This document shows positions 1 to 64,000 of a stretch of 64,000 nt of DNA, piece after piece. How positions within the stretch are numbered: position 1 is the stretch's first letter; each line of letters opens with the position of its first letter. The notes beneath the pieces are model-generated. The model was not told the origin of the DNA and did not search any database. It worked only from the letters and a program-made list of their open reading frames with translations. The translations under genes were made by a program, and so were the position numbers. Source of the DNA: Chitinophagaceae bacterium PMP191F (GTDB taxonomy: Bacteria; Bacteroidota; Bacteroidia; Chitinophagales; Chitinophagaceae); NCBI GenBank assembly GCA_001302245.1, contig LGYU01000010.1:248001-312000 (forward strand), given 5' to 3'.

Positions 1-1210
1 TATTGGCCATTTTTTGATTAAAATCAGCCATGAGCTGATCCACGGACTGGTAACTGCCCTGCATACTGGAGTTTTCCTTCAGTTCTCTTTTTGTTTCCTC
101 AGCCTGTGAGCTTATTGCCAAAGCCGAACCGAACTGGCTTGTTTTGGTAACCAGCCCATTTGCCAACTCTTCCTGTCGCTGCTGGTCGGCTTTGATCTTT
201 GTCATGATATCATCTACTGCTTTCTGTTGTTGCTCAGGGGTTAGTTTATTGGCATTTGTTTGTTGCGTCGTTTCCTTATCAGCCCTTTGCTTTTTCAAGG
301 CCATATATTGATCATAGCTCACTTCCCGGATATTATCGCCATCCTTATGATAATATTTGCCATCAGTAGTGCGGAAAAACTCGGGGAGCTTTGATTTATC
401 AATCCCGGAATTTGCTGTGTTGTTCTGATTTGAAGAACTGCTTTTTGTACCCGTTTCCCAAAAGTCATCATCTGATTTTGAGGAAGAAGCAGTTGTATTT
501 GTTTTTTGTGTTGTTGTATTTGTATTGCCCGCCTGTTGTCTGGCTTTTGCTTCTGCATCTGCCTGTTTCATTTTTTCGGCGTCAGGTTGTTTTTGTTTTT
601 CAGGATCCTCCTCTTTCTTTTTATCAGCCGCTATCGCATCGTTTTTTTTCTTCTCCTCATCATGCAACTTTTGCTTTTCTGCTGCCAACAAAGCATCAAT
701 TTTGTTTTGAATGGGAGCTATGCCGGTGAAGTCGATCGATACCAGGTCTTCAATAAATACATGAAAATCTTCCGGCTTTGCCGTCAGGCTGACTTTGCCT
801 ACTTTCATTTCGCCCCAACCTTTTGAATAGGTAAGTTGCTGGATAAGACTACCGCCCTGCACACGAATATGAAACCGGAACAGATCTGCACGGATCGAAT
901 TGAATACATCCCGCCCCACTACATTATCACCGTATTCTTTTCCCCTGTACCGGTAGTTGTACCAGTAACCGCCCTGCATATTTTCAGGGGTAGACATTAC
1001 CAAGTCAAGACTGACAAACAACTCTGCGTAATCTTTCCATTTTTCAACACGGAAAGAAGGTTTATAACTGAAAAAGATTTTGGTTAGACCCGATGAATTA
1101 GATGGTGGGAGGTCGTAGCTTATTATACTTTTTTGAGAAAATCCTTTATAAGAAGATAGCGGCGAAATAAGAATGACGGCCAATAAGGGACGGATCAAAA
1201 TATTTCTCAT
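1..1210 (-). CDS. Secreted low-complexity hypothetical protein, C-terminus beyond window
   Basis: The minus-strand frame is open from an ATG at 1210 to the window edge (403 codons) with no stop seen, so the gene continues to the left. It begins with a signal-peptide-like stretch (MRNILIRPLLAVILISPLSS). About 150 residues follow with a beta-rich look (GGYWYNYRY, FRFHIRVQGG). Then comes a Lys/Glu/Ala/Gln-rich, probably coiled-coil segment (repeated DAEK/KQKQ), a Thr/Asn/Ser-rich linker with NTTT and SSSS runs, a small KYYHKDGDNIREV segment and another helical Gln/Lys-rich region. I do not recognise a family. The composition suggests a periplasmic or surface protein with a flexible middle. It follows decayed mobile-element genes on the same strand and may have arrived with them (inference). 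Confidence 0.72.
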   Translation of the reverse strand, partial: MRNILIRPLLAVILISPLSSYKGFSQKSIISYDLPPSNSSGLTKIFFSYKPSFRVEKWKDYAELFVSLDLVMSTPENMQGGYWYNYRYRGKEYGDNVVGRDVFNSIRADLFRFHIRVQGGSLIQQLTYSKGWGEMKVGKVSLTAKPEDFHVFIEDLVSIDFTGIAPIQNKIDALLAAEKQKLHDEEKKKNDAIAADKKKEEDPEKQKQPDAEKMKQADAEAKARQQAGNTNTTTQKTNTTASSSKSDDDFWETGTKSSSSNQNNTANSGIDKSKLPEFFRTTDGKYYHKDGDNIREVSYDQYMALKKQRADKETTQQTNANKLTPEQQQKAVDDIMTKIKADQQRQEELANGLVTKTSQFGSALAISSQAEETKRELKENSSMQGSYQSVDQLMADFNQKMAN

Positions 1211-1573
1211 AAAGCGTATTTAACAATAAGGGTTTCGGTGTGTTCTCAATGGTTTTACAGCAATTGAAATGTGTAATGGGGCTGCATTTCAGCTTAATCA
1301 AAAATAATGGTTTTTGCCAATATTTGGAAGCATTTTGCCGCCAATATGGAAAATCCATGCAGACTACGCCTGATTGGAAAATCTGATCTTGAAAGCCCCA
1401 TTTAACTGGCTGACTATCTATCAGCAACGCGGGGTCAATATTACTCCACCTGGCAGCAAAATCAATACAATGTATGCTTCTCGGTTCCCTTTGTATAATC
1501 AAACGATGGGAATCATGAACCTGCTGGAAACACCAACGGTGATACACAAAGGCTGGTCTGATTGCGCAGAAAA
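1211..1573. other. Unassigned stretch with overlapping open frames
   Basis: Both strands carry medium open frames here: minus from 1547 running into the start region of the neighbouring gene, and plus 1374-1676. Neither has a recognisable motif, signal peptide or plausible start context. The stretch lies just downstream of the coupling-protein relic and is probably more of the same eroded element. No function can be named. Confidence 0.3.
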
Positions 1574-2119
1574 TCAGAAAATAGCTAATAAAATCGTCCT
1601 TGCTGCTTCGATAGCGTCCACAATATCAGTCATGAAAAGTGGAGCGATAGGATTGTATTGCATGGTGTTTTCGTAGGAACGAAAATCAAGAAAACAGAAT
1701 TTCGGTTCTACCTTATAAGGCGCATAGTATTTTAAATAATAATTATAAACCGCCGTGTTTAGTTCGGGATACTTAAAATCAAAAATAAATTGGCTATAAC
1801 CGGCACTGGCTTGCTGTTCAATGACTAGCTCTACGAAACAAGCACTTTTTCCAGAACCAGGATTGCTCAGTACAATCAGGCTGTGAAGGTCTTTATTGAA
1901 AATGTCTTATAAAAGGTTGTTCCTGATAATCCTTGCCAGGTTTCCAAACCCTGTTAATAGCAAAATATAACCGGTTGTTGTAACTAAAATATAGTATGTT
2001 GCCACGGTGGTTCTTTCCCTATTAAGCCATTGAATAATGCCACTGGCATAATAAAGGACTACTCCTGCTGTCAATAATATCATTGCATTTTTACACCATG
2101 CTTTTCCGACTTCCTTGCT
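1574..2119 (-). pseudogene. MobC/TraG-type conjugative coupling protein, degraded
   Basis: Reading the minus strand from 2119, the frame encodes two hydrophobic segments (GVVLYYASGIIQWL and VATYYILVTTTGYILLL), then GFGNLARIIRNNLL, an in-frame TAA, DIFNK, and then directly a Walker A motif (NPGSGKS) with the following strand and helix (FIFDFKYPEL, VYNYYLKYY). A further segment matches the family (DIVDAIEAARTILL) before a stop at 1574. In intact Bacteroidota MobC/TraG coupling ATPases the transmembrane part, the DxFNK segment, a linker of roughly 40 residues, Walker A and this helix occur in the same order. Here the linker is missing, a stop interrupts the frame and the C-terminal half is gone. 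It is a dead gene, and marks a former mobilisable or conjugative element. Confidence 0.6.
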
Positions 2120-2474
2120 TTAATGCCATTAAAGAAACCGGCATGAAAAGCCGGGCAAGGTAATTGACTGGATAAGTGCACATTGATTGCAGGTGTTCTA
2201 AATGCTCCATCTTTATACATAAGATCACCTTTGAACACACCGCCTTAATAATGGCGTGTTGCTGATTGATATTGGCCATATATGATAGATGTCGCTAATA
2301 TTGGTAAGCCGATGGAGCACTTTTAGTTCTTCCTTTGCCTTATCGTCAGCACCTGTGTTTAAGTACTTAATTTCTTCTTTAAGTCGTATCAGGTCTACCG
2401 TATATTTCTGGTGCCATTTCCGATGCGTGTCACTATTGATATTGTTGTTGATATACTTTTCTTCAAGGTTTTAA
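2080..2474 (-). pseudogene. Serine recombinase C-terminal fragment
   Basis: The minus strand from 2474 encodes a coiled-coil segment (NLEEKYINNNINSDTHRKW, then LIRLKEEIKYL) and LTNISDIYH. After a one-base shift it reads MANINQQHAIIKAV, and after a second shift VFKGDLMYKDGAFRTPAIN. Joined across the shifts this matches the end of large Bacteroidota serine recombinases, where a coiled coil is followed by a conserved xxLxYxxGxxRTPxxN tail. The catalytic N-terminal domain is absent. The fragment starts only five bases beyond the stop of the GH43 gene, so the break-point lies at the edge of the xylan locus. Recognition rests on residue patterns seen by eye; a profile search would settle it. Confidence 0.6.
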
Positions 2475-2478
2475 ATCC

Positions 2479-4020
2479 CTACTCCATTCTGAACCAATCC
2501 ACGTCCACATATCCCCCTTTTGCTTTAGTAGCATAATTAAAGAGACAAAATTTGTTACCGGTAAAAATGCTGAGACTGAACTTCATTGCCAGTTCATTGC
2601 CTATCTGCATATAAGTTTTGTTATCTGTACTGTACTCAAATAATGCCTTACTGCTTTTGTTGGATGCAATGGTGCGAAAATAAACGCTGCTACCAGAAAA
2701 AGATACTGAATCTATCGTTTGGCCATTATTCACCATCACTATGTATTTCCTGCTTCCCTGCTGCTTTACCGCAATGAATGCATAGGGATCCTGAAAAACT
2801 GCAAGCCCTGCTACATCACCATCTTTCATATGCGCTATATCCATTTTAGTGATACCCATTGTAGACTTAGATTGGTCATAATGAGTAAAAGGGCGTTGCG
2901 TAAGTGTATTGCGGGCCTCACGCAAACCCGACACTATACCGGCAGTGGCCAACCGCAGATAGCCCGGCCTTTTGGCAAGCGACCAGGCAGAAGAATCGGG
3001 ATTGTGATTCCACCCCCATTGCATTCCCAATGTTTTACTATTGAACTCATCCGAGGTCGGCAGACTGGTAACGGGATAGGTTTTCTCCGTTTTTGGCTTA
3101 CGGTAGATTGTAACACCTTTTCCATCAACACCTACCATAGGCCATCCATCTACCCAATTGACAGGATGCAGTGAGGGAAAACGTCCAAAAGGCCCGCTAT
3201 CTACAAAAAGTAAAGTCCACCATTCGTTGGCGGGTGTATGAATAAGCGCCCCCTGGTGTACTCCAAAGTTAATACCACGTGTCGTATCCCTGAGCACTAC
3301 TTTCTGCTCATATGGCCCGTAAATATTTCTGGAGCGGAGCGCTACCTGTATACCATCAGGTCCCCCGTAAGTACAGTATAGATAGTAGTACCCATTTATT
3401 TTATACACATGAGTACCTTCAAGACCGCGGCGAATATCGCCTGTATACACCAGCGAATCGTTGGTAACCGGAGCAAAGTTATTATCAAGTTCAGTAATAG
3501 ATATCTTGCTATAACCATGTGCTACATAAATGCGCCCATCTTCATCAAAAAAGAGTCCGGGATCATAAAATCCTTTGGGCAGCTTTTTCACTTCCCAGGG
3601 GCCTTCCGCCCGGGTGGCAGAACACAGAAAACCGCCTTCATTAAGGGTAATAAAAAGCAGGTAAAACTTTCCATTGTGGTATTTGAGGCTGGTAGCCCAC
3701 TGACCATGTCCATACCGGTTACAGCTATCAAGATCATAACAATTGCTGAAATCGAACCGGGGTACAGCATTTGAGCAATATTCCCAATTAACAAGATCCC
3801 GGGACTTTAAAACAGTTACACCGGGAAATACAAACATGGTTGTACTGACCATATAATAAACATCGTCAACCCTGATAACATCAGGATCAGGATAATCAGC
3901 TGGTATAACAGGATTGGTATAGGTACCATTGCCATTGTCTGCAGACCTGAACTGTGCCGCAGCCTGTTTACAGAACAATAAACTTCCCAGCAGCAAAAGA
4001 AAAAAATGTACGTATTTCAT
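2479..4020 (-). CDS. GH43 family arabinofuranosidase/beta-xylosidase, secreted
   Basis: This 513-residue protein has a signal peptide ending near CKQAAAQ. It should remove arabinose or xylose from xylan chains or oligosaccharides. The GH43 five-bladed propeller spans about residues 33-315, with the three acidic catalytic positions visible: the general base in ADYPDPDV (about D45), the pKa modulator in YDPGLFFDEDG, and the general acid in GLEGTHVYK. The C-terminal third (about 335-513) is the beta-sandwich common in this family and ends in DVDWFRME. It is a single gene, 245 bp beyond the end of the feruloyl-esterase-like gene on the same strand. The exact substrate (arabinofuranoside or xyloside) cannot be decided from sequence alone. 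Confidence 0.9.
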   Translation of the reverse strand: MKYVHFFLLLLGSLLFCKQAAAQFRSADNGNGTYTNPVIPADYPDPDVIRVDDVYYMVSTTMFVFPGVTVLKSRDLVNWEYCSNAVPRFDFSNCYDLDSCNRYGHGQWATSLKYHNGKFYLLFITLNEGGFLCSATRAEGPWEVKKLPKGFYDPGLFFDEDGRIYVAHGYSKISITELDNNFAPVTNDSLVYTGDIRRGLEGTHVYKINGYYYLYCTYGGPDGIQVALRSRNIYGPYEQKVVLRDTTRGINFGVHQGALIHTPANEWWTLLFVDSGPFGRFPSLHPVNWVDGWPMVGVDGKGVTIYRKPKTEKTYPVTSLPTSDEFNSKTLGMQWGWNHNPDSSAWSLAKRPGYLRLATAGIVSGLREARNTLTQRPFTHYDQSKSTMGITKMDIAHMKDGDVAGLAVFQDPYAFIAVKQQGSRKYIVMVNNGQTIDSVSFSGSSVYFRTIASNKSSKALFEYSTDNKTYMQIGNELAMKFSLSIFTGNKFCLFNYATKAKGGYVDVDWFRME

Positions 4021-4101
4021 AATGCTCTTAGCTATTATTATTTTTCTACGCAGTGTTTCATATCAACAATTATTTTGAAATCAGGATGTACATCCATCTT
4101 G

Positions 4102-4194
4102 CTACATAGGAATATCATACACAAAAGTCTCTTTAAATTCCGGTATATCAGTCACCGCGCGATGTGATGCTACAGTACCAGGAACTGAATCCAT
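4102..4194 (-). other. Short open frame, possible gene-end relic
   Basis: A 30-residue frame from ATG at 4194 reads MDSVPGTVASHRAV and ends in KETFVYDIPM. It looks like the tail of a folded protein rather than a free peptide and lies 70 bp downstream of the esterase. I do not recognise the family. It could be what is left of another xylan-locus gene. Low confidence that it is expressed. Confidence 0.2.
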
Positions 4195-4265
4195 ATGGTA
4201 AAAAGACTATGTTGTTTTCCATGGCAGAGAGCAGTCCTTTTTATTGGCAGCCCTTAAGGCATTGT

Positions 4266-5550
<1,285 letters not shown>

Positions 5551-5656
5551 AGCCAATCGTATTAGGAAGCCATTATTTTTGGCAGAGATGTAAATAATAA
5601 TTGTCATATTTACGGTTAAACAAAAATAGATGGGCACTGTACGGAGGCATGGTTCA

Positions 5657-5685
5657 TTTGTTGAAAATTGTAGCACTTATGTTCT
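5657..5685 (+). promoter_or_regulatory. Possible Bacteroidota-type promoter for the HTCS gene
   Basis: TTTG at 5657-5660 and TATGTTCT at 5678-5685 are separated by 17 bp. This approximates the Bacteroidota -33 TTTG and -7 TAnnTTTG boxes. It lies about 100 bp upstream of the HTCS start in the divergent region. The -7 box matches only in part, so this is tentative. Confidence 0.25.
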
Positions 5686-5788
5686 TACCTGTCTCTTTTT
5701 CTGCACCCGGGCTGTCCTCAATACTGATAATGAATACAGTTTTTTATGAAATACCTTACCTTGTCTTGCGATAACGATTGTCTACTAT

Positions 5789-8700
5789 ATGACCAGACTG
5801 CTTTATATCTTCTTTAGTTCATTTTTGTTCCTTCAGATAGCAAAGGCACAGTACACGCACATCAATTTCACCTCCATTTCAGCAAAAGACGGGCTGTTGT
5901 CTAACTCGGTCAATGCCATTATCAAGGACCATTATGGGCTGATGTGGTTTGCAACGGATGACGGGTTGAACAAGTTTGACGGCACCAACTTTACCGTTTA
6001 CCGGCATATTGCCGGGGATTCGTCAAGCCTGCGGGTCAACGAAGTATTGGCATTACATGAGGATAAAAAGGGGAATCTGTGGATTGGTACCAGTGGCGGC
6101 GGGTTGAGCCGGTATGATCGTAAAAAGGATGCATTTGTGCACTATCCGCTGGCCACGCAAACGCAGGAATTGCCTGCGAATGCTGTAATCAGAAGCATCT
6201 GTAGTGACAATTCAGGCAATATCTGGATAGCGCAGTTTGAGTACCTGTTCATGCTGAACCCTGTACAAAATAATATGAGCAGGCTGAAACTAAACAGCAG
6301 TAACGATACCGCAGCATTGAATAAAACGCTGATCTGCGTGTTTGATGACAGTAAACAACGCATCTGGACAGGAACCAACAACGGGCTTTACCTGTACATG
6401 CCGCATACACGTACATTCCGACGGTTCTTTCACGACGCAGCCAATACCCGCAGCCTGCCAAGCAATGATGTGCGGGCAATTGCAGAAGATAAAAATGGGC
6501 AGGTATGGATCGGTACCGCTGCAGGGTTATGCACCTACCGGACTGATGATAGCGGCTTTATATCGTATCCGGGCCTAAGTGGCACAGGATCTGCACTGAG
6601 CAGCAATGAGATCAATTGCCTGGCACGTGATAATGACGGGCAATTATGGATAGGTACCTCAAGGGGATTGAATATACTGAATACCGTTACTCATGAGGTA
6701 ACGGTCTGCCTACCTGAAGAAAACAACATCCACAGTCTGGCCAGTCAGGCAATTAAATGTGCTTATATTGATCAGCAGGGTATTTACTGGTTTGGAACAT
6801 CCCGCAGCGGCATTAATAAATACGATAAAAACCTCAACCTCTTTGATCTGAAACTTAGCAGCGATTTTCACGAAAAAGGGCAAAGCACTTCCATTGTAAG
6901 CTCTTTTGCAGAAAACCTCGATGGAACAATTGTCATTGGCACTGATGGCGGAGGATTGTTTTCATTTAACCGCACTGCAAACCGCATTACGCCGCTTAAC
7001 TGGACATTACCGGTAAGTATACGGCAACTGTCAGTACTCACATTACACCGTTCGGCAGACAATCAATTGTATATCGGTACTTATGGACATGGTCTCATTG
7101 TACGAGACCTGGCTACCGGACATACCAGGCATTTTGTAAAAGGTACGGCCGCAAACAACCTGACGTCGAATGATGTTTTTTTTGTTACAGAGGATAGCAA
7201 AGGGCAGATATGGGTAGGAACCAACGGACAGGGTGTAAATGTATTGCACAATGATCGGATAGTAGCAAAGTATACCCCACAGCCCAGGCCCGGTGCAGAC
7301 AATGAATTACAGTTACCACTCAATGGCTTTATCCGTACCATTGAGGAAGACAAGGCCGGTAATATCTGGATCGGTTCACACGGTGGCGGTATTGCAGTAT
7401 ACCATCCTTCAAGTGGTAAATGGTCCATCTACACACAAGGCAACAGTCAGCTGGCAAGCGACAAAGTACAGGTAGTGCTGTGTGACCGCCAGGGTAACAT
7501 ATGGGTAGGCACTTATGGAGAAGGACTAAGCCTGTTTAATCCGGCCAATAATAAGTTCACCACTTTTTCAGAAAAAGACGGACTCCAGAATACAACGATC
7601 TACCAGATAGTGGAAGATAGAAAGGGACTGTTCTGGTTAAGCACCAATACAGGCATCAGCAGTTTCGATCGCACTACACATACCTTCCGTAATTATACCC
7701 CGTACAACGGTGTGCAGAACAATAACTTCATGCACACATCGGGCCTGCTGTTATCGGACGGAGAACTGATCTTCGGCGGTCTCCAGGGTTTTAACTACTT
7801 TGATCCCGCACGCCTTACCCTTAATAAAAACGTACCATCAGTACTACTGACAGATTTGCGCGTTTCCAACAAATCTGTTATACCCGGAGAAGAGTCGCCC
7901 ATCAAAGTTCATGTATCTGTTGCTGAAAGTATTCATCTGGCATACAAGCAGAATTTTGCGCTCAGCTTTGTGGCACTGAACTATACCATTCCCAAACAAA
8001 ATCATTATGCGTATAAACTGGAAGGATTCGATAAAGACTGGAATTATACCGGCACCTCCAATACAGCTTCCTATACCAATCTTGACCCGGGCGAATACAC
8101 TTTTCATGTAAAAGCCAGCAACAATGATGGTATATGGAGTACGAAGGATACTACTATCAGAATTTATGTGCAGCCACCCTGGTGGCGTACTACCTGGGCT
8201 TATCTTTTGTATGTAATTGCATTCAGCGCATTGTTATTGTACAGTCGTTACCGGGGCATTGCACGGATCAGGAAACAATTTGCACAGGAACAGGAACGCA
8301 GTGAACAGCGAAAAGTACAGGAACTGGACAGGCTGAAGATCAAATTTCTGACAAACCTGAGTCATGATTTCAGAACCCCGATCTCTCTGATCATAGGCCC
8401 CGTAGATCAATTGATAGCTGGCGAAAAAACAGATAGCAGGTTGGACAAACTACAAATGATCCGTCGCAATGCACGCAGACTACTGAACCTGGTGAACCAA
8501 TTGCTCGATTTCCGTAAAATGGAAGAACATGAATTAAAACTGCAGTTGTCTGAAGGTGAATTTATATCCTTTATACAGGAAGCGTCAGAATCTTTCCGCG
8601 ACTTTGCTGAACGAAAACACATTCATTTCGGATTTCATACTTCTTTACAACAACTGAATGCCCTGTTCGACCGCGACAAAATGGAACGCATTCTTTTTAA

Positions 8701-9931
8701 CCTGTTATCCAACGCTTTTAAATTTACTATGGAAAATGGTACAGTAAGCGTGGAGCTTCAGGCAATGAGCAATCCTCCCGATAATATGCATCAATGGGTA
8801 ATATTGACAGTCAAAGATTCTGGTATAGGAATTCCCCCTGAACAAAAAGATCAGATCTTTGACCGTTTTTTCCAGCATGCCACACCTGCAGCCATCATCA
8901 ACCAGGGTACAGGCATCGGCTTGTCCATCACCAGGGAGTTTATCAAAATGCACGGTGGTACTATCACGGTAGACAGTGAACCCGGGCAGGGCAGCACATT
9001 CACTATTCAACTGCCACTGACCCCTGTAATAAAAACCATAGAAACACAGCAGCCGGAGCAGGATATAATATCTCCCGCTCCGGAATCACTGGATGAAACA
9101 AACAATACTGTTCCTGCAGTGATTCCGGAAACCACAGCAGGAACTAAGCTCCCTTTATTACTGCTGGTAGAAGACAATGAAGATTTTCGTTTTTACCTGA
9201 AAGATAATCTGCGGCATTATTATAAAATACTGGAAGCATCAAATGGAAAAGAAGGCTGGCAGAAAGCACTGGCACACCACCCTCAACTAATTGTAAGCGA
9301 TATCTCTATGCCCGAGATGGATGGCATCAGCCTGGTACAGAAACTGAAGGCTGATAAAAGAACCATGCATATTCCTGTGATTTTACTTACAGCACTTACG
9401 GCGGAAGAACAGCAGATTGCAGGATTAGAAACAGGCGCTAACGACTATATTACCAAGCCCTTTAATGTTGAAGTGTTGCATGTTAAGATACGCAACCTCC
9501 TGCACCTGAATGATACACTTAAAAGCACCTATACACGGCAAATTAAAGTGCTTACACCCGAAACAACTGTTGAGTCTGCCGATGTAAAACTACTGAGTCA
9601 TATTACCAGTTACCTGGAAGAAAACCTGACCGACTCACAACTTTCCGTTGAGCGATTAAGCAAAGAAGTAGGCATGAGTCGCAGTACATTGTATAACAAA
9701 TTACTGGAACTTACCGGCCAGACACCAGTAGAATATATCCGCTCTTACAGGTTGGAAAAAGCAGCCGGGTTACTGGAAAAAAGTGATATGACAATTGCTG
9801 AAATTGCCTACCAGGTAGGCTTCTCTACGCCCAATTATTTTGCACGATCATTCAAAACAAAGTTCAATATGCTGCCCTCAGAATTCATCGTATACTTCCG
9901 TAAAAACAATGATCATAAAGAAAGCGAATAA
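5789..9931 (+). CDS. Hybrid two-component system sensor-regulator (HTCS) of the xylan locus
   Basis: This 1380-residue protein joins sensor, kinase, receiver and DNA-binding output. A signal peptide (to about residue 20, IAKAQ) is followed by a periplasmic double beta-propeller with repeated GxIWIGT-type blades (about 25-690), a Y_Y_Y domain (about 705-790, NYTIPKQNHYAYKLEGFDKD), a membrane helix (about 800-820) and a HisKA box with His in NLSHDFRTPIS (about 859). Then come a HATPase with DSGIGIPPEQ and GTGIGLSI, a receiver with LLVEDNEDF and phospho-acceptor Asp in VSDISMPEMDG (about 1170) and Lys in ITKPFN, and an AraC HTH (about 1275-1370). HTCS proteins bind oligosaccharides in the periplasm and activate the neighbouring polysaccharide utilisation genes, so this is the expected xylan-oligosaccharide sensor. 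All key residues are intact. Confidence 0.96.
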   Translation: MTRLLYIFFSSFLFLQIAKAQYTHINFTSISAKDGLLSNSVNAIIKDHYGLMWFATDDGLNKFDGTNFTVYRHIAGDSSSLRVNEVLALHEDKKGNLWIGTSGGGLSRYDRKKDAFVHYPLATQTQELPANAVIRSICSDNSGNIWIAQFEYLFMLNPVQNNMSRLKLNSSNDTAALNKTLICVFDDSKQRIWTGTNNGLYLYMPHTRTFRRFFHDAANTRSLPSNDVRAIAEDKNGQVWIGTAAGLCTYRTDDSGFISYPGLSGTGSALSSNEINCLARDNDGQLWIGTSRGLNILNTVTHEVTVCLPEENNIHSLASQAIKCAYIDQQGIYWFGTSRSGINKYDKNLNLFDLKLSSDFHEKGQSTSIVSSFAENLDGTIVIGTDGGGLFSFNRTANRITPLNWTLPVSIRQLSVLTLHRSADNQLYIGTYGHGLIVRDLATGHTRHFVKGTAANNLTSNDVFFVTEDSKGQIWVGTNGQGVNVLHNDRIVAKYTPQPRPGADNELQLPLNGFIRTIEEDKAGNIWIGSHGGGIAVYHPSSGKWSIYTQGNSQLASDKVQVVLCDRQGNIWVGTYGEGLSLFNPANNKFTTFSEKDGLQNTTIYQIVEDRKGLFWLSTNTGISSFDRTTHTFRNYTPYNGVQNNNFMHTSGLLLSDGELIFGGLQGFNYFDPARLTLNKNVPSVLLTDLRVSNKSVIPGEESPIKVHVSVAESIHLAYKQNFALSFVALNYTIPKQNHYAYKLEGFDKDWNYTGTSNTASYTNLDPGEYTFHVKASNNDGIWSTKDTTIRIYVQPPWWRTTWAYLLYVIAFSALLLYSRYRGIARIRKQFAQEQERSEQRKVQELDRLKIKFLTNLSHDFRTPISLIIGPVDQLIAGEKTDSRLDKLQMIRRNARRLLNLVNQLLDFRKMEEHELKLQLSEGEFISFIQEASESFRDFAERKHIHFGFHTSLQQLNALFDRDKMERILFNLLSNAFKFTMENGTVSVELQAMSNPPDNMHQWVILTVKDSGIGIPPEQKDQIFDRFFQHATPAAIINQGTGIGLSITREFIKMHGGTITVDSEPGQGSTFTIQLPLTPVIKTIETQQPEQDIISPAPESLDETNNTVPAVIPETTAGTKLPLLLLVEDNEDFRFYLKDNLRHYYKILEASNGKEGWQKALAHHPQLIVSDISMPEMDGISLVQKLKADKRTMHIPVILLTALTAEEQQIAGLETGANDYITKPFNVEVLHVKIRNLLHLNDTLKSTYTRQIKVLTPETTVESADVKLLSHITSYLEENLTDSQLSVERLSKEVGMSRSTLYNKLLELTGQTPVEYIRSYRLEKAAGLLEKSDMTIAEIAYQVGFSTPNYFARSFKTKFNMLPSEFIVYFRKNNDHKESE

Positions 9932-9967
9932 CAACAGGCAGCTTATACCAGGCTATACAAAATGATA

Positions 9968-9982
9968 CAAATGGACCATTTG
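9968..9982. promoter_or_regulatory. Perfect 15-bp palindrome upstream of the LacI-like gene
   Basis: CAAATGGACCATTTG is a perfect inverted repeat (7-bp arms around a central A). It lies 59 bp before the ATG of the LacI remnant and 37 bp after the HTCS stop. LacI-family proteins bind palindromes of this size and often regulate themselves, so it may be the old operator. Function is inferred. Confidence 0.35.
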
Positions 9983-10040
9983 CAATAACCGCCTGTGTTA
10001 AGTTTTTTACCGACTTTTATGCAAGGTATCTGCAGAAAGT

Positions 10041-10457
10041 ATGCTAAAAAAAGAAGTGACCATTTACGATCTGGCCCAAAAACTTCACCTATCTACATCC
10101 ACTATCAGTGCGGCGTTGAATGATGATCCTGCCGTAAACCATAATACACGCAAAACGATATTAAAAACTGCGCAGGAACTGGTGCCGGAACGCCCCGACG
10201 GTATATTTACCACCAACGATTTTTTGGCACCAGTATGTATGCAAAAGCTAAAAGAACATAGTATACGTGTTACAAAGGATACAGTAATTGTTGGGTTGAA
10301 CAATGATGTGATCAGCAAACTCACAGAACCCCGCCTGACAACCATTTGCTATCCGGGTGAAAAAGCAGGAGAACTGGCCGCCTGTAGTGTACTTGATCAT
10401 TTGGCAGGCATTTCTCCAGGAAATCCTGTCAAAAAATTACGAGCCGTTCCAAGCTGA
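10041..10457 (+). pseudogene. LacI-family regulator with large internal deletion
   Basis: This 138-residue frame begins with a normal LacI helix-turn-helix (VTIYDLAQKLHLSTSTISAA, then NHNTRKTILKTAQEL). From about residue 47 it jumps straight to the last part of the effector-binding domain (RPDGIFTTNDFLAPVCMQKL, VIVGLNNDV, TTICYPGEKAGELAA). Family members are about 340 residues; about 200 residues that form most of the sugar-binding fold are missing while the frame is kept. The usual C-terminal tail is also altered. The protein, if made, could bind DNA but not fold a normal effector pocket. It sits between the HTCS and a GH10 gene, so the ancestor probably controlled xylan or xylose genes. Confidence 0.75.
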
Positions 10458-10570
10458 TCATACACAACTCCTCTGCCTGAACAAATTATTGCTGAACAGA
10501 CTCTCAATAGAACTGTAAACTATTCTGGCCGGAATCAACACCAGATCTTTTTATCACCAACTCAAGCTAT

Positions 10571-11686
10571 ATGTATAAAAAAACCACCATCATGTGTGCG
10601 TTGTTCGCCGCTGCCTGTTCTGTGCAACGGCCATTGGACACAGCTCATGCCTCACTGAAACAAACTTTCAAAAATGATTTTCTCATCGGCACAGCGCTTA
10701 GCCAGGATCAGGTATATGAAAAAGAACCGGATGCTGCCAGGCTTATCCCGCAACAGTTCAATGCAGCTACACCCGAAAATATTATGAAAGCAGCCCTTAT
10801 TCATCCGGGATGGAGCGAGTATCATTTTGAAGCCGCAGATAAAATGATAGAATACTGCCAGAAAAATGCAATCAAAGTAAACGGCCATACCCTGATATGG
10901 CACAGCCAGCTTCCTGCCTATGTAAGACGGATCAGAAACCGCGATTCACTACGACTGTTCTTTAATGAGCACATCAATACGGTGGCCGGACGTTACAATG
11001 GCAGAATCTTTTCCTGGGATGTTGTAAATGAGGCATTGAACGAAGATGGTTCTTTACGCAAATCAATTTTCCTTGAACAACTGGGCGAAAGTTATATTGT
11101 AGATGCATTCCGGCTTGCGCAACAGGCTTCACCCGATGCTGAGCTATACTATAATGACTACAATATAGAACAACCGAAAAAAAGATCAGGAGCGATTGAA
11201 CTGGTAAAAAAAATACAGGCTGCTGGCGTGCGTATTGATGCAGTTGGCATACAGGGTCACTGGAATATAGACCATTTGCCACTGCAACAGATTGAAGAAA
11301 GTATTCTGGCTTTTGCTGCTTTGGGTGTAAAAGTTATGTTTACCGAATTGGATCTGGGCGTATTGCCAAACCCGCGGGGATTCAATACAGCAGATGTAAA
11401 TCAGGGAGTAAACGGTAATACAACAGGGCTCAATCCCTATCCAAACGGATTGCCGGATTCGGTACAAATAAAACTCAGCAAAGGATACGAGAAGCTGTTC
11501 CTGCTTTTTATGAAGCATCGCGACAAGATCAGCCGCGTAACATTCTGGGGCGTGAACGACGGACAATCATGGTTGAATAATTTCCCGGTTCGGGGAAGAA
11601 CCAATTATCCTTTACTGTTCGACCGGCAGTACAAACCTAAACCCGCGTTCTATACTGTAATTGCAACCCAGAAAAAAACTGGTTAG
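10571..11686 (+). CDS. GH10 endo-1,4-beta-xylanase, lipoprotein
   Basis: The protein has 371 residues. The start shows a lipoprotein signal with lipobox FAAAC, so the enzyme is probably anchored in the outer membrane. A single GH10 (beta/alpha)8 barrel fills residues about 30-365. The acid/base Glu lies in WDVVNEAL (E154) and the nucleophile in MFTELDLG (E259), with the usual spacing of about 105. Substrate-binding motifs VNGHTLIWHSQ and GVNDGQSWLN are present. It cuts the xylan backbone or large xylo-oligosaccharides. It is on the plus strand downstream of the HTCS and the LacI relic, and convergent with the XUS operon. It carries no binding module, unlike the other GH10 in this window, so it may act on shorter chains. 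Confidence 0.95.
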   Translation: MYKKTTIMCALFAAACSVQRPLDTAHASLKQTFKNDFLIGTALSQDQVYEKEPDAARLIPQQFNAATPENIMKAALIHPGWSEYHFEAADKMIEYCQKNAIKVNGHTLIWHSQLPAYVRRIRNRDSLRLFFNEHINTVAGRYNGRIFSWDVVNEALNEDGSLRKSIFLEQLGESYIVDAFRLAQQASPDAELYYNDYNIEQPKKRSGAIELVKKIQAAGVRIDAVGIQGHWNIDHLPLQQIEESILAFAALGVKVMFTELDLGVLPNPRGFNTADVNQGVNGNTTGLNPYPNGLPDSVQIKLSKGYEKLFLLFMKHRDKISRVTFWGVNDGQSWLNNFPVRGRTNYPLLFDRQYKPKPAFYTVIATQKKTG

Positions 11687-11783
11687 CACAATACCGGTTC
11701 ATCTCACTGTAACAGCCTTTATTCTGTTATCTGTCCAGGTAATGTAATAGTCAAAAAATGGAGGTACCCCAGACAATAATAAA

Positions 11784-11805
11784 GGAGGGATGAAAACACC
11801 CCTCC
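11784..11805 (-). terminator. Terminator hairpin at the end of the XUS operon
   Basis: On the minus strand GGAGGGGTG and CATCCCTCC form a 9-bp stem (one G-U pair) around a TTTT loop, followed by TTTATTATT. It lies about 155 bp beyond the SASA esterase stop and before the convergent GH10. It closely resembles the hairpin at 12818-12841. Confidence 0.6.
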
Positions 11806-11959
11806 GCTTGCTTGTTATACTATATAAAACTGCCAGAAATTAATTTACTCAACAGATATGCTATTCAGGATTGGATGTACACATTTCTGTTCGGGATAAT
11901 AAAAGCTTCCTGTATTAGAAACCTGCTCATGTACAAAATATTATTGATGATTATTGTGG

Positions 11960-12880
<921 letters not shown>

Positions 12881-12915
12881 TCAGCCATATTTCTCCAATA
12901 AAATCTTGGTAAATA

Positions 12916-15072
12916 TTATCTGGCGTTTGCTTTCAAAGCTTCAGCTACAGCAGTGTAAGCTACTTTACGCACATAGGTTTCTGTCCATATACCAATAGGC
13001 TCTCCTGGTCTCCAGTTGGAATTAACCGGGCTATCAAGCGGACTCCAGATGGTAATGCCATAACGTTGTTTGGCAGGAATGATCTCAAAGTATTTATCAA
13101 TAACATATTTATACATTTCTGCCTGTGCCTTGTAATGCGCAGCAGTAGCAGCCGTTGTCTTTACGCCCACACCAATGTCCAGTTCGGATATTTTGATCAG
13201 CTTACCTGTAGCAGCCAGTAATCTGAACATATCTTCTATCTTCTGTTTATCAGCTGTAATGTTGATATGCATCTGCGTGCCGATACCGTCTACCTTGCCG
13301 CCTTTACTTTCTATATAACTGGTGTAAGCAATCAGGCCACGGCATTTATCAAGGCTGTATTCAAGGTTGTAATCGTTAATAAAAAGAAGATCACTGGCAT
13401 TACCATATTGTCTTGCCATTTTAAAAGCCAGTACACCATAGTCTTTACCCAGATAATCCTGCCAATAAAATTCATCAGATGCCATATTTGCTCTGCCTGC
13501 ACCTGTTTTCAACTCATAAGGATTGCCATCATCCATCGGCTCATTCACTACATCCCAGGCTTTGACATACGTCTTGCTTACTGACAGCATGCCCGACATC
13601 CATTTGTCCAATGCACCATTGATGATTGCCGTTTTTTCCACAGCAGTTTTTTCTACCACAGTAGTACTGCCCCCCGAGGCTTTGGTACTTCTGAGCACCA
13701 CATCATCAATATATACTGTTCCTGCAAACTCGCCATAGCTGAAAATCAACCTGATTCTGTCAGCAGTTGTAGCAGTAGTAGCAATTGTTACCAGTTGCCA
13801 TTCTGTAGATACGGCAACCTGTCCAAACCCGTTAGACGCATAACTGGCACTTTGCAGTTCAGGCCGTATAATGCCTGCCGCCGTGCCTTTTACCCAAAAA
13901 CTTAACTCGTATGTTTCTCCATTATTCAATGCGGTTGCAAATGAATAGCTGGTTTGCACATCCCAGTAATTAGCAGACTTTGTTGGATTGGTAACATAAA
14001 ATGCTTTGCCTTTATTGCCAACCCCCATTCCATCAGCTGTGATACCCCGGGTAGAGCTGCCGCCCCAACCGCCCCAGCCACTGCCTGATTCAAAATCACC
14101 ACCTGTCACAAGATTACTGACAACCGGCGTACCCTGCGTATCATACACATAAAGATTATTTATGTCTACGTAATAAGTTACACCGGCTTTATAACCCAGA
14201 TCAAAATGTAGTTTAATGCTGTTGCCGGAAAAATCATTCACCTGAAACCTGATTTCTTTCCAGGAAACACCGGTAGTGAAAGTAGCTGTAGCAGTGCCTG
14301 ATTTTGTCCAGTCTACCTGTGGTGTATTATTATTCAATCCTTCAAAAGCAATCCTCCCTTCGCCTGGTATATCCGATTTGATATACATCACTATTTCATA
14401 TTTATGTGCCTTATTGACGTTAATTAACGGTGTGATCAATTGCAAGGCCTCTGCCGAAGGTGTGCCATTACCTGTTACCAGTTTTATTGCCTTATTGCCA
14501 GTACCCATACCATCGGCATCAGAAACCGTAATACCTGCGCCGGAAGCAGAAAGCGTCCAGCCGGCAAAAGTTTTATCCTTTAATCCTGCAAGATTCAGAT
14601 CATTGACATAAGCGGGTGATGTAACGATCATAGGAGCCAGTAATCCCTTCAGGTAACTGGCATTCTGATTATAATTCCACGCCAGCGTATGACCGTACAC
14701 TGCCATATTTGCTTCGCGGGCTGTTTGTAACAAAGTCTTCACTTTATCAAGCGCCAGGCTACCATCTGCCTGTACTACTGCGCCGTGTTTCATTTCGTAG
14801 CCTAATACAATTTCATCAAAGTTCCTGTTCGCCAAACGGTATTTCACTGTCTTGTCTACATATTCCTGCAGTCCCAGTGCTACGCCTAACCTGAAATCAG
14901 GATACATAGCTTTGTTAATATAGCTTTTCAATTCAGGGTATGCGTTGATATCTTCCTGTACGGCAATGCTCTCTGGTTTTTCGACCGTAAATCCAGGAGT
15001 TTTATATTTGTTGCAAGCAGTCATTACCATCAGCATCGTAACCACTGCTGCTATTTTATGCAAGTTGTTCAT
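12916..15072 (-). CDS. xyn10A: GH10 endo-xylanase with carbohydrate-binding modules inserted in the catalytic domain
   Basis: A 718-residue lipoprotein (lipobox VMTAC). The GH10 barrel is split: the N-terminal part lies at about 45-175 (FDEIVLGYEMKHGAV, VYGHTLAWN), two CBM4/9-like modules follow at about 180-330 and 335-490 (GWTLSASGAGITVSDADG; GGDFESGSGWGGW), and the barrel resumes at about 495-715. The acid/base Glu is in WDVVNEPMDD (E511) and the nucleophile in KISELDIGV (E630). This split architecture is the one known for Xyn10 enzymes of Bacteroidota XUS loci, where the enzyme sits on the cell surface and makes oligosaccharides for the SusCD importers. It is 34 bp after the surface-lipoprotein gene in the same operon. 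Confidence 0.95.
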   Translation of the reverse strand: MNNLHKIAAVVTMLMVMTACNKYKTPGFTVEKPESIAVQEDINAYPELKSYINKAMYPDFRLGVALGLQEYVDKTVKYRLANRNFDEIVLGYEMKHGAVVQADGSLALDKVKTLLQTAREANMAVYGHTLAWNYNQNASYLKGLLAPMIVTSPAYVNDLNLAGLKDKTFAGWTLSASGAGITVSDADGMGTGNKAIKLVTGNGTPSAEALQLITPLINVNKAHKYEIVMYIKSDIPGEGRIAFEGLNNNTPQVDWTKSGTATATFTTGVSWKEIRFQVNDFSGNSIKLHFDLGYKAGVTYYVDINNLYVYDTQGTPVVSNLVTGGDFESGSGWGGWGGSSTRGITADGMGVGNKGKAFYVTNPTKSANYWDVQTSYSFATALNNGETYELSFWVKGTAAGIIRPELQSASYASNGFGQVAVSTEWQLVTIATTATTADRIRLIFSYGEFAGTVYIDDVVLRSTKASGGSTTVVEKTAVEKTAIINGALDKWMSGMLSVSKTYVKAWDVVNEPMDDGNPYELKTGAGRANMASDEFYWQDYLGKDYGVLAFKMARQYGNASDLLFINDYNLEYSLDKCRGLIAYTSYIESKGGKVDGIGTQMHINITADKQKIEDMFRLLAATGKLIKISELDIGVGVKTTAATAAHYKAQAEMYKYVIDKYFEIIPAKQRYGITIWSPLDSPVNSNWRPGEPIGIWTETYVRKVAYTAVAEALKANAR

Positions 15073-15106
15073 ATCAAATACATAGTTGTTATATGACAGA
15101 ATATTT

Positions 15107-16063
15107 TTACTTGGCTACAGGGGTAAATGTCTCTACCGCCACAGCACGGTCTCTCATCACCAATGTATCCAGGGAGGTTACTTTCATATCGGGAAGCGTT
15201 ACTTCATAGTTCAGATACAGCGCATCACGATCTTTAGCGCCCCAACTGTTCTTTTCTCCTTTCTTAACAAATTTACCACTGCCCGTAGCTGTGAAACCGG
15301 TAGTACCTGCAGCAATTGTACAGTTGCCTGCATCATCGAATGTAAGTGTCAACGGACAGGTTACGTTTACCCCATTCTTATCTTTGAATACAACCGGAAA
15401 GACAAGCTCTTTCCTTGACTTGGTATTTAACTTGTTCACTTCATCATCTTCCACGTATTGCTTATGACGGATAATGGTCTGGCTAAAACTTCCGGTAACC
15501 ACATCCTTTCCTCTGCGCAGATAATTGCCGTGCCAGGTATTAACATACTTAATGGCATAAAGTGTAAATCCCTTACCCGCCAGAATAGAATCTGCACTTC
15601 CCTTATTCACCATACGCAATGGAATGACATAAGTGTTTTTGATAGCTTTGGGATCATTGAAGAACGCATCGGTCAACTGTACTTCCACACCACCCGTAAG
15701 ACCGCCCTCAGGAATCGTGATAATATTAGCGGCCATCTTGTAATAGTTATCAGGCATTGCTAACACTTCATCACCACCGGCGCCAAATAACAGGCCATTC
15801 CCCAACAGGGTTTTATCAACTGAAATCTGTATATCGATATTTTTTTTACTGGAATAGACACCGCCGGTAGTAGCCACGATCCTGCACTTACCTTCGTTGT
15901 CCAGATCCGTATTAAATATATCCTCGCCGAAGGTAATTGTACGTACCGGGTACTGGTAAGCGAAATACACAGTCTGGTAAGCATAATCAGGAAAATCAAC
16001 TTCCTTGTTACTGCAGGATGCCATTACAACAAGCAGCAGCATTGGTATAAGAAACTTCTTCAT
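15107..16063 (-). CDS. xusE: DUF1735-type surface glycan-binding lipoprotein (XusE position)
   Basis: The protein has 318 residues from the ATG at 16063. The signal has a lipobox (VMASC), followed by DUF1735-like sequence (VDFPDYAYQTVYFAYQYP, then GGVYSSKKNIDIQISVD) and a second beta-rich domain at about 180-315. In XUS operons the gene between the second SusD and Xyn10 encodes an outer-membrane protein thought to bind xylan at the surface. Length, lipobox and position fit. It is 46 bp after susD-2 and 34 bp before the GH10/CBM gene. Its ligand cannot be read from sequence; the symbol rests on synteny. Confidence 0.8.
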   Translation of the reverse strand: MKKFLIPMLLLVVMASCSNKEVDFPDYAYQTVYFAYQYPVRTITFGEDIFNTDLDNEGKCRIVATTGGVYSSKKNIDIQISVDKTLLGNGLLFGAGGDEVLAMPDNYYKMAANIITIPEGGLTGGVEVQLTDAFFNDPKAIKNTYVIPLRMVNKGSADSILAGKGFTLYAIKYVNTWHGNYLRRGKDVVTGSFSQTIIRHKQYVEDDEVNKLNTKSRKELVFPVVFKDKNGVNVTCPLTLTFDDAGNCTIAAGTTGFTATGSGKFVKKGEKNSWGAKDRDALYLNYEVTLPDMKVTSLDTLVMRDRAVAVETFTPVAK

Positions 16064-16109
16064 TAGTACTGTTTTCAATATTCAAAAAAACTAATTGCAA
16101 TCAGGACTG

Positions 16110-17879
16110 TTATCGCCATCCCTGGTTCTGTTCCAGCGCACCGAATTTTAACAACTCTCCATAAGGAATAGGACCATAAATCATATAAGGCAGAAACTGT
16201 CGGGTTTCTACATTCATGGCAGAATAGGTATTGGCTACAATACTCACACCTTTGGCAACTTCATTCAGATTTGCTTTCCAGCGACGGAGATCCCAGAAAC
16301 GAAAACCTTCAAAACACAGTTCCAGCCTCCGTTCATTCCTGATAAGCTGGCGCATCAGGTCTTTACTGGCTTTTGCAGCTTCTAAAAAAGGATCATTGTT
16401 TGTAGTTCCTATACCGGCCCTTTTACGGATCGCTTTGACAACATCATAAGCAGAAAATACATTACTGCCTGTACCAGTAGGGCCCCAGGCTTCATTAGCG
16501 GCCTCTGCATAATTCAGAAATATTTCTGTATAACGGATATGCGGCTTATAATGCCGTTGATTATTGGCAGCAGTTGGATTAAGATTTACATCCTGGCGTA
16601 GCAGTTTGCGGAGGTAATAACCTGTTCTGGTAGAAGTTTCTACTTTGTTCAAAGCATCATTGGTAGTGCCATCTGCGGCCGTAGTGATTACAGTGCTATT
16701 GGCACCTGCAGTTCCGCCATTAACCAGAATGAACTGCTTCAAACGGGGGTCCCGGTTATTGTATGGTGAAGCAGGGTCATATCCGCTGGCAGGATCGGTG
16801 ATAGGATACCCGTTGAGCATTGGAAAAGCATCTACCAGATTTTGCGTAGGATTAATACGTCCATTACCAAAAAGACTGGGGGGAAAATTAGCTTGCTCCA
16901 GATCTCTGTTATCTACATAATTGTTTCTCCACAGAATCTCGCCCGGATTGGCTCCATCTGCAAGACCTGCAATTTCAGAGGCATTGCTGTACCAGGTAAT
17001 TCCATTAGAGGCCATTGCGTTTATACCTCCTTTTAATGCTAGTACCTCGCCGGCATAGTTCGCAGCATCGGCCCAGGTGGTTGTAGTACCTGCACTGAAA
17101 GCCGGGCTTGCAGCCAGCAGGGCTGCTTTTGAGCGAATGGCTTTTGCAATACGGCCAGTCAGCAGGCCACGGAATGTGGCACCAAATGCACGATCATATT
17201 GTTCTTTGGTAATAGTGCCATATTTGGCTGGAATCAGTGAAGCACTGGCAATATTTTCATAATCCAGTGGCAACAGGGCATCTGCTTTGTCCAGGTCACT
17301 GAAGATCTGCTTCATGCAGGCATCAAACGTTGCTCTTGGTTTATTAAAATCGGCATTAGTACCCTGCACTTCCAGTATAATGGGAACACCTAATATTGTT
17401 CCGCTTTCTGCCACTCCGGCATGTGTCTGCAACAGGTGGTACAGAAACAATGCACGCAGGCCATACGCCTCACCTTTTATCCGCATGGCAAAAAGACCAC
17501 TTACTACTTTATCAGCAGCCCATTTTATGGTGTCTGCATCACGCAGGGTAATGTTGAGGTACTGAATAGCCGCATAAGCATTTGTCCACTGGCTAACAGG
17601 ATTATTGCTGGCAGTCCATTGGCCATTGGCCATTTTCAAAAATGCATTGGTCTGGTCATTGGTCACTGCATCATCTGTAGCTACATCATTAAACGACCAG
17701 GAGTTGGTGGGAATACGGTTATACCCATTCAACAATACACCATAGGGAAACCTGGCATCATTGGGTAAATAACTTTCCGGAGTCAGTTCCCGGTTATTTT
17801 CTATCGCCGGTTCCATCAGGTCTTTGCAACCCATCAGAACAAAACAGGAGGCGAATAATATACCGATAATCCTTTTCAT
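16110..17879 (-). CDS. xusD: SusD-like xylan-oligosaccharide-binding lipoprotein, second pair
   Basis: The protein has 589 residues with lipobox VLMGC. It has the RagB/SusD helical repeat core (RIKGEAYGLRALFLYHLLQT) and the typical C-terminal block (RYTEIFLNYAEAANEA, then LIRNERRLELCFEGFRFWDL). SusD proteins form the lid over the SusC barrel and bind incoming oligosaccharides at the surface. It lies 31 bp after its SusC partner. By order it corresponds to XusD of known xylan utilisation systems; the symbol rests on synteny and architecture. Confidence 0.92.
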   Translation of the reverse strand: MKRIIGILFASCFVLMGCKDLMEPAIENNRELTPESYLPNDARFPYGVLLNGYNRIPTNSWSFNDVATDDAVTNDQTNAFLKMANGQWTASNNPVSQWTNAYAAIQYLNITLRDADTIKWAADKVVSGLFAMRIKGEAYGLRALFLYHLLQTHAGVAESGTILGVPIILEVQGTNADFNKPRATFDACMKQIFSDLDKADALLPLDYENIASASLIPAKYGTITKEQYDRAFGATFRGLLTGRIAKAIRSKAALLAASPAFSAGTTTTWADAANYAGEVLALKGGINAMASNGITWYSNASEIAGLADGANPGEILWRNNYVDNRDLEQANFPPSLFGNGRINPTQNLVDAFPMLNGYPITDPASGYDPASPYNNRDPRLKQFILVNGGTAGANSTVITTAADGTTNDALNKVETSTRTGYYLRKLLRQDVNLNPTAANNQRHYKPHIRYTEIFLNYAEAANEAWGPTGTGSNVFSAYDVVKAIRKRAGIGTTNNDPFLEAAKASKDLMRQLIRNERRLELCFEGFRFWDLRRWKANLNEVAKGVSIVANTYSAMNVETRQFLPYMIYGPIPYGELLKFGALEQNQGWR

Positions 17880-17910
17880 ATTATTTTCTTGACAGGTGCA
17901 ACAGCTTTTA

Positions 17911-20748
17911 TCAGAATAAAGCTTTCACACCCAGATTATACAAGCGGGTTTGTGGTGCCGTTCCGATATTCAGCTCCATTACTTTACGTTCGGAAGAAAT
18001 TGTCAGCAGGTTAAAACCACTGATATACATGCCCAGTTCTTTTACAAAGGACCTGTTCTTCAGTAATCCCGTCACATCATATGATATCTGCACTTTTCCC
18101 AGGTCAAACCGGTTGGTTTTGTACAACCAGAAGTCAGAAGAGCGGAAGTTGTTATCACTGTTGAAAGTGGTCAGTCTCGGATATTTGGCTGTGGCCTGAT
18201 TATCCGGAGTCCAGCGTTCACGAACTACAATGGAGTATTTATCTTCGCCATCTACCCAGAAGTAGGAATTATTCTTCATGGCAGAAGCACCGAAACGACC
18301 AATACCCAAGGCAAAGAAGGTAAAGTGTTTCCATCTGGCCGTCAGGTTAATACCCAGCGTTAGCGGAGCACCATACCACCCTCCTCTGCCGAGATATACT
18401 TCATCGCGTGCATCAATGATACCATCTCCATTCTGATCTTTGTACCTGATATCGCCAGGCTTTACCTGCCCAAAGGTTTGTGTGGGCGAATTTGCAATAT
18501 CTGCCTGATCTGTAAAGAAGCCCAGGCTCTGCAAACCCCAGATAGCATCCAGTGGTTTACCCTGCCGGTACTGATACTTGTCTTCGTATATCTCTGCCCG
18601 TTTAGTAGCAATTGTTTTATAATAAGTACCGGTTATTCCCAGTGTGCCATCTACCTTTCCAAACTTTTTATTAAGATTTACACTGAAATCAAAACCAGCA
18701 CGTTTATCATCATTATAATTAACATAAGGAATAAAAGAAGACACAGGCCACCCGGTGGTAAAGTAAGAGGGAAACAATACAGAAGCCTGGATAATATTGC
18801 CAGTGATTTTATTCACAAAAAAATTACCCTGTACATTCAGTAATTTGTTAAAGAAGGTGCCTTCCATGCCAATGCTGATCTCTTTTCTACTGGGAAAAGT
18901 CATATTCTGGTTATCACCTCTTCTTGATTCTGTAGCCTGGATACCGGTACCGTCTTTCCAGCCAAACCACGATCCCTGACCTGTATAATAGCCCTGGTAC
19001 ATGTAATATGAAGTAATGTCAAGGTCTGTATGCAAAATACCTGCAGAAGCTGTCAGTCGCAGATCATTTACAATATCAGAATTACGCAGGAAAGGTTCAT
19101 TGCTGAGACGCCAGCTCAATGACACGGTTGGTGAAAATGCACGGCGTTTGCCTTCCGGCAGTTTAGCTGAATGTATCAGAGCACCGCTGAAATCAGCATA
19201 ATAGGTGTTTTTATAATTGTAGCCAACCTGCAATCCCAGGTTAGCATTGCTGGTACGGTGATATACAGAAGATTCAGATTGCTGAAAACCATTTACCAAT
19301 AGTATAGCAGAAACATTGTGCTTACCGGCAATGGAATTCACATAATTGAACTGACCAGTAGCCGCAATGGTCTGGCGGTACCAGCTATTGCTTACATTCT
19401 GTACACCAGAAGTAGCATCCTGTCCGTATTTGGTCAGACTACTGATTAAATCTTCGCCGGCATAGTTGTTCCAGGCAGGAGCATATACAGCGTAAGTATT
19501 ATTAAAGGCAAGATTGTAAGAAGAGTTGTAATCCACTGCAAATGTAGAACGGAAAGAAAGCCCTTTCAGTAAACCGCGCAGATCTGCATTTACCCCGGTG
19601 CTGAACTGAAACTGACGACTGGTGTATTTGTTGTTACCACCGGCATAAATAGCAGCAAACGGATTGGTCTGATCCAGTTGTGATCCGCCCAGCAGGTATT
19701 GCCCGCCGATGATATGATTGCTGTTTTTCACCAGTATCTGCGAAGCATCATCAGTTGCCTCGATCATGCTGATAGGAATAAGCGGAGAAAAACGGTGAGG
19801 ACGCAACGTGGCTGCGCTGCCCCAGTAATCAGTGTTCACACCACGGCCTGTATAGAATATACCGGTTGCATCTACAAAACAAGATAGGTATTCATTCAGG
19901 TTAATATCAATATTACCACGTACATTGAATCGGTCAGACCTGTTATTATGCACAGCTTCCCCAAAGTTGAGCAATGAACCTGTGGTCTGAAAACCAATGT
20001 TGGTGTAATAGCGGGCTTTTTCATTTCCACCGGAAATTTCACTTGTCACATCATAACGGCTATATGCTTTTTTCAGGTATTGATCCGAATAGTAATCTAC
20101 ATTAGGATACCGGTAGATATTTTTCCCTGATGCATAATTATAGATTGTTTCGGCACTATACAGTTCAGCAAGACCATCATTCCGCCGTGCTTCATTATAA
20201 AGCGTCATATACTCAGCCGATCCTAAGTACTCCGGATAAGCCTTGGGCACATTCATTCCTGCATTTACACGCACATCAATTTTTTGGCCGCCCGCCTGTC
20301 CTCTTTTAGTAGTTATATATATAACCCCTTTGGCCGCACGGCTGCCATATAAAGCCACCGCATTGACACCCTTCAAGAATGTTATCTGCTCAATTTCAGT
20401 AGGCAATACATTCCCTGCTTCCCTCGGAATACCGTCTATCATCAACAGGTAGCCACCCATTGCCCAGTTACTGTTTCCATTATAGCCGGGTGCCCACGCT
20501 TCCATATTTTCCAGGCTATAGGTCATATAGTTACTACGGAGCAGTTCTGGTACATTCACAACAGAAATGCCTCCCAACAGGTTTTGCGGACTAACTTTAC
20601 GGAAAGCGGCCTGTACCTGTTGTACACTATCCGTATTTTTTGAAACTTGTCTGGAAGTATCCTGTGCATGTACAGCGGGCAGAAAGCCTCCCAGTACACA
20701 GGACACCATTATTATTTTTATGTACTTCATGAATTGCGTGTTTAACAT
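17911..20748 (-). CDS. xusC: SusC-like TonB-dependent receptor, second pair
   Basis: The protein has 945 residues; the second ATG at 20730 (MKYIKII) is an alternative start with a clear signal peptide ending FLPAVHAQ. Only about 50 residues separate the signal peptide from the plug domain (LLGGISVVNVPELL, MIDGIPREAGN, GVNAVALYGSRAAKGVIYI). The carboxypeptidase-D-like regulatory domain that starts most SusC proteins, including the other one here, is absent. The barrel fills about 190-945 and ends with LYNLGVKALF. It should import xylo-oligosaccharides with the following SusD. The gap to the preceding susD is 28 bp, so one transcript is likely. Confidence 0.93.
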   Translation of the reverse strand: MLNTQFMKYIKIIMVSCVLGGFLPAVHAQDTSRQVSKNTDSVQQVQAAFRKVSPQNLLGGISVVNVPELLRSNYMTYSLENMEAWAPGYNGNSNWAMGGYLLMIDGIPREAGNVLPTEIEQITFLKGVNAVALYGSRAAKGVIYITTKRGQAGGQKIDVRVNAGMNVPKAYPEYLGSAEYMTLYNEARRNDGLAELYSAETIYNYASGKNIYRYPNVDYYSDQYLKKAYSRYDVTSEISGGNEKARYYTNIGFQTTGSLLNFGEAVHNNRSDRFNVRGNIDINLNEYLSCFVDATGIFYTGRGVNTDYWGSAATLRPHRFSPLIPISMIEATDDASQILVKNSNHIIGGQYLLGGSQLDQTNPFAAIYAGGNNKYTSRQFQFSTGVNADLRGLLKGLSFRSTFAVDYNSSYNLAFNNTYAVYAPAWNNYAGEDLISSLTKYGQDATSGVQNVSNSWYRQTIAATGQFNYVNSIAGKHNVSAILLVNGFQQSESSVYHRTSNANLGLQVGYNYKNTYYADFSGALIHSAKLPEGKRRAFSPTVSLSWRLSNEPFLRNSDIVNDLRLTASAGILHTDLDITSYYMYQGYYTGQGSWFGWKDGTGIQATESRRGDNQNMTFPSRKEISIGMEGTFFNKLLNVQGNFFVNKITGNIIQASVLFPSYFTTGWPVSSFIPYVNYNDDKRAGFDFSVNLNKKFGKVDGTLGITGTYYKTIATKRAEIYEDKYQYRQGKPLDAIWGLQSLGFFTDQADIANSPTQTFGQVKPGDIRYKDQNGDGIIDARDEVYLGRGGWYGAPLTLGINLTARWKHFTFFALGIGRFGASAMKNNSYFWVDGEDKYSIVVRERWTPDNQATAKYPRLTTFNSDNNFRSSDFWLYKTNRFDLGKVQISYDVTGLLKNRSFVKELGMYISGFNLLTISSERKVMELNIGTAPQTRLYNLGVKALF

Positions 20749-20776
20749 TACAGGTTTCTTTTAAAGAGCAGCCGGT

Positions 20777-22657
20777 TTACCATCCGGGGTTCTGCTTAAA
20801 CTCCAGGTACATATTGGCATCTGCATTTTTTAATGGCAGCCAATAGTGCTTTTCTGTATACTTACGTTCAAGAATTACCTGCTCCCGTAAATTCACTACC
20901 CTGTTTGATCTGGGATCAGTGGCACTGAATGTACCGGATCTGTCAAACTCGATAGATTTTTTAAGCGTGTACGGGCTTTGGATCAGCAGCATCCAGCGGC
21001 GCAGATCATTAAAGCGATGCCCTTCAAAGGATAACTCTACAGCCCTTTCCCGACGCAATTCGCCCATGAAAGCATCCAGTGTCTGCAGAAATTTGGCGGC
21101 TACATGCCCTACTCCTGCCCTGTCGCGGATGGTATTTACCGCATCTACAGCTGTTTTATTATAGCTACCTGCTTTCCCTAAAGGCGTTCCATAACCTTGC
21201 GCTACCGCTTCGGCATACATCAGGTATACATCTGCCAGACGCATATAAGGCAAATGAATATTCAACGCCTTGTCGTAACTGTAACCATTGTCATACTTAT
21301 TTGCAGTAATGGGAATAAACTTATACAACAGGTAACCTGTACGGCTGCCGGTGCTGATGTTGCGGTAACTGCCATTGGTATACAAATTTGCATACCGGTT
21401 AGGCTCATCTGTAGTAGCGCCTTGTACACATTTTACACCATCATATACTATATCATTGTAAAAACGCGGATCACGTCCTTTCCAGGGATAGGCAGGATCA
21501 TAACCCGATTCTGCATCAGCCTGGGTAATGTCTTTGATAGGCAATCCATTGGCCATGCCATAGTAGTCCACATAATTTGCTGTAGGCAGAAATTTCACAT
21601 CGCCACCTTCCAGTTGCGGAGCAGGCTGGTATTGCTTACTGGTACCCCAGTTTGAGCCGTTTGCACCATAATATGGTCCGCGGAAAATGGCTTCTGTACC
21701 ACCAGGCATTGCCCAGTTCTGACCATTTGAATAGAAATTAGTATAGTATTTCGAAAAATCAACCAGGCTATAAGAAGCTTCTCCTGTTTCACACAACTGC
21801 AGCAGTTCGGCAAACGCATCGGCCGCTTTTTTGCAATAATCAATTTGATAAGTTTTGTTGCCGGTAGACTCATAATTCATCAGCGGACTACCTGCCCAGA
21901 GATAATTTTTGCCCAGGTAACCCAGTGCCATTATTTTATTGATCCGCAACTGGTTTTTACCAAGCGTTCTTTTTCCTGCAGTGGTATTGTCCCAGTTCAC
22001 CGGCAACAGGTTGGCAGCTTCTTTGAAATCTGCCGCCGCCTTATCAGCACATTCGCTGTATTTTAACCTCGGTAATGTCAGTTTCTGATCACCAGGTAAT
22101 ACCTTATCAATATAGGGCAGCCCTCCGAAGTATTGAATGAACATAAAATGGAACCACCCTCTGAAAAAAAGCAACTGGCCTTTGATCAGATTCTTTTCTT
22201 CCTGGGTACCATCTGTTAATTTATCAATGTTTTCAAGCCCCATATTGGCTTTTCTGATACCGTACCAACCAAGTTTCCACAGAGATTTGGCAAAACGATC
22301 ATCATTTGTTGAAGTGTTGCTTCTATCCATCCAACCGGCCTGCCAGCCATCAAACTGTGTCTGCCAGCCCCAGAAATCGCCATTATCAATTTTTACTATA
22401 AAATGAAAATCACGGGCAGTAGACTGTATTTCATCTTCTCCCCAGTTCCAGGAATTAGTCCAGTAAGCATTGGTAAAATCAGGTATACAGTGATACAACT
22501 CTTCTGTAAATCCCTGGAAATTGGTAAAGTTTTTAAAAGCATCTTCCGATGATACAATAGACTGCGGTTCCCGGTCAAGAAACTTTTTGCAGGATACCAG
22601 GCTGATGACTACCCCCAGCAGCAGTATGTACAGCAATCGTTTATTCCAGTTATTCAT
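20777..22657 (-). CDS. xusB: SusD-like xylan-oligosaccharide-binding lipoprotein, first pair
   Basis: The protein has 626 residues. The signal has lipobox LVSCKK, followed by the frequent SusD opening FLDREPQSIVSSEDAF. The TPR-like core (LIKGQLLFFRGWFHFMFIQY) and the C-terminal family block (LPYMRLADVYLMYAEAVAQ, then ELRRERAVELSFEGHRFNDL) are clear. It partners the SusC encoded 11 bp upstream. XusB of characterised xylan systems binds xylan tightly and is a main surface binder, so this is the likely counterpart. Assignment of the symbol is by synteny. Confidence 0.93.
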   Translation of the reverse strand: MNNWNKRLLYILLLGVVISLVSCKKFLDREPQSIVSSEDAFKNFTNFQGFTEELYHCIPDFTNAYWTNSWNWGEDEIQSTARDFHFIVKIDNGDFWGWQTQFDGWQAGWMDRSNTSTNDDRFAKSLWKLGWYGIRKANMGLENIDKLTDGTQEEKNLIKGQLLFFRGWFHFMFIQYFGGLPYIDKVLPGDQKLTLPRLKYSECADKAAADFKEAANLLPVNWDNTTAGKRTLGKNQLRINKIMALGYLGKNYLWAGSPLMNYESTGNKTYQIDYCKKAADAFAELLQLCETGEASYSLVDFSKYYTNFYSNGQNWAMPGGTEAIFRGPYYGANGSNWGTSKQYQPAPQLEGGDVKFLPTANYVDYYGMANGLPIKDITQADAESGYDPAYPWKGRDPRFYNDIVYDGVKCVQGATTDEPNRYANLYTNGSYRNISTGSRTGYLLYKFIPITANKYDNGYSYDKALNIHLPYMRLADVYLMYAEAVAQGYGTPLGKAGSYNKTAVDAVNTIRDRAGVGHVAAKFLQTLDAFMGELRRERAVELSFEGHRFNDLRRWMLLIQSPYTLKKSIEFDRSGTFSATDPRSNRVVNLREQVILERKYTEKHYWLPLKNADANMYLEFKQNPGW

Positions 22658-22668
22658 ACAAATCAGGT

Positions 22669-25600
22669 TTAAAAAGTAATATTAACGCCCAGGTTATAAC
22701 GTTTTACAGTAGGGTAAGCACCTTGTGAAGCCCAGCCTGTTCCGGCAAAGTTAGACTCACGGTCATCTGGCATTTTACTCCACACAGCAAGGTTATTGCC
22801 ATTCAGATAAATTCGTAATGACTCAATGCCCAGTCGTTTTACAATGCTATTCCTGATCGTATAGGCTATTTCAGCGTTCTTCAATCGCAGGTAAGAACCA
22901 TCAAACATGTATTGCGTACCTCTGTAATAACTTGCCGGCGTGGAAAGCCAGCGGGGCATGGGCACGTCAGCATCAGGATTGTCTTTAGACCAGTAACTGC
23001 CTTCATTATATACTACATGGTTTTGAGAAGCGAGACTGTTGAACACAACCTGCCGCGTAACATTATTTACTCCATAGAACTGTACAAAAACACTCAATCC
23101 TTTCCAGTCAGCACCAAAAGTTGCATTGTAGGTATTTTGTGGCCATCCGCTATACCCGTAAGGGATATTGTCCTGAGCGTCGATCACGCCATCACCATTG
23201 TAATCTACCAGGTAGTAGTTACCCGGTAATTTCTGGTTATCATTGGTGTTGTATTGTGTACTGCCATATAAATCATCCCATGTATTATAATAACCACGAC
23301 TTACATAAGAATAAGCCTGGCCAATCTGCATACCTTCCGCTTTCTGATAAGCAGGCAGCAAAGCTGGATTGTCGGCATCAATAACTTTATTTTTTGAATG
23401 GGTCATATTGAGGTCAGACCATAAACGAAGATTCTTACCTAACTGGTAGTTAAAATGCAATTCCACTTCATATCCCTGAGAATTTACACGCCCCAGGTTG
23501 GCTACAGGTGGCGTAGTACCATAATAAGAAGGTACAGAAGTCCGGCTGGCCAGAAGAATCTTAGAACGTTTATCCTTGAAAAAATCTACTTTACCTCTCA
23601 CAAAACCATTGAACAATTCAAAGTCAGCACCTATATTAAATTTCTCAGCCTGCTCCCATTGCACATTGGGATTACCCACAGTTGACTCACGGTACCAGTT
23701 ATACGGGCTTTGTTCTGCGCCCTCACCGGTTATGCCTAATCTGGATTGCCCTCCATAAGCCCACTCTGTGAGATAAAGGAAACGACCAGATACATCATCA
23801 AAACCGGTTTGTCCATAAGAAGCGCGTATTTTCAGCAGATCAAGGAAGCGGATGTTCTTCATAAAATTCTCTTTCGATACGATCCAGTTCAGACCACCGG
23901 AAGAGAAAAATGCAAAGCGGTAAGCAGGGGCAAATTTTTCTGAACCATTATATGCACCGTTGTATTCAAGCGTATACTTATTATTATAGGTATAGGTAGT
24001 ACGGAATACCCAATCTTCACGATAAGAAGGAATCATACTGCCGTTTGCTGTAATATTCCGGTTCAGCAACCCCATTAATGATACGCCATGTTTTTTTGCA
24101 ATAGTAGTGGCATAGTTCAGTTGCAACTGGTAGAACAACCTGCGCTGGTTGCCGGTAACAGCACCACCTGCCGGCGCCCATTTGATCCCTTCCTGGAAAT
24201 CGAAATTCGTTACCCCATCATAAGCCTGCTTATAAACCACTGCCCCGGTTTCAGGATCTATCCATTTGCGCTGCGTATCATTATACAGATCATTCACACC
24301 ACGATCGCTTTCTACAAATGTGTTGTCCACAGAAATGGTTCCGTTAAACCGCAGACCCTTAATTAACATGTCAAGGTTTTGCTCAAGAGCAAAGTCTGTA
24401 TTAATACGCGTAGTGGTCTGGTATTGCACACCACCAATTGCCAGGCTACGGGCAGAGTTCTCTGCACGGCCCTCATTAGGTGCATAGTATCCCCACGATC
24501 CATCCGAATATGTGGGCAGAAATACATCAGGCGCTGTAGTATAAGCGTCAATCCATGGACCATACTGGTTACCGGAAAATCCCCAGGGACTTTTTCTTAC
24601 TCCATAAGAACCAGACAGATTGACCTTAAAAAGAGTAGAAGGCGTTAGCTGAAAATCCAGGTTGGTACGGGTATTGATCCTGTTGAAGCCAAAACCCGGC
24701 TTATAGCCCCTGTTATTATCATATACTTTAAAAAGGTCACCTTCGTGCAAAAAATCTGCGCTGGTGAAATATTTAACAAAACGCGTTCCTCCACTGATAT
24801 TCAGGTTGGCGTTCTGTGACATGGCGTAGTCTTTAAACAATGTTTTAGCCCAGTCTACATTGGGATAACGCTCTGCTTCCTCCAGATTAGCAGGATAACG
24901 GTATTTATTAATGATATCAAGCGGAAGATAATTGTTCCAGCTTTCAGGTTTTAATGCCAGTTCATATTCTATCGCTTCGTTAATGGCACGCAAGGCATCA
25001 TAGGAATCAGCTTTACCAGGCAGTTTGGAAGGTACCTTCATAATTGTATTCACTGTACCCCTGATGGAAGCTTTGCCCAATTTACCACGCTTGGTTGTGA
25101 TCAGGATAACGCCATTGGCACCCCGTGAACCGAAAACGGCAGTAGCAGAGGCATCTTTTAAAACAGTTACTGTTTCCACAGATCCAATGTCAACACTGGT
25201 CATCGGTCGTTCTACTCCATCTACCAATACAAGCGGACTGGCATTATTCCAGGTACTTCTGCCACGGATAATAAGCTGGGGATCTTCTTCGCCGGGTAAT
25301 CCTGTGCTTTGCGCAGTGATCAGGCCTGGCACATTACCAGTTAAAGCCGCACCAATACTTGATACCCCGCCTGCTCTTTCCAATACCTTACCTGAAGTTT
25401 GCGATACAGCAGCCACAACACTCTCCTTCTTTTGTCTGCCATATCCCACCACAATCACGTCTTCCAGGCCAACTATACTGTCACGTAACGTGATAATTAA
25501 ATTGTCTTGCCTGCGGATATCAACTTCCTGCGAAACTTTACCAACAAAACTGAAAACAAGAATGTGTTTTCCATCCGGAACATTTATTGAAAAACGTCCT

Positions 25601-25806
25601 GCATGATCAGTACCGGCACTAACAGTTGTCTGCTTCACCTGTACCGTTGCACCCACAACAGGTACTTTCTTATCGTCTACCACTACTCCTTTCACCACAC
25701 GGACATCCTGTGCCTGCAAGGATGAACAGACAATGACAAACAATAGTATTGTCATTGTCATCAAAAGCCACTTACATGGCCTTTGTGTAAACATCGTTTT
25801 GAACAT
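22669..25806 (-). CDS. xusA: SusC-like TonB-dependent receptor, first pair (head of XUS operon)
   Basis: The protein has 1045 residues from the ATG at 25806 (MFKTMFTQ); ATGs at 25815 and 25794 are alternatives. The signal peptide ends VCSSLQAQ. A carboxypeptidase-D-like domain follows (VKGVVVDDKKVPVVGATVQV), then the SusC plug (DVIVVGYGRQKKESVVAAVS, LVLVDGVERPM, ASATAVFGSRGANGVILITT) and a long 22-stranded barrel to the C-terminus (RYNLGVNITF). It is the first gene of the seven-gene minus-strand operon that ends at the SASA esterase. The 418 bp before it should hold the HTCS-controlled promoter. Confidence 0.95.
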   Translation of the reverse strand: MFKTMFTQRPCKWLLMTMTILLFVIVCSSLQAQDVRVVKGVVVDDKKVPVVGATVQVKQTTVSAGTDHAGRFSINVPDGKHILVFSFVGKVSQEVDIRRQDNLIITLRDSIVGLEDVIVVGYGRQKKESVVAAVSQTSGKVLERAGGVSSIGAALTGNVPGLITAQSTGLPGEEDPQLIIRGRSTWNNASPLVLVDGVERPMTSVDIGSVETVTVLKDASATAVFGSRGANGVILITTKRGKLGKASIRGTVNTIMKVPSKLPGKADSYDALRAINEAIEYELALKPESWNNYLPLDIINKYRYPANLEEAERYPNVDWAKTLFKDYAMSQNANLNISGGTRFVKYFTSADFLHEGDLFKVYDNNRGYKPGFGFNRINTRTNLDFQLTPSTLFKVNLSGSYGVRKSPWGFSGNQYGPWIDAYTTAPDVFLPTYSDGSWGYYAPNEGRAENSARSLAIGGVQYQTTTRINTDFALEQNLDMLIKGLRFNGTISVDNTFVESDRGVNDLYNDTQRKWIDPETGAVVYKQAYDGVTNFDFQEGIKWAPAGGAVTGNQRRLFYQLQLNYATTIAKKHGVSLMGLLNRNITANGSMIPSYREDWVFRTTYTYNNKYTLEYNGAYNGSEKFAPAYRFAFFSSGGLNWIVSKENFMKNIRFLDLLKIRASYGQTGFDDVSGRFLYLTEWAYGGQSRLGITGEGAEQSPYNWYRESTVGNPNVQWEQAEKFNIGADFELFNGFVRGKVDFFKDKRSKILLASRTSVPSYYGTTPPVANLGRVNSQGYEVELHFNYQLGKNLRLWSDLNMTHSKNKVIDADNPALLPAYQKAEGMQIGQAYSYVSRGYYNTWDDLYGSTQYNTNDNQKLPGNYYLVDYNGDGVIDAQDNIPYGYSGWPQNTYNATFGADWKGLSVFVQFYGVNNVTRQVVFNSLASQNHVVYNEGSYWSKDNPDADVPMPRWLSTPASYYRGTQYMFDGSYLRLKNAEIAYTIRNSIVKRLGIESLRIYLNGNNLAVWSKMPDDRESNFAGTGWASQGAYPTVKRYNLGVNITF

Positions 25807-25866
25807 TGGTATCATATATATTAAAAGTGAGGGCAATAAAAGATTACAACAGTCTGAAAAGACCAT

Positions 25867-26224
25867 TTTCTCAGAAAGACAAGCCCGTACATGACGGTTC
25901 TTTCCGGCAGGGAACTACCCCAAATGCTGATAGTTTTTTACTGGCTGCTGTTTAATTGTAGTATTGACACTAATAAAAGGCTACGTGAAGGAGGTAAGCC
26001 CGGAGGTTTTCCGATTTTCATAAGCAATCATTTTAGTCGTTAAAATTGGTAGTATTAAAAAATGTGTCAAGCCCCTAAGTCGTCTGGCAAGGTAACAGGT
26101 ACCTTATGAAACCGATTGCGAATATATATTTGCAGGAGTGACACCAATGGCACGAATCGCGAAAATGATGGAAAGAATGTTTTGTCTTCAAAAAACATTA
26201 TCCCCTTACCTCATTACAGCAGGT
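25867..26224 (-). promoter_or_regulatory. Control region upstream of the XUS operon
   Basis: This 358-bp gene-free stretch separates the GH43 stop from the first SusC. It contains an inverted repeat AAGGTA-5 bp-TACCTT at 26089-26105 and, on the minus strand, TTGACA at 26065-26070 followed by an AT-rich tract. AATACTAC occurs twice on the minus strand (25958-25965 and 26049-26056). No perfect TAnnTTTG box was found. It should contain the operon promoter and the HTCS site, but neither can be placed with confidence. Confidence 0.4.
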
Positions 26225-28219
26225 TTATTTGTTGCTTCTCAGCAGCCTGATACTTTTAATAAAAATATCATATGAAACACCCGGGGCATATTTCACAAAA
26301 AGATCGTGTTGACCCGATAGTTTCTGCTTTATGGGGTATACATGATTTGTTGCACCGGCCTTTACAGGCACAATTACAACGGTTGTTCCGGTCTTTAAAT
26401 CATCAATGATAAATTCCAGGGTGCCTCCCTTACTGGCAGTGGCATCCACTTCAATGCCCTGAGCCTCCCCGGTAATGCCAAAGTCAACACCCGATATCAT
26501 CAGCCAGCCTCCATACACAGAAGTATTGGTAACCTGCCAGGTATTACCCGTTTTAATATGCTGTATGCCGTAATGATTACTGCTACCTGTCGCCGGCATG
26601 GACGAAAAGCCGTCTTTACAAACAAACAGATCAAAGTCCGCCGCGCCATTTTCGGCAAACAGTCCTACACTGGTGCCTACCCAGGAGTTCCAGTTGGGTT
26701 GTGTTTTATCCAGTGCTATTGCTTGTATAGGCCCACCTGTACTCAACCACTGCTTGCCGTTAACGCTATAGTAACCGGACAGATGGTGCTCATGTCTTAC
26801 CAGCTTCAGCCAAACAGAATTCGCTGTATTATTAAAGGGAACCTTCCGGATAGCAGTATCCAGTTGCAGTACGATGTTCTTATTTTTCCCGGATTCAATG
26901 TACAGGCGTACAAACACCTGCTGATTGCCGTTGGAGAGATAGATACCACCAAGTGCAGCATTTGTTTTGTCAGGTAGCTCTACCCGTGTAACCACTGTAT
27001 AAAAATGATCCGTTTCTTTTTGCACTATATGTGTACGGCCACTGTCGGGGGTGAGCCGCATCCAACCTTTACGCGCCGAAAGTGAATAGTTGCCAGCGGC
27101 GGCTTTGTTGAGAAAATGCCACCAGGCGCCAAGACTGTCACTATCAAAATTATCAGAGTGCACGGTTCTCCAGGGAATGTTGGTATTGATAAGAGCTGGT
27201 TTAGGAACCGGCGTACTTACCGGCGGCAATCCCCAGGGTCTGTCGCCTTCCCATATTACCTGGTACAACGATGTTTGCCTGCCCATGCCAGACCAGTCGT
27301 CAAAGCCTTTTTTCTGATAACTCTGTCCAAGCGTCCACCAGGTACCGTCAGCAAGTTGCACAGGAGCAGCAATATGATTGGGGTTCTGAAAAGTATTGCC
27401 AGAGTCCGGACCGGGTTTGAAGAAATCACCCAGGCGTTCCCATTGTGTGGAATCGGCAGTAAGACTGCGTGAACGCAATACATACTGACCGCCAGACACA
27501 TCACCGGCCGGGAAGTAGTAATAATAACCATTGCGTTTGCACATCACCGGACCTTCAGCCCAACTGTATTGTAACCCCGCATTGATCCAATCAAGATTGA
27601 TCACGGTATCAGTCAACTGACCATCTCTGCCAAGTGCCTGCAATCTGTTTACCCGCTGGCCATTCTTGATCACCATATATGGCTTACCATCATCATCCAC
27701 AAATATGGAATTGTCGTAGCCAAGCGGACCTGTTTTGTTATTGGTTTTCACAAGTACAGGCGCAGACCAGGGACCTGCCGGAGAAGATGCCCGGGAAAAC
27801 CACTGCCCGTTGGAAGAAAAATAGATCCAGTAAGAACCGTAAAAATAAGTAATAGCACCCTGCCATACACCTGCAGAAGGCCGGTCCGTAACCATGGAAG
27901 CACCGGAAGGAGGCAACACCCTGCCAATTACTTTCCAATGCACCAGGTCTCTGGAATGGTACACGGGCAGATAGGGATTAAAGTGAAAGGATGAACCGCA
28001 ATGATAAAAGTCATCTCCTACTTTCAGTAAAGTAGGGTCCGGATGATCGCCGGGCAGCACAGGATTAATGTAGGTATTGACAGAACTATAAAACCGAAGG
28101 GAGTCAGCATCGGGCGTAAACAATTTATCCGGCTGCCGCGAAGAAGCGGATTGGGCAAATAATAAACAGGGTATTGACAAAAAGCATAGCAATACGAAGG
28201 CAAACAATCTTGTAACCAT
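26225..28219 (-). CDS. GH43 glycosidase with C-terminal CBM6-like domain
   Basis: The protein has 664 residues with a signal peptide ending CLLFAQ. The GH43 propeller lies at about 45-345, with the base in LPGDHPDPTLL, pKa modulator in GYDNSIFVDDDG and acid in WAEGPVMCK. A beta-sandwich of the DUF1349 type spans about 355-535 (VHSDNFDSDSLGAWWHFLN; HFYTVVTRVELP). A C-terminal jelly-roll resembling CBM6 (about 545-664) contains GGWLMISGVDFG and ends YDIFIKSIRLL. It should act as a xylosidase or arabinofuranosidase on larger xylan. It precedes the XUS operon on the same strand with 418 bp between, and is divergent from another GH43 over a region with repeated TTCAACA motifs. Confidence 0.9.
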   Translation of the reverse strand: MVTRLFAFVLLCFLSIPCLLFAQSASSRQPDKLFTPDADSLRFYSSVNTYINPVLPGDHPDPTLLKVGDDFYHCGSSFHFNPYLPVYHSRDLVHWKVIGRVLPPSGASMVTDRPSAGVWQGAITYFYGSYWIYFSSNGQWFSRASSPAGPWSAPVLVKTNNKTGPLGYDNSIFVDDDGKPYMVIKNGQRVNRLQALGRDGQLTDTVINLDWINAGLQYSWAEGPVMCKRNGYYYYFPAGDVSGGQYVLRSRSLTADSTQWERLGDFFKPGPDSGNTFQNPNHIAAPVQLADGTWWTLGQSYQKKGFDDWSGMGRQTSLYQVIWEGDRPWGLPPVSTPVPKPALINTNIPWRTVHSDNFDSDSLGAWWHFLNKAAAGNYSLSARKGWMRLTPDSGRTHIVQKETDHFYTVVTRVELPDKTNAALGGIYLSNGNQQVFVRLYIESGKNKNIVLQLDTAIRKVPFNNTANSVWLKLVRHEHHLSGYYSVNGKQWLSTGGPIQAIALDKTQPNWNSWVGTSVGLFAENGAADFDLFVCKDGFSSMPATGSSNHYGIQHIKTGNTWQVTNTSVYGGWLMISGVDFGITGEAQGIEVDATASKGGTLEFIIDDLKTGTTVVIVPVKAGATNHVYPIKQKLSGQHDLFVKYAPGVSYDIFIKSIRLLRSNK

Positions 28220-28276
28220 CTGAACTAATGTTGATTTGGAAATCGAAAGATATCATCCCATGCAAAAGAACGATGG

Positions 28277-28450
28277 TTCAAATGTTGAAAAGAAGGATAT
28301 AAATGTTTGGGCCAACCTACTGCCCCCGAACCGTAGGTCATTAAACCTAAAACTGCCCGGTCGTTTCAACCCGGTCCATAAGCTTAAACCGATCAAATGA
28401 CTGCACAAACAAGCGATTTTCAACAAATAGCATACTATAATTCAACAAAT
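28277..28450. promoter_or_regulatory. TTCAACA repeats between divergent GH43 genes
   Basis: A 10-bp direct repeat TTCAACAAAT occurs on the plus strand at 28419-28428 and 28441-28450, exactly 22 bp (two helical turns) apart and facing the plus-strand GH43. A third, inverted copy (TTTTCAACATTTGAA read on the minus strand) lies at 28277-28291, about 60 bp upstream of the minus-strand GH43. AraC-type output domains of HTCS proteins bind direct repeats of this kind, so these are candidate sites for the locus regulator (inference). Confidence 0.45.
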
Positions 28451-28587
28451 GTTACATAAGAGATATAAGCCTGAACACTAGCTTTGTACCTGTATATTAA
28501 AGCTATTGAAGATGTGGCCCTGTATCACAGGATATTACAACAGCTTGCTCATTTTGCATGTAACTGTATCAAAAAAATGCAACTCAT

Positions 28588-29982
28588 ATGAAATTTAAAT
28601 ACTGCCTGCTCACCACCACTTTAATTGCAATAACAAGCATACTATATGCCCAGAATCCCATTATCCAATGCCACTATTCCCCCGATCCGGCGCCGATGGC
28701 TTATAAAGGAAACCTGTATGTTTACACAGGCGATGACATTCCGGGCTACGGATTTTATTATATGACCAAATGGCGGGTGCATTCATCTGCCGATATGGTA
28801 AACTGGACTGATCATGGAGCCCCCATTTCATTAGAATCTTTTTCCTGGGCAAGGGATCGTGCCTGGGCCGCTCAATGTATAGAGCGTAACGGAAAATTTT
28901 ATTGGTACATGTGTGCGCAAACTGTACAAAACAATATGGCTGTGGGTGTTGCCGTGTCAGACAGCCCTACAGGCCCCTTTAAAGATGCCTTGGGCAAGCC
29001 GCTTATCAGCACCGGGTCCTGGTCAAACATAGACCCAACAGTATACATTGATGATGACGGTCAGGCATACTTGTATTGGGGCAATGGCAATTTATACTTC
29101 GTAAAATTAAACAAGGATATGGTATCTTATGCTGGTGAAATCGTCCAGGTTCCTCAAAGCGAGAATGCTTTTGGCGGGGTAAAGGCCAATACCAGTCCAA
29201 ATACCACTGACAACGTTGTTAAAGACAGATATGTTGAAGGCCCCTGGTTTTATAAACGCAATGGCAAGTATTATCTCATGTTTGCGGGAATGACCGGAGG
29301 AACTGAATGCCTTTCCTATTCAATGAGCGATAGTCCTACCGGCCCATGGAAATATATGGGTAAAATCATGGATGCTCAGCCAACCAATAGTTTTACCAAT
29401 CATGGCGGCATTATAGATTTTAAGGGTAGGTCATATTTGTTTTATCATACAGGTTTGTTGCCCGGAGGTGGCAGTTACGGACGTTCCACTGCAATAGAAG
29501 AATTTAAATATAACGATGATGGAACCATCCCCTCTATTGCTATCTCAAAAAAGGGAGTGACACCTGTAGCAACATTAAACCCTTATAAGAGAACAGAAGC
29601 TGAGACAAACGCATGGTCTGAAAAATGTAAAACCGACAAGAGCGAGACAACAGGGATGTATATCTCAGATACCAGAACTGATGGCTATATAAAGGTACGT
29701 TCTGTAGATTTTGGCATTAACCCACCGGTATCTTTTTCTGCGGCTTTAGCAGCGGGATTAGATGGAGGCATTTTAGAAGTGCGCGCAGATAGCATTGCAG
29801 GTGCTAAAATTACCGTAATAGAAGTGCCCCGCACGGGCGGATGGCACTCTTGGAAAAACATAACATCGCCCGTAACTACATCTGTTACAGGGATACACGA
29901 TCTTTATTTTGTTTTTAAAGGACAAAACATTACGGCTGGCCGGGTGCTTTTTAATTTTGATTATTGGACATTCTCTCACTAA
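28588..29982 (+). CDS. GH43 arabinoxylan arabinofuranohydrolase-like enzyme with CBM6
   Basis: The protein has 464 residues with a signal peptide ending SILYAQ. The GH43 domain (about 22-325) has the base in CHYSPDPAPM, pKa modulator in SNIDPTVYIDDDG and acid in RYVEGPWFYKR. The motif NHGGIIDFKGRSYLFYHTG and the linked C-terminal CBM6 (about 335-464: RTEAETNAWSEKC, YIKVRSVDFG, GRVLFNFDYWTF) match arabinoxylan arabinofuranohydrolases (GH43_29-like), which strip arabinose side chains. It is the last gene of the xylan locus and runs away from the rest, sharing its upstream region with the other GH43. Confidence 0.9.
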   Translation: MKFKYCLLTTTLIAITSILYAQNPIIQCHYSPDPAPMAYKGNLYVYTGDDIPGYGFYYMTKWRVHSSADMVNWTDHGAPISLESFSWARDRAWAAQCIERNGKFYWYMCAQTVQNNMAVGVAVSDSPTGPFKDALGKPLISTGSWSNIDPTVYIDDDGQAYLYWGNGNLYFVKLNKDMVSYAGEIVQVPQSENAFGGVKANTSPNTTDNVVKDRYVEGPWFYKRNGKYYLMFAGMTGGTECLSYSMSDSPTGPWKYMGKIMDAQPTNSFTNHGGIIDFKGRSYLFYHTGLLPGGGSYGRSTAIEEFKYNDDGTIPSIAISKKGVTPVATLNPYKRTEAETNAWSEKCKTDKSETTGMYISDTRTDGYIKVRSVDFGINPPVSFSAALAAGLDGGILEVRADSIAGAKITVIEVPRTGGWHSWKNITSPVTTSVTGIHDLYFVFKGQNITAGRVLFNFDYWTFSH

Positions 29983-30044
29983 CATGAACCGGTAAGCTTG
30001 TGTATATTTATGGTACAGCAATCTCTGCCACATACATTTTTTAG

Positions 30045-30453
30045 CACTTTTTATATGTCCCCTGTTTCCCTTTGTTGTATCCGGGCAAGAACGTAACGTT
30101 ATCCTTAAAGACTCAACAGCAAAGGTCAGGCTATCCCTTTCTACATATAACCATGCATCACTAATTTTTAACGGAATAACTACCTATACACTTACCAACT
30201 CAAGAATAAAAGCAGAGAAGATATCTTTTGACGATACAGCAACCAGGAAAGTTTTTTCGAAATCAATCCACTCGCAGCTTTCATGTGCAGATGATACAGT
30301 ACCAGATTTGTAGCCCGGTCACACGTTTCATCTTCATACCTCACTTTTTTCTTTGATCACGAGCTGAATATTGAAATTAAACAAACCTGGTACGGGCAGA
30401 AGCAGCAAAATGAACTACGTAATAATTTCAACACCAATATTAGAACCAGGTAG
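30045..30453 (+). pseudogene. Eroded secreted-protein gene
   Basis: Two separate plus-strand frames carry protein-like sequence without starts. The first (to a TAG at 30311) opens with a signal-like segment FLALFICPLFPFVVSGQ and continues RNVILKDSTAKVRLSLS and ITTYTLTNSRIKAEKISFDD. The second, shifted (30349-30453), reads FFDHELNIEIKQTWYGQKQ and RNNFNTNIRTR. They look like the N- and C-terminal ends of one secreted protein with the middle deleted. The family is not recognised. It lies just beyond the last GH43 and was perhaps a further enzyme of the xylan locus. Confidence 0.4.
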
Positions 30454-30508
30454 TTAGCGAAGCACCCGGCCACACTTGGGTTTTTCAAGTATAAAAGATA
30501 TTTTTAGG

Positions 30509-31354
30509 ATGAATCTTTTTACGTTGGAACATCGGCTTTTTATACCGCATCCGGCACTTGCTGATTTTGTCAGCGGTATCCTGGTTTTCCGGGCAGATCT
30601 TCGTTCTATGCCCAACGAGGTTATTAATCCTTTTCCCCCTACACCTGAACAATATCTTTATTTTTATCTGGCAGACCCGGTAGCCACTCGCAAACAGGAC
30701 GAATCTTTTTTCTCCGAAAAACCTGGTACAATGATAGTGGGTGCGCAACTTTCGCGGGTAGATCTGAATATGGGTAAGAATCACAGTATGCTCGCGGTAA
30801 TTTTTCGTCCGGGCGGATTGTACCGGTTGCTTGGCGGGCTTCCAATGATGGAACTTACGGATGCCGATTATGACAGTTCACTCTTACTGGGTTCCGGAAT
30901 GACACGCATTCGTGAGCAATTACAACATGCCAGCTCATGGGATCAAAGCAAAGCCATTGTTGAATCATGGTTGTTAAGTCGTCTTCCCAAAGTCAAAACA
31001 CTTTCACCTTTTGATCACGCCATGCGGGCAGCCATGCAATCGGGTGGGCTTTTACCGGTTGAACAACTGGCATCCATTGCCTGTACAAGTATCAGGCAGT
31101 TTGAACGTCAGTGCCTCACCCGTATCGGAATGGGACCCAAGATCCTTTCACGCATCACCCGCTTTTCTACAGCCTATCGTTTGTTCGAGCGCCGCCCCGA
31201 TATGACCTGGATCTCTATAGCACACTCCACGGGCTACTTTGACCAGATGCACCTGGTACGTGATTTTAAGCAATTTGCAGGGATGGTTCCTACTTTACTG
31301 CAGTCTTCCCTCTTACATACTCCACTGCGCCTGCAGGCAGGTATCAGGGAGTAA
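30509..31354 (+). CDS. AraC-family transcriptional regulator
   Basis: The protein has 281 residues from the ATG at 30509; an upstream in-frame TTG at 30476 is less likely. The N-terminal half (FIPHPALADFVSGILVF, NPFPPTPEQYLYFYL, MLAVIFRPGGLYRLL) is the DUF6597-like cupin-type sensing domain common in Bacteroidota one-component AraC proteins. The C-terminal half is the double HTH (VEQLASIACTSIRQFERQC; WISIAHSTGYFDQMHLVRDF). The cupin-fold gene 62 bp downstream on the same strand is the likely target or partner. The effector is unknown. Confidence 0.88.
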   Translation: MNLFTLEHRLFIPHPALADFVSGILVFRADLRSMPNEVINPFPPTPEQYLYFYLADPVATRKQDESFFSEKPGTMIVGAQLSRVDLNMGKNHSMLAVIFRPGGLYRLLGGLPMMELTDADYDSSLLLGSGMTRIREQLQHASSWDQSKAIVESWLLSRLPKVKTLSPFDHAMRAAMQSGGLLPVEQLASIACTSIRQFERQCLTRIGMGPKILSRITRFSTAYRLFERRPDMTWISIAHSTGYFDQMHLVRDFKQFAGMVPTLLQSSLLHTPLRLQAGIRE

Positions 31355-31415
31355 CAATGTCGTGTTTATACTATGCTCCGGCGCTTTGTTGCATGTAGTT
31401 TTGGATTCAAAAAAC

Positions 31416-32012
31416 ATGGAAAAAAATATGGATCGCCGGCAGTTGATGCGCCTGATGACCGGCATTTCTCTTGGCAGTATATTATTACCTGCAATAGGAT
31501 ATCCGCAGCAAACGCTGCCCCAGCCCTCCATGGTGCACCTGCCACCCGGTGCTGGCGATACGGTGAAGATCGGTGACATGGGAATCACTTTCAAACTATC
31601 CGGTAAACAAACGCTTGGGCAAATGGGTGCCTGGGAAACGGTACTGCAGCCGGGAGAGCTTGGTGCCCCGCCGCATTATCATGCTAAAACAGATGAGATA
31701 TGCCGGGTACTGGAAGGTACTGTTACCATCATGACTGGTGATATTGTAACACAGGTTCAAGCCGGCGGATGGCACTTGCGGCCCAGAAATCAGGTTCACA
31801 CTTTCTGGAATAGCGGAAGTTCAGTTGCCCGTACCATTGATCTATGTTTACCTGCCCGTCACGCAGACTATATGCGTGCGTTAGCTCGTCTTTTTGAGCA
31901 TGGCCACAAACCCACCAGTGCGGATTTGAAAAACCTGGAGAAAAAATACGATATCGTTTACCGGTTTGATCTTCTGGAAACGATATCGCAGAAGTATGGA
32001 GTCAAATTGTAA
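31416..32012 (+). CDS. Secreted cupin-domain protein with Tat-like signal
   Basis: The protein has 198 residues from the ATG at 31416; another ATG lies at 31428. The N-terminus MDRRQLMRLMTGISLGS has twin arginines followed by a hydrophobic stretch, as in Tat signals. A single cupin fold (about 55-150) shows PGELGAPPHYHAKTDEIC and VQAGGWHLRPRNQVHTFWN, with metal-ligand His residues in HYH and NQVHTF and Glu in TDEIC. Cupins of this kind are metal enzymes or binders of small molecules. It is probably cotranscribed with the AraC regulator. The specific reaction cannot be told. Confidence 0.82.
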   Translation: MEKNMDRRQLMRLMTGISLGSILLPAIGYPQQTLPQPSMVHLPPGAGDTVKIGDMGITFKLSGKQTLGQMGAWETVLQPGELGAPPHYHAKTDEICRVLEGTVTIMTGDIVTQVQAGGWHLRPRNQVHTFWNSGSSVARTIDLCLPARHADYMRALARLFEHGHKPTSADLKNLEKKYDIVYRFDLLETISQKYGVKL

Positions 32013-32088
32013 TAAACACTTCAGTACCAGGCAAAAAAGAAAAAACATTGCGTATTTGCTATTCAATACTACTTCTTCTATCCGGACA

Positions 32089-32427
32089 TCATTGAGTCGA
32101 ATCTTTTTTTGGCGGAGCCGGTAATGACGGAGGCGGCAGGCCACCATACCTGTAGATGTATAACATATCCTGGATATTTTTAAACTCCAGTTCTTTGTTC
32201 CTGACACGCGCTGTTGCTTCCGCATTATCAGCCACTATAACCTGCATGGCTTCATAAAAATTATTTGCATCCACACGTGTTAACTGGGCGTCGTTTGGCC
32301 CGAAGTAATAATCGAAGTGCAATATTCTGGAAGGGGGCGTAATCCTGCCATCGGCCCACCTGACGGCATTACCCATAACCAATGAGAAGCTACGGTAGAG
32401 CTTGATCGGGTTCCGACTGGTAAGCAC
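32089..32427 (-). CDS. Hypothetical protein, N-terminus uncertain
   Basis: From a GTG at 32427 this gives 112 residues (VLTSRNPIKLYRSFSLV, ILHFDYYFGPNDAQLTRV, FKNIQDMLYIYRYGG), ending in a Pro-rich tail PPPSLPAPPKKDSTQ. The same frame is open and protein-like further upstream to a TGA at 32542 (VWYELFHKPDQLIIHENI) but has no ATG there, so the gene is either started at a rare codon or has lost its N-terminus. No family is recognised. It is the last gene of the minus-strand signalling cluster. Confidence 0.5.
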   Translation of the reverse strand: MLTSRNPIKLYRSFSLVMGNAVRWADGRITPPSRILHFDYYFGPNDAQLTRVDANNFYEAMQVIVADNAEATARVRNKELEFKNIQDMLYIYRYGGLPPPSLPAPPKKDSTQ

Positions 32428-32638
32428 TTCTAATATATTTTCATGTATGATCAGTTGATCAGGCTTATGGAATAATTCATACCATACATTACAGGGTTTG
32501 TTTAAAAGAGAAGAGGCATGTATTGCTACATACCTCTTTAGTCATGCGCCCGACATAATCAACAGACATTACTAAACAAACAGGCTAAGGGATCAGGGGT
32601 TAACTATCAATGTGGTTACAGAACAGCAAACAGCACAC

Positions 32639-32773
32639 CTATTTCCGGCTAAGTATTGTTCTGTATACTAATAACCGCGTATTTCTGTCCATATCTAGTT
32701 GCAGAAGCTGGGCCCGCACATCAACATATACCATCAATAGTAATAATAGGGTAATGATCGTGCTGATTTTCAT
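32639..32773 (-). CDS. 44-residue secreted peptide or truncated secreted protein
   Basis: The ATG at 32773 opens a 44-codon frame with a textbook signal peptide (MKISTIITLLLLLMVYVDVR, then AQ) and only about 22 mature residues (LLQLDMDRNTRLLVYRTILS). The signal resembles that of the 404-residue protein encoded upstream (MKIKLSIVLLILVITCIDAQ). A copy of the 25-bp cluster element lies 40 bp before its start, the same spacing as for that gene, which suggests it is transcribed. It may be a genuine small exported peptide, or the remaining N-terminus of a gene whose distal part is the hypothetical frame at 32089. Confidence 0.45.
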   Translation of the reverse strand: MKISTIITLLLLLMVYVDVRAQLLQLDMDRNTRLLVYRTILSRK

Positions 32774-32813
32774 CGGAGATATTTTAATGTAAGATGTACA
32801 TTGTGCCGGTATT

Positions 32814-32838
32814 CAAAAATGTGAGAAAAGTAGTATTT
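32814..32838 (-). promoter_or_regulatory. 25-bp cluster element, copy 1
   Basis: The minus strand reads AAATACTACTTTTCT followed by CACATTTTTG. It shares AAATACTACTT, CT and CATT at fixed spacing with copies at 34110-34134 and 34792-34816. It lies 40 bp upstream of the 44-residue peptide start. Confidence 0.6.
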
Positions 32839-32855
32839 CTGCCACCGGTAGCCCT

Positions 32856-34070
32856 TTAGTATAAAAATTCTTCTGACTGGCTGAACACTTTTACATCTCC
32901 TTTATTGTAAAACACGGCAACCGGGGATACATCATAGCTCACATCCCATTTTATACCAGCCTGCCTGTATACCATTTTATCATTCAGGAATATATAATAA
33001 GTACCACTTACATATACCATTCTCAATTTATTAACTCCCTTTACAAGCTGAACATTCTCAGCATTGTATTTATCAAATTCAAATAACTCCTTTGGTGTAT
33101 CCTTTTTAAAAGTTTTCCAGCAGGAAGCACACATACTGTTCTCATCATACTTTTTAGAAGCTGCTTTAGAATACAACTGACCGGTATTGGTAACTACAAA
33201 CGAATGATATTTGGCGGTGTCTGCAGCATACTGCCCTACCCTGTAAAAGATAAATGCGAAGCCAAATCCATATTGCTCTTTACTCTGTATATCCAGTTCA
33301 AAATCAACGGTGATATTAAAAGCATCCGCATATATCCTGCTGCCGCCAAATTCAGGCCTGTTAAAGTCAGGCCATGTATTCAGGAATGACAGATCATTTT
33401 TTGTGTGGTGTATATTCAGCTTATCACTTTCAAAATCAATCTTGCAGGCTTCTAACTTTTTTGTATTGGACGGTTTATTGTATATGTAGAAACTGCCTGT
33501 TTTCTTTCTACCCTGCTGTTTTTCTCCGTAATTCTTCATTGCAAAATAGTAGTCGCTGTTACCAACCAGCTTCAGTTCCTTTTTGAATTTCATGGCCTCT
33601 ACCTGGTGGTTCACCAGTATTGCCAATGCAGCATCCTGCTGGGTAAACCAGAAAGAAAGCTCATAAGTAACCCGGTTCCTGGTATCAGTTTCCAACTCAT
33701 TGTTGAGTGCAAAAGAGATTAAAATCACCTTTTCTCCGCCGGGTAAAGTAATATTGGCAAAACACCTGGGAATGTAAATATTGCTTACCCGTACAGAGTC
33801 CATTCTATAATCTCCTTTCGCATGCTGAAGCAGTCGTTCTGTTGTTTCAACCAGGTAATCTACCGGAGCCAGATACCTGGGCACTGCAGAAACCTCTACA
33901 CGCATTTTAGGATTAGTATATTCAATCGTATTTGCGTCCTTTTCTTTCCTGTTTAAACCTTCGCCAAGATCTATCGAAAAAAGATTGTTTTCATACACCT
34001 GCTTTTGCGCCTGTGCATCTATACAGGTTATTACCAATATCAGCAGGACAATGGATAGTTTAATTTTCAT
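32856..34070 (-). CDS. Secreted protein of a two-component cluster, concanavalin-like C-terminal domain
   Basis: The protein has 404 residues with a signal peptide (MKIKLSIVLLILVITCIDAQ). Residues about 25-170 form an uncharacterised domain (NLFSIDLGEGLNRKEKD, VSNIYIPRCFANITLPGGE). Residues about 190-400 resemble the concanavalin-like fold of DUF1080-type domains (FYIYNKPSNTKKL, RIYADAFNITVDFELD, VNKLRMVYVSGTYYIFLND). A CxxC pair is present in SMCASCWKTF. It is 62 bp after the response-regulator gene, with a copy of the 25-bp element in that gap, so it is probably a target or partner of the kinase/regulator pair. Sugar or surface binding is possible but not shown. Confidence 0.75.
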   Translation of the reverse strand: MKIKLSIVLLILVITCIDAQAQKQVYENNLFSIDLGEGLNRKEKDANTIEYTNPKMRVEVSAVPRYLAPVDYLVETTERLLQHAKGDYRMDSVRVSNIYIPRCFANITLPGGEKVILISFALNNELETDTRNRVTYELSFWFTQQDAALAILVNHQVEAMKFKKELKLVGNSDYYFAMKNYGEKQQGRKKTGSFYIYNKPSNTKKLEACKIDFESDKLNIHHTKNDLSFLNTWPDFNRPEFGGSRIYADAFNITVDFELDIQSKEQYGFGFAFIFYRVGQYAADTAKYHSFVVTNTGQLYSKAASKKYDENSMCASCWKTFKKDTPKELFEFDKYNAENVQLVKGVNKLRMVYVSGTYYIFLNDKMVYRQAGIKWDVSYDVSPVAVFYNKGDVKVFSQSEEFLY

Positions 34071-34109
34071 GACAGCTATTTACAGCAAGTTCTGTAGAAA
34101 GCGCGTCTA

Positions 34110-34134
34110 TGAAAATGGTAGAAAAGTAGTATTT
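34110..34134 (-). promoter_or_regulatory. 25-bp cluster element, copy 2
   Basis: The minus strand reads AAATACTACTTTTCT followed by ACCATTTTCA. It overlaps the last two bases of the response-regulator stop codon and ends 39 bp upstream of the 404-residue protein start. Confidence 0.6.
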
Positions 34135-34762
34135 AGAGTAGACCAGTCTTCTTCAAAGCCTCCATACGGCTATTGACCTGTAGCTTTTCGTATATATTGC
34201 GTATGTGCGTGCGAACGGTTTCTATACTTATGTATAATTTATCGGCAATTTCACCATACCGGTAACCTTTGCTCAGCAATTCCAGTAGCTCCTGTTCCCT
34301 GCGCGTCAGTTGCTGAAAATATTCATTCGTTTTTTCCCGGAGTGTAAATGCTTCAATTATTTTCCTGGCAATCTGCCCGCTGATAGGACTGCCGCCATTG
34401 GTCACTTCTTCAATAGCAGCAATGATCTTATCGGCCGGTGTACTTTTAAGCAGGTAACTGACCGCCCCCGCTTTCAGCGCTTCAAAAATAGTATCCGGTT
34501 TATCATAAACAGTCAATATCATACACTGCATTAGCGGATGAATGATCTTTAACCTGCGGATGCATTCAATGCCGTTCATACCCGGCAGGTTAATATCAAA
34601 AAGCGCTATCTCAACAGGCTCCCTGGCCAATTCCCTCAACGCAGTTTCAGCATCTGCAAAAGCGCGCAGATCCTCTACGTCAATATGCAGTTGTACCTGC
34701 TCCGTAAGGTAATGCCGGATCTTATGATCATCTTCTATAATGGCTATGGACTTTATCTTCAC
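34133..34762 (-). CDS. LuxR/NarL-family response regulator
   Basis: The protein has 209 residues starting at a GTG. The receiver domain (1-120) has the acidic pair in AIIEDDHK, phospho-acceptor Asp in IALFDINLPGMNG (about D55), Thr in ILTVYDKP and Lys in LLKSTPADK. The LuxR-type HTH (about 145-205) has LTRREQELLELLSKGY, GEIADKLYISIETVRTHIRN and VNSRMEALKK. The histidine kinase ends 41 bp upstream, so the two are a pair. Copies of a 25-bp element before this gene and the two following ones are candidate binding sites for it. Confidence 0.95.
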   Translation of the reverse strand: MKIKSIAIIEDDHKIRHYLTEQVQLHIDVEDLRAFADAETALRELAREPVEIALFDINLPGMNGIECIRRLKIIHPLMQCMILTVYDKPDTIFEALKAGAVSYLLKSTPADKIIAAIEEVTNGGSPISGQIARKIIEAFTLREKTNEYFQQLTRREQELLELLSKGYRYGEIADKLYISIETVRTHIRNIYEKLQVNSRMEALKKTGLL

Positions 34763-34791
34763 TGTTTAAAATTGAGGCTTTGGCAGATAGT

Positions 34792-34816
34792 TTACAATGT
34801 TAGTTAAGTAGTATTT
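34792..34816 (-). promoter_or_regulatory. 25-bp cluster element, copy 3
   Basis: The minus strand reads AAATACTACTTAACT followed by AACATTGTAA. It covers the last codons and stop of the kinase gene and ends 29 bp upstream of the response-regulator start, about one helical turn closer than the other two copies. Confidence 0.55.
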
Positions 34817-37800
34817 AACGGAAAACGATAGATAAACCTGCTACCCAAACCAATTTCCGACTCTATTGTTACCTGGCCGTGCAGTTCTGCCGTTCTTTGC
34901 CGGATATTACGCAAACCATTACCCACACTGCTTTTTTCAGCATTGAACCCTATTCCGTTATCAGTTACTTCAATATGCAATACGCCCGAAAAAAGCTGCC
35001 CACTCACAATAATCACGCCGGCCTGGCTATGCTTAATGGCGTTGTTCACCGTTTCCTTAATAACCAGCAGAATGTTCCTGAGTTGCTCATTACTGAGCAG
35101 TATATGTTCCCCGCCTTCGGGTAATACGATCCGGTAATCTATACCTGCATATTCCAGTTGTTTGTTCAGTGCCTCACGCATGTAAGACAGTAATTGTTCC
35201 AGTGTTTTGCTCTCAGGGTGCAAGCTCCAGATAATTTCACTCATACTACTCACCAACTGGCGACCCGTATTGCTGATATCAGACAATTCTTTTTCATTGC
35301 CGGTAGACGATCTGTCCTTTGCAGATTCACTTAACAGGATGATCTGTGTCAGTCCGGCTCCGATATCATCATGCATCTCGCGACTGATCCGTTGCCGTTC
35401 TTTATCAACAGCCCTTTGTTTTTCCAGCGCTGCTATTTTCTGTTTCAGCTTACGTTGAGCTATCCGCCGGGTGGCCAGCACAATACTGCCTATAAACAGC
35501 AATACCGCTATGGTATAGAACCACCAGGTACGCCAGAAAGGTGGATGAATATCAATGAACACTTCACAGGGAACAGTATTCCAAATGCCTGATTGGTTTG
35601 CAGCCTTAACCCTGAAAATATATTTACCACTGGAAAGATGGTTATAACGCACCTCGTTCAATCCTTTGCTATAGATCCAGTCTTTATCCCACCCTTCAAG
35701 TTTATACATGTATTTAACGGCCTCAGCATTTTTAAACTCAATGCCGCGGAACCGGAAAAACAGGTTATTGTTCCACCAGGGCAATGAAAGGTTGCGAATA
35801 TATTCCGGTGCCATTGCATTATCTGCAGGCTGTTCATTCACCAGCATGCGTATAATACGTACAACAGGAGTATCCCGATAGCTGCGCACATTGGATGGAT
35901 CAAACCATGTTACACCAGTTGAGGTTCCCAGGTAAAGAAGCCCCCCTGGTCCTTTATAAAAAGCACCGGTATTAAACTCATCTGCCGGAAGACCATCATG
36001 ACTGGTAAAACTGGTAACCAGGCAGTAAGGCAATGGATCATCGGTATGAAACTGCAGCCCGATCTTTGATAGTCCACGATTGGTACTGACCCAGAGATCG
36101 TTTCCATCAGGCAACACGCCACAGACATAATCGCTTATCAAACCATTTTCTTCGGTAATACTTTTAAACTTTCCTGTTGGCAGATGATAAACAATCAAAC
36201 CGCTGGTACCGGAGATCCATAACAACTGATGCAGCGAATCGTGGTAAAAAGATTTTACATTAATGTCCCTGAATATCCATTTGGGCTCACTGTTTTTTCC
36301 CAGGCTGTCTGTAATAAAAATACCTCCCGATTCAGGGGCTATCCAGAGTTCTTTGTTATTGTGTACCCATATACCGGCAATTCTTGCCATACCATACCGG
36401 CTGATGAAAGTAGCTGTATAACCTTCTTTTTCTTTCACTATACAATACAGCCCGATATTGGTTCCAGCAAGCCAGCCGCTATGGTATTCGGCCATGCTCC
36501 ACATCTGCGGCACCTGTAAAGCATTGGAGGGAACGGGAACCTTTACCGGAACAAAACGTGAAGCCCCGGCTTCTTTCACATAGAATTGCCCGGCCATACT
36601 TGTCCAGAGATTTCCCCTGCTATCCGCTTTCACCAATGGTACAGACCTGGCATAAAAGAGTTGCGGACCGTTATAGGGAAAAATAACCTGGTTAGCTTTA
36701 CCGGTTTCCCTGTTAAAACAAAGAATGCCCTGCTGAAAAAGCCCTAACCATACATTGTTATGCGCATCCTCATAAATTGAGTGAACAAAATAATTGTCGG
36801 TTCTGCCGCCATCTTTATTGCCTGAAGGATAAAAATGAAAGATCTCCGGAGACACATCTGCTTTCTGCAACCCCAATACATCACCGCCTACCCAGAGATT
36901 GCGGTCGTCAAAACCGGCAATACAGTAAACCGGGAAATGGGTTACCTGGTTTGCTGTTCCGTTAATATTTCCTCTCCATACAAAAGCTGCCGATGCAACA
37001 GCCCGGCAATAAATATTCCCGGCTTCATCACCAGCCCATAGTTGACCGGTATTGTCTTTGTATACTCTTCGCAATAAACCCAGGGCTCGTGTACCGGAGC
37101 CATGATCGTTGTATATAAAAGCTGATCGGGTAAAAGAAAAGTTATGGGGATCGATGGCAAACAGTTCTTTGCCACTACAGGCGTACAATGTGTCTGCCAC
37201 GCAGGTTATTGAATAAAAACTGTAGCCAGGCAAAAAACGGTGCCATTGCCGGGTAACAATATCAAAACCCAGTATACCCTTTTTGCTGGCAAACCAGATC
37301 ATATTCCTGCCATCCCATACACCATTGTACATGAAGTATATCGGGTTACCCGCTTCATCCTTCTGTGTCAGCGGGTAATAACTGATACTGTTATTCTTTG
37401 TATGAATTGCATAAATGCCGGTCGAGTAATCGGCCAGCCACAGTAAGCTGTCCTTTATCACCAGTGGGTTAGCAAATTTTTTGGTGCAGGAACCTGTATC
37501 AGGAACTATCTTTCGTTTTTCAAGATCGTAGCATACAAATCTTTCCGTTCTTTTATCAAAGTATTGTACTGCCAGGTCTGATGAAAACCATATTCGTTCC
37601 TGGTCATCTTCTATCATGTCGGAACGGATGATCCTGCCACGCATCTGCCCGGGGATTTTTTGAAATGAAGGTTTGTATACTTTCACTTCCACACCATCAA
37701 AACGATTCAGGCCATTTGCTGTAGCTATCCACAAAAACCCCTGCCTGTCTTTCATAACAGCATACACCGTGTTCTGTGATAAACCGTTTATTTTCTCAAA

Positions 37801-37881
37801 CCGCAGCGGCTTATCCGGCTGACACCAGATATATAATGGAACAAGCAATGTTACAATGGCTATCAGGGGTCTCATAAACAT
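34804..37881 (-). CDS. Propeller-type sensor histidine kinase (HisKA_3)
   Basis: The protein has 1025 residues. A signal peptide (to about 20) is followed by periplasmic propeller blades (NTVYAVMKDRQGFLWIATAN, and repeated GNLWTSM/NVWLGLF types) to about 690, a Y_Y_Y domain (about 700-780, YMYKLEGWDKDWIY) and a membrane helix (about 788-806). HisKA_3 has its His in REMHDDIGAGL (about H837), and the HATPase shows NNAIKHS and TDNGIGF. Unlike the xylan HTCS it lacks receiver and AraC domains and uses the separate LuxR-type regulator encoded next. The signal sensed is unknown; similar sensors face the periplasm. A strong hairpin 26 bp upstream separates it from the peptidase operon. Confidence 0.94.
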   Translation of the reverse strand: MFMRPLIAIVTLLVPLYIWCQPDKPLRFEKINGLSQNTVYAVMKDRQGFLWIATANGLNRFDGVEVKVYKPSFQKIPGQMRGRIIRSDMIEDDQERIWFSSDLAVQYFDKRTERFVCYDLEKRKIVPDTGSCTKKFANPLVIKDSLLWLADYSTGIYAIHTKNNSISYYPLTQKDEAGNPIYFMYNGVWDGRNMIWFASKKGILGFDIVTRQWHRFLPGYSFYSITCVADTLYACSGKELFAIDPHNFSFTRSAFIYNDHGSGTRALGLLRRVYKDNTGQLWAGDEAGNIYCRAVASAAFVWRGNINGTANQVTHFPVYCIAGFDDRNLWVGGDVLGLQKADVSPEIFHFYPSGNKDGGRTDNYFVHSIYEDAHNNVWLGLFQQGILCFNRETGKANQVIFPYNGPQLFYARSVPLVKADSRGNLWTSMAGQFYVKEAGASRFVPVKVPVPSNALQVPQMWSMAEYHSGWLAGTNIGLYCIVKEKEGYTATFISRYGMARIAGIWVHNNKELWIAPESGGIFITDSLGKNSEPKWIFRDINVKSFYHDSLHQLLWISGTSGLIVYHLPTGKFKSITEENGLISDYVCGVLPDGNDLWVSTNRGLSKIGLQFHTDDPLPYCLVTSFTSHDGLPADEFNTGAFYKGPGGLLYLGTSTGVTWFDPSNVRSYRDTPVVRIIRMLVNEQPADNAMAPEYIRNLSLPWWNNNLFFRFRGIEFKNAEAVKYMYKLEGWDKDWIYSKGLNEVRYNHLSSGKYIFRVKAANQSGIWNTVPCEVFIDIHPPFWRTWWFYTIAVLLFIGSIVLATRRIAQRKLKQKIAALEKQRAVDKERQRISREMHDDIGAGLTQIILLSESAKDRSSTGNEKELSDISNTGRQLVSSMSEIIWSLHPESKTLEQLLSYMREALNKQLEYAGIDYRIVLPEGGEHILLSNEQLRNILLVIKETVNNAIKHSQAGVIIVSGQLFSGVLHIEVTDNGIGFNAEKSSVGNGLRNIRQRTAELHGQVTIESEIGLGSRFIYRFPLNTT

Positions 37882-37907
37882 TACTTAAAAATAGCCATAA
37901 TATACCT

Positions 37908-37941
37908 AAAAAAAAGACTGCCATACAGGCAGTCTTTTTTT
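37908..37941. terminator. Bidirectional terminator hairpin
   Basis: GACTGCC and GGCAGTC form a 7-bp stem with a 5-base loop, extended by eight A before and seven T after. It lies directly after the small membrane-protein stop (minus strand) and just upstream of the kinase start, ending the peptidase transcript. Confidence 0.85.
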
Positions 37942-37944
37942 GAT

Positions 37945-38055
37945 TTAAGTAAACAATATAATAAATGTCAGCAGTTCCAGTAAGAACACCAGCAGCAGCC
38001 ACCACAACAGGTATCTGTGTTTTCCGGGCCGCGTGGGGCGGTTATTATTTACCAT
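37945..38055 (-). CDS. 36-residue single-pass membrane protein overlapping the S41 gene
   Basis: The ATG at 38055 lies inside the end of the S41 peptidase gene (overlap 11 bp, different frame). The frame encodes a short basic head (MVNNNRPTRPGKHRY) and one long hydrophobic helix (LLWWLLLVFLLELLTFIILF), then stops four bases before the terminator hairpin. Overlap with the preceding gene and immediate termination are what a translated, coupled small gene would show. A positive N-terminus followed by one helix suggests an inner-membrane peptide. Function is unknown. Confidence 0.5.
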   Translation of the reverse strand: MVNNNRPTRPGKHRYLLWWLLLVFLLELLTFIILFT

Positions 38056-39457
38056 GGATCAATCGCAATGTTTTTTCCAGCACTGCATCACGGTGATGAA
38101 TAATATCTTCTGCTGTTGGCACTACCACATGTTCCGGCACAATACCCCTGCCTTTCGGGTAATTACCTTTCAGAAGCATGTGATAACGCAGCAACGGCAC
38201 CCCCAGGGTAAGATGTGTATTGGGTAGCCTTACAATAGCAAAGCCTCCGCTGTTATTGCCCTCAATGGTACCACCGCTTTCCTCTCCAATGAATATGCCA
38301 CGGTGCTGCTCTCGCACCACTGCACCAAACTCAGACGTTACTGAAAAGCTCAGCCCGTTGATCAGCACATACAATTTGCCGGTATAAGGTTTTGCCTGTG
38401 GAGATTGCATACCTAAATTGGGATGCATGGTAAATACATATTCATCACCTTGTTTTTTGATGAACGCTTTCAGCTGATCATACCCGTCAGGCAGTGTTGC
38501 GTATTGACGGAAACTCAGCGGCTGGTCCGATACTACGGTCAACCGGTCATAATAATGAAAAGGCTGCCCCGTCAGCCAGGCGTATAACAATACGCCCCAG
38601 CGGTCCATCCCCCCTTCATTATCGCGCAGATCAAGTACCAGGTGTTTCGTTCCGGCAGCTTCTATCTGTGCAAAAGACCGTTGCAGTACCTCTTCAAAAG
38701 CAGGTGTATCCGCCGCGGGCATAAACACCGGTATACGTAATAATGCAATGCTGTCTGCAGGAAACGACAAACGGATACTTTCTGTTTCCGGTACTTTATC
38801 GCGCTCAATGATCGTTTTGGCATCCACTGCCGCCAGGCGCGCTGTTTTCACCGCACCTTTTGCTACTCTGTATCCAACTGTAAACTGGCCGCTTTCACCA
38901 ATAAAGCTTACATAATAACCGGCAAAATGATCGCCCAGCATCCGCCACCTTGAACTCTCCACCACGCCGTCTTCCAGTATTTCACCTAATAGCTGTTGTG
39001 AAACACCAGCCATATTTACTCCGTTGATACTTGTTACTTCTGCACCTGCAGGTATGTTATTTTCTCCATACGCATATTGTACGTATGCTTTTTTATCCCG
39101 GAAAAACAACCTGAGTGGAAAAAGTCCCTGCGCATGAAAGGCAAACAGATCATCAGGTTTGCCGTTCCGGTGCCATTTGGTATGACCACACCCGATGGCT
39201 GCCACCAGCGGATTCAGTAACCGGTAGAACGCTTCTTCCGGCATCGGTTGCTTTATCTGTTTTTCAATGGCCGCAAAACGTGCATCAAAATAAGCCTTGT
39301 CATGATACACATACAGACCCGGATGCGCCTCGGTAAGTGCCGCACGGAAAACAGCCAGGTCCTGTTTCAGTTCAGCCACGCTAAACAATGCCTTTTCCTG
39401 CGCGTGCATATTCAACGCCAACAACATCCACGCCAGAACAGATCCAAAACTTTTCAT
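38045..39457 (-). CDS. S41-family (tail-specific protease-like) secreted peptidase
   Basis: The protein has 470 residues with a signal peptide ending ALNMHAQ. The N-terminal helical part (FRAALTEAHPGLYVYHDKAY, GCGHTKWH) is followed by a PDZ-like segment (PAGAEVTSINGVNM) and the S41 core: LDLRDNEGGMDRWG, then LINGLSFSVTSEFGAVV with the likely nucleophile Ser, and GEESGGTIEGNN. Bacteroidota have many such exported S41 proteins of unknown substrate. The AraC-type membrane regulator lies 64 bp upstream on the same strand and a 36-residue membrane protein overlaps its 3' end, so the three may form an operon. Confidence 0.9.
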   Translation of the reverse strand: MKSFGSVLAWMLLALNMHAQEKALFSVAELKQDLAVFRAALTEAHPGLYVYHDKAYFDARFAAIEKQIKQPMPEEAFYRLLNPLVAAIGCGHTKWHRNGKPDDLFAFHAQGLFPLRLFFRDKKAYVQYAYGENNIPAGAEVTSINGVNMAGVSQQLLGEILEDGVVESSRWRMLGDHFAGYYVSFIGESGQFTVGYRVAKGAVKTARLAAVDAKTIIERDKVPETESIRLSFPADSIALLRIPVFMPAADTPAFEEVLQRSFAQIEAAGTKHLVLDLRDNEGGMDRWGVLLYAWLTGQPFHYYDRLTVVSDQPLSFRQYATLPDGYDQLKAFIKKQGDEYVFTMHPNLGMQSPQAKPYTGKLYVLINGLSFSVTSEFGAVVREQHRGIFIGEESGGTIEGNNSGGFAIVRLPNTHLTLGVPLLRYHMLLKGNYPKGRGIVPEHVVVPTAEDIIHHRDAVLEKTLRLIHGK

Positions 39458-39521
39458 ATATTTTTTATGGCAAACCTAACGTGCTGCGAAGGTGATACCG
39501 CCTCAGCCGACAGGCTCATAC

Positions 39522-40838
39522 CTATTGAGACAAGGATTTGAGGTATGCCGACGGCGTCATACCTGTATGTTTTTTGAAAGAAGTATTGAAAGTGGCCTTT
39601 GAATTAAAACCACAGTCATAGGCAATGCCCAGGATACTGAGTTTCCGTAAAGCAGGGTCAGCCAGTTTTGCCTGTACTGCCTTTACCCGGTAGCTGTTGA
39701 TAAAATCAAAAAAGCTGGTGCCGAGTTGTGCATTGATCACCTGGCTCAGGTGATGGCGGTTCGATTCCAGTTCCGTTGCCAGGGTATAGATCGTCAGTTC
39801 TGGTTCCAGGTAAGGCTGCGCTTCTTCCATAAACGTTAGTAATCGTGCCAGCAGTATTTCAGTGGCCGCTGCATCCAGACCTGATTTTGCGTACTTACGT
39901 CCTCCGTCTGGTTCTGTTGTATCAGATGCCCCCTCAATACCGGGATTGTGCGTACCGGCAGTATGCTGATTGTTCATTACAGCAGTAATCTGCAACATTT
40001 CAGCAACCGGCATCATCAGTTCGCTGTCTGCAGGCACCACTACAGACGTGGGCTCAACAGCAGCACTGTTCAGTACTGCAGGAGTGGTAAAACGTTTGCC
40101 TTCCAGGTTGAATAAAGCGGGTTGTGTAATACTTTTATATGCCATCCAGTACAACGCCAGTACAATGATGGCATAGTTGTAATGATAGATATCTGTCAGC
40201 AATGGAATATTCCATTTGCGGCCATAAAAGCCCAGCGCTGAAATAATAAGTATTGTCAGTACTATATAAATGAACTGGCGCAGCCACTGAAACTGGTACA
40301 GGCTGATCTCTGAATGTGTATCTGCCAGCTCACGACGATAACGCTGCAGTTGACGTAACGACAACAGCAGGTAAGCCAGTGTCCAGGGAATGGAGAACTG
40401 GTTCATCCATCCAAAATCAAATACGCTCAGTGCCTCAAAATCATCCAGCAATGCACGTTTATCATCCGCAGATTGTACAAACCAGGGCAACAGCAATACG
40501 AAGTATACTGCAAAAGGAATAAAATTCAACAGGTCGCGGTTGCGAAACCGTGGCTGCCGGGAGGTTAAATAATAAGTGAACAGGTAGATCAACGGACCAA
40601 ACATAGTAGGCAGTACCCACGATATACGGCTCAGGTGCGGATACGTCATGAAGAACGACCGTGTGTCGAACGCATTCAGCAGGGCCTGAAAGGAAGCCAG
40701 CAACATGAATATAATCAGCAGTACCGCTACTACTGTATGTTTCCTTTTGGTCAGTAACAAAAAGGCGAACATACTGGTATTGATCAAACCAGCCACTACA
40801 AAATATTGAAAAAGGGCTCCCGTATTCATGTAAGGCAT
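39522..40838 (-). CDS. Membrane-anchored AraC-family regulator
   Basis: From the ATG at 40838 (MPYMNTGALFQ) this gives 438 residues; the ATG at 40916 adds 26 residues. About seven hydrophobic helices fill residues 1-245 (FVVAGLINTSMFAFLLL, VAVLLIIFMLLASFQALL, FIPFAVYFVLLLPWF, FIYIVLTILIISALGFY). A linker follows, then an AraC HTH at about 325-435 (TIYTLATELESNRHHLSQVI; SILGIAYDCGFNSKATFNTS). Such seven-helix/AraC proteins are common one-component regulators in Bacteroidota. It probably controls the S41 peptidase gene that follows. The signal is unknown. Confidence 0.9.
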   Translation of the reverse strand: MPYMNTGALFQYFVVAGLINTSMFAFLLLTKRKHTVVAVLLIIFMLLASFQALLNAFDTRSFFMTYPHLSRISWVLPTMFGPLIYLFTYYLTSRQPRFRNRDLLNFIPFAVYFVLLLPWFVQSADDKRALLDDFEALSVFDFGWMNQFSIPWTLAYLLLSLRQLQRYRRELADTHSEISLYQFQWLRQFIYIVLTILIISALGFYGRKWNIPLLTDIYHYNYAIIVLALYWMAYKSITQPALFNLEGKRFTTPAVLNSAAVEPTSVVVPADSELMMPVAEMLQITAVMNNQHTAGTHNPGIEGASDTTEPDGGRKYAKSGLDAAATEILLARLLTFMEEAQPYLEPELTIYTLATELESNRHHLSQVINAQLGTSFFDFINSYRVKAVQAKLADPALRKLSILGIAYDCGFNSKATFNTSFKKHTGMTPSAYLKSLSQ

Positions 40839-40916
40839 AAAGAGTTGTGCAGCAAAAATAGAGCATTTTATCCGCAGCAGAATGCTTACAAAAAACGCCG
40901 GCTTCGGTCGGGCCAT

Positions 40917-41583
40917 AGGCCCGGAATATTGGAAGCAAACATTACAAAAAGGCCGCCCGTCCCATAGGGGTAGAATATTTCAATATGATAAAAGGCATAT
41001 GAACACAATACATAAACATAGCAGAGATAACTATGTCAAGATCAGACATACCCTTTTCATATGCCGCTTATGCCATATTTGCCATTTATGCCGCTATTGC
41101 CGTGATTGTACTTTAACCCTTCGCCTTTACCTTAAACCTTACGCCTTCTCTCTCCCACCTTCCTGCGGCTTTCCTGCCCTTTAAAGCGTACAAACTAAGG
41201 GTTGCACGAATAGCGGATGGCCAGCAGCAGGCAGGAAGTCCCCAATCATGGTCATACCAGTTCCGGATTATTGCCCAAACTCAAAGCTCACAGCGCTAAA
41301 CATGTCCAAATAACAGGTCGGGCAGGCATTTTAACATTTCCTGGCTATCTCATGATAAATTGTATACAGACAGACACGCATTCGTGTTTACCGGCTCCGG
41401 AGCTTAATTCAGCGGTGCTGGATTTCTGTTACCTGGTTCCCAATCCCCCATTTCTTTCTCCACTCAAACTTCCAACACCATTTTACCACCAACGGAGTAA
41501 CAGCAGATATTTCCAGGGTACAGATACCGGTTTCCCTCAATAGCGCTACATTTGATACCAATCAATTTGCACCTGTTTTCCCG
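40917..41583. other. Long intergenic region with short-period repeats
   Basis: No conserved gene is seen in these 667 bp between divergent genes. It contains five imperfect 9-bp units with TGCC in each (41061-41105), followed by CCTT repeated every 6-8 bp (41116-41152). The longer plus-strand frame at 41217-41543 has a composition unlike a protein of this genome. Promoters for both flanking genes should lie here but none could be placed. Confidence 0.5.
41033..41116 (+). other. 27-codon frame for a hydrophobic peptide
   Basis: The ATG at 41033 opens a frame reading MSRSDIPFSYAAYAIFAIYA followed by AIAVIVL and a TAA. The peptide would be one short membrane helix with a three-residue rhythm, because the DNA is a 9-bp tandem repeat. 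It may be a small membrane peptide or simply a by-product of the repeat. Confidence 0.25.
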
Positions 41584-42504
41584 ATGAAGCATGCGCTACG
41601 GCATAGTTTAACCGACTACTTTTTATTTGGCAACCTGTTTTACGGGGTCTGTGCTACTGCGTTAAGCATTGAAGCTGCTTTCCAGTTGCAGGTACCTTTG
41701 AACAATCCTGTTTTTTACATGATTCTTTTCAGCGCAGCAACAGTCTATTATACCTATGCTTATATCAATGAGAATTATGTAGACCCGCACAACAAAAGAT
41801 CTGTGTGGTATGCTACCCACCGGAAAACCGTGCTATATTCACAGGTTATCTTCACCATGCTGGCTATTGCCGGCAGTATTTATCTTCTGGTCAGGTATTA
41901 CTATGGGTTTACTATTATACCCTGGAGTCAATGGCTGATAGCGCTGCTTTTTCCCCTGGTAGCTGCCTTTTATTATGATATACCGTTATTGCGTGTATTC
42001 AGTCTGAACCTGCGCCGTACCGGCTGGATGAAACCCTTTATTATTGGTTTTGTATGGGCAGGTGTGGTCACCATTTATCCTATACTCTGGAAAGAAATTG
42101 AGTCTGACACTTTATATCCTTTTGCCATCATGACGGGCTGGCTCATCGTTAAGAACTGGATGTACATTACCATATTATGCATTATGTTTGATATCAAGGA
42201 CTATGCATCCGACAGCAACCACCATGTAAAAACCTTTGTAGTGCGTGTAGGATTACGCAAAACCATTTTTAATATCATCATCCCGCTGGTTATTATGGGA
42301 CTGGCATCGCTGATCCTGTTTGCATTGCTGATGAATTTCAAACCACTGCGGGTGTTGCTGAATGTTCCGCCTTTTCTGTTATTACTGGTTGTGTCCTATT
42401 CCCTGCAGTCGCGCCGCAATATTTTATACTATCTCACCGTCATTGACGGCCTGATGCTGGTAAAAGCCCTGTTTGGCATACTGGCATCTGTACTGGTTAA
42501 ATAA
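41584..42504 (+). CDS. UbiA-like prenyltransferase-family membrane protein
   Basis: The protein has 306 residues with about eight or nine membrane helices (FYMILFSAATVYYTYAYI, QVIFTMLAIAGSIYLLV, WLIALLFPLVAAFYY, VIMGLASLILFALLM). Two acidic loops stand where UbiA enzymes carry their Asp-rich motifs: NENYVDPHNKRS after helix 2 and DIKDYASDSNHHVKT after helix 6. The first is weaker than the classic NDxxD motif, so catalytic activity is not certain. UbiA enzymes transfer prenyl groups to aromatic or other acceptors. It is followed 98 bp later by an aminotransferase gene on the same strand; a shared pathway is possible but not evident. Confidence 0.7.
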   Translation: MKHALRHSLTDYFLFGNLFYGVCATALSIEAAFQLQVPLNNPVFYMILFSAATVYYTYAYINENYVDPHNKRSVWYATHRKTVLYSQVIFTMLAIAGSIYLLVRYYYGFTIIPWSQWLIALLFPLVAAFYYDIPLLRVFSLNLRRTGWMKPFIIGFVWAGVVTIYPILWKEIESDTLYPFAIMTGWLIVKNWMYITILCIMFDIKDYASDSNHHVKTFVVRVGLRKTIFNIIIPLVIMGLASLILFALLMNFKPLRVLLNVPPFLLLLVVSYSLQSRRNILYYLTVIDGLMLVKALFGILASVLVK

Positions 42505-42602
42505 ACAGGCAACTGATATAGTCCGGATTGTCAATTCTGATACTGTTTTACATCTGAAAGTTGTTTTTACTTTGCAGCATACTTACAGCAAAAAGCATTG
42601 CA

Positions 42603-43823
42603 ATGAACACTCAACCTTTCAGTGAGGCAGAGATCCTGGCTTTCAGAAAAGATACCAAAGGCACTACCGCGCTTGTTCACTTCAACAATGCAGGTGCTTC
42701 ACTGCCACCGGATATTGTTACCGATATCATCACTGCCTACCTGCAGGAAGAAATACTAAATGGCAGTTACGAAACAGAAGAGAAGTATCGCCCGCAGTTA
42801 GACAATACCCATACGCTGATCGCCCGCCTGATCAATGCAAACAGCGATGAAATTGCGCTGACTGAAAATGCCAGTGCAGCCTGGGATATTGCGTTCTATG
42901 GCATGAACCTGCGTGCCGGTGATGAAGTGATCACTTCCGAAATGGAATATGCATCCAATGTATTGGGGTTGTTGTATGCACAGGAAAAACATGGTGTTAA
43001 AATAACCGTAATTGCCAATGACGATGAAGGTAATTTTCCATTAACCGCACTGGAAGCGGCCATTACTGCCAATACCAGGCTGATAGCAATAACCCATATT
43101 CCTTCTACAGCAGGTAACGTACTGCCCGCAATTGAAATAGGCCGTATAGCACGACAACACAACATTACCTATTTACTGGATGCCAGCCAGTCTGCCGGAC
43201 AAATGCCCCTGGATGTACAGGCCATCGGTTGTGATCTGTTGGCAGTAACAGGACGCAAATTTCTGCGCGGACCACGCGGCACCGGTTTCCTGTATGTAAA
43301 AAAAGCGTTGCAGCCACAACTGAAACTGGAACTGATGGACGGTTTTACCATTACCAGTATTACCACGCACAATTATACCGTACGCAATGATGCTCGCAGG
43401 TTTGAATGGCATGAAAAAAACCATGCAATTGTACTGGGATTCAACAAAGCAATTGAATATGTATTAAACGCCGGTACAGACAGGATATGGCAACGGGTAC
43501 AATACCTGTCCGGTTTATTGCGCCAGCAGTTACAGGCTATTCCGGGTGTGGTAGTACATGATACCGGTACACCGCTCTGTGGCATTGTTACTTTTACTGT
43601 AACAGGATTTGAACCGGTTGAAATAAAGAACAGGCTGTCGGCCAAACGTATCAATGTAAATGTAGGGCCTGCCAAATCAACCGTTTTCTATATGCACCGG
43701 AAAGCATTGACAAGTGTGGTACGGGCTTCCGTACACTACTACAATACGGAAGAAGAGATCAGCTTGCTGAGTAGTGCAATAAACACTATTATACAATCCG
43801 GTACACTTGCTGCAAATCAATAA
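42603..43823 (+). CDS. Class V aminotransferase-fold PLP enzyme (cysteine-desulfurase-like)
   Basis: The protein has 406 residues from the ATG at 42603; an upstream in-frame start at 42561 is less likely. It is a fold-type I PLP enzyme: NNAGASLPP at the N-terminus, ENASAAWDIAFYGM, the PLP-ring Asp in YLLDASQSAGQMPLDV and the Schiff-base Lys in LAVTGRKFLRGPRGTGFLY (about K219). The C-terminal small domain (about 300-400) ends in YNTEEEISLLSSAI. The sequence resembles SufS/CsdA-type desulfurases, but no Cys active-site loop is evident near the C-terminus, so a desulfurase, lyase or EgtE-like C-S lyase function are all open. Confidence 0.82.
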   Translation: MNTQPFSEAEILAFRKDTKGTTALVHFNNAGASLPPDIVTDIITAYLQEEILNGSYETEEKYRPQLDNTHTLIARLINANSDEIALTENASAAWDIAFYGMNLRAGDEVITSEMEYASNVLGLLYAQEKHGVKITVIANDDEGNFPLTALEAAITANTRLIAITHIPSTAGNVLPAIEIGRIARQHNITYLLDASQSAGQMPLDVQAIGCDLLAVTGRKFLRGPRGTGFLYVKKALQPQLKLELMDGFTITSITTHNYTVRNDARRFEWHEKNHAIVLGFNKAIEYVLNAGTDRIWQRVQYLSGLLRQQLQAIPGVVVHDTGTPLCGIVTFTVTGFEPVEIKNRLSAKRINVNVGPAKSTVFYMHRKALTSVVRASVHYYNTEEEISLLSSAINTIIQSGTLAANQ

Positions 43824-43935
43824 AGCAGTATTTTTCACCGATACGTTTCCGGTTAATTTCCAAAGGTTTAATAACAATACATGTACGGTATAAGGCATTG
43901 ACCGCTTTTTAAAGAATACTGGCTATATTCGCAGT

Positions 43936-44313
43936 GTGAAAAAAGCATGCGTTCACATATTGCTTTTTATTCTGTTCCTGAACAACACTTCATGGAGCCA
44001 GGTATTTAAACTGCCTGCACTGGTTACACATTATATTGAACATCACCAGCTTGATCAAAACGTAGGGGTTATAGAGTTTTTGTCCATGCATTACTGGGGA
44101 CATGACCTGGACGATGATGATGAGGATAAAGACAACCAGTTGCCCTTTAAAAAAGTAGATAGCCACATTTGTCTGCAGGTCGCTATTCCGGTTGCAAAAC
44201 CCGCTATTGAAAAACAGGAACTGCCTGTTATTAAAACAATACAGCCCTTATTACAGGATGGAACACCTTCCAATCCTGCCCTCTCCTCTCTTTTCCGTCC
44301 CCCCCGGGCATAA
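43936..44313 (+). CDS. Small His/Asp-rich periplasmic protein of metal efflux operon
   Basis: The protein has 125 residues starting with GTG; the signal peptide ends LNNTSWSQ. The mature protein begins VFKLPALVTHYIEHHQLDQN and contains a striking acidic/His patch (MHYWGHDLDDDDEDKDNQLP). Similar small proteins, usually unnamed, precede CusA-like pumps in Bacteroidota. The His and Asp cluster suggests binding of a divalent metal in the periplasm, perhaps as a sensor or metallochaperone (inference). It is 170 bp before the RND gene on the same strand. Confidence 0.75.
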   Translation: MKKACVHILLFILFLNNTSWSQVFKLPALVTHYIEHHQLDQNVGVIEFLSMHYWGHDLDDDDEDKDNQLPFKKVDSHICLQVAIPVAKPAIEKQELPVIKTIQPLLQDGTPSNPALSSLFRPPRA

Positions 44314-44483
44314 TCATTCCATCCTGCAGTATATACATTGGTTCTGCCGGAACTGATGCTCGCTTTGTTATGAACCTTTTTCAGGAATCAGTTGACCGGC
44401 CGTACCGGTTGCCTGTATTTCCGCAAAAAGCGCCTGTATATTTCTTATACAGCGCCATTTTACATAAGAACAATAGAAGAATC

Positions 44484-47400
44484 ATGTTAAATAAGATCAT
44501 TGGCTTTTCCGTAAAGAACAAGCTGATCATTGGGCTGTTTGTAGTTGGCCTGGTTGGATGGGGAGCTTATGAAGTAACCCGTCTTCCCATTGATGCCGTA
44601 CCAGATATTACCGATAACCAGGTACAGGTGCTCACGGTTTCACCATCACTGGGTGCACCTGATATTGAACGGCTTGTTACATTCCCTATAGAACAATCTG
44701 TCAGTAGTATTTCCGGCCTGAAACAGATCAGGAGTTTTTCACGTTTCGGGCTATCGCTGGTCACCATAGTATTTGATGATGCTACTGATGTGTACTGGGC
44801 CCGGCAACAGATCAGTGAAAGATTACAACAGGTTACCCGCGATATACCACCCGGTGTGGGTACACCTGAAATGGCTCCTGTATCAACAGGTCTGGGTGAA
44901 ATATACCAGTATGTAGTTCGTCCGCTGAAAGGTTATGAGGGCAAATACAATGAAATGGAACTCCGCACCATCCAGGACTGGATCGTTCGTCGCCAGTTGC
45001 TGGGCACACCCGGCGTGGCAGAAGTATCCAGTTTTGGCGGTAAACTAAAGCAATATGAAATTGCCGTGCGCCAGGAACAACTGAAGGCCTACAATATTAC
45101 CATTGCTGATATTTTTGATGCACTGGAAAAAAACAACCAGAACACCGGAGGTGCCTATATTGAAAAAGGCCTCACTGTATTATATATACGCAGTGAAGGT
45201 TTAACATCGGCTATTGAAGACATTCAAAAGATCGTTGTAAAAATTCTCCCCAACGGTATGCCTTTGCTGATGCGGGATGTAGCCATCGTACAATATGGTA
45301 ATGCTATCCGCTACGGTGCTATGACCTACAATGACAAAGGTGAAGTAGCCGGTGCAGTAGTAATGATGCTGAAAGGTGAAAACTCTTCTGCTGTTATTAA
45401 AAGAGTGAAGAAAAGGATTGCAGAAATTCAGCAGATGCTACCCGAAGGGGTGGTAATTGAGCCATTCCTGGACCGGACCAAAATGGTGAACAACGCCATC
45501 AAAACAGTAGAGACCAACCTGGTGGAAGGTGCACTGATCGTTATTTTCGTATTGGTGTTTTTCCTGGGCAACCTGCGCGCCGGTCTTATTGTGTCCTCTG
45601 TCATTCCGTTATCGATGCTTTTTGCCATCATTCTCATGAATAAATTTGGCGTAGGTGGCAACCTGATGAGTCTTGGCGCTATTGATTTCGGATTGATCGT
45701 AGACGGCTCGGTGATAGTTGTGGAAGCCATCCTGCATCGTTTTACCCATTCCAAACATTTCCGCAACATTACCCAACTCAGCCAGGCAGATATGGATGCA
45801 GAAGTAGGCAAGTCTACCAACTCCATGATTAAATCTGCTGTGTTCAGCCAGATTATCATCCTTATCGTATACCTGCCCATCCTGTCATTACAGGGTATTG
45901 AAGGAAAGATGTTCAAACCCATGGCATATACTATTGCTTTTGCCATTTTCGGCGCTTTCATTTTGTCTGTAACCTATGTACCCATGATGGCGGCATTGTG
46001 TCTTAATAAAAAGCTGAAACACCACCATACCATTACCGATAAACTAATGGCATGGCTGGAAAGAAGATATCAGCCATTATTACAGCGTTTACTGGTATTT
46101 CCCAAAACCATTATTGCTGTTACGCTGGCGCTGTTTGCTGTTGCAATTATGATACTGGGCAGAATGGGTGGCGAGTTCATACCTCAACTGGAGGAAGGTG
46201 ATTTTGCAGTTGAAACCAGGTTGCTGACCGGTAGCAATCTTAACAATACCATCCAGTCTACACAACAGGCATCACGTATACTGCTGAACAGGTTTCCGGA
46301 AGTACAGAAAATAGTCACCAAGATCGGCAGTGCTGAAATACCTACCGACCCCATGCCCTTTGAAGCGGGTGATATGATGGTGATATTAAAGGATAAAAAA
46401 GAATGGACATCTGCCAAAAGCTTTCCTGAACTGAGTGCAAAAATGACAAAGGCCTTAGAAGAAGTACCGGGTATTACAGTAGGTTTCCAGTTCCCGGTGC
46501 AGATGCGTTTCAATGAACTGATGACAGGTGCCCGTCAGGATGTGGTGTGTAAAATATTTGGTGAAGACCTTGATTCACTGACCAGTTATGCTCATCGCTT
46601 AACAGAGATCATGCGGACGGTGAATGGTGCTACTAATATTTATGAAGAACGGGTGACAGGTATGCCACAGGTTGTGATCCGTTACAACCGTGATGGTATG
46701 GCCAGGTATGGACTGAATGTAAGCGACATCAACCGCATTGTAAATACGGCCTTTGCAGGCCAGGTAGCCGGACAGGTGTATGAAGGTGAAAAACGTTTCG
46801 ATATGGCAGTGCGGCTGGCAGGTGATGCACGTAAGAACATGGCAGATATAGAGAACCTGATGGTACCTACAGCACAGGGAACACAGATACCCCTGTCTAT
46901 GGTAGCCGATATACAGGAAATTGAAGGCGTGAACCAGATACAACGTGAAAATACCAAAAGAAGGATCATTATAGGTTTTAACATCAATGGCAGGGATGTA
47001 CAGACCATTGTACAGGAACTGCAGCAAAAAGTACAGCAGCAACTGCAACTGGCAAAAGGATATACCATAGTATACGGCGGTTCTTTTGAAAACATGACAG
47101 CCGCCAAAGAACGTTTAAGCATTGTGGTACCTATTGCATTATTGCTCATTTTCCTGTTGCTATACTTTGCATTTAATTCTGTAAAACAAGGTCTGCTGAT
47201 CTATACTGCCATTCCCCTGTCTGCCACCGGGGGTATACTGGCATTATGGATCAGGGATATGCCTTTCAGTATTTCAGCAGGTGTAGGGTTTATTGCATTG
47301 TTTGGCGTGGCCGTATTGAATGGAATATTACTGGTATCAGAATTTAACCGGCTGAAAAAAGAGGGCTGGGATGATATTCATCGCATTGTGATCCACGCTA

Positions 47401-48848
47401 CCAAATCCAAACTGCGTGCAGTATTGATGACAGCCCTGGTGCCTTCACTGGGCTTTATTCCTATGGCTATCAGTACAGGCGCAGGCGGCGAAGTACAGAA
47501 ACCGCTGGCCACTGTTGTTATCGGCGGCCTGATCATTTCCACCATGCTCACACTATTTGTTTTACCCGTGTTATACATTTTGTTTGAAAAAGGTATGAAA
47601 CAATTCAAACCACGTAAAACGGCGGCAGCCATCCTACTGTTACTGTTGTTGCCCGCAGCATCATTGCATGCACAACGCAGCATTACCTTAACAGCAGCTA
47701 TTGACAGTGCGCTGCACAACAATGCTTTTCTGCAGGTTTCCAGAACACAGGTTGCCTATCATGAAGCATTGAAAAAAAGCAACCTGGATTTTGACAAAAC
47801 CAGTGCTGTATTTGAATACGGCAATTACAACAGTCTTGCAAAAGACAATCGTTTTGCCATTTCACAAAGCATACAGTTTCCCGGGGTGTATAAACACCAG
47901 GGAACCATCAACCTCACCAATATACAGATCAGCGAAACCGATAAGGAACAGAAAGAACTGGAAGTAAAAACAAGAGTGAAACAGGTTTTTTATCACCTGC
48001 TGGTATTACAAAAAAGAAGAACACTGTTGCAGGAAGCCGATAGTGTATACAACAACTTTCTGCAAAAAACACAGGAACGGCTGAAAGCAGGTGATGTGGA
48101 TATACTGGAAAAGACCACTGCCGAAAACCAACGGCAGCAGATCGCTGCACAGTTGCAGATGCTTGCTGCCGATTACCAGGTACTGCTGAACCAACTACGG
48201 GTGCTGATCAATGCACCTGCTGTTGCTGAACCGGTGGCAGACACCATTGTATATAGGCTTTCTGTTTTTCCGGACAGTAACAATGTTACGCAAAGCCCTT
48301 TGGTAAAACTGCAGCACCAACAGGTATTGCTGTCAGAGCAACTGTACAAGCTGGAAAAAAGCAAACTGCTGCCCACTTTCAATATCGGTTATAACAATAC
48401 CAGTATCATCGGGTGGCAGGCAACCGACCAGAACAATGAGCGGTATTTTGGCAGCAGCCGCAGGTTCTCATCAGTTACAGCCGGTATAGGCATTCCTGTT
48501 TTTTCCCGCGGACAACGTTCACGCATCAATGCTTCCAATGTACTGATCAGGCAACGTCAGCAGGAACTGAATGCCACGCGTCAGCAACTCAATGCTGCAT
48601 TGCAGGATGCCACCACGCAATACCTGCGTAGCAACCAGTTGGTAGCTGCATATCACACCACCATGCTGCCCAATGCCACCATCATTATCAATACTGCTAC
48701 ACGGAAACTGCAGGCAGGGGAGATCAATTATCTCGACTGGGTAATACTGATCAACCAGTCCATCCAGATCCGTAGTGAATATTTTACAATCATTCAGCAA
48801 CTCAATGAAGCAGCCATTGATATTGAAAAGATCAGCGCCATTAACTAA
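44484..48848 (+). CDS. CusA/CzcA-type heavy-metal RND pump fused to TolC-like outer membrane factor
   Basis: The protein has 1454 residues from the ATG at 44484 (MLNKIIGFSVKNKL). Residues about 1-1040 are a complete heavy-metal RND transporter: LPIDAVPDITDNQVQV, IEQSVSSISGLKQIRS, the helix-4 motif LGAIDFGLIVDGSVIVVEA, QLEEGDFAVE and the second-half membrane helices (LLLIFLLLYFAF, GVGFIALFGVAVLNGILL). At about 1042-1063 comes a signal-peptide-like stretch (AAAILLLLLLPAASLHAQ), then about 390 residues of outer-membrane efflux protein (ITLTAAIDSALHNNAFLQV; LEVKTRVKQVFYHLL; FNIGYNNTSIIGW; GIPVFSRGQRSRI). Thus inner-membrane pump and outer-membrane channel come from one frame, presumably separated by cleavage at HAQ. 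The adaptor gene follows 19 bp later. Metal specificity is unknown. Confidence 0.93.
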   Translation: MLNKIIGFSVKNKLIIGLFVVGLVGWGAYEVTRLPIDAVPDITDNQVQVLTVSPSLGAPDIERLVTFPIEQSVSSISGLKQIRSFSRFGLSLVTIVFDDATDVYWARQQISERLQQVTRDIPPGVGTPEMAPVSTGLGEIYQYVVRPLKGYEGKYNEMELRTIQDWIVRRQLLGTPGVAEVSSFGGKLKQYEIAVRQEQLKAYNITIADIFDALEKNNQNTGGAYIEKGLTVLYIRSEGLTSAIEDIQKIVVKILPNGMPLLMRDVAIVQYGNAIRYGAMTYNDKGEVAGAVVMMLKGENSSAVIKRVKKRIAEIQQMLPEGVVIEPFLDRTKMVNNAIKTVETNLVEGALIVIFVLVFFLGNLRAGLIVSSVIPLSMLFAIILMNKFGVGGNLMSLGAIDFGLIVDGSVIVVEAILHRFTHSKHFRNITQLSQADMDAEVGKSTNSMIKSAVFSQIIILIVYLPILSLQGIEGKMFKPMAYTIAFAIFGAFILSVTYVPMMAALCLNKKLKHHHTITDKLMAWLERRYQPLLQRLLVFPKTIIAVTLALFAVAIMILGRMGGEFIPQLEEGDFAVETRLLTGSNLNNTIQSTQQASRILLNRFPEVQKIVTKIGSAEIPTDPMPFEAGDMMVILKDKKEWTSAKSFPELSAKMTKALEEVPGITVGFQFPVQMRFNELMTGARQDVVCKIFGEDLDSLTSYAHRLTEIMRTVNGATNIYEERVTGMPQVVIRYNRDGMARYGLNVSDINRIVNTAFAGQVAGQVYEGEKRFDMAVRLAGDARKNMADIENLMVPTAQGTQIPLSMVADIQEIEGVNQIQRENTKRRIIIGFNINGRDVQTIVQELQQKVQQQLQLAKGYTIVYGGSFENMTAAKERLSIVVPIALLLIFLLLYFAFNSVKQGLLIYTAIPLSATGGILALWIRDMPFSISAGVGFIALFGVAVLNGILLVSEFNRLKKEGWDDIHRIVIHATKSKLRAVLMTALVPSLGFIPMAISTGAGGEVQKPLATVVIGGLIISTMLTLFVLPVLYILFEKGMKQFKPRKTAAAILLLLLLPAASLHAQRSITLTAAIDSALHNNAFLQVSRTQVAYHEALKKSNLDFDKTSAVFEYGNYNSLAKDNRFAISQSIQFPGVYKHQGTINLTNIQISETDKEQKELEVKTRVKQVFYHLLVLQKRRTLLQEADSVYNNFLQKTQERLKAGDVDILEKTTAENQRQQIAAQLQMLAADYQVLLNQLRVLINAPAVAEPVADTIVYRLSVFPDSNNVTQSPLVKLQHQQVLLSEQLYKLEKSKLLPTFNIGYNNTSIIGWQATDQNNERYFGSSRRFSSVTAGIGIPVFSRGQRSRINASNVLIRQRQQELNATRQQLNAALQDATTQYLRSNQLVAAYHTTMLPNATIIINTATRKLQAGEINYLDWVILINQSIQIRSEYFTIIQQLNEAAIDIEKISAIN

Positions 48849-48867
48849 TTCTTTTAAAAGCGTAAGT

Positions 48868-50013
48868 ATGAAAGCAAATATCATCATCATCACCGCTATC
48901 ACAATACTGGGCGTTTCCTGTAAAGATCATCCAAAGGAAACACCGGCTGCATCACATGCAGCAACATCAGCTTCCGCAGACAGTACACTGGTGGAACTGT
49001 CTGCCGACCAGTTGAAGAACGCAGGGCTTACCACAGGCTTGCCGGAAACAAGAGAAATGCACACTACCCTGAAAGTGAATGGCGTAATTGATGTTCCTCC
49101 TGCCAACATAATCTCTGTCAGCATACCACTGGGTGGTTACCTGAAAAAAATGTCACTGATACCCGGTGAAAAGATCAGCAGGGGCAGCATCCTGGCAACA
49201 CTGGAAGATCCGCAATACATTCAATTGCAACAGGATTACCTGATGGCTAAAAGCAAACTGAGTTATGCAGAAGCTGATTATAACAGGCAGAAAGGATTAA
49301 ATGAAACCAAATCTACCAGCGATAAAGTATTCCAGCAGGCAAAGAACAGTTATGAGGAACAGAAAATACTGGTCAGATCATTGGCTGAAAAACTACGCCT
49401 GATCAGCATTAATCCGGAAACACTGAATGAAGACAATATTTCACGCAGTGTAAATATCTATGCACCTATCAGCGGATATATTACAAAAGTAAATGTCAAC
49501 ATTGGCAAATACGTCAATCCTTCGGATGTGTTGTTTGAACTGATCAATCCTGATGATCTGCATGTACGGCTGACTGTTTTTGAGAACGACGCCTCCAGGC
49601 TTTCTGTAGGTCAAAGAATCACCTGTTCTACCAACAGCAAACCTGATGAAAAATATGTAGCAACCATTCACCTCATTACTCCTAATATAGAGCAGGACCG
49701 TGCTACTGAAGTACATTGCCACCTGGAAAAGCATGGCGTAAAGCTGCTGCCGGGCACATTTATGAATGCCGAGATACAACTGAACAATGCCCGGGTACTG
49801 GCCGTACCGGAAGATGCAGTAGTAAAATGGAACAACGGTTATTATATTTTTATTGCTGAAGCCGATCATCAATTCAGGATAACACCCGTGCAGACTGGCA
49901 TTACCAACAGTGGTTATGTGGAGATCAGGTCTTCCCTGCCGCAGAAAAACATTGTTACAAAAAATGCCTACACATTGCTGATGAAAATGAAAAACAGCGG
50001 CGAAGAAGAATAA
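48868..50013 (+). CDS. Periplasmic adaptor (CusB/HlyD family) lipoprotein of metal efflux
   Basis: The protein has 381 residues from the ATG at 48868. The lipobox is LGVSCKD, so the protein is lipid-anchored. Membrane-fusion-protein order is clear: N-terminal beta part, lipoyl half (PLGGYLKKMSLIPGEKISRG), alpha hairpin (QDYLMAKSKLSYAEADYNRQ; QQAKNSYEEQKILVRSLAEK), second lipoyl half (IYAPISGYITKVNVNIGKYV) and beta-barrel (VRLTVFENDASRLSVGQ). It would link the RND pump and the outer-membrane channel fused in the preceding gene. It ends 20 bp before a strong bidirectional terminator. Confidence 0.92.
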   Translation: MKANIIIITAITILGVSCKDHPKETPAASHAATSASADSTLVELSADQLKNAGLTTGLPETREMHTTLKVNGVIDVPPANIISVSIPLGGYLKKMSLIPGEKISRGSILATLEDPQYIQLQQDYLMAKSKLSYAEADYNRQKGLNETKSTSDKVFQQAKNSYEEQKILVRSLAEKLRLISINPETLNEDNISRSVNIYAPISGYITKVNVNIGKYVNPSDVLFELINPDDLHVRLTVFENDASRLSVGQRITCSTNSKPDEKYVATIHLITPNIEQDRATEVHCHLEKHGVKLLPGTFMNAEIQLNNARVLAVPEDAVVKWNNGYYIFIAEADHQFRITPVQTGITNSGYVEIRSSLPQKNIVTKNAYTLLMKMKNSGEEE

Positions 50014-50033
50014 ACTTACTGCACAACAACCCC

Positions 50034-50062
50034 AAAGCCCCGTTATCAAACAACGGGGCTTT
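50034..50062. terminator. Bidirectional terminator between the two efflux operons
   Basis: AAAGCCCCGTT and AACGGGGCTTT form an 11-bp stem with a 7-base loop, with T residues following on the plus strand. It separates the convergent metal and drug efflux operons. Confidence 0.88.
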
Positions 50063-50083
50063 TTGTTATCCTGTCATGATAAT

Positions 50084-51466
50084 TTAGTTTTTCCAGCCAC
50101 CGCCCAGGCTGCGGTATAAGGTAACAACAGCCTGTAGTTGCTGTAGTTTATCACCAATACTGTTTAATTGGGCAGCCAGCAGACTTTGTTCCGATGTAAG
50201 CACATCCGTATAATTGGTAGTAGCGGTATAACGCAGCAATGCCTTTGTAAATTCAACTGATTTTTGCAGGTATAAGATCTGCTCGCCACGCAAAGCGATC
50301 TTGTCAGAGGCGGTCTGGTAATCAAACAGCGCGTTAGACACTTCCTGTCCCGCAGTTAAAAGCGTTTGCCGGAATGTATACAGGTATTCTTCCTGCTGCG
50401 CCTGCGCCACTTTTAAACGCTGTTTGTTCAAACCATTATTAAAAACTGGTTGTGTTAATCCTCCAATAACATTGCCCAGTATATTGGAGGCATCAAAAAA
50501 GTGCGACAGCGTATTACTGCCCAGGCCTCCTTCAGCAGTAAGGTTCAGCGAAGGATAAAAATAAGTTCTGGCAACATTGGTAAGCTCTGTAGCATTACGC
50601 AACTGGTATTCTGCTTCCTGCACATCCGGTCTGTTTGCCAGTAACTGTACAGGAATACCGGTTTTCAGATCAACAGTTACCAATTCATTTTTCAGGCTAT
50701 CCCTGACTATACTACCCGGACTTTTTCCCAGTAAAATACAGATCGTATTTTCAGTCTCCCGGATATTCTGTTTTATGTCGGGGATGGTAATGGCTACCGA
50801 ATACTGGTTTGCCTGGCTTTGTACCACAGCCGCGCCGGTTACCACATCGCTTTCTTTTAAGATCTTCATCGTTTCCACGTCCTGTTTCCTGTTCTCAACT
50901 GTTGCAATGGTTGTCTGCAATTGTGCGTCGTATGCCTGTAATGCATAATAGCTGGTAGCAATATTGGCAATCAGTTGGGTTTGTACAGCCCGCCGGTAAG
51001 CATCGCTTTGCAGCAAGGCTGCCAGTGCGGCCCGTTTGGCGCTTTTTAGCTTACCCCATACACCAACTTCCCACGAAGAACTCATGTATAACTGGTAGAT
51101 GTTCGATGATCCCAGTTGATAAGCAGGTAGCTTTTGTGCAGTAATGCCAGCATTGGCGCTTAATGAAGGGAAAAATGCAGCTTTACTTTGCTGATAATTT
51201 GCTTCCGCCGCCCTGATCCTTGTCACTGCAATTTTCAGATCGTTATTATTACTGATGCCTTCGCTGATCAGTTGTTGCAGCAGTGTATCGCGAAACATCT
51301 GCTGCCAGGGTATATCAGCAATGGTAGCAGTATCAGTAGTATTCACATCACGATACAGATCATTGCCTGCCACACCCGCTGCACGCCGGTAAGGCTGTGT
51401 TACTTTACACGATGCCATGATCATGGCTAACACTACCACCAGCACTATTTTATCTGAATGTTTCAT
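50084..51466 (-). CDS. Outer membrane efflux lipoprotein (TolC/OprM, NodT family)
   Basis: The protein has 460 residues with lipobox MIMASCKV. Two OEP repeats are visible: LLQQLISEGISNNNDLKIAV with AAEANYQQSKAAFFPSLSAN, and LLANRPDVQEAEYQLRNATE with YFYPSLNLTAEGGLGS. The ends are FTKALLRYTATTNYTDVLTS and QLQAVVTLYRSLGGGW. It should form the trimeric outer-membrane channel for the RND pump encoded 31 bp upstream. It is the last gene of the three-gene operon and ends just before the terminator. Confidence 0.95.
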   Translation of the reverse strand: MKHSDKIVLVVVLAMIMASCKVTQPYRRAAGVAGNDLYRDVNTTDTATIADIPWQQMFRDTLLQQLISEGISNNNDLKIAVTRIRAAEANYQQSKAAFFPSLSANAGITAQKLPAYQLGSSNIYQLYMSSSWEVGVWGKLKSAKRAALAALLQSDAYRRAVQTQLIANIATSYYALQAYDAQLQTTIATVENRKQDVETMKILKESDVVTGAAVVQSQANQYSVAITIPDIKQNIRETENTICILLGKSPGSIVRDSLKNELVTVDLKTGIPVQLLANRPDVQEAEYQLRNATELTNVARTYFYPSLNLTAEGGLGSNTLSHFFDASNILGNVIGGLTQPVFNNGLNKQRLKVAQAQQEEYLYTFRQTLLTAGQEVSNALFDYQTASDKIALRGEQILYLQKSVEFTKALLRYTATTNYTDVLTSEQSLLAAQLNSIGDKLQQLQAVVTLYRSLGGGWKN

Positions 51467-51497
51467 CCCTTAATCATTATAGTTTACAAGCCGCATA

Positions 51498-54400
51498 CTA
51501 TTCTACATACTCTTCTTTCTTCACAGGCCTGATCTTTTCCTGGATACCTTCAAAAATGATATACAATACGGGTATTACAAAAATACCCAGCAGTGTTCCG
51601 AACAACATTCCCCCGATGGCGCCTACACCAATAGACCGGTCGCCATTGGCACCAACACCTGATGCAAATACCAGCGGTAATAACCCGAATATGAATGCAA
51701 ATGACGTCATCAGGATAGGCCGTAAACGCGCTTCTGCACCTTCTATGGCAGCCTGCACCAGGTCCATCCCCTTCGCTCTTCTTTCCTGTGAATAGGTCAC
51801 CATCAGGATCGCATTCTTGGCCAGCAAGCCTACCAGCATGATCAGGGAGATCTGAACATAGATATTGTTATCAATACCGAATATTCTGGCAAATACAAAT
51901 ACACCCGACAAACCTACCGGCAATGACAACAACACTGCAAATGGCAGGATATAGCTTTCATATTGTGCACTCAACAGCAGGTACACAAACGACAGGCATA
52001 AAATAAAGATGTACAATGTCTGTGAACCGCTGTTCTGCTCTTCACGGCTGATGCCGGAATATTCAAATCCATAGCCTGCAGGTAATGTTTGTGCAGCCAC
52101 TTCTTCAATTGCCTGTAAAGCCTGTCCCGTACTGTAATTATCGTTGGGCGATCCGCTGACGGAAATGGAAGAAAACATATTGAAACGGGTATTGGTTTCC
52201 GTACCAAACACTCTTTTCAGTGTAATGAATTCTGTAACCGGTGCCATAGTACCATCTGCAGTTTTTACAGTGATGCTGTTCAACCCTTTCGGACTGGCAC
52301 GATAGGTGGTATCGGCCTGTATGATCACACGGTATTGTTGTCCGAACTCATTGAAGTTGGAGGCATAAACACTTCCGTAAAACACCTGCATGGCATTCAA
52401 TACAGTGCTTACATTGATACCGGCATCTTTACACCGCGCCACATTCACATCCATCTGGTATTGCGGAAAATTGGGACTGAAAGATGTGGTGGCATACTGT
52501 ATCTCCGGTCTTTCATTCAACGCAGCCAGAAATGATTGCGATACAGCATAAAATGCAGCAGTAGTATGTCCGCCTTTATCCTGCAACTGAAAAGAAAAGC
52601 CACCATTGGTACCAAACCCTGTAATGGTTGGTTGTGACATAAAGGTGATCTGCGCTCCCCTGATCCCTGCCATCTTTTGTGAAAACTCTTTGATCACTGC
52701 ATTGTTGCTGACACCTTTCCGTTTGTCCCAGGGTACCAGTCGTACTACCACCATACCATAGGCATTACCAGCCCCGGCAATATAATTCCTTCCTGTTATC
52801 TGCATGGAGTTGGCAACCTGTGGCACCGTACGCACAATGCTGTCCACCTTTGCACTGATCTGTTGTACACGTTCGGTAGTGGATGCAGGGGGCAGACTGA
52901 TGTTGACAAAAATGGTTCCCATATCTTCATTGGGAACAAAACTGGTGGGCGTTGAACGCATCAGCAGGTAAAAACCCGTTGCAAAACATATTACAATGAC
53001 AATAGCCAGCCATTTACGAAGTGACAGAAACCGGACGGCCTTTGTGTATTTACCGGTAAGCGCATTATATCCTGCATTGAATGCAATACCAAAACGCTGG
53101 CGGAGTGTTTTATGCTCCGTTTGTTCCAGGTGCGCAGGCGGTTTCAGGAATAATGCTGCCAGTGCCGGGCATAAGGTCAATGCGTTGATAGCCGAAATAA
53201 TAATGGCAATCGCCAGGGTAATACCAAACTGTTTGTAGAACACGCCAGCCGATCCTGTAAGAAAAGTTACCGGTACAAATACCGAAGCCATGATGAGCGT
53301 AATAGATACAATGGCACCGGATATTTCATTCATAGCGTCCATAGCCGCTTTGCGCGACGACTTATACCCGCTTTCCAGTTTGGAGTGTACCGCTTCCACC
53401 ACCACAATAGCATCATCTACCACTATACCGATTGCCAGCACCAGGGCAAACAATGTCAGCAGGTTAATACTAAACCCGAACAGGTACAGGAAAAAGAAAG
53501 TGCCTGTAATAGCTACCGGTACTGATACCCCGTGAATAATGGTAGAACGGAAATCCTGTAAAAAAATAAAGATCACCAGGAACACCAGCAGAAAACATTC
53601 CAGCAATGTGCGTATCACTTCATGAATAGAAGCATCCAGGAACTGGTTGATATCTACCAGGTAAACAAATTTTATACCCGGGGGGAAAGATTTTGCAGCT
53701 TCTTCAATTACTTTTTTTGAATTGTTGATCACATCCCTGGCATTGGAACCCGGCGTCTGGCTTACAGAAACGCCTACTGATGGTTTACCATCTGTAGCGG
53801 CATTGCCCGTATAGGTCTGTGCACCCAGTTCAATCCTGGCAATATCTTTCAGCCGCAGGTATTGCCCGTTGCCAATGGATTTGATAATAATATTGCCAAA
53901 TTCATCTGTGTGTTGCAATGAGCCTTTGTATTTAATAATGTATTGAAAGCTCTGGTTATCATTATCACCAAACTGACCCGGCGCAGCTTCCACGTTCTGA
54001 TCGTTCAGGGCAGCCGAAACTTCTGATGCATCAATGCCATATACAGCCATCACATCAGGCTTCAGCCAGATGCGCATGGAATACGTCATGGTAGAACCAA
54101 ATACAGCAGCAGCACCTACGCCATTAACACGTTGCAATTGCGGAATAACATTGATAGCGGCATAATTCTGCAGAAATGTCTGGTCATACGCCGGCACATC
54201 ACTGTACAGGGCCATAATGAGCAGGTTACTGCTTTGCTGTTTTCTGACATTGACACCGGATTGTATCACTATTTGCGGCAAAATGCTGGTGGCGGCCGAA
54301 ACACGGTTCTGTACATCTACCGCTGCCTGGTTGGGATCAGTACCTACATTGAAGTAGATGCTGATATTGGCAGAACCATCATTACCCGCAGTTGATGTCA

Positions 54401-54632
54401 TGTAGGTCATTCCTTCTACCCCGTTGATCTGCTGCTCCAGCGGTACGATCACTGTTTTCAATACCACATCGGCATTGGCACCGCCATAGCTTGCCGTTAC
54501 CTGTACTGTTGGCGGTGAAATATCAGGATACTGTGAAATAGGCAATTTCACCAGGCCTAAAATGCCCAACAACACAATGAGTATAGAAATGACTGTGCTT
54601 AAAACCGGGTGTTCTATAAATCTTTTCAGCAT
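51498..54632 (-). CDS. HAE1-type (AcrB-like) RND multidrug transporter
   Basis: The protein has 1044 residues, the usual length. It shows LPISQYPDISPPTVQV, FVYLVDINQFLDASIHEV, the proton-relay Asp pair in LALVLAIGIVVDDAIVVVEA, VFVPVTFLTGSAGVFYKQF, and the second-half motifs LLSLPVGLSGVFV and LLAKNAILMVTY. A basic, glutamate-ending tail is also present (KIRPVKKEEYVE). This is a proton-driven drug/solvent pump rather than a metal pump. The adaptor gene ends 19 bp upstream and the channel gene starts 31 bp downstream; all three form one operon. Confidence 0.96.
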   Translation of the reverse strand: MLKRFIEHPVLSTVISILIVLLGILGLVKLPISQYPDISPPTVQVTASYGGANADVVLKTVIVPLEQQINGVEGMTYMTSTAGNDGSANISIYFNVGTDPNQAAVDVQNRVSAATSILPQIVIQSGVNVRKQQSSNLLIMALYSDVPAYDQTFLQNYAAINVIPQLQRVNGVGAAAVFGSTMTYSMRIWLKPDVMAVYGIDASEVSAALNDQNVEAAPGQFGDNDNQSFQYIIKYKGSLQHTDEFGNIIIKSIGNGQYLRLKDIARIELGAQTYTGNAATDGKPSVGVSVSQTPGSNARDVINNSKKVIEEAAKSFPPGIKFVYLVDINQFLDASIHEVIRTLLECFLLVFLVIFIFLQDFRSTIIHGVSVPVAITGTFFFLYLFGFSINLLTLFALVLAIGIVVDDAIVVVEAVHSKLESGYKSSRKAAMDAMNEISGAIVSITLIMASVFVPVTFLTGSAGVFYKQFGITLAIAIIISAINALTLCPALAALFLKPPAHLEQTEHKTLRQRFGIAFNAGYNALTGKYTKAVRFLSLRKWLAIVIVICFATGFYLLMRSTPTSFVPNEDMGTIFVNISLPPASTTERVQQISAKVDSIVRTVPQVANSMQITGRNYIAGAGNAYGMVVVRLVPWDKRKGVSNNAVIKEFSQKMAGIRGAQITFMSQPTITGFGTNGGFSFQLQDKGGHTTAAFYAVSQSFLAALNERPEIQYATTSFSPNFPQYQMDVNVARCKDAGINVSTVLNAMQVFYGSVYASNFNEFGQQYRVIIQADTTYRASPKGLNSITVKTADGTMAPVTEFITLKRVFGTETNTRFNMFSSISVSGSPNDNYSTGQALQAIEEVAAQTLPAGYGFEYSGISREEQNSGSQTLYIFILCLSFVYLLLSAQYESYILPFAVLLSLPVGLSGVFVFARIFGIDNNIYVQISLIMLVGLLAKNAILMVTYSQERRAKGMDLVQAAIEGAEARLRPILMTSFAFIFGLLPLVFASGVGANGDRSIGVGAIGGMLFGTLLGIFVIPVLYIIFEGIQEKIRPVKKEEYVE

Positions 54633-54651
54633 AGCTACCGCATTGAATCAA

Positions 54652-55815
54652 TCAATTGGTCGTTCCCAGGTTGCTATATAAACTATCGGCATTGGCAGGT
54701 ACAGGAATAACAACAGTGCTGTCTTTCATATTGAAGGCTCCCAGTATCACCCTATCGCCGGGCTTTAAACCGCTTTGTACAATCAGGAACTGCCCGTCGT
54801 TGGTAGGTACAGAGGTAATAGCAGTACTGACACACTTATTATCTTTGGTAAGGGTATATACAAATTGTTTGTTCTGCAATTCATACGACGCATTCTGCGG
54901 TACGATCAATGCACTGTATTCCGTTCGTGGAATGCGCACTACCGCACTGGCGCCACTGCGGATGATGCCCCGTGGATTGGGAAAAGATGCTTTCAGGCTG
55001 GCAGTACCGGCTTCTGTGGCAATCAATCCGCTGGCAGTTTGCAGGTGCCCTTTTAAAGCATACAACGAACCATCGGCCAGTATCAGTGACACCATTGGCA
55101 GGTGATCCAGCTTGTCCTGCAACGTAGCGCCCTCCACACGATTGGAAAAGGACAATAACTGTTTTTCGTTCAGGGAAAAATACGCGTATACATTGGTGAT
55201 ATGCGAAAGCGTGGTCAGTGGATTGGTATTGGAATTACTGATCAGGGCGCCGATCTTATAAGGAATAGCACCTACTACCCCATCCTGCGGACTGCGCAAT
55301 ATGGTATAACCCAGGTTGGTCTGTGCATTCTTCAGTGTTGCTTCTGCTTCAGCCAGTGCAGCTTCTTTTGACTGCAGTGTATACTGTGCAGATGATAACT
55401 GGTACCTGCTTACAATTTCCCTTTCTACCAGCGGACGTACTTTCTCAACATCCATCTTTGCAGCTTCCACATCTGCCGTGGCACTTTTGATGGCAGCCTG
55501 TGCTGTAATAACCGCCTGTTCGTACTGGGGATTCTTAATTCTGAAAAGCAACTGACCTTTTTTTACGGTACCGCCTTCCGGAACATAGATCTGCTCCAGA
55601 TAGCCATCTACCATTGGCCGTATCTCTACCACATCTTCACCTTGTATGGTAGCAGGAAAATCGCTGTAAATAGTGGTAGTACGTGGCGCCAGTGTCAGTA
55701 CCTGGTAACTTAAACGGGGCGAGGTTTTAGCTTTCTGCTTACTGTTATCTTCACATGCAGCCAAAAGAAACATACAGAACGCCATGCCGCACATGCATTT
55801 CAATCTGCCCGCCAT
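54652..55815 (-). CDS. RND periplasmic adaptor (AcrA/MexA type) lipoprotein
   Basis: The protein has 387 residues from the ATG at 55815 (MAGRLKCMCG). The lipobox is FLLAACED. It shows the lipoyl half MVDGYLEQIYVPEGGTVKKG, a coiled-coil hairpin with Ala/Glu-rich repeats (AAIKSATADVEAAKMDVEKV; LQSKEAALAEAEATLKNAQ), the second lipoyl half TILRSPQDGVVGAIPYKIG, and the barrel and membrane-proximal parts to the end. It is the first gene of the drug efflux operon. No TetR or AcrR repressor gene lies next to it; regulation must come from elsewhere. Confidence 0.94.
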   Translation of the reverse strand: MAGRLKCMCGMAFCMFLLAACEDNSKQKAKTSPRLSYQVLTLAPRTTTIYSDFPATIQGEDVVEIRPMVDGYLEQIYVPEGGTVKKGQLLFRIKNPQYEQAVITAQAAIKSATADVEAAKMDVEKVRPLVEREIVSRYQLSSAQYTLQSKEAALAEAEATLKNAQTNLGYTILRSPQDGVVGAIPYKIGALISNSNTNPLTTLSHITNVYAYFSLNEKQLLSFSNRVEGATLQDKLDHLPMVSLILADGSLYALKGHLQTASGLIATEAGTASLKASFPNPRGIIRSGASAVVRIPRTEYSALIVPQNASYELQNKQFVYTLTKDNKCVSTAITSVPTNDGQFLIVQSGLKPGDRVILGAFNMKDSTVVIPVPANADSLYSNLGTTN

Positions 55816-55989
55816 AGTACACAATTTTCAGAGTATAAAGTATAGCCCTAATTCATCATTATAAATTTATACCATTTTTTTCGCATAAGTGCATCCACAT
55901 ACACCGGCTTCTTGTTATAGAATTGTTGTTTAAGAAAAACAATGAATGGGCAGCAGGCAATAAGACAGTACAACACATACCCGTATTAC

Positions 55990-56360
55990 GAACATCCATA
56001 ACGGAATCACCAACAGGTCTTTTCTCCCGTTCACGCATGATATTGGTCACACAGCGTACTTCGTTCATCACTTCATTGTCTATTTTAAGACTATTCATAT
56101 TAAGAGATGCCCCGCCCTCTTTGGCCATGTTAAAAGCTGTGTCAATTATTGCAGTGGCCCCGTTTATAAGGTTCCAGGAATTTCCGCTGCCCTGTTTCTA
56201 CGTCTTACGTGGCAGATACAACGTTTTCCAGTGTATCCATACAGAATCGGTATGCAATACCCATTCGTTACTAATCAATAAACTGTTTATGCAGATATAG
56301 GTTGCAGTAGAATATATGATGGTCAGGGATATGAAAAATACCAGGTACAGCTTTCTTTTA
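55990..56360 (-). pseudogene. CHASE3-domain sensor protein, degraded
   Basis: On the minus strand from 56360 a frame encodes a membrane helix (YLVFFISLTIIYSTATYICI) and SNEWVLHTDSVWIHW, ending at a TAG. Shifted by one frame the next segment is DVETGQRKFLEPYKRG. A third frame gives FNMAKEGGASLNMNSLK and NEVRCVTNIMREREKR. In order these match a CHASE3 extracytoplasmic sensor domain: first helix, WVxHT, DxETGQRG, FLEPY and the C-terminal MxxIRxxIxxMxxRE stretch. Three frames, a small deletion and no kinase domain mean the gene is dead. It fills most of the 690-bp gap between the adaptor and the DeoR gene. Confidence 0.5.
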
Positions 56361-56503
56361 AATTACATGGTAAATGGCCTGGAGGATTAATATAGTACAA
56401 AACTTATCTGCGACATCATTACCACACAATTATTAAAAGATAAACGGTTCTCCGATCAGTATATCGTGAGAACCGTTCACCTGTAAAGTATAAACTGTTT
56501 ACG

Positions 56504-57247
56504 CTATAATACCTGTATACCTTTTTCGCGGTAAGGTGCAAAAATGCGTTCATGTGGGCCAATTTCCGTTACAATGGTATGCAGTGATTCTATCGGGCAT
56601 ACCTTGTAAGGTTCGGCGGTGCCGATCTTGTCGTGTTTGGTCACCGCTACTATTCTGTCTGAACAATTGATCATTGCACGTTTCAGATCACTTTCCATAT
56701 AGTTCACTGTGCTCACCCCTATTTCATGATGCAGACTGCAGATACCGATAAAGCAGATATCTACATGCAGTTGTTCCAGCATACGGATGGCTTCACTGCC
56801 TGCCGTTGCCTGGCAATCCGGTAAAATTCTGCCACCGGTTAAAACCACTTCCATATCTTTTCTGCCTGCCAGTAACGCTGCCGCAGGTACGTTGTTGGTA
56901 ATTACGGTCAGCGGCATATCCAGCAGCCCGGCCAGGGTATATGTGGTAGTACCACCGTCCAGCAGAATCGTATCACCGGGTTTGATCAGCGATAATGCTT
57001 TATTGGCGATGATCTCCTTCTCCTGTTCAGATACATGCATGCGCTCTTTAAAATTGTGCGCATTGGGCGAGTGTGGAATGGCTCCTCCACGAACCTTGGT
57101 CAGCAAACCGTTTTTTGCCAACAATTCAATATCACGCCGCACAGTATCTTCCGACACCTGCAACATTTCACTCAGCTCTGCCAGCTTTACGGATTGACTT
57201 GATTTCAATTGGTTTATAATGAAATCAAGCCTTTCTTCTTTCAACAT
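56504..57247 (-). CDS. DeoR-family transcriptional repressor
   Basis: The protein has 247 residues. The N-terminal winged HTH is clear (KEERLDFIINQLKSSQSVKL, LSEMLQVSEDTVRRDIELLA, GLLTKVRGGAI), as is the DeoR sugar-phosphate sensor domain (about 75-235) with DTILLDGGTTTYTLAGLL, VITNNVPAAALL, VVLTGGRILPDCQATAG and DICFIGICSLHHEIGV. These repressors respond to phosphorylated sugars or sugar alcohols. It is divergent from a deoxyribonucleotidase gene; the 82-bp gap and its own start codon are packed with TTGCAA-type sites, so it very likely controls both itself and that gene. Confidence 0.94.
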   Translation of the reverse strand: MLKEERLDFIINQLKSSQSVKLAELSEMLQVSEDTVRRDIELLAKNGLLTKVRGGAIPHSPNAHNFKERMHVSEQEKEIIANKALSLIKPGDTILLDGGTTTYTLAGLLDMPLTVITNNVPAAALLAGRKDMEVVLTGGRILPDCQATAGSEAIRMLEQLHVDICFIGICSLHHEIGVSTVNYMESDLKRAMINCSDRIVAVTKHDKIGTAEPYKVCPIESLHTIVTEIGPHERIFAPYREKGIQVL

Positions 57248-57329
57248 TTTGCAATATTTTACTGCAATTTAACACAAAAGATGATATATTTTGCAATATT
57301 TCGCATTAAATTGCACAAAATTGCAAAAC
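57247..57329. promoter_or_regulatory. Array of TTGCAA operator-like sites between deoR-type gene and nucleotidase
   Basis: An exact 13-bp direct repeat TTTTGCAATATTT lies at 57247-57259 and 57289-57301, 42 bp apart (four helical turns). Further half-sites are ACTGCAATTTAAC (57261-57273), ATTAAATTGCAC (57305-57316) and AAAATTGCAAAAC (57317-57329). The outer sites touch both start codons. DeoR repressors bind clusters of such repeats, so this is the probable operator region. Sites are seen; function is inferred. Confidence 0.65.
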
Positions 57330-57881
57330 ATGGAAAGGAAAAGAGTATTGATAGACATGGATCACGTAATGGCGGATATCACCTCGCAATTTGTTGAATA
57401 CTATGGCAGGGCAACCGGCGAAGTCATTTCCAAAGACCAATTGTGGGGCAAACCGGAAGATCTTGCCTTCCCCAAACCGGAACTGATAAGACAGTTTTTG
57501 CATACACCCGGATTTTTCCGTACCGCTAAAGTCATAGCCGGCAGCCAGGAAGTGATTGCCGAACTGAACAAATACTATGATGTGTTCATTGTATCAGCCG
57601 CGATGGAATTTCCGCAATCACTGATTGAGAAGTATGAATGGTTACAGGAACATTTCCCTTTTATACACTGGCAGCAGATCATACTCTGTGGTTCTAAAAG
57701 ACCGGTAACCGGTGATTACATGATTGACGACCATCTTAAAAACCTGGATTATTTTAACGGGGAACGCCTGTTATTTACAGCTACACACAACTCGCAGGTG
57801 GAAGGTTATACAAGGGTCAATAACTGGCATGAAGTACATCAGCTTTTACTGGGAGAAGAGAAGATTGCGAATGTTGCCTGA
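57330..57881 (+). CDS. 5'(3')-deoxyribonucleotidase-like HAD phosphatase
   Basis: The protein has 183 residues from the ATG at 57330 (MERKRVLIDMDHVMAD). The HAD nucleophile motif is DMDHVMAD (DxDxV), motif II is FIVSAAMEFP, motif III Lys is in CGSKRPVTGD, and the acidic motif is YMIDDHLKNLDYF. Length and motifs fit the NT5C family, which dephosphorylates deoxynucleoside monophosphates such as dUMP and dTMP. It is divergent from the DeoR repressor and preceded directly by operator-like repeats. Its control by a DeoR protein suggests a role in nucleoside or sugar-phosphate turnover. Confidence 0.88.
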   Translation: MERKRVLIDMDHVMADITSQFVEYYGRATGEVISKDQLWGKPEDLAFPKPELIRQFLHTPGFFRTAKVIAGSQEVIAELNKYYDVFIVSAAMEFPQSLIEKYEWLQEHFPFIHWQQIILCGSKRPVTGDYMIDDHLKNLDYFNGERLLFTATHNSQVEGYTRVNNWHEVHQLLLGEEKIANVA

Positions 57882-57889
57882 TGGAAATT

Positions 57890-58000
57890 GCTGATTTGGG
57901 GATTTGTAGCACCCCTTCAATTTATGATTTTGAGATTTATTGATTATGGAATTTGTAATATCCCAAAATCACTACATTCCGCAATCACCAAATCTCACAA
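57890..58000. repeat. Repetitive 'GATTT word' spacer
   Basis: The spacer between convergent genes consists of near-repeats such as GCTGATTTGGGGATTTG and TGATTTTGAGATTTATTGATT, and the complementary CACCAAATCTCA towards its right end, so it can fold. TGATTTTGAGATTT recurs exactly in the spacer at 61540-61741. Confidence 0.5.
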
Positions 58001-58004
58001 CGGC

Positions 58005-58580
58005 TTAGTTCTTCGCATCAATGTCTATATCGTATTTGTTCAACAGACCGGCAACGGCCGACAGGGAAAATTTTGCTTTTCTGACTTTATTCCTTTCCGG
58101 GTTGATGGAATAATTATAGGACCGTCGCAGGTCGGCTTTTTCAATGGTGGTATTTTCAAAGGTGGCGTTCAGCAGGTCACACTGATCCACAACAGCACCG
58201 GAAAGATCGCAATCTGTAAAATCCACCTCCTGCAACTGGCTGTTCTTAAATACTGTCTTTTTGATCTTTGTACCGTAAAATGAAGAATGATTCAAAATAC
58301 ATCCGTCAAAACTGAATGCCAGTCCAAACTGACTGCATTGTTCAAAATGCAATCCCAGCATTTTACAGTCTTTAAACGTTACATCACGGAAGGTGGTTTT
58401 GGTAAGACCGGCCATACTGAGGTTGCAACCTGTAAATGAGCAATCAATAAATGCCATTTCAGAAAAATCAGCATTGGAAAAATCGCATTGCCTGAATATG
58501 CAATTTTCATACTCCCCCTTTGTCAGGGGTTTTTCTTTAAAGTCAGTTTTTTCAAAGGTCTCATCAAGTATCTGTTCCAT
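58005..58580 (-). CDS. Pentapeptide-repeat protein
   Basis: The protein has 191 residues. About residues 25-165 consist of A(D/N)LxF-type five-residue repeats (CIFRQCDFSNADFSEMAF, IDCSFTGCNLSMAGL, EVDFTDCDLSGAVVDQCDL, NATFENTTIEKADLRRSY) that build a right-handed quadrilateral beta-helix. The layout, with a short N-terminal part, a central break (LGLHFEQCSQFGLAF) and a C-terminal helix (FSLSAVAGLLNKYDIDI), is like that of Qnr/MfpA-type proteins that mimic DNA and protect gyrase, but pentapeptide repeats alone do not prove this role. There is no signal peptide, so it is cytoplasmic. Confidence 0.9.
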   Translation of the reverse strand: MEQILDETFEKTDFKEKPLTKGEYENCIFRQCDFSNADFSEMAFIDCSFTGCNLSMAGLTKTTFRDVTFKDCKMLGLHFEQCSQFGLAFSFDGCILNHSSFYGTKIKKTVFKNSQLQEVDFTDCDLSGAVVDQCDLLNATFENTTIEKADLRRSYNYSINPERNKVRKAKFSLSAVAGLLNKYDIDIDAKN

Positions 58581-58663
58581 TAGCCGGTATTTTATGTACT
58601 ATACGGTATCAATAAAGCACCAACTTAATCAATAATCCTTTGCCAGCGTATAAAAAAGAAAAA

Positions 58664-58687
58664 AACCATTCACTTGCGTGAATGGTT
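58664..58687 (-). terminator. Terminator hairpin of the small secreted-protein gene
   Basis: AACCATTCAC and GTGAATGGTT form a perfect 10-bp stem; on the minus strand the loop is GCAA and a T-rich run (TTTTTC) follows. It is about 40 bp after the stop of the gene at 58726. Confidence 0.85.
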
Positions 58688-58725
58688 ACCTTCAAATCCT
58701 GCATCACAGATAAACGGGGGAGAAA

Positions 58726-59289
58726 CTATAAGTTGTGAAAGAATGTTACGTTACCTTCCATGTTTACCATCAGAATAATTGTCTTGCCTGGTTTGCTCAA
58801 TTCTACAAAATAGTTATCCTGGTCTTCAAACTCCTGTTGGTATAATGTCATGTCTGAATCATTGTATTCATTATCATCAAACAGGATCACTTTATTTACC
58901 AGGTATTCGGGATAGTGTTTGTAAATAGATTTCTGTGCAGCTAAGGGAATTTCATCAAATTTCTTTTCGGTAGTAGTACCTATCAATTCGCCCTGTTCAT
59001 CATAAAATGCGGTGAAATCAACGTTGTTCTCTGTAAACATCACTTCATCCATACCTTGTCCTTTCTGAAATGCTACATTAGTGGCATCAGGAAAATCGCG
59101 TGCAAATCCTTCGCGGGTTGAATAACTTACTTCCATTCTTCTCAGTTCCCTGGCTTCTTTTCTTATTTCTTTAGAAGGAGTACTTACAGATGAAAACTGG
59201 TTAAGGATAGCAACGCCCATTTGTGCATATGTAGAGGTGGAGATCATTCCTAATGCTGCAACTGCGGTGATAACAAGAATCCTTTTCAT
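58726..59289 (-). CDS. Secreted hypothetical protein, PepSY-like
   Basis: The protein has 187 residues with a signal peptide (MKRILVITAVAALGMISTST, then YAQ). The mature part shows a pattern known from putative PepSY-like/beta-lactamase-inhibitor-like proteins of Bacteroidota: FARDFPDATNVAFQKGQ, DFTAFYDEQGELIGTTTEKK, IYKHYPEYLVNKVILFDD and NYFVELSKPGKTIILMV. It is acidic and has no catalytic motif. It has its own terminator and no close operon partner. Function is unknown. Confidence 0.8.
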   Translation of the reverse strand: MKRILVITAVAALGMISTSTYAQMGVAILNQFSSVSTPSKEIRKEARELRRMEVSYSTREGFARDFPDATNVAFQKGQGMDEVMFTENNVDFTAFYDEQGELIGTTTEKKFDEIPLAAQKSIYKHYPEYLVNKVILFDDNEYNDSDMTLYQQEFEDQDNYFVELSKPGKTIILMVNMEGNVTFFHNL

Positions 59290-59546
59290 AGCTTTATGTT
59301 TTAACTGGTATAAAATATTGTTCGTACTAATGGACGACAGGTGCTGCCTGAAGTTTGCGCTCCATTCGTTAAGCCACCGTTAACCGTTTTATTGCTTTAA
59401 CAATCCTTTGGCAGCTGTTTAAGATTTAGTACAGGAAGAGACCAGTATGATGGCAGCTATTGTTGCAACAGGTATCAACAATACATCATTTCAATAAACG
59501 ATGTGTTTTAAAGAGCATTGATTGCTATCAACAGTATGCAGTGGTA

Positions 59547-59960
59547 TTATAATATCAATACGATGGTGCCGGCAATGATCAGCAATGCACCGATAGCAGA
59601 TTTCCATGTTAATACTTCGCCCAGCACTATTACAGATAATATAATAGCGATGGCTACACTTAATTTATCGACGGGCGCCACCTGCGATACTTTACCGAGT
59701 TGTAAGGCTTTAAAATAAAAGATCCATGAAAGACCTGTTGCAATACCTGACAGCAGCAGGAACAACCAGTTTTGTCGGGTAAGTTGTGGTAGAGCAACAA
59801 CACTTCCTTTAAATAAAGCAATGCCCCAGGCCAGTATCAGTATAATGGCTGTACGTATAGCGGTGGCCAGGTCAGTATCCATGTTCTTAATACCTACTTT
59901 GGCAAAAATGGCTGTTAGGGCAGCAAAAAAAGCTGAAAGCAATGCATATATCCACCACAT
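59547..59960 (-). CDS. EamA-family transporter, single four-helix unit
   Basis: The protein has 137 residues with four or five membrane helices (WWIYALLSAFFAALTAIFA, AIRTAIILILAWGIALF, WLFLLLSGIATGLSWIFYF, SVAIAIILSVIVLGEVL, SAIGALLIIAGTIVLIL). It has the EamA/DMT hallmark YFKALQLGKVSQVAPVDKLS and an end motif shared with small multidrug resistance proteins. Most EamA proteins have two such units in about 300 residues, so this one must work as a dimer. The substrate is unknown. It ends a minus-strand gene with no operon partner. Confidence 0.88.
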   Translation of the reverse strand: MWWIYALLSAFFAALTAIFAKVGIKNMDTDLATAIRTAIILILAWGIALFKGSVVALPQLTRQNWLFLLLSGIATGLSWIFYFKALQLGKVSQVAPVDKLSVAIAIILSVIVLGEVLTWKSAIGALLIIAGTIVLIL

Positions 59961-60056
59961 GGTAATTCATTTTGATCCGAAAATGAGTAACAAAGCTGAG
60001 TAAATCCTGTTCACATTCTCTCTTCAATTTATCACATTGCAGGCTATAATAAAAGA

Positions 60057-60078
60057 GGTTGCCCCTTGCGGAACAACC
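60057..60078 (-). terminator. Hairpin with GNRA loop, minus-strand polarity
   Basis: On the minus strand GGTTGTTCC and GGGGCAACC pair over 9 bp (two G-U pairs) around a GCAA loop, followed by TCTTTTATTAT. On the plus strand the two G-U positions become C-A mismatches, so the hairpin is adapted to minus-strand RNA. No minus-strand gene ends here, which points to an unannotated short transcript from the 60079-60288 region. Confidence 0.5.
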
Positions 60079-60111
60079 CCTGGCTTGCTTTTCCTAAATC
60101 AATAAGATGTT

Positions 60112-60228
60112 ATGGCTGCTATTCGTTTACTAATATACGCTATTTTCATGTTCATTGCGTCACTTTCGGGCCGTACAGGTATGTTTTATAAAAGTATCTC
60201 TGTCAGTCCTAACTTGCACCTTGGTTGA
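60112..60228 (+). other. 38-codon frame with hydrophobic start
   Basis: The ATG at 60112 gives a peptide with MAAIRLLIYAIFMFIASLSG followed by about 18 polar residues. It could be a small membrane peptide, but coding is not supported by anything beyond the hydrophobic segment, and the opposite strand has a terminator-like hairpin. The rest of this 328-bp gap holds no other recognisable feature. Confidence 0.18.
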
Positions 60229-60288
60229 GCGATATCAATACCCATATCAGCTCATTACTTTTTACTAAACTTGCAAAAAAAAAGCCAT

Positions 60289-61539
60289 ATGGCCACCGAT
60301 ATAAAATGTCCTAAATGCGGTCACCAGTTCGCCATTGAAGATGCTGTATCCGAAGAATACAAAAAGGAACTGCGCGAACAGATGGTTGCATTTAAGAAAC
60401 AGAAAGAAGATGAACTGGCAAAACGTGAAAAGGAAATGCAGCAGCAATTGCAGGTAAAGGACCAGGAATTTGCACGTAAACTGCAGGAAGAAAAGCAACT
60501 GGTACAGCAAACAGTTGAAGCCAATCTGCGCAAAAGTATCAGCGCCGATTTTGAGAACCAGGTAAAGATGCTGGAACAGAACAATAAGGACAATGAAGAT
60601 AAACTGAAACAGGCCCGCCAGAAAGAACTGGAGTTTTTACAGAAACTGCAGGAACTGAAAAATAAAGAGGCCGAACTGGAACTGGATGTACAACGCAGAT
60701 TGCAGGATGAACGCAACAAACTTTCTGAAGAGTTACGCAAACTGGAGGAACAGAAAACTGCTGCGCGTGAAACCGAATACCAGTTGCGGTTGAAAGAACT
60801 GGAAAAACAACTGGACGATCAGAAAAAGCTGGCCGAAGAAATGAAACGCAAGGCCGAACAGGGCTCTATGCAGTTGCAGGGTGAAGTACAGGAACTGGCG
60901 CTGGAAGAAATGCTGCGCGCTACCTTCCCTTTCGACCAGGTAAATGAAGTAGGTAAAGGTATCCGCGGTGCCGATTGTATACAGGTAGTACGCAACAACA
61001 TAGGACAGGAATGTGGTAAGATCATTTATGAAAGTAAGCGTACCAAAGATTTTTCTGCCGACTGGATCGAAAAACTGAAAGCAGATATGCGCAGTCTTGG
61101 TGCCGATATAGCAGTGATCGTTACACAGGCCATGCCGAAAGATATGGATCGCTTTGGTGAAAAAAATGGTGTATGGATCTGCACGTTTGCCGAAGTGAAA
61201 GCATTGGCGCATGTATTGCGTGATGGCATTCTGAAAATATTCCTTGCCTCCAAATCGCAGGAAAACAAGGGCGACAAAATGCACATGCTGTACGATTACC
61301 TGACCAGCAATGAATTTGGCGAACAATGGAAAGCCATCCGCGAAGGTTTTCTTTCTATGAAATTATCCATACAAAGGGAACGCGATGCCATGGAGAAACT
61401 CTGGAAAGCACGCGAAAAACAACTGGAAAAAGTATTGCTGAATGCGGCACATATCCGCGGTTCCATTGAAGGCATTTCCGGCACCGATTCTATCAATCTG
61501 AATTTACTGGATGAGGGAGAGGAAGGAGCAATTGATTAA
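60289..61539 (+). CDS. DUF2130 coiled-coil protein with nuclease-like C-terminal domain
   Basis: The protein has 416 residues from the ATG at 60289 (MATDIKCPKCGHQF). A CPKCG half zinc ribbon starts it, then a long Lys/Glu/Gln-rich coiled coil runs from about 25 to 205 (KKQKEDELAKREKEMQQQ and many similar heptads). The DUF2130 domain at about 210-400 begins LALEEMLRATFPFDQVNEV. It shows an arrangement like PD-(D/E)xK nucleases: Asp in RGADCIQVV (about D228) and ExK in IIYESKRTK (E248, K250), then DIAVIVTQAMP. The family is widespread and its role is not established; nuclease activity is an inference from these residues. The gene stands alone. Confidence 0.9.
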   Translation: MATDIKCPKCGHQFAIEDAVSEEYKKELREQMVAFKKQKEDELAKREKEMQQQLQVKDQEFARKLQEEKQLVQQTVEANLRKSISADFENQVKMLEQNNKDNEDKLKQARQKELEFLQKLQELKNKEAELELDVQRRLQDERNKLSEELRKLEEQKTAARETEYQLRLKELEKQLDDQKKLAEEMKRKAEQGSMQLQGEVQELALEEMLRATFPFDQVNEVGKGIRGADCIQVVRNNIGQECGKIIYESKRTKDFSADWIEKLKADMRSLGADIAVIVTQAMPKDMDRFGEKNGVWICTFAEVKALAHVLRDGILKIFLASKSQENKGDKMHMLYDYLTSNEFGEQWKAIREGFLSMKLSIQRERDAMEKLWKAREKQLEKVLLNAAHIRGSIEGISGTDSINLNLLDEGEEGAID

Positions 61540-61741
61540 TGTGGGGAAACTTAAGTGGGGAGTGGTCAGCGGTGAACGATTGCTGATTTTGAGATTTGGT
61601 GACTTGAAACTCCTATAACTTATTACTACAACATATAACCACGTTGAGCGCCGGGGCATTCTCAGCTACAGCTAACTCCTGATACCCAATTCCTGATTCC
61701 CTCTCACCTTATCAACCTATCAACAAACCAACCCTACAAAC
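61540..61741. repeat. Repetitive spacer between convergent genes
   Basis: The spacer holds TGCTGATTTTGAGATTTGGTGA (given here as positions 61580-61601), then short-period text such as CTCCTGATACC, ATTCCTGATTCC and ATCAACCTATCAAC. The first part repeats words of the spacer at 57890-58000. No gene is seen. Confidence 0.45.
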
Positions 61742-62380
61742 CTAAGTCACCACCCAGGCCAGCACCAACTGATCCATGATCCTTGCTATTACGGTCATGT
61801 GAACGGGAGCTCCTTTTTTAAATACAAAGGGCAGCTCGATCCAGTCGTTCATACCAAATACAATTGGGCCACAAAGCTGCATGTGTTGTTTAAAATCAAT
61901 CAGTCCCAGTCCATACCATTTGTAAATAGCTTCTTTGGCGCTCCACAAAATAGTGGTGAGCTCAAGATGAACTTTGGGTAAAGGCTCCCACTCTACCAGG
62001 TATTTTTTTTCATCGTCGTGCAGGAACTTCGGTGCAATGCTATGCATACGGGGAGTTACCAGTTCAATATCAACCCCCACCCGGTAACGGTTGCTTACAA
62101 TAGCTGCAGCAAAACAACCACTGTGCGAAATAGAAAAATGATATTGTTCTTTCTCCAGGAAAGGTTTACGGGTATCGGCCACCAGTATTTCAGACAGGGG
62201 AAAATCATCGTACAGTCCGGGCAGCAGGTAACGGCCCGCAAGGTGTTGCAGTCGTTTATAAGGATGGGAAACATCCTTCTTCAATGGAACCTTTTCCAGG
62301 AAAAAATCTTCCTGCTCATCAATACGCCAGATGCCCATGCGGGTATTGGCGTTAACATTATGTTGATAAAACAATGCCAC
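61742..62380 (-). CDS. 4'-phosphopantetheinyl transferase (Sfp type)
   Basis: The protein has 212 residues. The two core motifs are present: the Mg-binding GVDIELVTPR (about residue 95) and WSAKEAIYKWYGLG (about 146), together with FSISHSGCFAAAIV. The enzyme moves the phosphopantetheine arm of CoA onto carrier proteins of fatty acid, polyketide or peptide synthases. Length and the WxxKEAxxK motif place it with Sfp-type rather than AcpS-type enzymes. No biosynthetic cluster lies within the window, so it is likely the general housekeeping activator. Confidence 0.93.
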   Translation of the reverse strand: MALFYQHNVNANTRMGIWRIDEQEDFFLEKVPLKKDVSHPYKRLQHLAGRYLLPGLYDDFPLSEILVADTRKPFLEKEQYHFSISHSGCFAAAIVSNRYRVGVDIELVTPRMHSIAPKFLHDDEKKYLVEWEPLPKVHLELTTILWSAKEAIYKWYGLGLIDFKQHMQLCGPIVFGMNDWIELPFVFKKGAPVHMTVIARIMDQLVLAWVVT

Positions 62381-62512
62381 TGTATCAGTTTACGTATTTA
62401 CATTGCGGCACCGCAGAAACTGCATTTTTTGCAGTCCGGGTACAATTACTACGGATGCGGGGGCTGAATTGTTTACCGCTACGGTACATCAAATATAAAT
62501 CAACCACGTTAT

Positions 62513-63049
62513 ATGATCTTGTCGGATACCAGGATATTGGAAGAAATAAGCAAAGGCACCATTAAAATTGAACCCTATAACAGGTTATGCCTGGGTAGTA
62601 ATTCGTACGATGTGCACCTGGGAAAATGGCTGGCCACCTACCGAGAACATATACTGGATGCCAAAAAACACAACCAGATTGAATATTTTGAAATACCCGA
62701 AGATGGCTTTGTGCTGTATCCCCATATTTTTTACCTGGGTGTAACAGAAGAATATACTGAAACACACGCCCATGTGCCCTTCCTGGAAGGAAAATCCTCT
62801 ACCGGTCGCCTGGGTATTGATATTCATGCTACTGCGGGTAAAGGTGATGTTGGTTTCTGCGGCAACTGGACCCTTGAAATTTCGGTAAAACAACCGGTAC
62901 GCATCTATAAAGGCATGCCTATCGGTCAACTGATCTACTTCCCTGTAGAAGGTGAAATTGAAGTGAAATACAACCAGAAACAGAACGCCAAATACAGCGG
63001 TCAGCCCGATAAACCTATCGAGAGCATGATGTGGAAGAACCAGTTTTAA
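62513..63049 (+). CDS. dcd: dCTP deaminase
   Basis: The protein has 178 residues, the normal length. It converts dCTP to dUTP for thymidylate synthesis. Motifs of the dCTP deaminase/dUTPase trimer family are intact: ILSDTRILEEISKGTIKIEP at the start, GSNSYDVHLG, FLEGKSSTGRLGI, HATAGKGDVGFCG and the catalytic Glu in NWTLEISV (E122), ending PIGQLIYFPVEG and AKYSGQ. The gene is monocistronic. The presence of the deoxyribonucleotidase 5 kb away is probably chance. Confidence 0.96.
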   Translation: MILSDTRILEEISKGTIKIEPYNRLCLGSNSYDVHLGKWLATYREHILDAKKHNQIEYFEIPEDGFVLYPHIFYLGVTEEYTETHAHVPFLEGKSSTGRLGIDIHATAGKGDVGFCGNWTLEISVKQPVRIYKGMPIGQLIYFPVEGEIEVKYNQKQNAKYSGQPDKPIESMMWKNQF

Positions 63050-63059
63050 TGTACTGCTG

Positions 63060-63200
63060 TGTCAATTTGATAGTGTGTGGTTTGATGCTTTTATCAATAT
63101 AGCTTGATCGTTTGATTGCTGATTGTTATAAAACTCAATCATCAAACAATCAAACCATGCAGCAATCACAAACAATTGTTTTTCATCCACACATATGCAT
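63060..63200. repeat. Spacer with inverted TTTGAT/ATCAAA words
   Basis: TTTGATTGCTGATTG (63112-63126) is followed by CAATCATCAAACAATCAAA on the same strand, giving an imperfect inverted repeat between convergent genes. It uses the same TTGATT/GCTGATT words as the spacers at 57890 and 61540 and may act as a terminator. Confidence 0.4.
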
Positions 63201-63217
63201 ATTGATAAATCTGCACA

Positions 63218-64000
63218 TCAGACAGCTTCTTTACCATACTTCTTATAATACGCCACCAGCCACGCTATAACCTCACTATAGGCCAGTTTTCCGGAAGGTT
63301 GCTGATTGGCTTTCAGATACTGACCATATAGCTTATCTATTATGGTTTCTACCGGATTGCGGTAACGTTTTGAAAATTCCCTCATTTCCCGGTAATCTGC
63401 TTTTACAGATACAGGCAAACGCTGGTCGTATTGTTTGGCCAGTGCAGAATCCAGCATAAACAGGTAAAAACGGGAGTATGTATACAGATCAAAATAGACC
63501 GAATAACGAAAAGCAGGATCGGCAGATGATTTGGCGGAAAGATACCCCGCGAAATTGGCTTCATTCTCTTTGGCATATCCTAACTGATGCCCCATTTCAT
63601 GACAGGTGGTAAAAGGCTGGATAAACAGCGGAACGGTGGTATTGACCTGCGCCTCACCGGTGAAAGGATTATAGTAACCCGTATAACCAAGATAATTACC
63701 GATATAACTGAACAGTGAAGGTTTTACAGAGCGGAAGTGATATTTCAATGCATTTTCCTGTACTGCCAGTTGCCGATATGCATTGTCTGCCTCGCGGAAC
63801 AAATGTTTTTTAGATGCCAGTTGCGCACGATTTACACGCGCCTGTGAATCCAGTTGTTCCATACGCATCATTACTTCATCCATCACCACCAGCAGATCTT
63901 CTTTTGAGTAACTGGTTACCTGCAATCCCAATTGCTGCGCTATTCCCTGCCGGTTATAATTCAATGCCCACAAACCGTTGAAACAAACATATATCACCAA
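63218..64000 (-). CDS. DUF3810-type membrane-linked metalloprotease, N-terminus beyond window
   Basis: The last 260 residues are visible; the frame is open to the right edge and no proper start is seen. The visible part begins with the end of a membrane helix (VIYVCFNGLWALNYNR), a helical region, then PSLFSYIGNYLGYTGYYNPF, the zinc-binding TTCHEMGHQLGYAKENEANF with HExxH and a downstream Glu, and YSVYFDLYTYSRFYLF. These are the conserved parts of DUF3810 proteins, predicted membrane-bound zinc peptidases of Bacteroidota. Substrate is unknown. Confidence 0.85.
   Translation of the reverse strand: MVIYVCFNGLWALNYNRQGIAQQLGLQVTSYSKEDLLVVMDEVMMRMEQLDSQARVNRAQLASKKHLFREADNAYRQLAVQENALKYHFRSVKPSLFSYIGNYLGYTGYYNPFTGEAQVNTTVPLFIQPFTTCHEMGHQLGYAKENEANFAGYLSAKSSADPAFRYSVYFDLYTYSRFYLFMLDSALAKQYDQRLPVSVKADYREMREFSKRYRNPVETIIDKLYGQYLKANQQPSGKLAYSEVIAWLVAYYKKYGKEAV

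Follow-up and report, generated by a model that had tools for sequence, protein, structure and literature searches.

Introduction

On the minus strand of the window, i.e., the whole 64-kb stretch of DNA analysed, one short sequence recurs in three consecutive gene junctions of a two-component cluster, which raises the question of what this element does and which protein reads it. The original prediction regarded it as an operator of the cluster's LuxR-type regulator or as an internal promoter element, and our results support this reading and suggest that both may apply at once, as a predicted operator coupled to a -7 box at fixed spacing. We know of no assigned binding sites and targets for most NarL-type regulators of Bacteroidota. 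In this work, we propose, with a probability of roughly 0.84, that the element constitutes a class II operator of the cluster's own NarL-type response regulator (RR), which would drive the RR gene itself together with a small regulon of exported proteins.

Results

Genes of the cluster

The sensor histidine kinase (1025 aa, 34804..37881, minus strand) displays Reg_prop, Y_Y_Y, HisKA_3 and HATPase_c domains. The RR (209 aa, 34133..34762, minus strand), proposed here as the binder of the element, combines a receiver domain (PF00072, E 1.7e-21) with a LuxR-type GerE domain (PF00196, E 1.2e-16), and is thus of the NarL/FixJ type; its nearest solved chains by sequence are VraR, DesR, NarL and DevR. 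The DNA-binding domain also weakly matches Sigma70_r4 models, and no sigma-factor gene was named among the eight cluster proteins scanned. The RR search in this genome returned 106 first-look candidates, 10 of which were scored.

The two remaining genes are predicted to encode, or to have encoded, exported proteins. The 404-aa protein (32856..34070, minus strand), a predicted target, displays a signal-peptide-like N-terminus and no Pfam family, even at E 1; outside its own genome it had a single match (E 2.4e-4, in 1 of 98 genomes), and was unusable as a search handle. Further, the 44-aa ORF (32639..32773, minus strand) resembles the N-terminus of a WG-repeat protein of 300 aa that is located behind the same element in another genus, with matches at 19 of 38 residues (E 3e-4, for the 64-kb window). 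The ORF is therefore probably what remains of the 5' end of a gene for an exported WG-repeat protein, and it still carries the best copy of the element.

Copies of the element in the window and in the genome

A 25-bp element in three copies had been described; the three copies are real, and the length is 21 bp, the four 3' bases being extra. The 21-bp sequence AAATACTACTTNNCTNNCATT occurs exactly, on the minus strand, at 32818-32838 (copy 1), 34114-34134 (copy 2) and 34796-34816 (copy 3), with no further match in the 64-kb window at up to 3 mismatches, and dinucleotide shuffles (n=100) gave a mean of 0.41 matches, none of them attaining three. Searching the full genome for the motif, as had been suggested, showed that it is not scattered: the 6.45 Mb contain four exact matches, none at 1 mismatch and four at 2 mismatches, and none was obtained with the reversed pattern at up to 1 mismatch. 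Of the four exact matches, the fourth is located on another, unlinked contig, 87 bp (counted from the 18-mer described below) 5' of an ORF for a 277-aa exported WG-repeat protein.

Across genera, the core of the element is the 18-mer TACTACTTNNNTCACATT. Copy 1 (TACTACTTTTCTCACATT, 32818..32835, minus strand), the predicted operator before the gene remnant, is the exact consensus; copy 3 (TACTACTTAACTAACATT, 34796..34813, minus strand), located in the kinase/RR junction and predicted to be the operator of the RR gene, has 1 mismatch; and copy 2 (TACTACTTTTCTACCATT, 34114..34131, minus strand), the predicted operator 5' of the 404-aa exported protein, has 2. All three are in coding orientation, near stop and start codons. 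As previously claimed, copies 2 and 3 touch or cover the preceding stop codon, since copy 2 shares two bases with that of the RR, and copy 3 contains the kinase TAA (34804-34806). The distances of 40, 39 and 29 bp to the next start codons were likewise correct for the 25-bp coordinates; the conserved 18-mer itself ends 44 (copy 1), 43 (copy 2) and 33 bp (copy 3) before these codons.

Conservation in relatives

The RR was searched in 294 genomes of the family, taken as Chitinophagaceae, and 15 matches (own included) displayed at least 65% identity, separated by a gap from the next match at 54%. In 15/15 of these the element (up to 2 mismatches) is located 5' of the RR, at a distance of 32-83 bp from the aligned start, and in 14/15 a second element is found within 1.3 kb after the RR. 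The kinase stop codon falls inside the element in 11/15 orthologs, and at most 5 bp before it in 3 more. In our reading of the sites listed for the 15 loci, the region 2-4 kb 5' of the RR, which holds the beginning of the kinase, has no entry at up to 2 mismatches. Pairwise identity among the 15 orthologs is 83% for the element vs 30% for the spacer, and the consensus in relatives sharpens to TACTACTT-NNN-TCACATT.

Thus, conservation in relatives, on which the original prediction depended, was found upstream of the RR for the refined form of the element, and the original 21-base form is not kept. The 21-mer at 1 mismatch had matches in 16 of 99 genomes, i.e., our own and 15 others (16 scattered hits), the reversed control giving 14; the lack of conservation first suggested by this search was overturned, the element being kept as the refined 18-mer only. 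The exact core was found at 34 sites in 26 of the 294 family genomes, a search in which the reversed control also gives some matches; 7 of the 34 have neither box (see below) nor nearby RR and, in our reading, look like chance or coding matches. Coding matches such as TACTACTTCATTCACATT, which have no box, were treated as chance.

An element-led scan for the core followed by ANNTTT at fixed spacing, using one genome per species from 84,980 species, returned 29 stretches (32 matches), 27 from Bacteroidota (Chitinophagaceae, Mucilaginibacter, Cytophagales, Cyclobacteriaceae, and others unplaced) and 2 from Firmicutes. Thirteen of the 29 were sites already known from the family genomes, and 16 were new. 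Cultured species among those carrying the element are Terrimonas ginsenosidimutans and Mucilaginibacter gilvus. An RR homolog was present in the same stretch in 25/29, two of these being fragments. Among the RR-less stretches, L156 is on one contig with L167, which has an RR homolog, L155 also belongs to a genome that has a clade RR on a different contig, and the two from Firmicutes were taken as chance. Between the RR and the next gene of L083 (10999-11086), a forward and a reverse site resembling the element were observed, the latter with 2 mismatches.

A -7 box at fixed spacing

Alignment of the sites revealed a second conserved block at a fixed distance from the element. In 44 non-redundant sites, chosen regardless of any -7 box, the σA-type -7 box TAnnTTTG starts 21 bp downstream of the element, with at least 5/6 matching positions in 25/44 and at least 4/6 in 34/44, whereas at 49 other spacings at most 2/44 sites reached 5/6. 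When TAnnTTGY was allowed too, the counts rose to 29/44 and 37/44, respectively, with at most 5 sites at 5/6 or better for the other offsets from 10 to 33. Apart from this box, the sites retain little other core promoter sequence. The boxes of our own genome are weak, matching TAnnTTTG at 3, 3, 4 and 3 of 6 positions for copies 1 to 4, and TAnnTTGY at 4, 5, 3 and 5; on the minus strand of the window, the predicted boxes are CAATTTTA for copy 3 (34767..34774), GAACTTGC for copy 2 (34085..34092) and CATCTTAC, a weak one, for copy 1 (32789..32796). The composite pattern of element plus box retrieved the same four sites of this genome at 0 mismatches, and ten at 2 mismatches (reversed control, 24). 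Four other 1-mismatch matches to the core in the genome, with position 13 left free, were rejected as candidates; their boxes are poor (1-3/6 to TAnnTTTG), and three are placed over long open frames.

In class II activator-dependent promoters, the activator site is centred near -41.5, over the -35/-33 region. According to an excerpt of PMC9723704, the σA box of Flavobacterium psychrophilum spans -12 to -5; in this register the element would extend from about -51 to -34 with its centre at -42.5, and the predicted start would be the 34th base after the element. For copy 3 this predicted start is 34762, where the RR start codon begins. The RR start codon is placed exactly 33 bp after the element in 8/15 orthologs and within 1 bp of this distance in 3 more. 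The RR mRNA is consequently a candidate leaderless transcript in most orthologs, and since one of the remaining distances is ambiguous (39 bp by alignment, 33 by GTG) and three are of 58-83 bp, the prediction does not hold for all. Leaderless mRNAs represent 5.5% in F. psychrophilum, and 5' leaders shorter than 10 nt about 3.7% in Bacteroides thetaiotaomicron, as given in excerpts of PMC9723704 and PMC7366714, respectively.

Link between the element and the response regulator

The loci compared numbered 99, from which 81 RRs entered the tree and the recognition-helix set, after 14 duplicates or fragments were dropped and four loci were found to have no RR (L155, L156, L171, L178). One branch of the tree (99/91; 98% of 200 bootstrap trees) parts the 36 RRs with the element from the 45 without it, the label of 12 of the 36 stemming from the scan that required the element; the 69 RRs picked by RR similarity alone comprise 24 with and 45 without. 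The recognition helix follows the same division: the motif RTHxR is present in 36/36 RRs with the element vs 3/45 without, T185 in 36/36 vs 7/45, and R188 in 36/36 vs 14/45. In the alignment, T185 and R188 face V189 and K192 of NarL, which we take to be DNA contacts; a literature search for these two NarL residues gave no match. Because the element follows both the RR clade and its recognition helix, the results point to the cluster's own RR as its predicted binder. The element, its spacing, its conservation and its match to the RR clade and helix are seen directly in the sequences. In the receiver domain of the RR (34133-34762), residues I/V82, L83 and D87 also distinguish the two sets of RRs (L83, 1.00 with the element vs 0.11 without it), perhaps reflecting partner specificity.

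Regarding its symmetry, the 18-mer shows no clear palindrome of the NarL type and no clear repeat; the best direct-repeat correlation was 0.73 at 11 bp (7 positions), and inverted arrangements reached up to 0.71 (8 positions). An inverted pair of heptamers in the 7-2-7 arrangement characterises NarL itself rather than the NarL/FixJ family in general, and is absent from the 18-mer, where the full inverted overlay gave 0.36.

Predicted targets

Genes other than the RR behind the sites displayed a signal-peptide-like N-terminus in 42 of 43 cases, export being called by a simple hydrophobicity rule on ORFs picked by script. Four entries (RR, RR fragments or a coding chance site) had been removed from this list, and three sites had no readable ORF. 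By BLAST clustering, the targets include six WG-repeat proteins (the remnant in the window among them), six members of an unnamed ELSK..KGFL family, six lipoprotein-like proteins with CKK and paired cysteines, and four propellers (one tested: PQQ_2).

Junction elements of other response regulator clades

Three other RR clades were found to carry junction elements of their own: TCTAACACTTTTTTGTGA in group B (8 rows: L075, L193, L200, L201, L210, L185, L222, L076), with 23.3 bits vs a shuffle maximum of 12.7; AAATACCACTATAGTGT in group C (6 rows: L074, L187, L195, L199, L204, L205), with 20.6 vs 13.0; and TAACTTTTGTTCTATTG in group D (9 rows: L184, L186, L191, L198, L207, L211, L183, L209, L073), with 23.5 vs 12.9, each maximum being taken from 12 shuffles. 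Since the rows within a group are related, the shuffles overstate significance, and the spacer is the fairer control; on this measure, in the window clade and groups B, C and D, pairwise identity is 83-89% for the element vs 30-37% for the spacer. The 8 rows representing the window clade in this comparison were our choice, and its distances were therefore taken from all 15 orthologs; L202 was excluded from group C before the count, its junction being alike by eye. In 23/23 rows of groups B, C and D, the upstream frame ends in a stop codon that overlaps the element, in one row by just one base, and the -7 box downstream of the element is found at 22-23 bp (B), 24-25 bp (C) or 19 bp (D).

In groups A, E and G, no sound junction element was established: the block of group A is found after an alternative start, group E reached 12.8 vs a shuffled maximum of 13.1, and group G 15.6 vs 13.3 with two of its three rows near-identical. 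The two rows of group F lack the window's element; they share the RTHIRN helix, and display the half-site TAC(C/T)AC arranged as an inverted repeat. In addition, the palindrome TACCACAAAGTGGTA was observed at L219 (G000:C1:80382-83999), 5' of an RR paralog encoded in the same genome, and the group of this paralog has no significant common element.

We consider it fairly probable that these layouts are instances of a general one in Chitinophagaceae and other Bacteroidota. Each NarL-type RR clade would keep its own operator over the kinase stop codon in the kinase/RR junction, with a -7 box at a distance that is fixed within the clade; feedback would lift the RR alone, with an often leaderless mRNA in the window clade, and the junctions would supply binding sites whose pairing with the recognition helices would amount to a specificity code.

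Discussion

We infer binding of the element by the RR, dependence of this binding on phosphorylation, activation rather than repression, and the start sites, which together make up the following model. The phosphorylated RR would occupy the 18-mer, from about -51 to -34, and recruit σA RNA polymerase to the -7 box 21 bp downstream, i.e., class II activation. Copy 3, in the kinase/RR junction, would give the RR a start of its own, so that activation raises the RR and not the kinase, from an mRNA for which no leader is predicted. Copies 1 and 2, together with the unlinked fourth copy, would place genes for exported proteins under the same control, copy 1 now fronting a remnant.

The RR could also bind the element and act as a repressor, covering the -33 region until relieved on signal. 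The overlap of the element with this region makes it a possible repressor seat. We nevertheless judge repression unlikely, as the sites have kept the -7 box and little other core promoter sequence, as activator-dependent promoters would show, and a centre near -42 is a usual class II position. Far less probable is that the element constitutes the recognition sequence of an alternative sigma factor, even though its fixed distance to the start region resembles that of a -35 box. The downstream box is of the σA type TAnnTTTG, by which an ECF sigma promoter was ruled out; none of the eight scanned proteins was named as a sigma factor; the presence of the element tracks the RR clade and its helix; and clades with different helices have different elements at the same place. 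A role at the RNA level, as a signal in the leader, for processing or for translation, would suit the coding orientation of the window copies close to stop and start codons, and appears more doubtful still: provided that the -7 boxes are correct, the element is 5' of the start site and missing from those transcripts, the conserved unit is the element plus its box, and the fourth site precedes an unlinked gene. Lastly, with just three copies in the window, chance similarity or a recently duplicated junction segment could be considered, but three matches were obtained in 0/100 shuffles, the differing flanks rule out duplication, and conservation (83% vs 30%) refutes both, leaving this explanation a negligible one.

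Activation by the cluster's own RR is thus the reading that we retain. Points that speak against it are the weak -7 boxes of the window's own genome, the lack of clear palindromic or repeat structure in the 18-mer, the orthologs whose RR start codon is not about 33 bp from the element, and the 7 of 34 exact family sites with neither box nor nearby RR. An earlier description of the element, or of such regulation, was not found in the literature (open-licence PMC papers, without preprints), which was searched on the motif, on NarL-type regulators of Bacteroidota and NarL-type specificity, on the regulators and regulons of Chitinophaga or Chitinophagaceae, and on promoters internal to kinase/RR pairs. 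If the kinase/RR junction holds the operator of each regulator, sites and regulons would become readable from sequence, and, if this is true, the link between recognition helix and site would be directly testable, opening a specificity code for a very large family of regulators. For the window clade, a small regulon of exported proteins is predicted, the WG-repeat family included, as well as a feedback that would lift the regulator without its kinase.

Compared with known systems, the proposed circuit resembles autoregulated two-component operons, in which the RR activates its own gene, as the RR here would do. Unlike such operons in general, the site is found at the RR gene only, none being listed at the beginning of the kinase (15 loci, our reading). 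The cluster is also similar to NarX/NarL-type systems, with a HisKA_3 kinase and an RR composed of receiver and GerE domains. According to an excerpt of PMC4549865, NarL binds specific promoter sites, and prefers inverted heptamers two bases apart (7-2-7), whereas the element described here is a non-palindromic 18-mer, located over the kinase stop codon and at a Bacteroidota-type σA -7 box. The TAnnTTTG of Bacteroidota σA promoters is matched by the box 21 bp downstream of the element, some sites fitting TAnnTTGY, as described in excerpts of PMC9723704 and PMC7366714; unlike those promoters, a regulator-specific 18-mer here covers the region of the -33 box.
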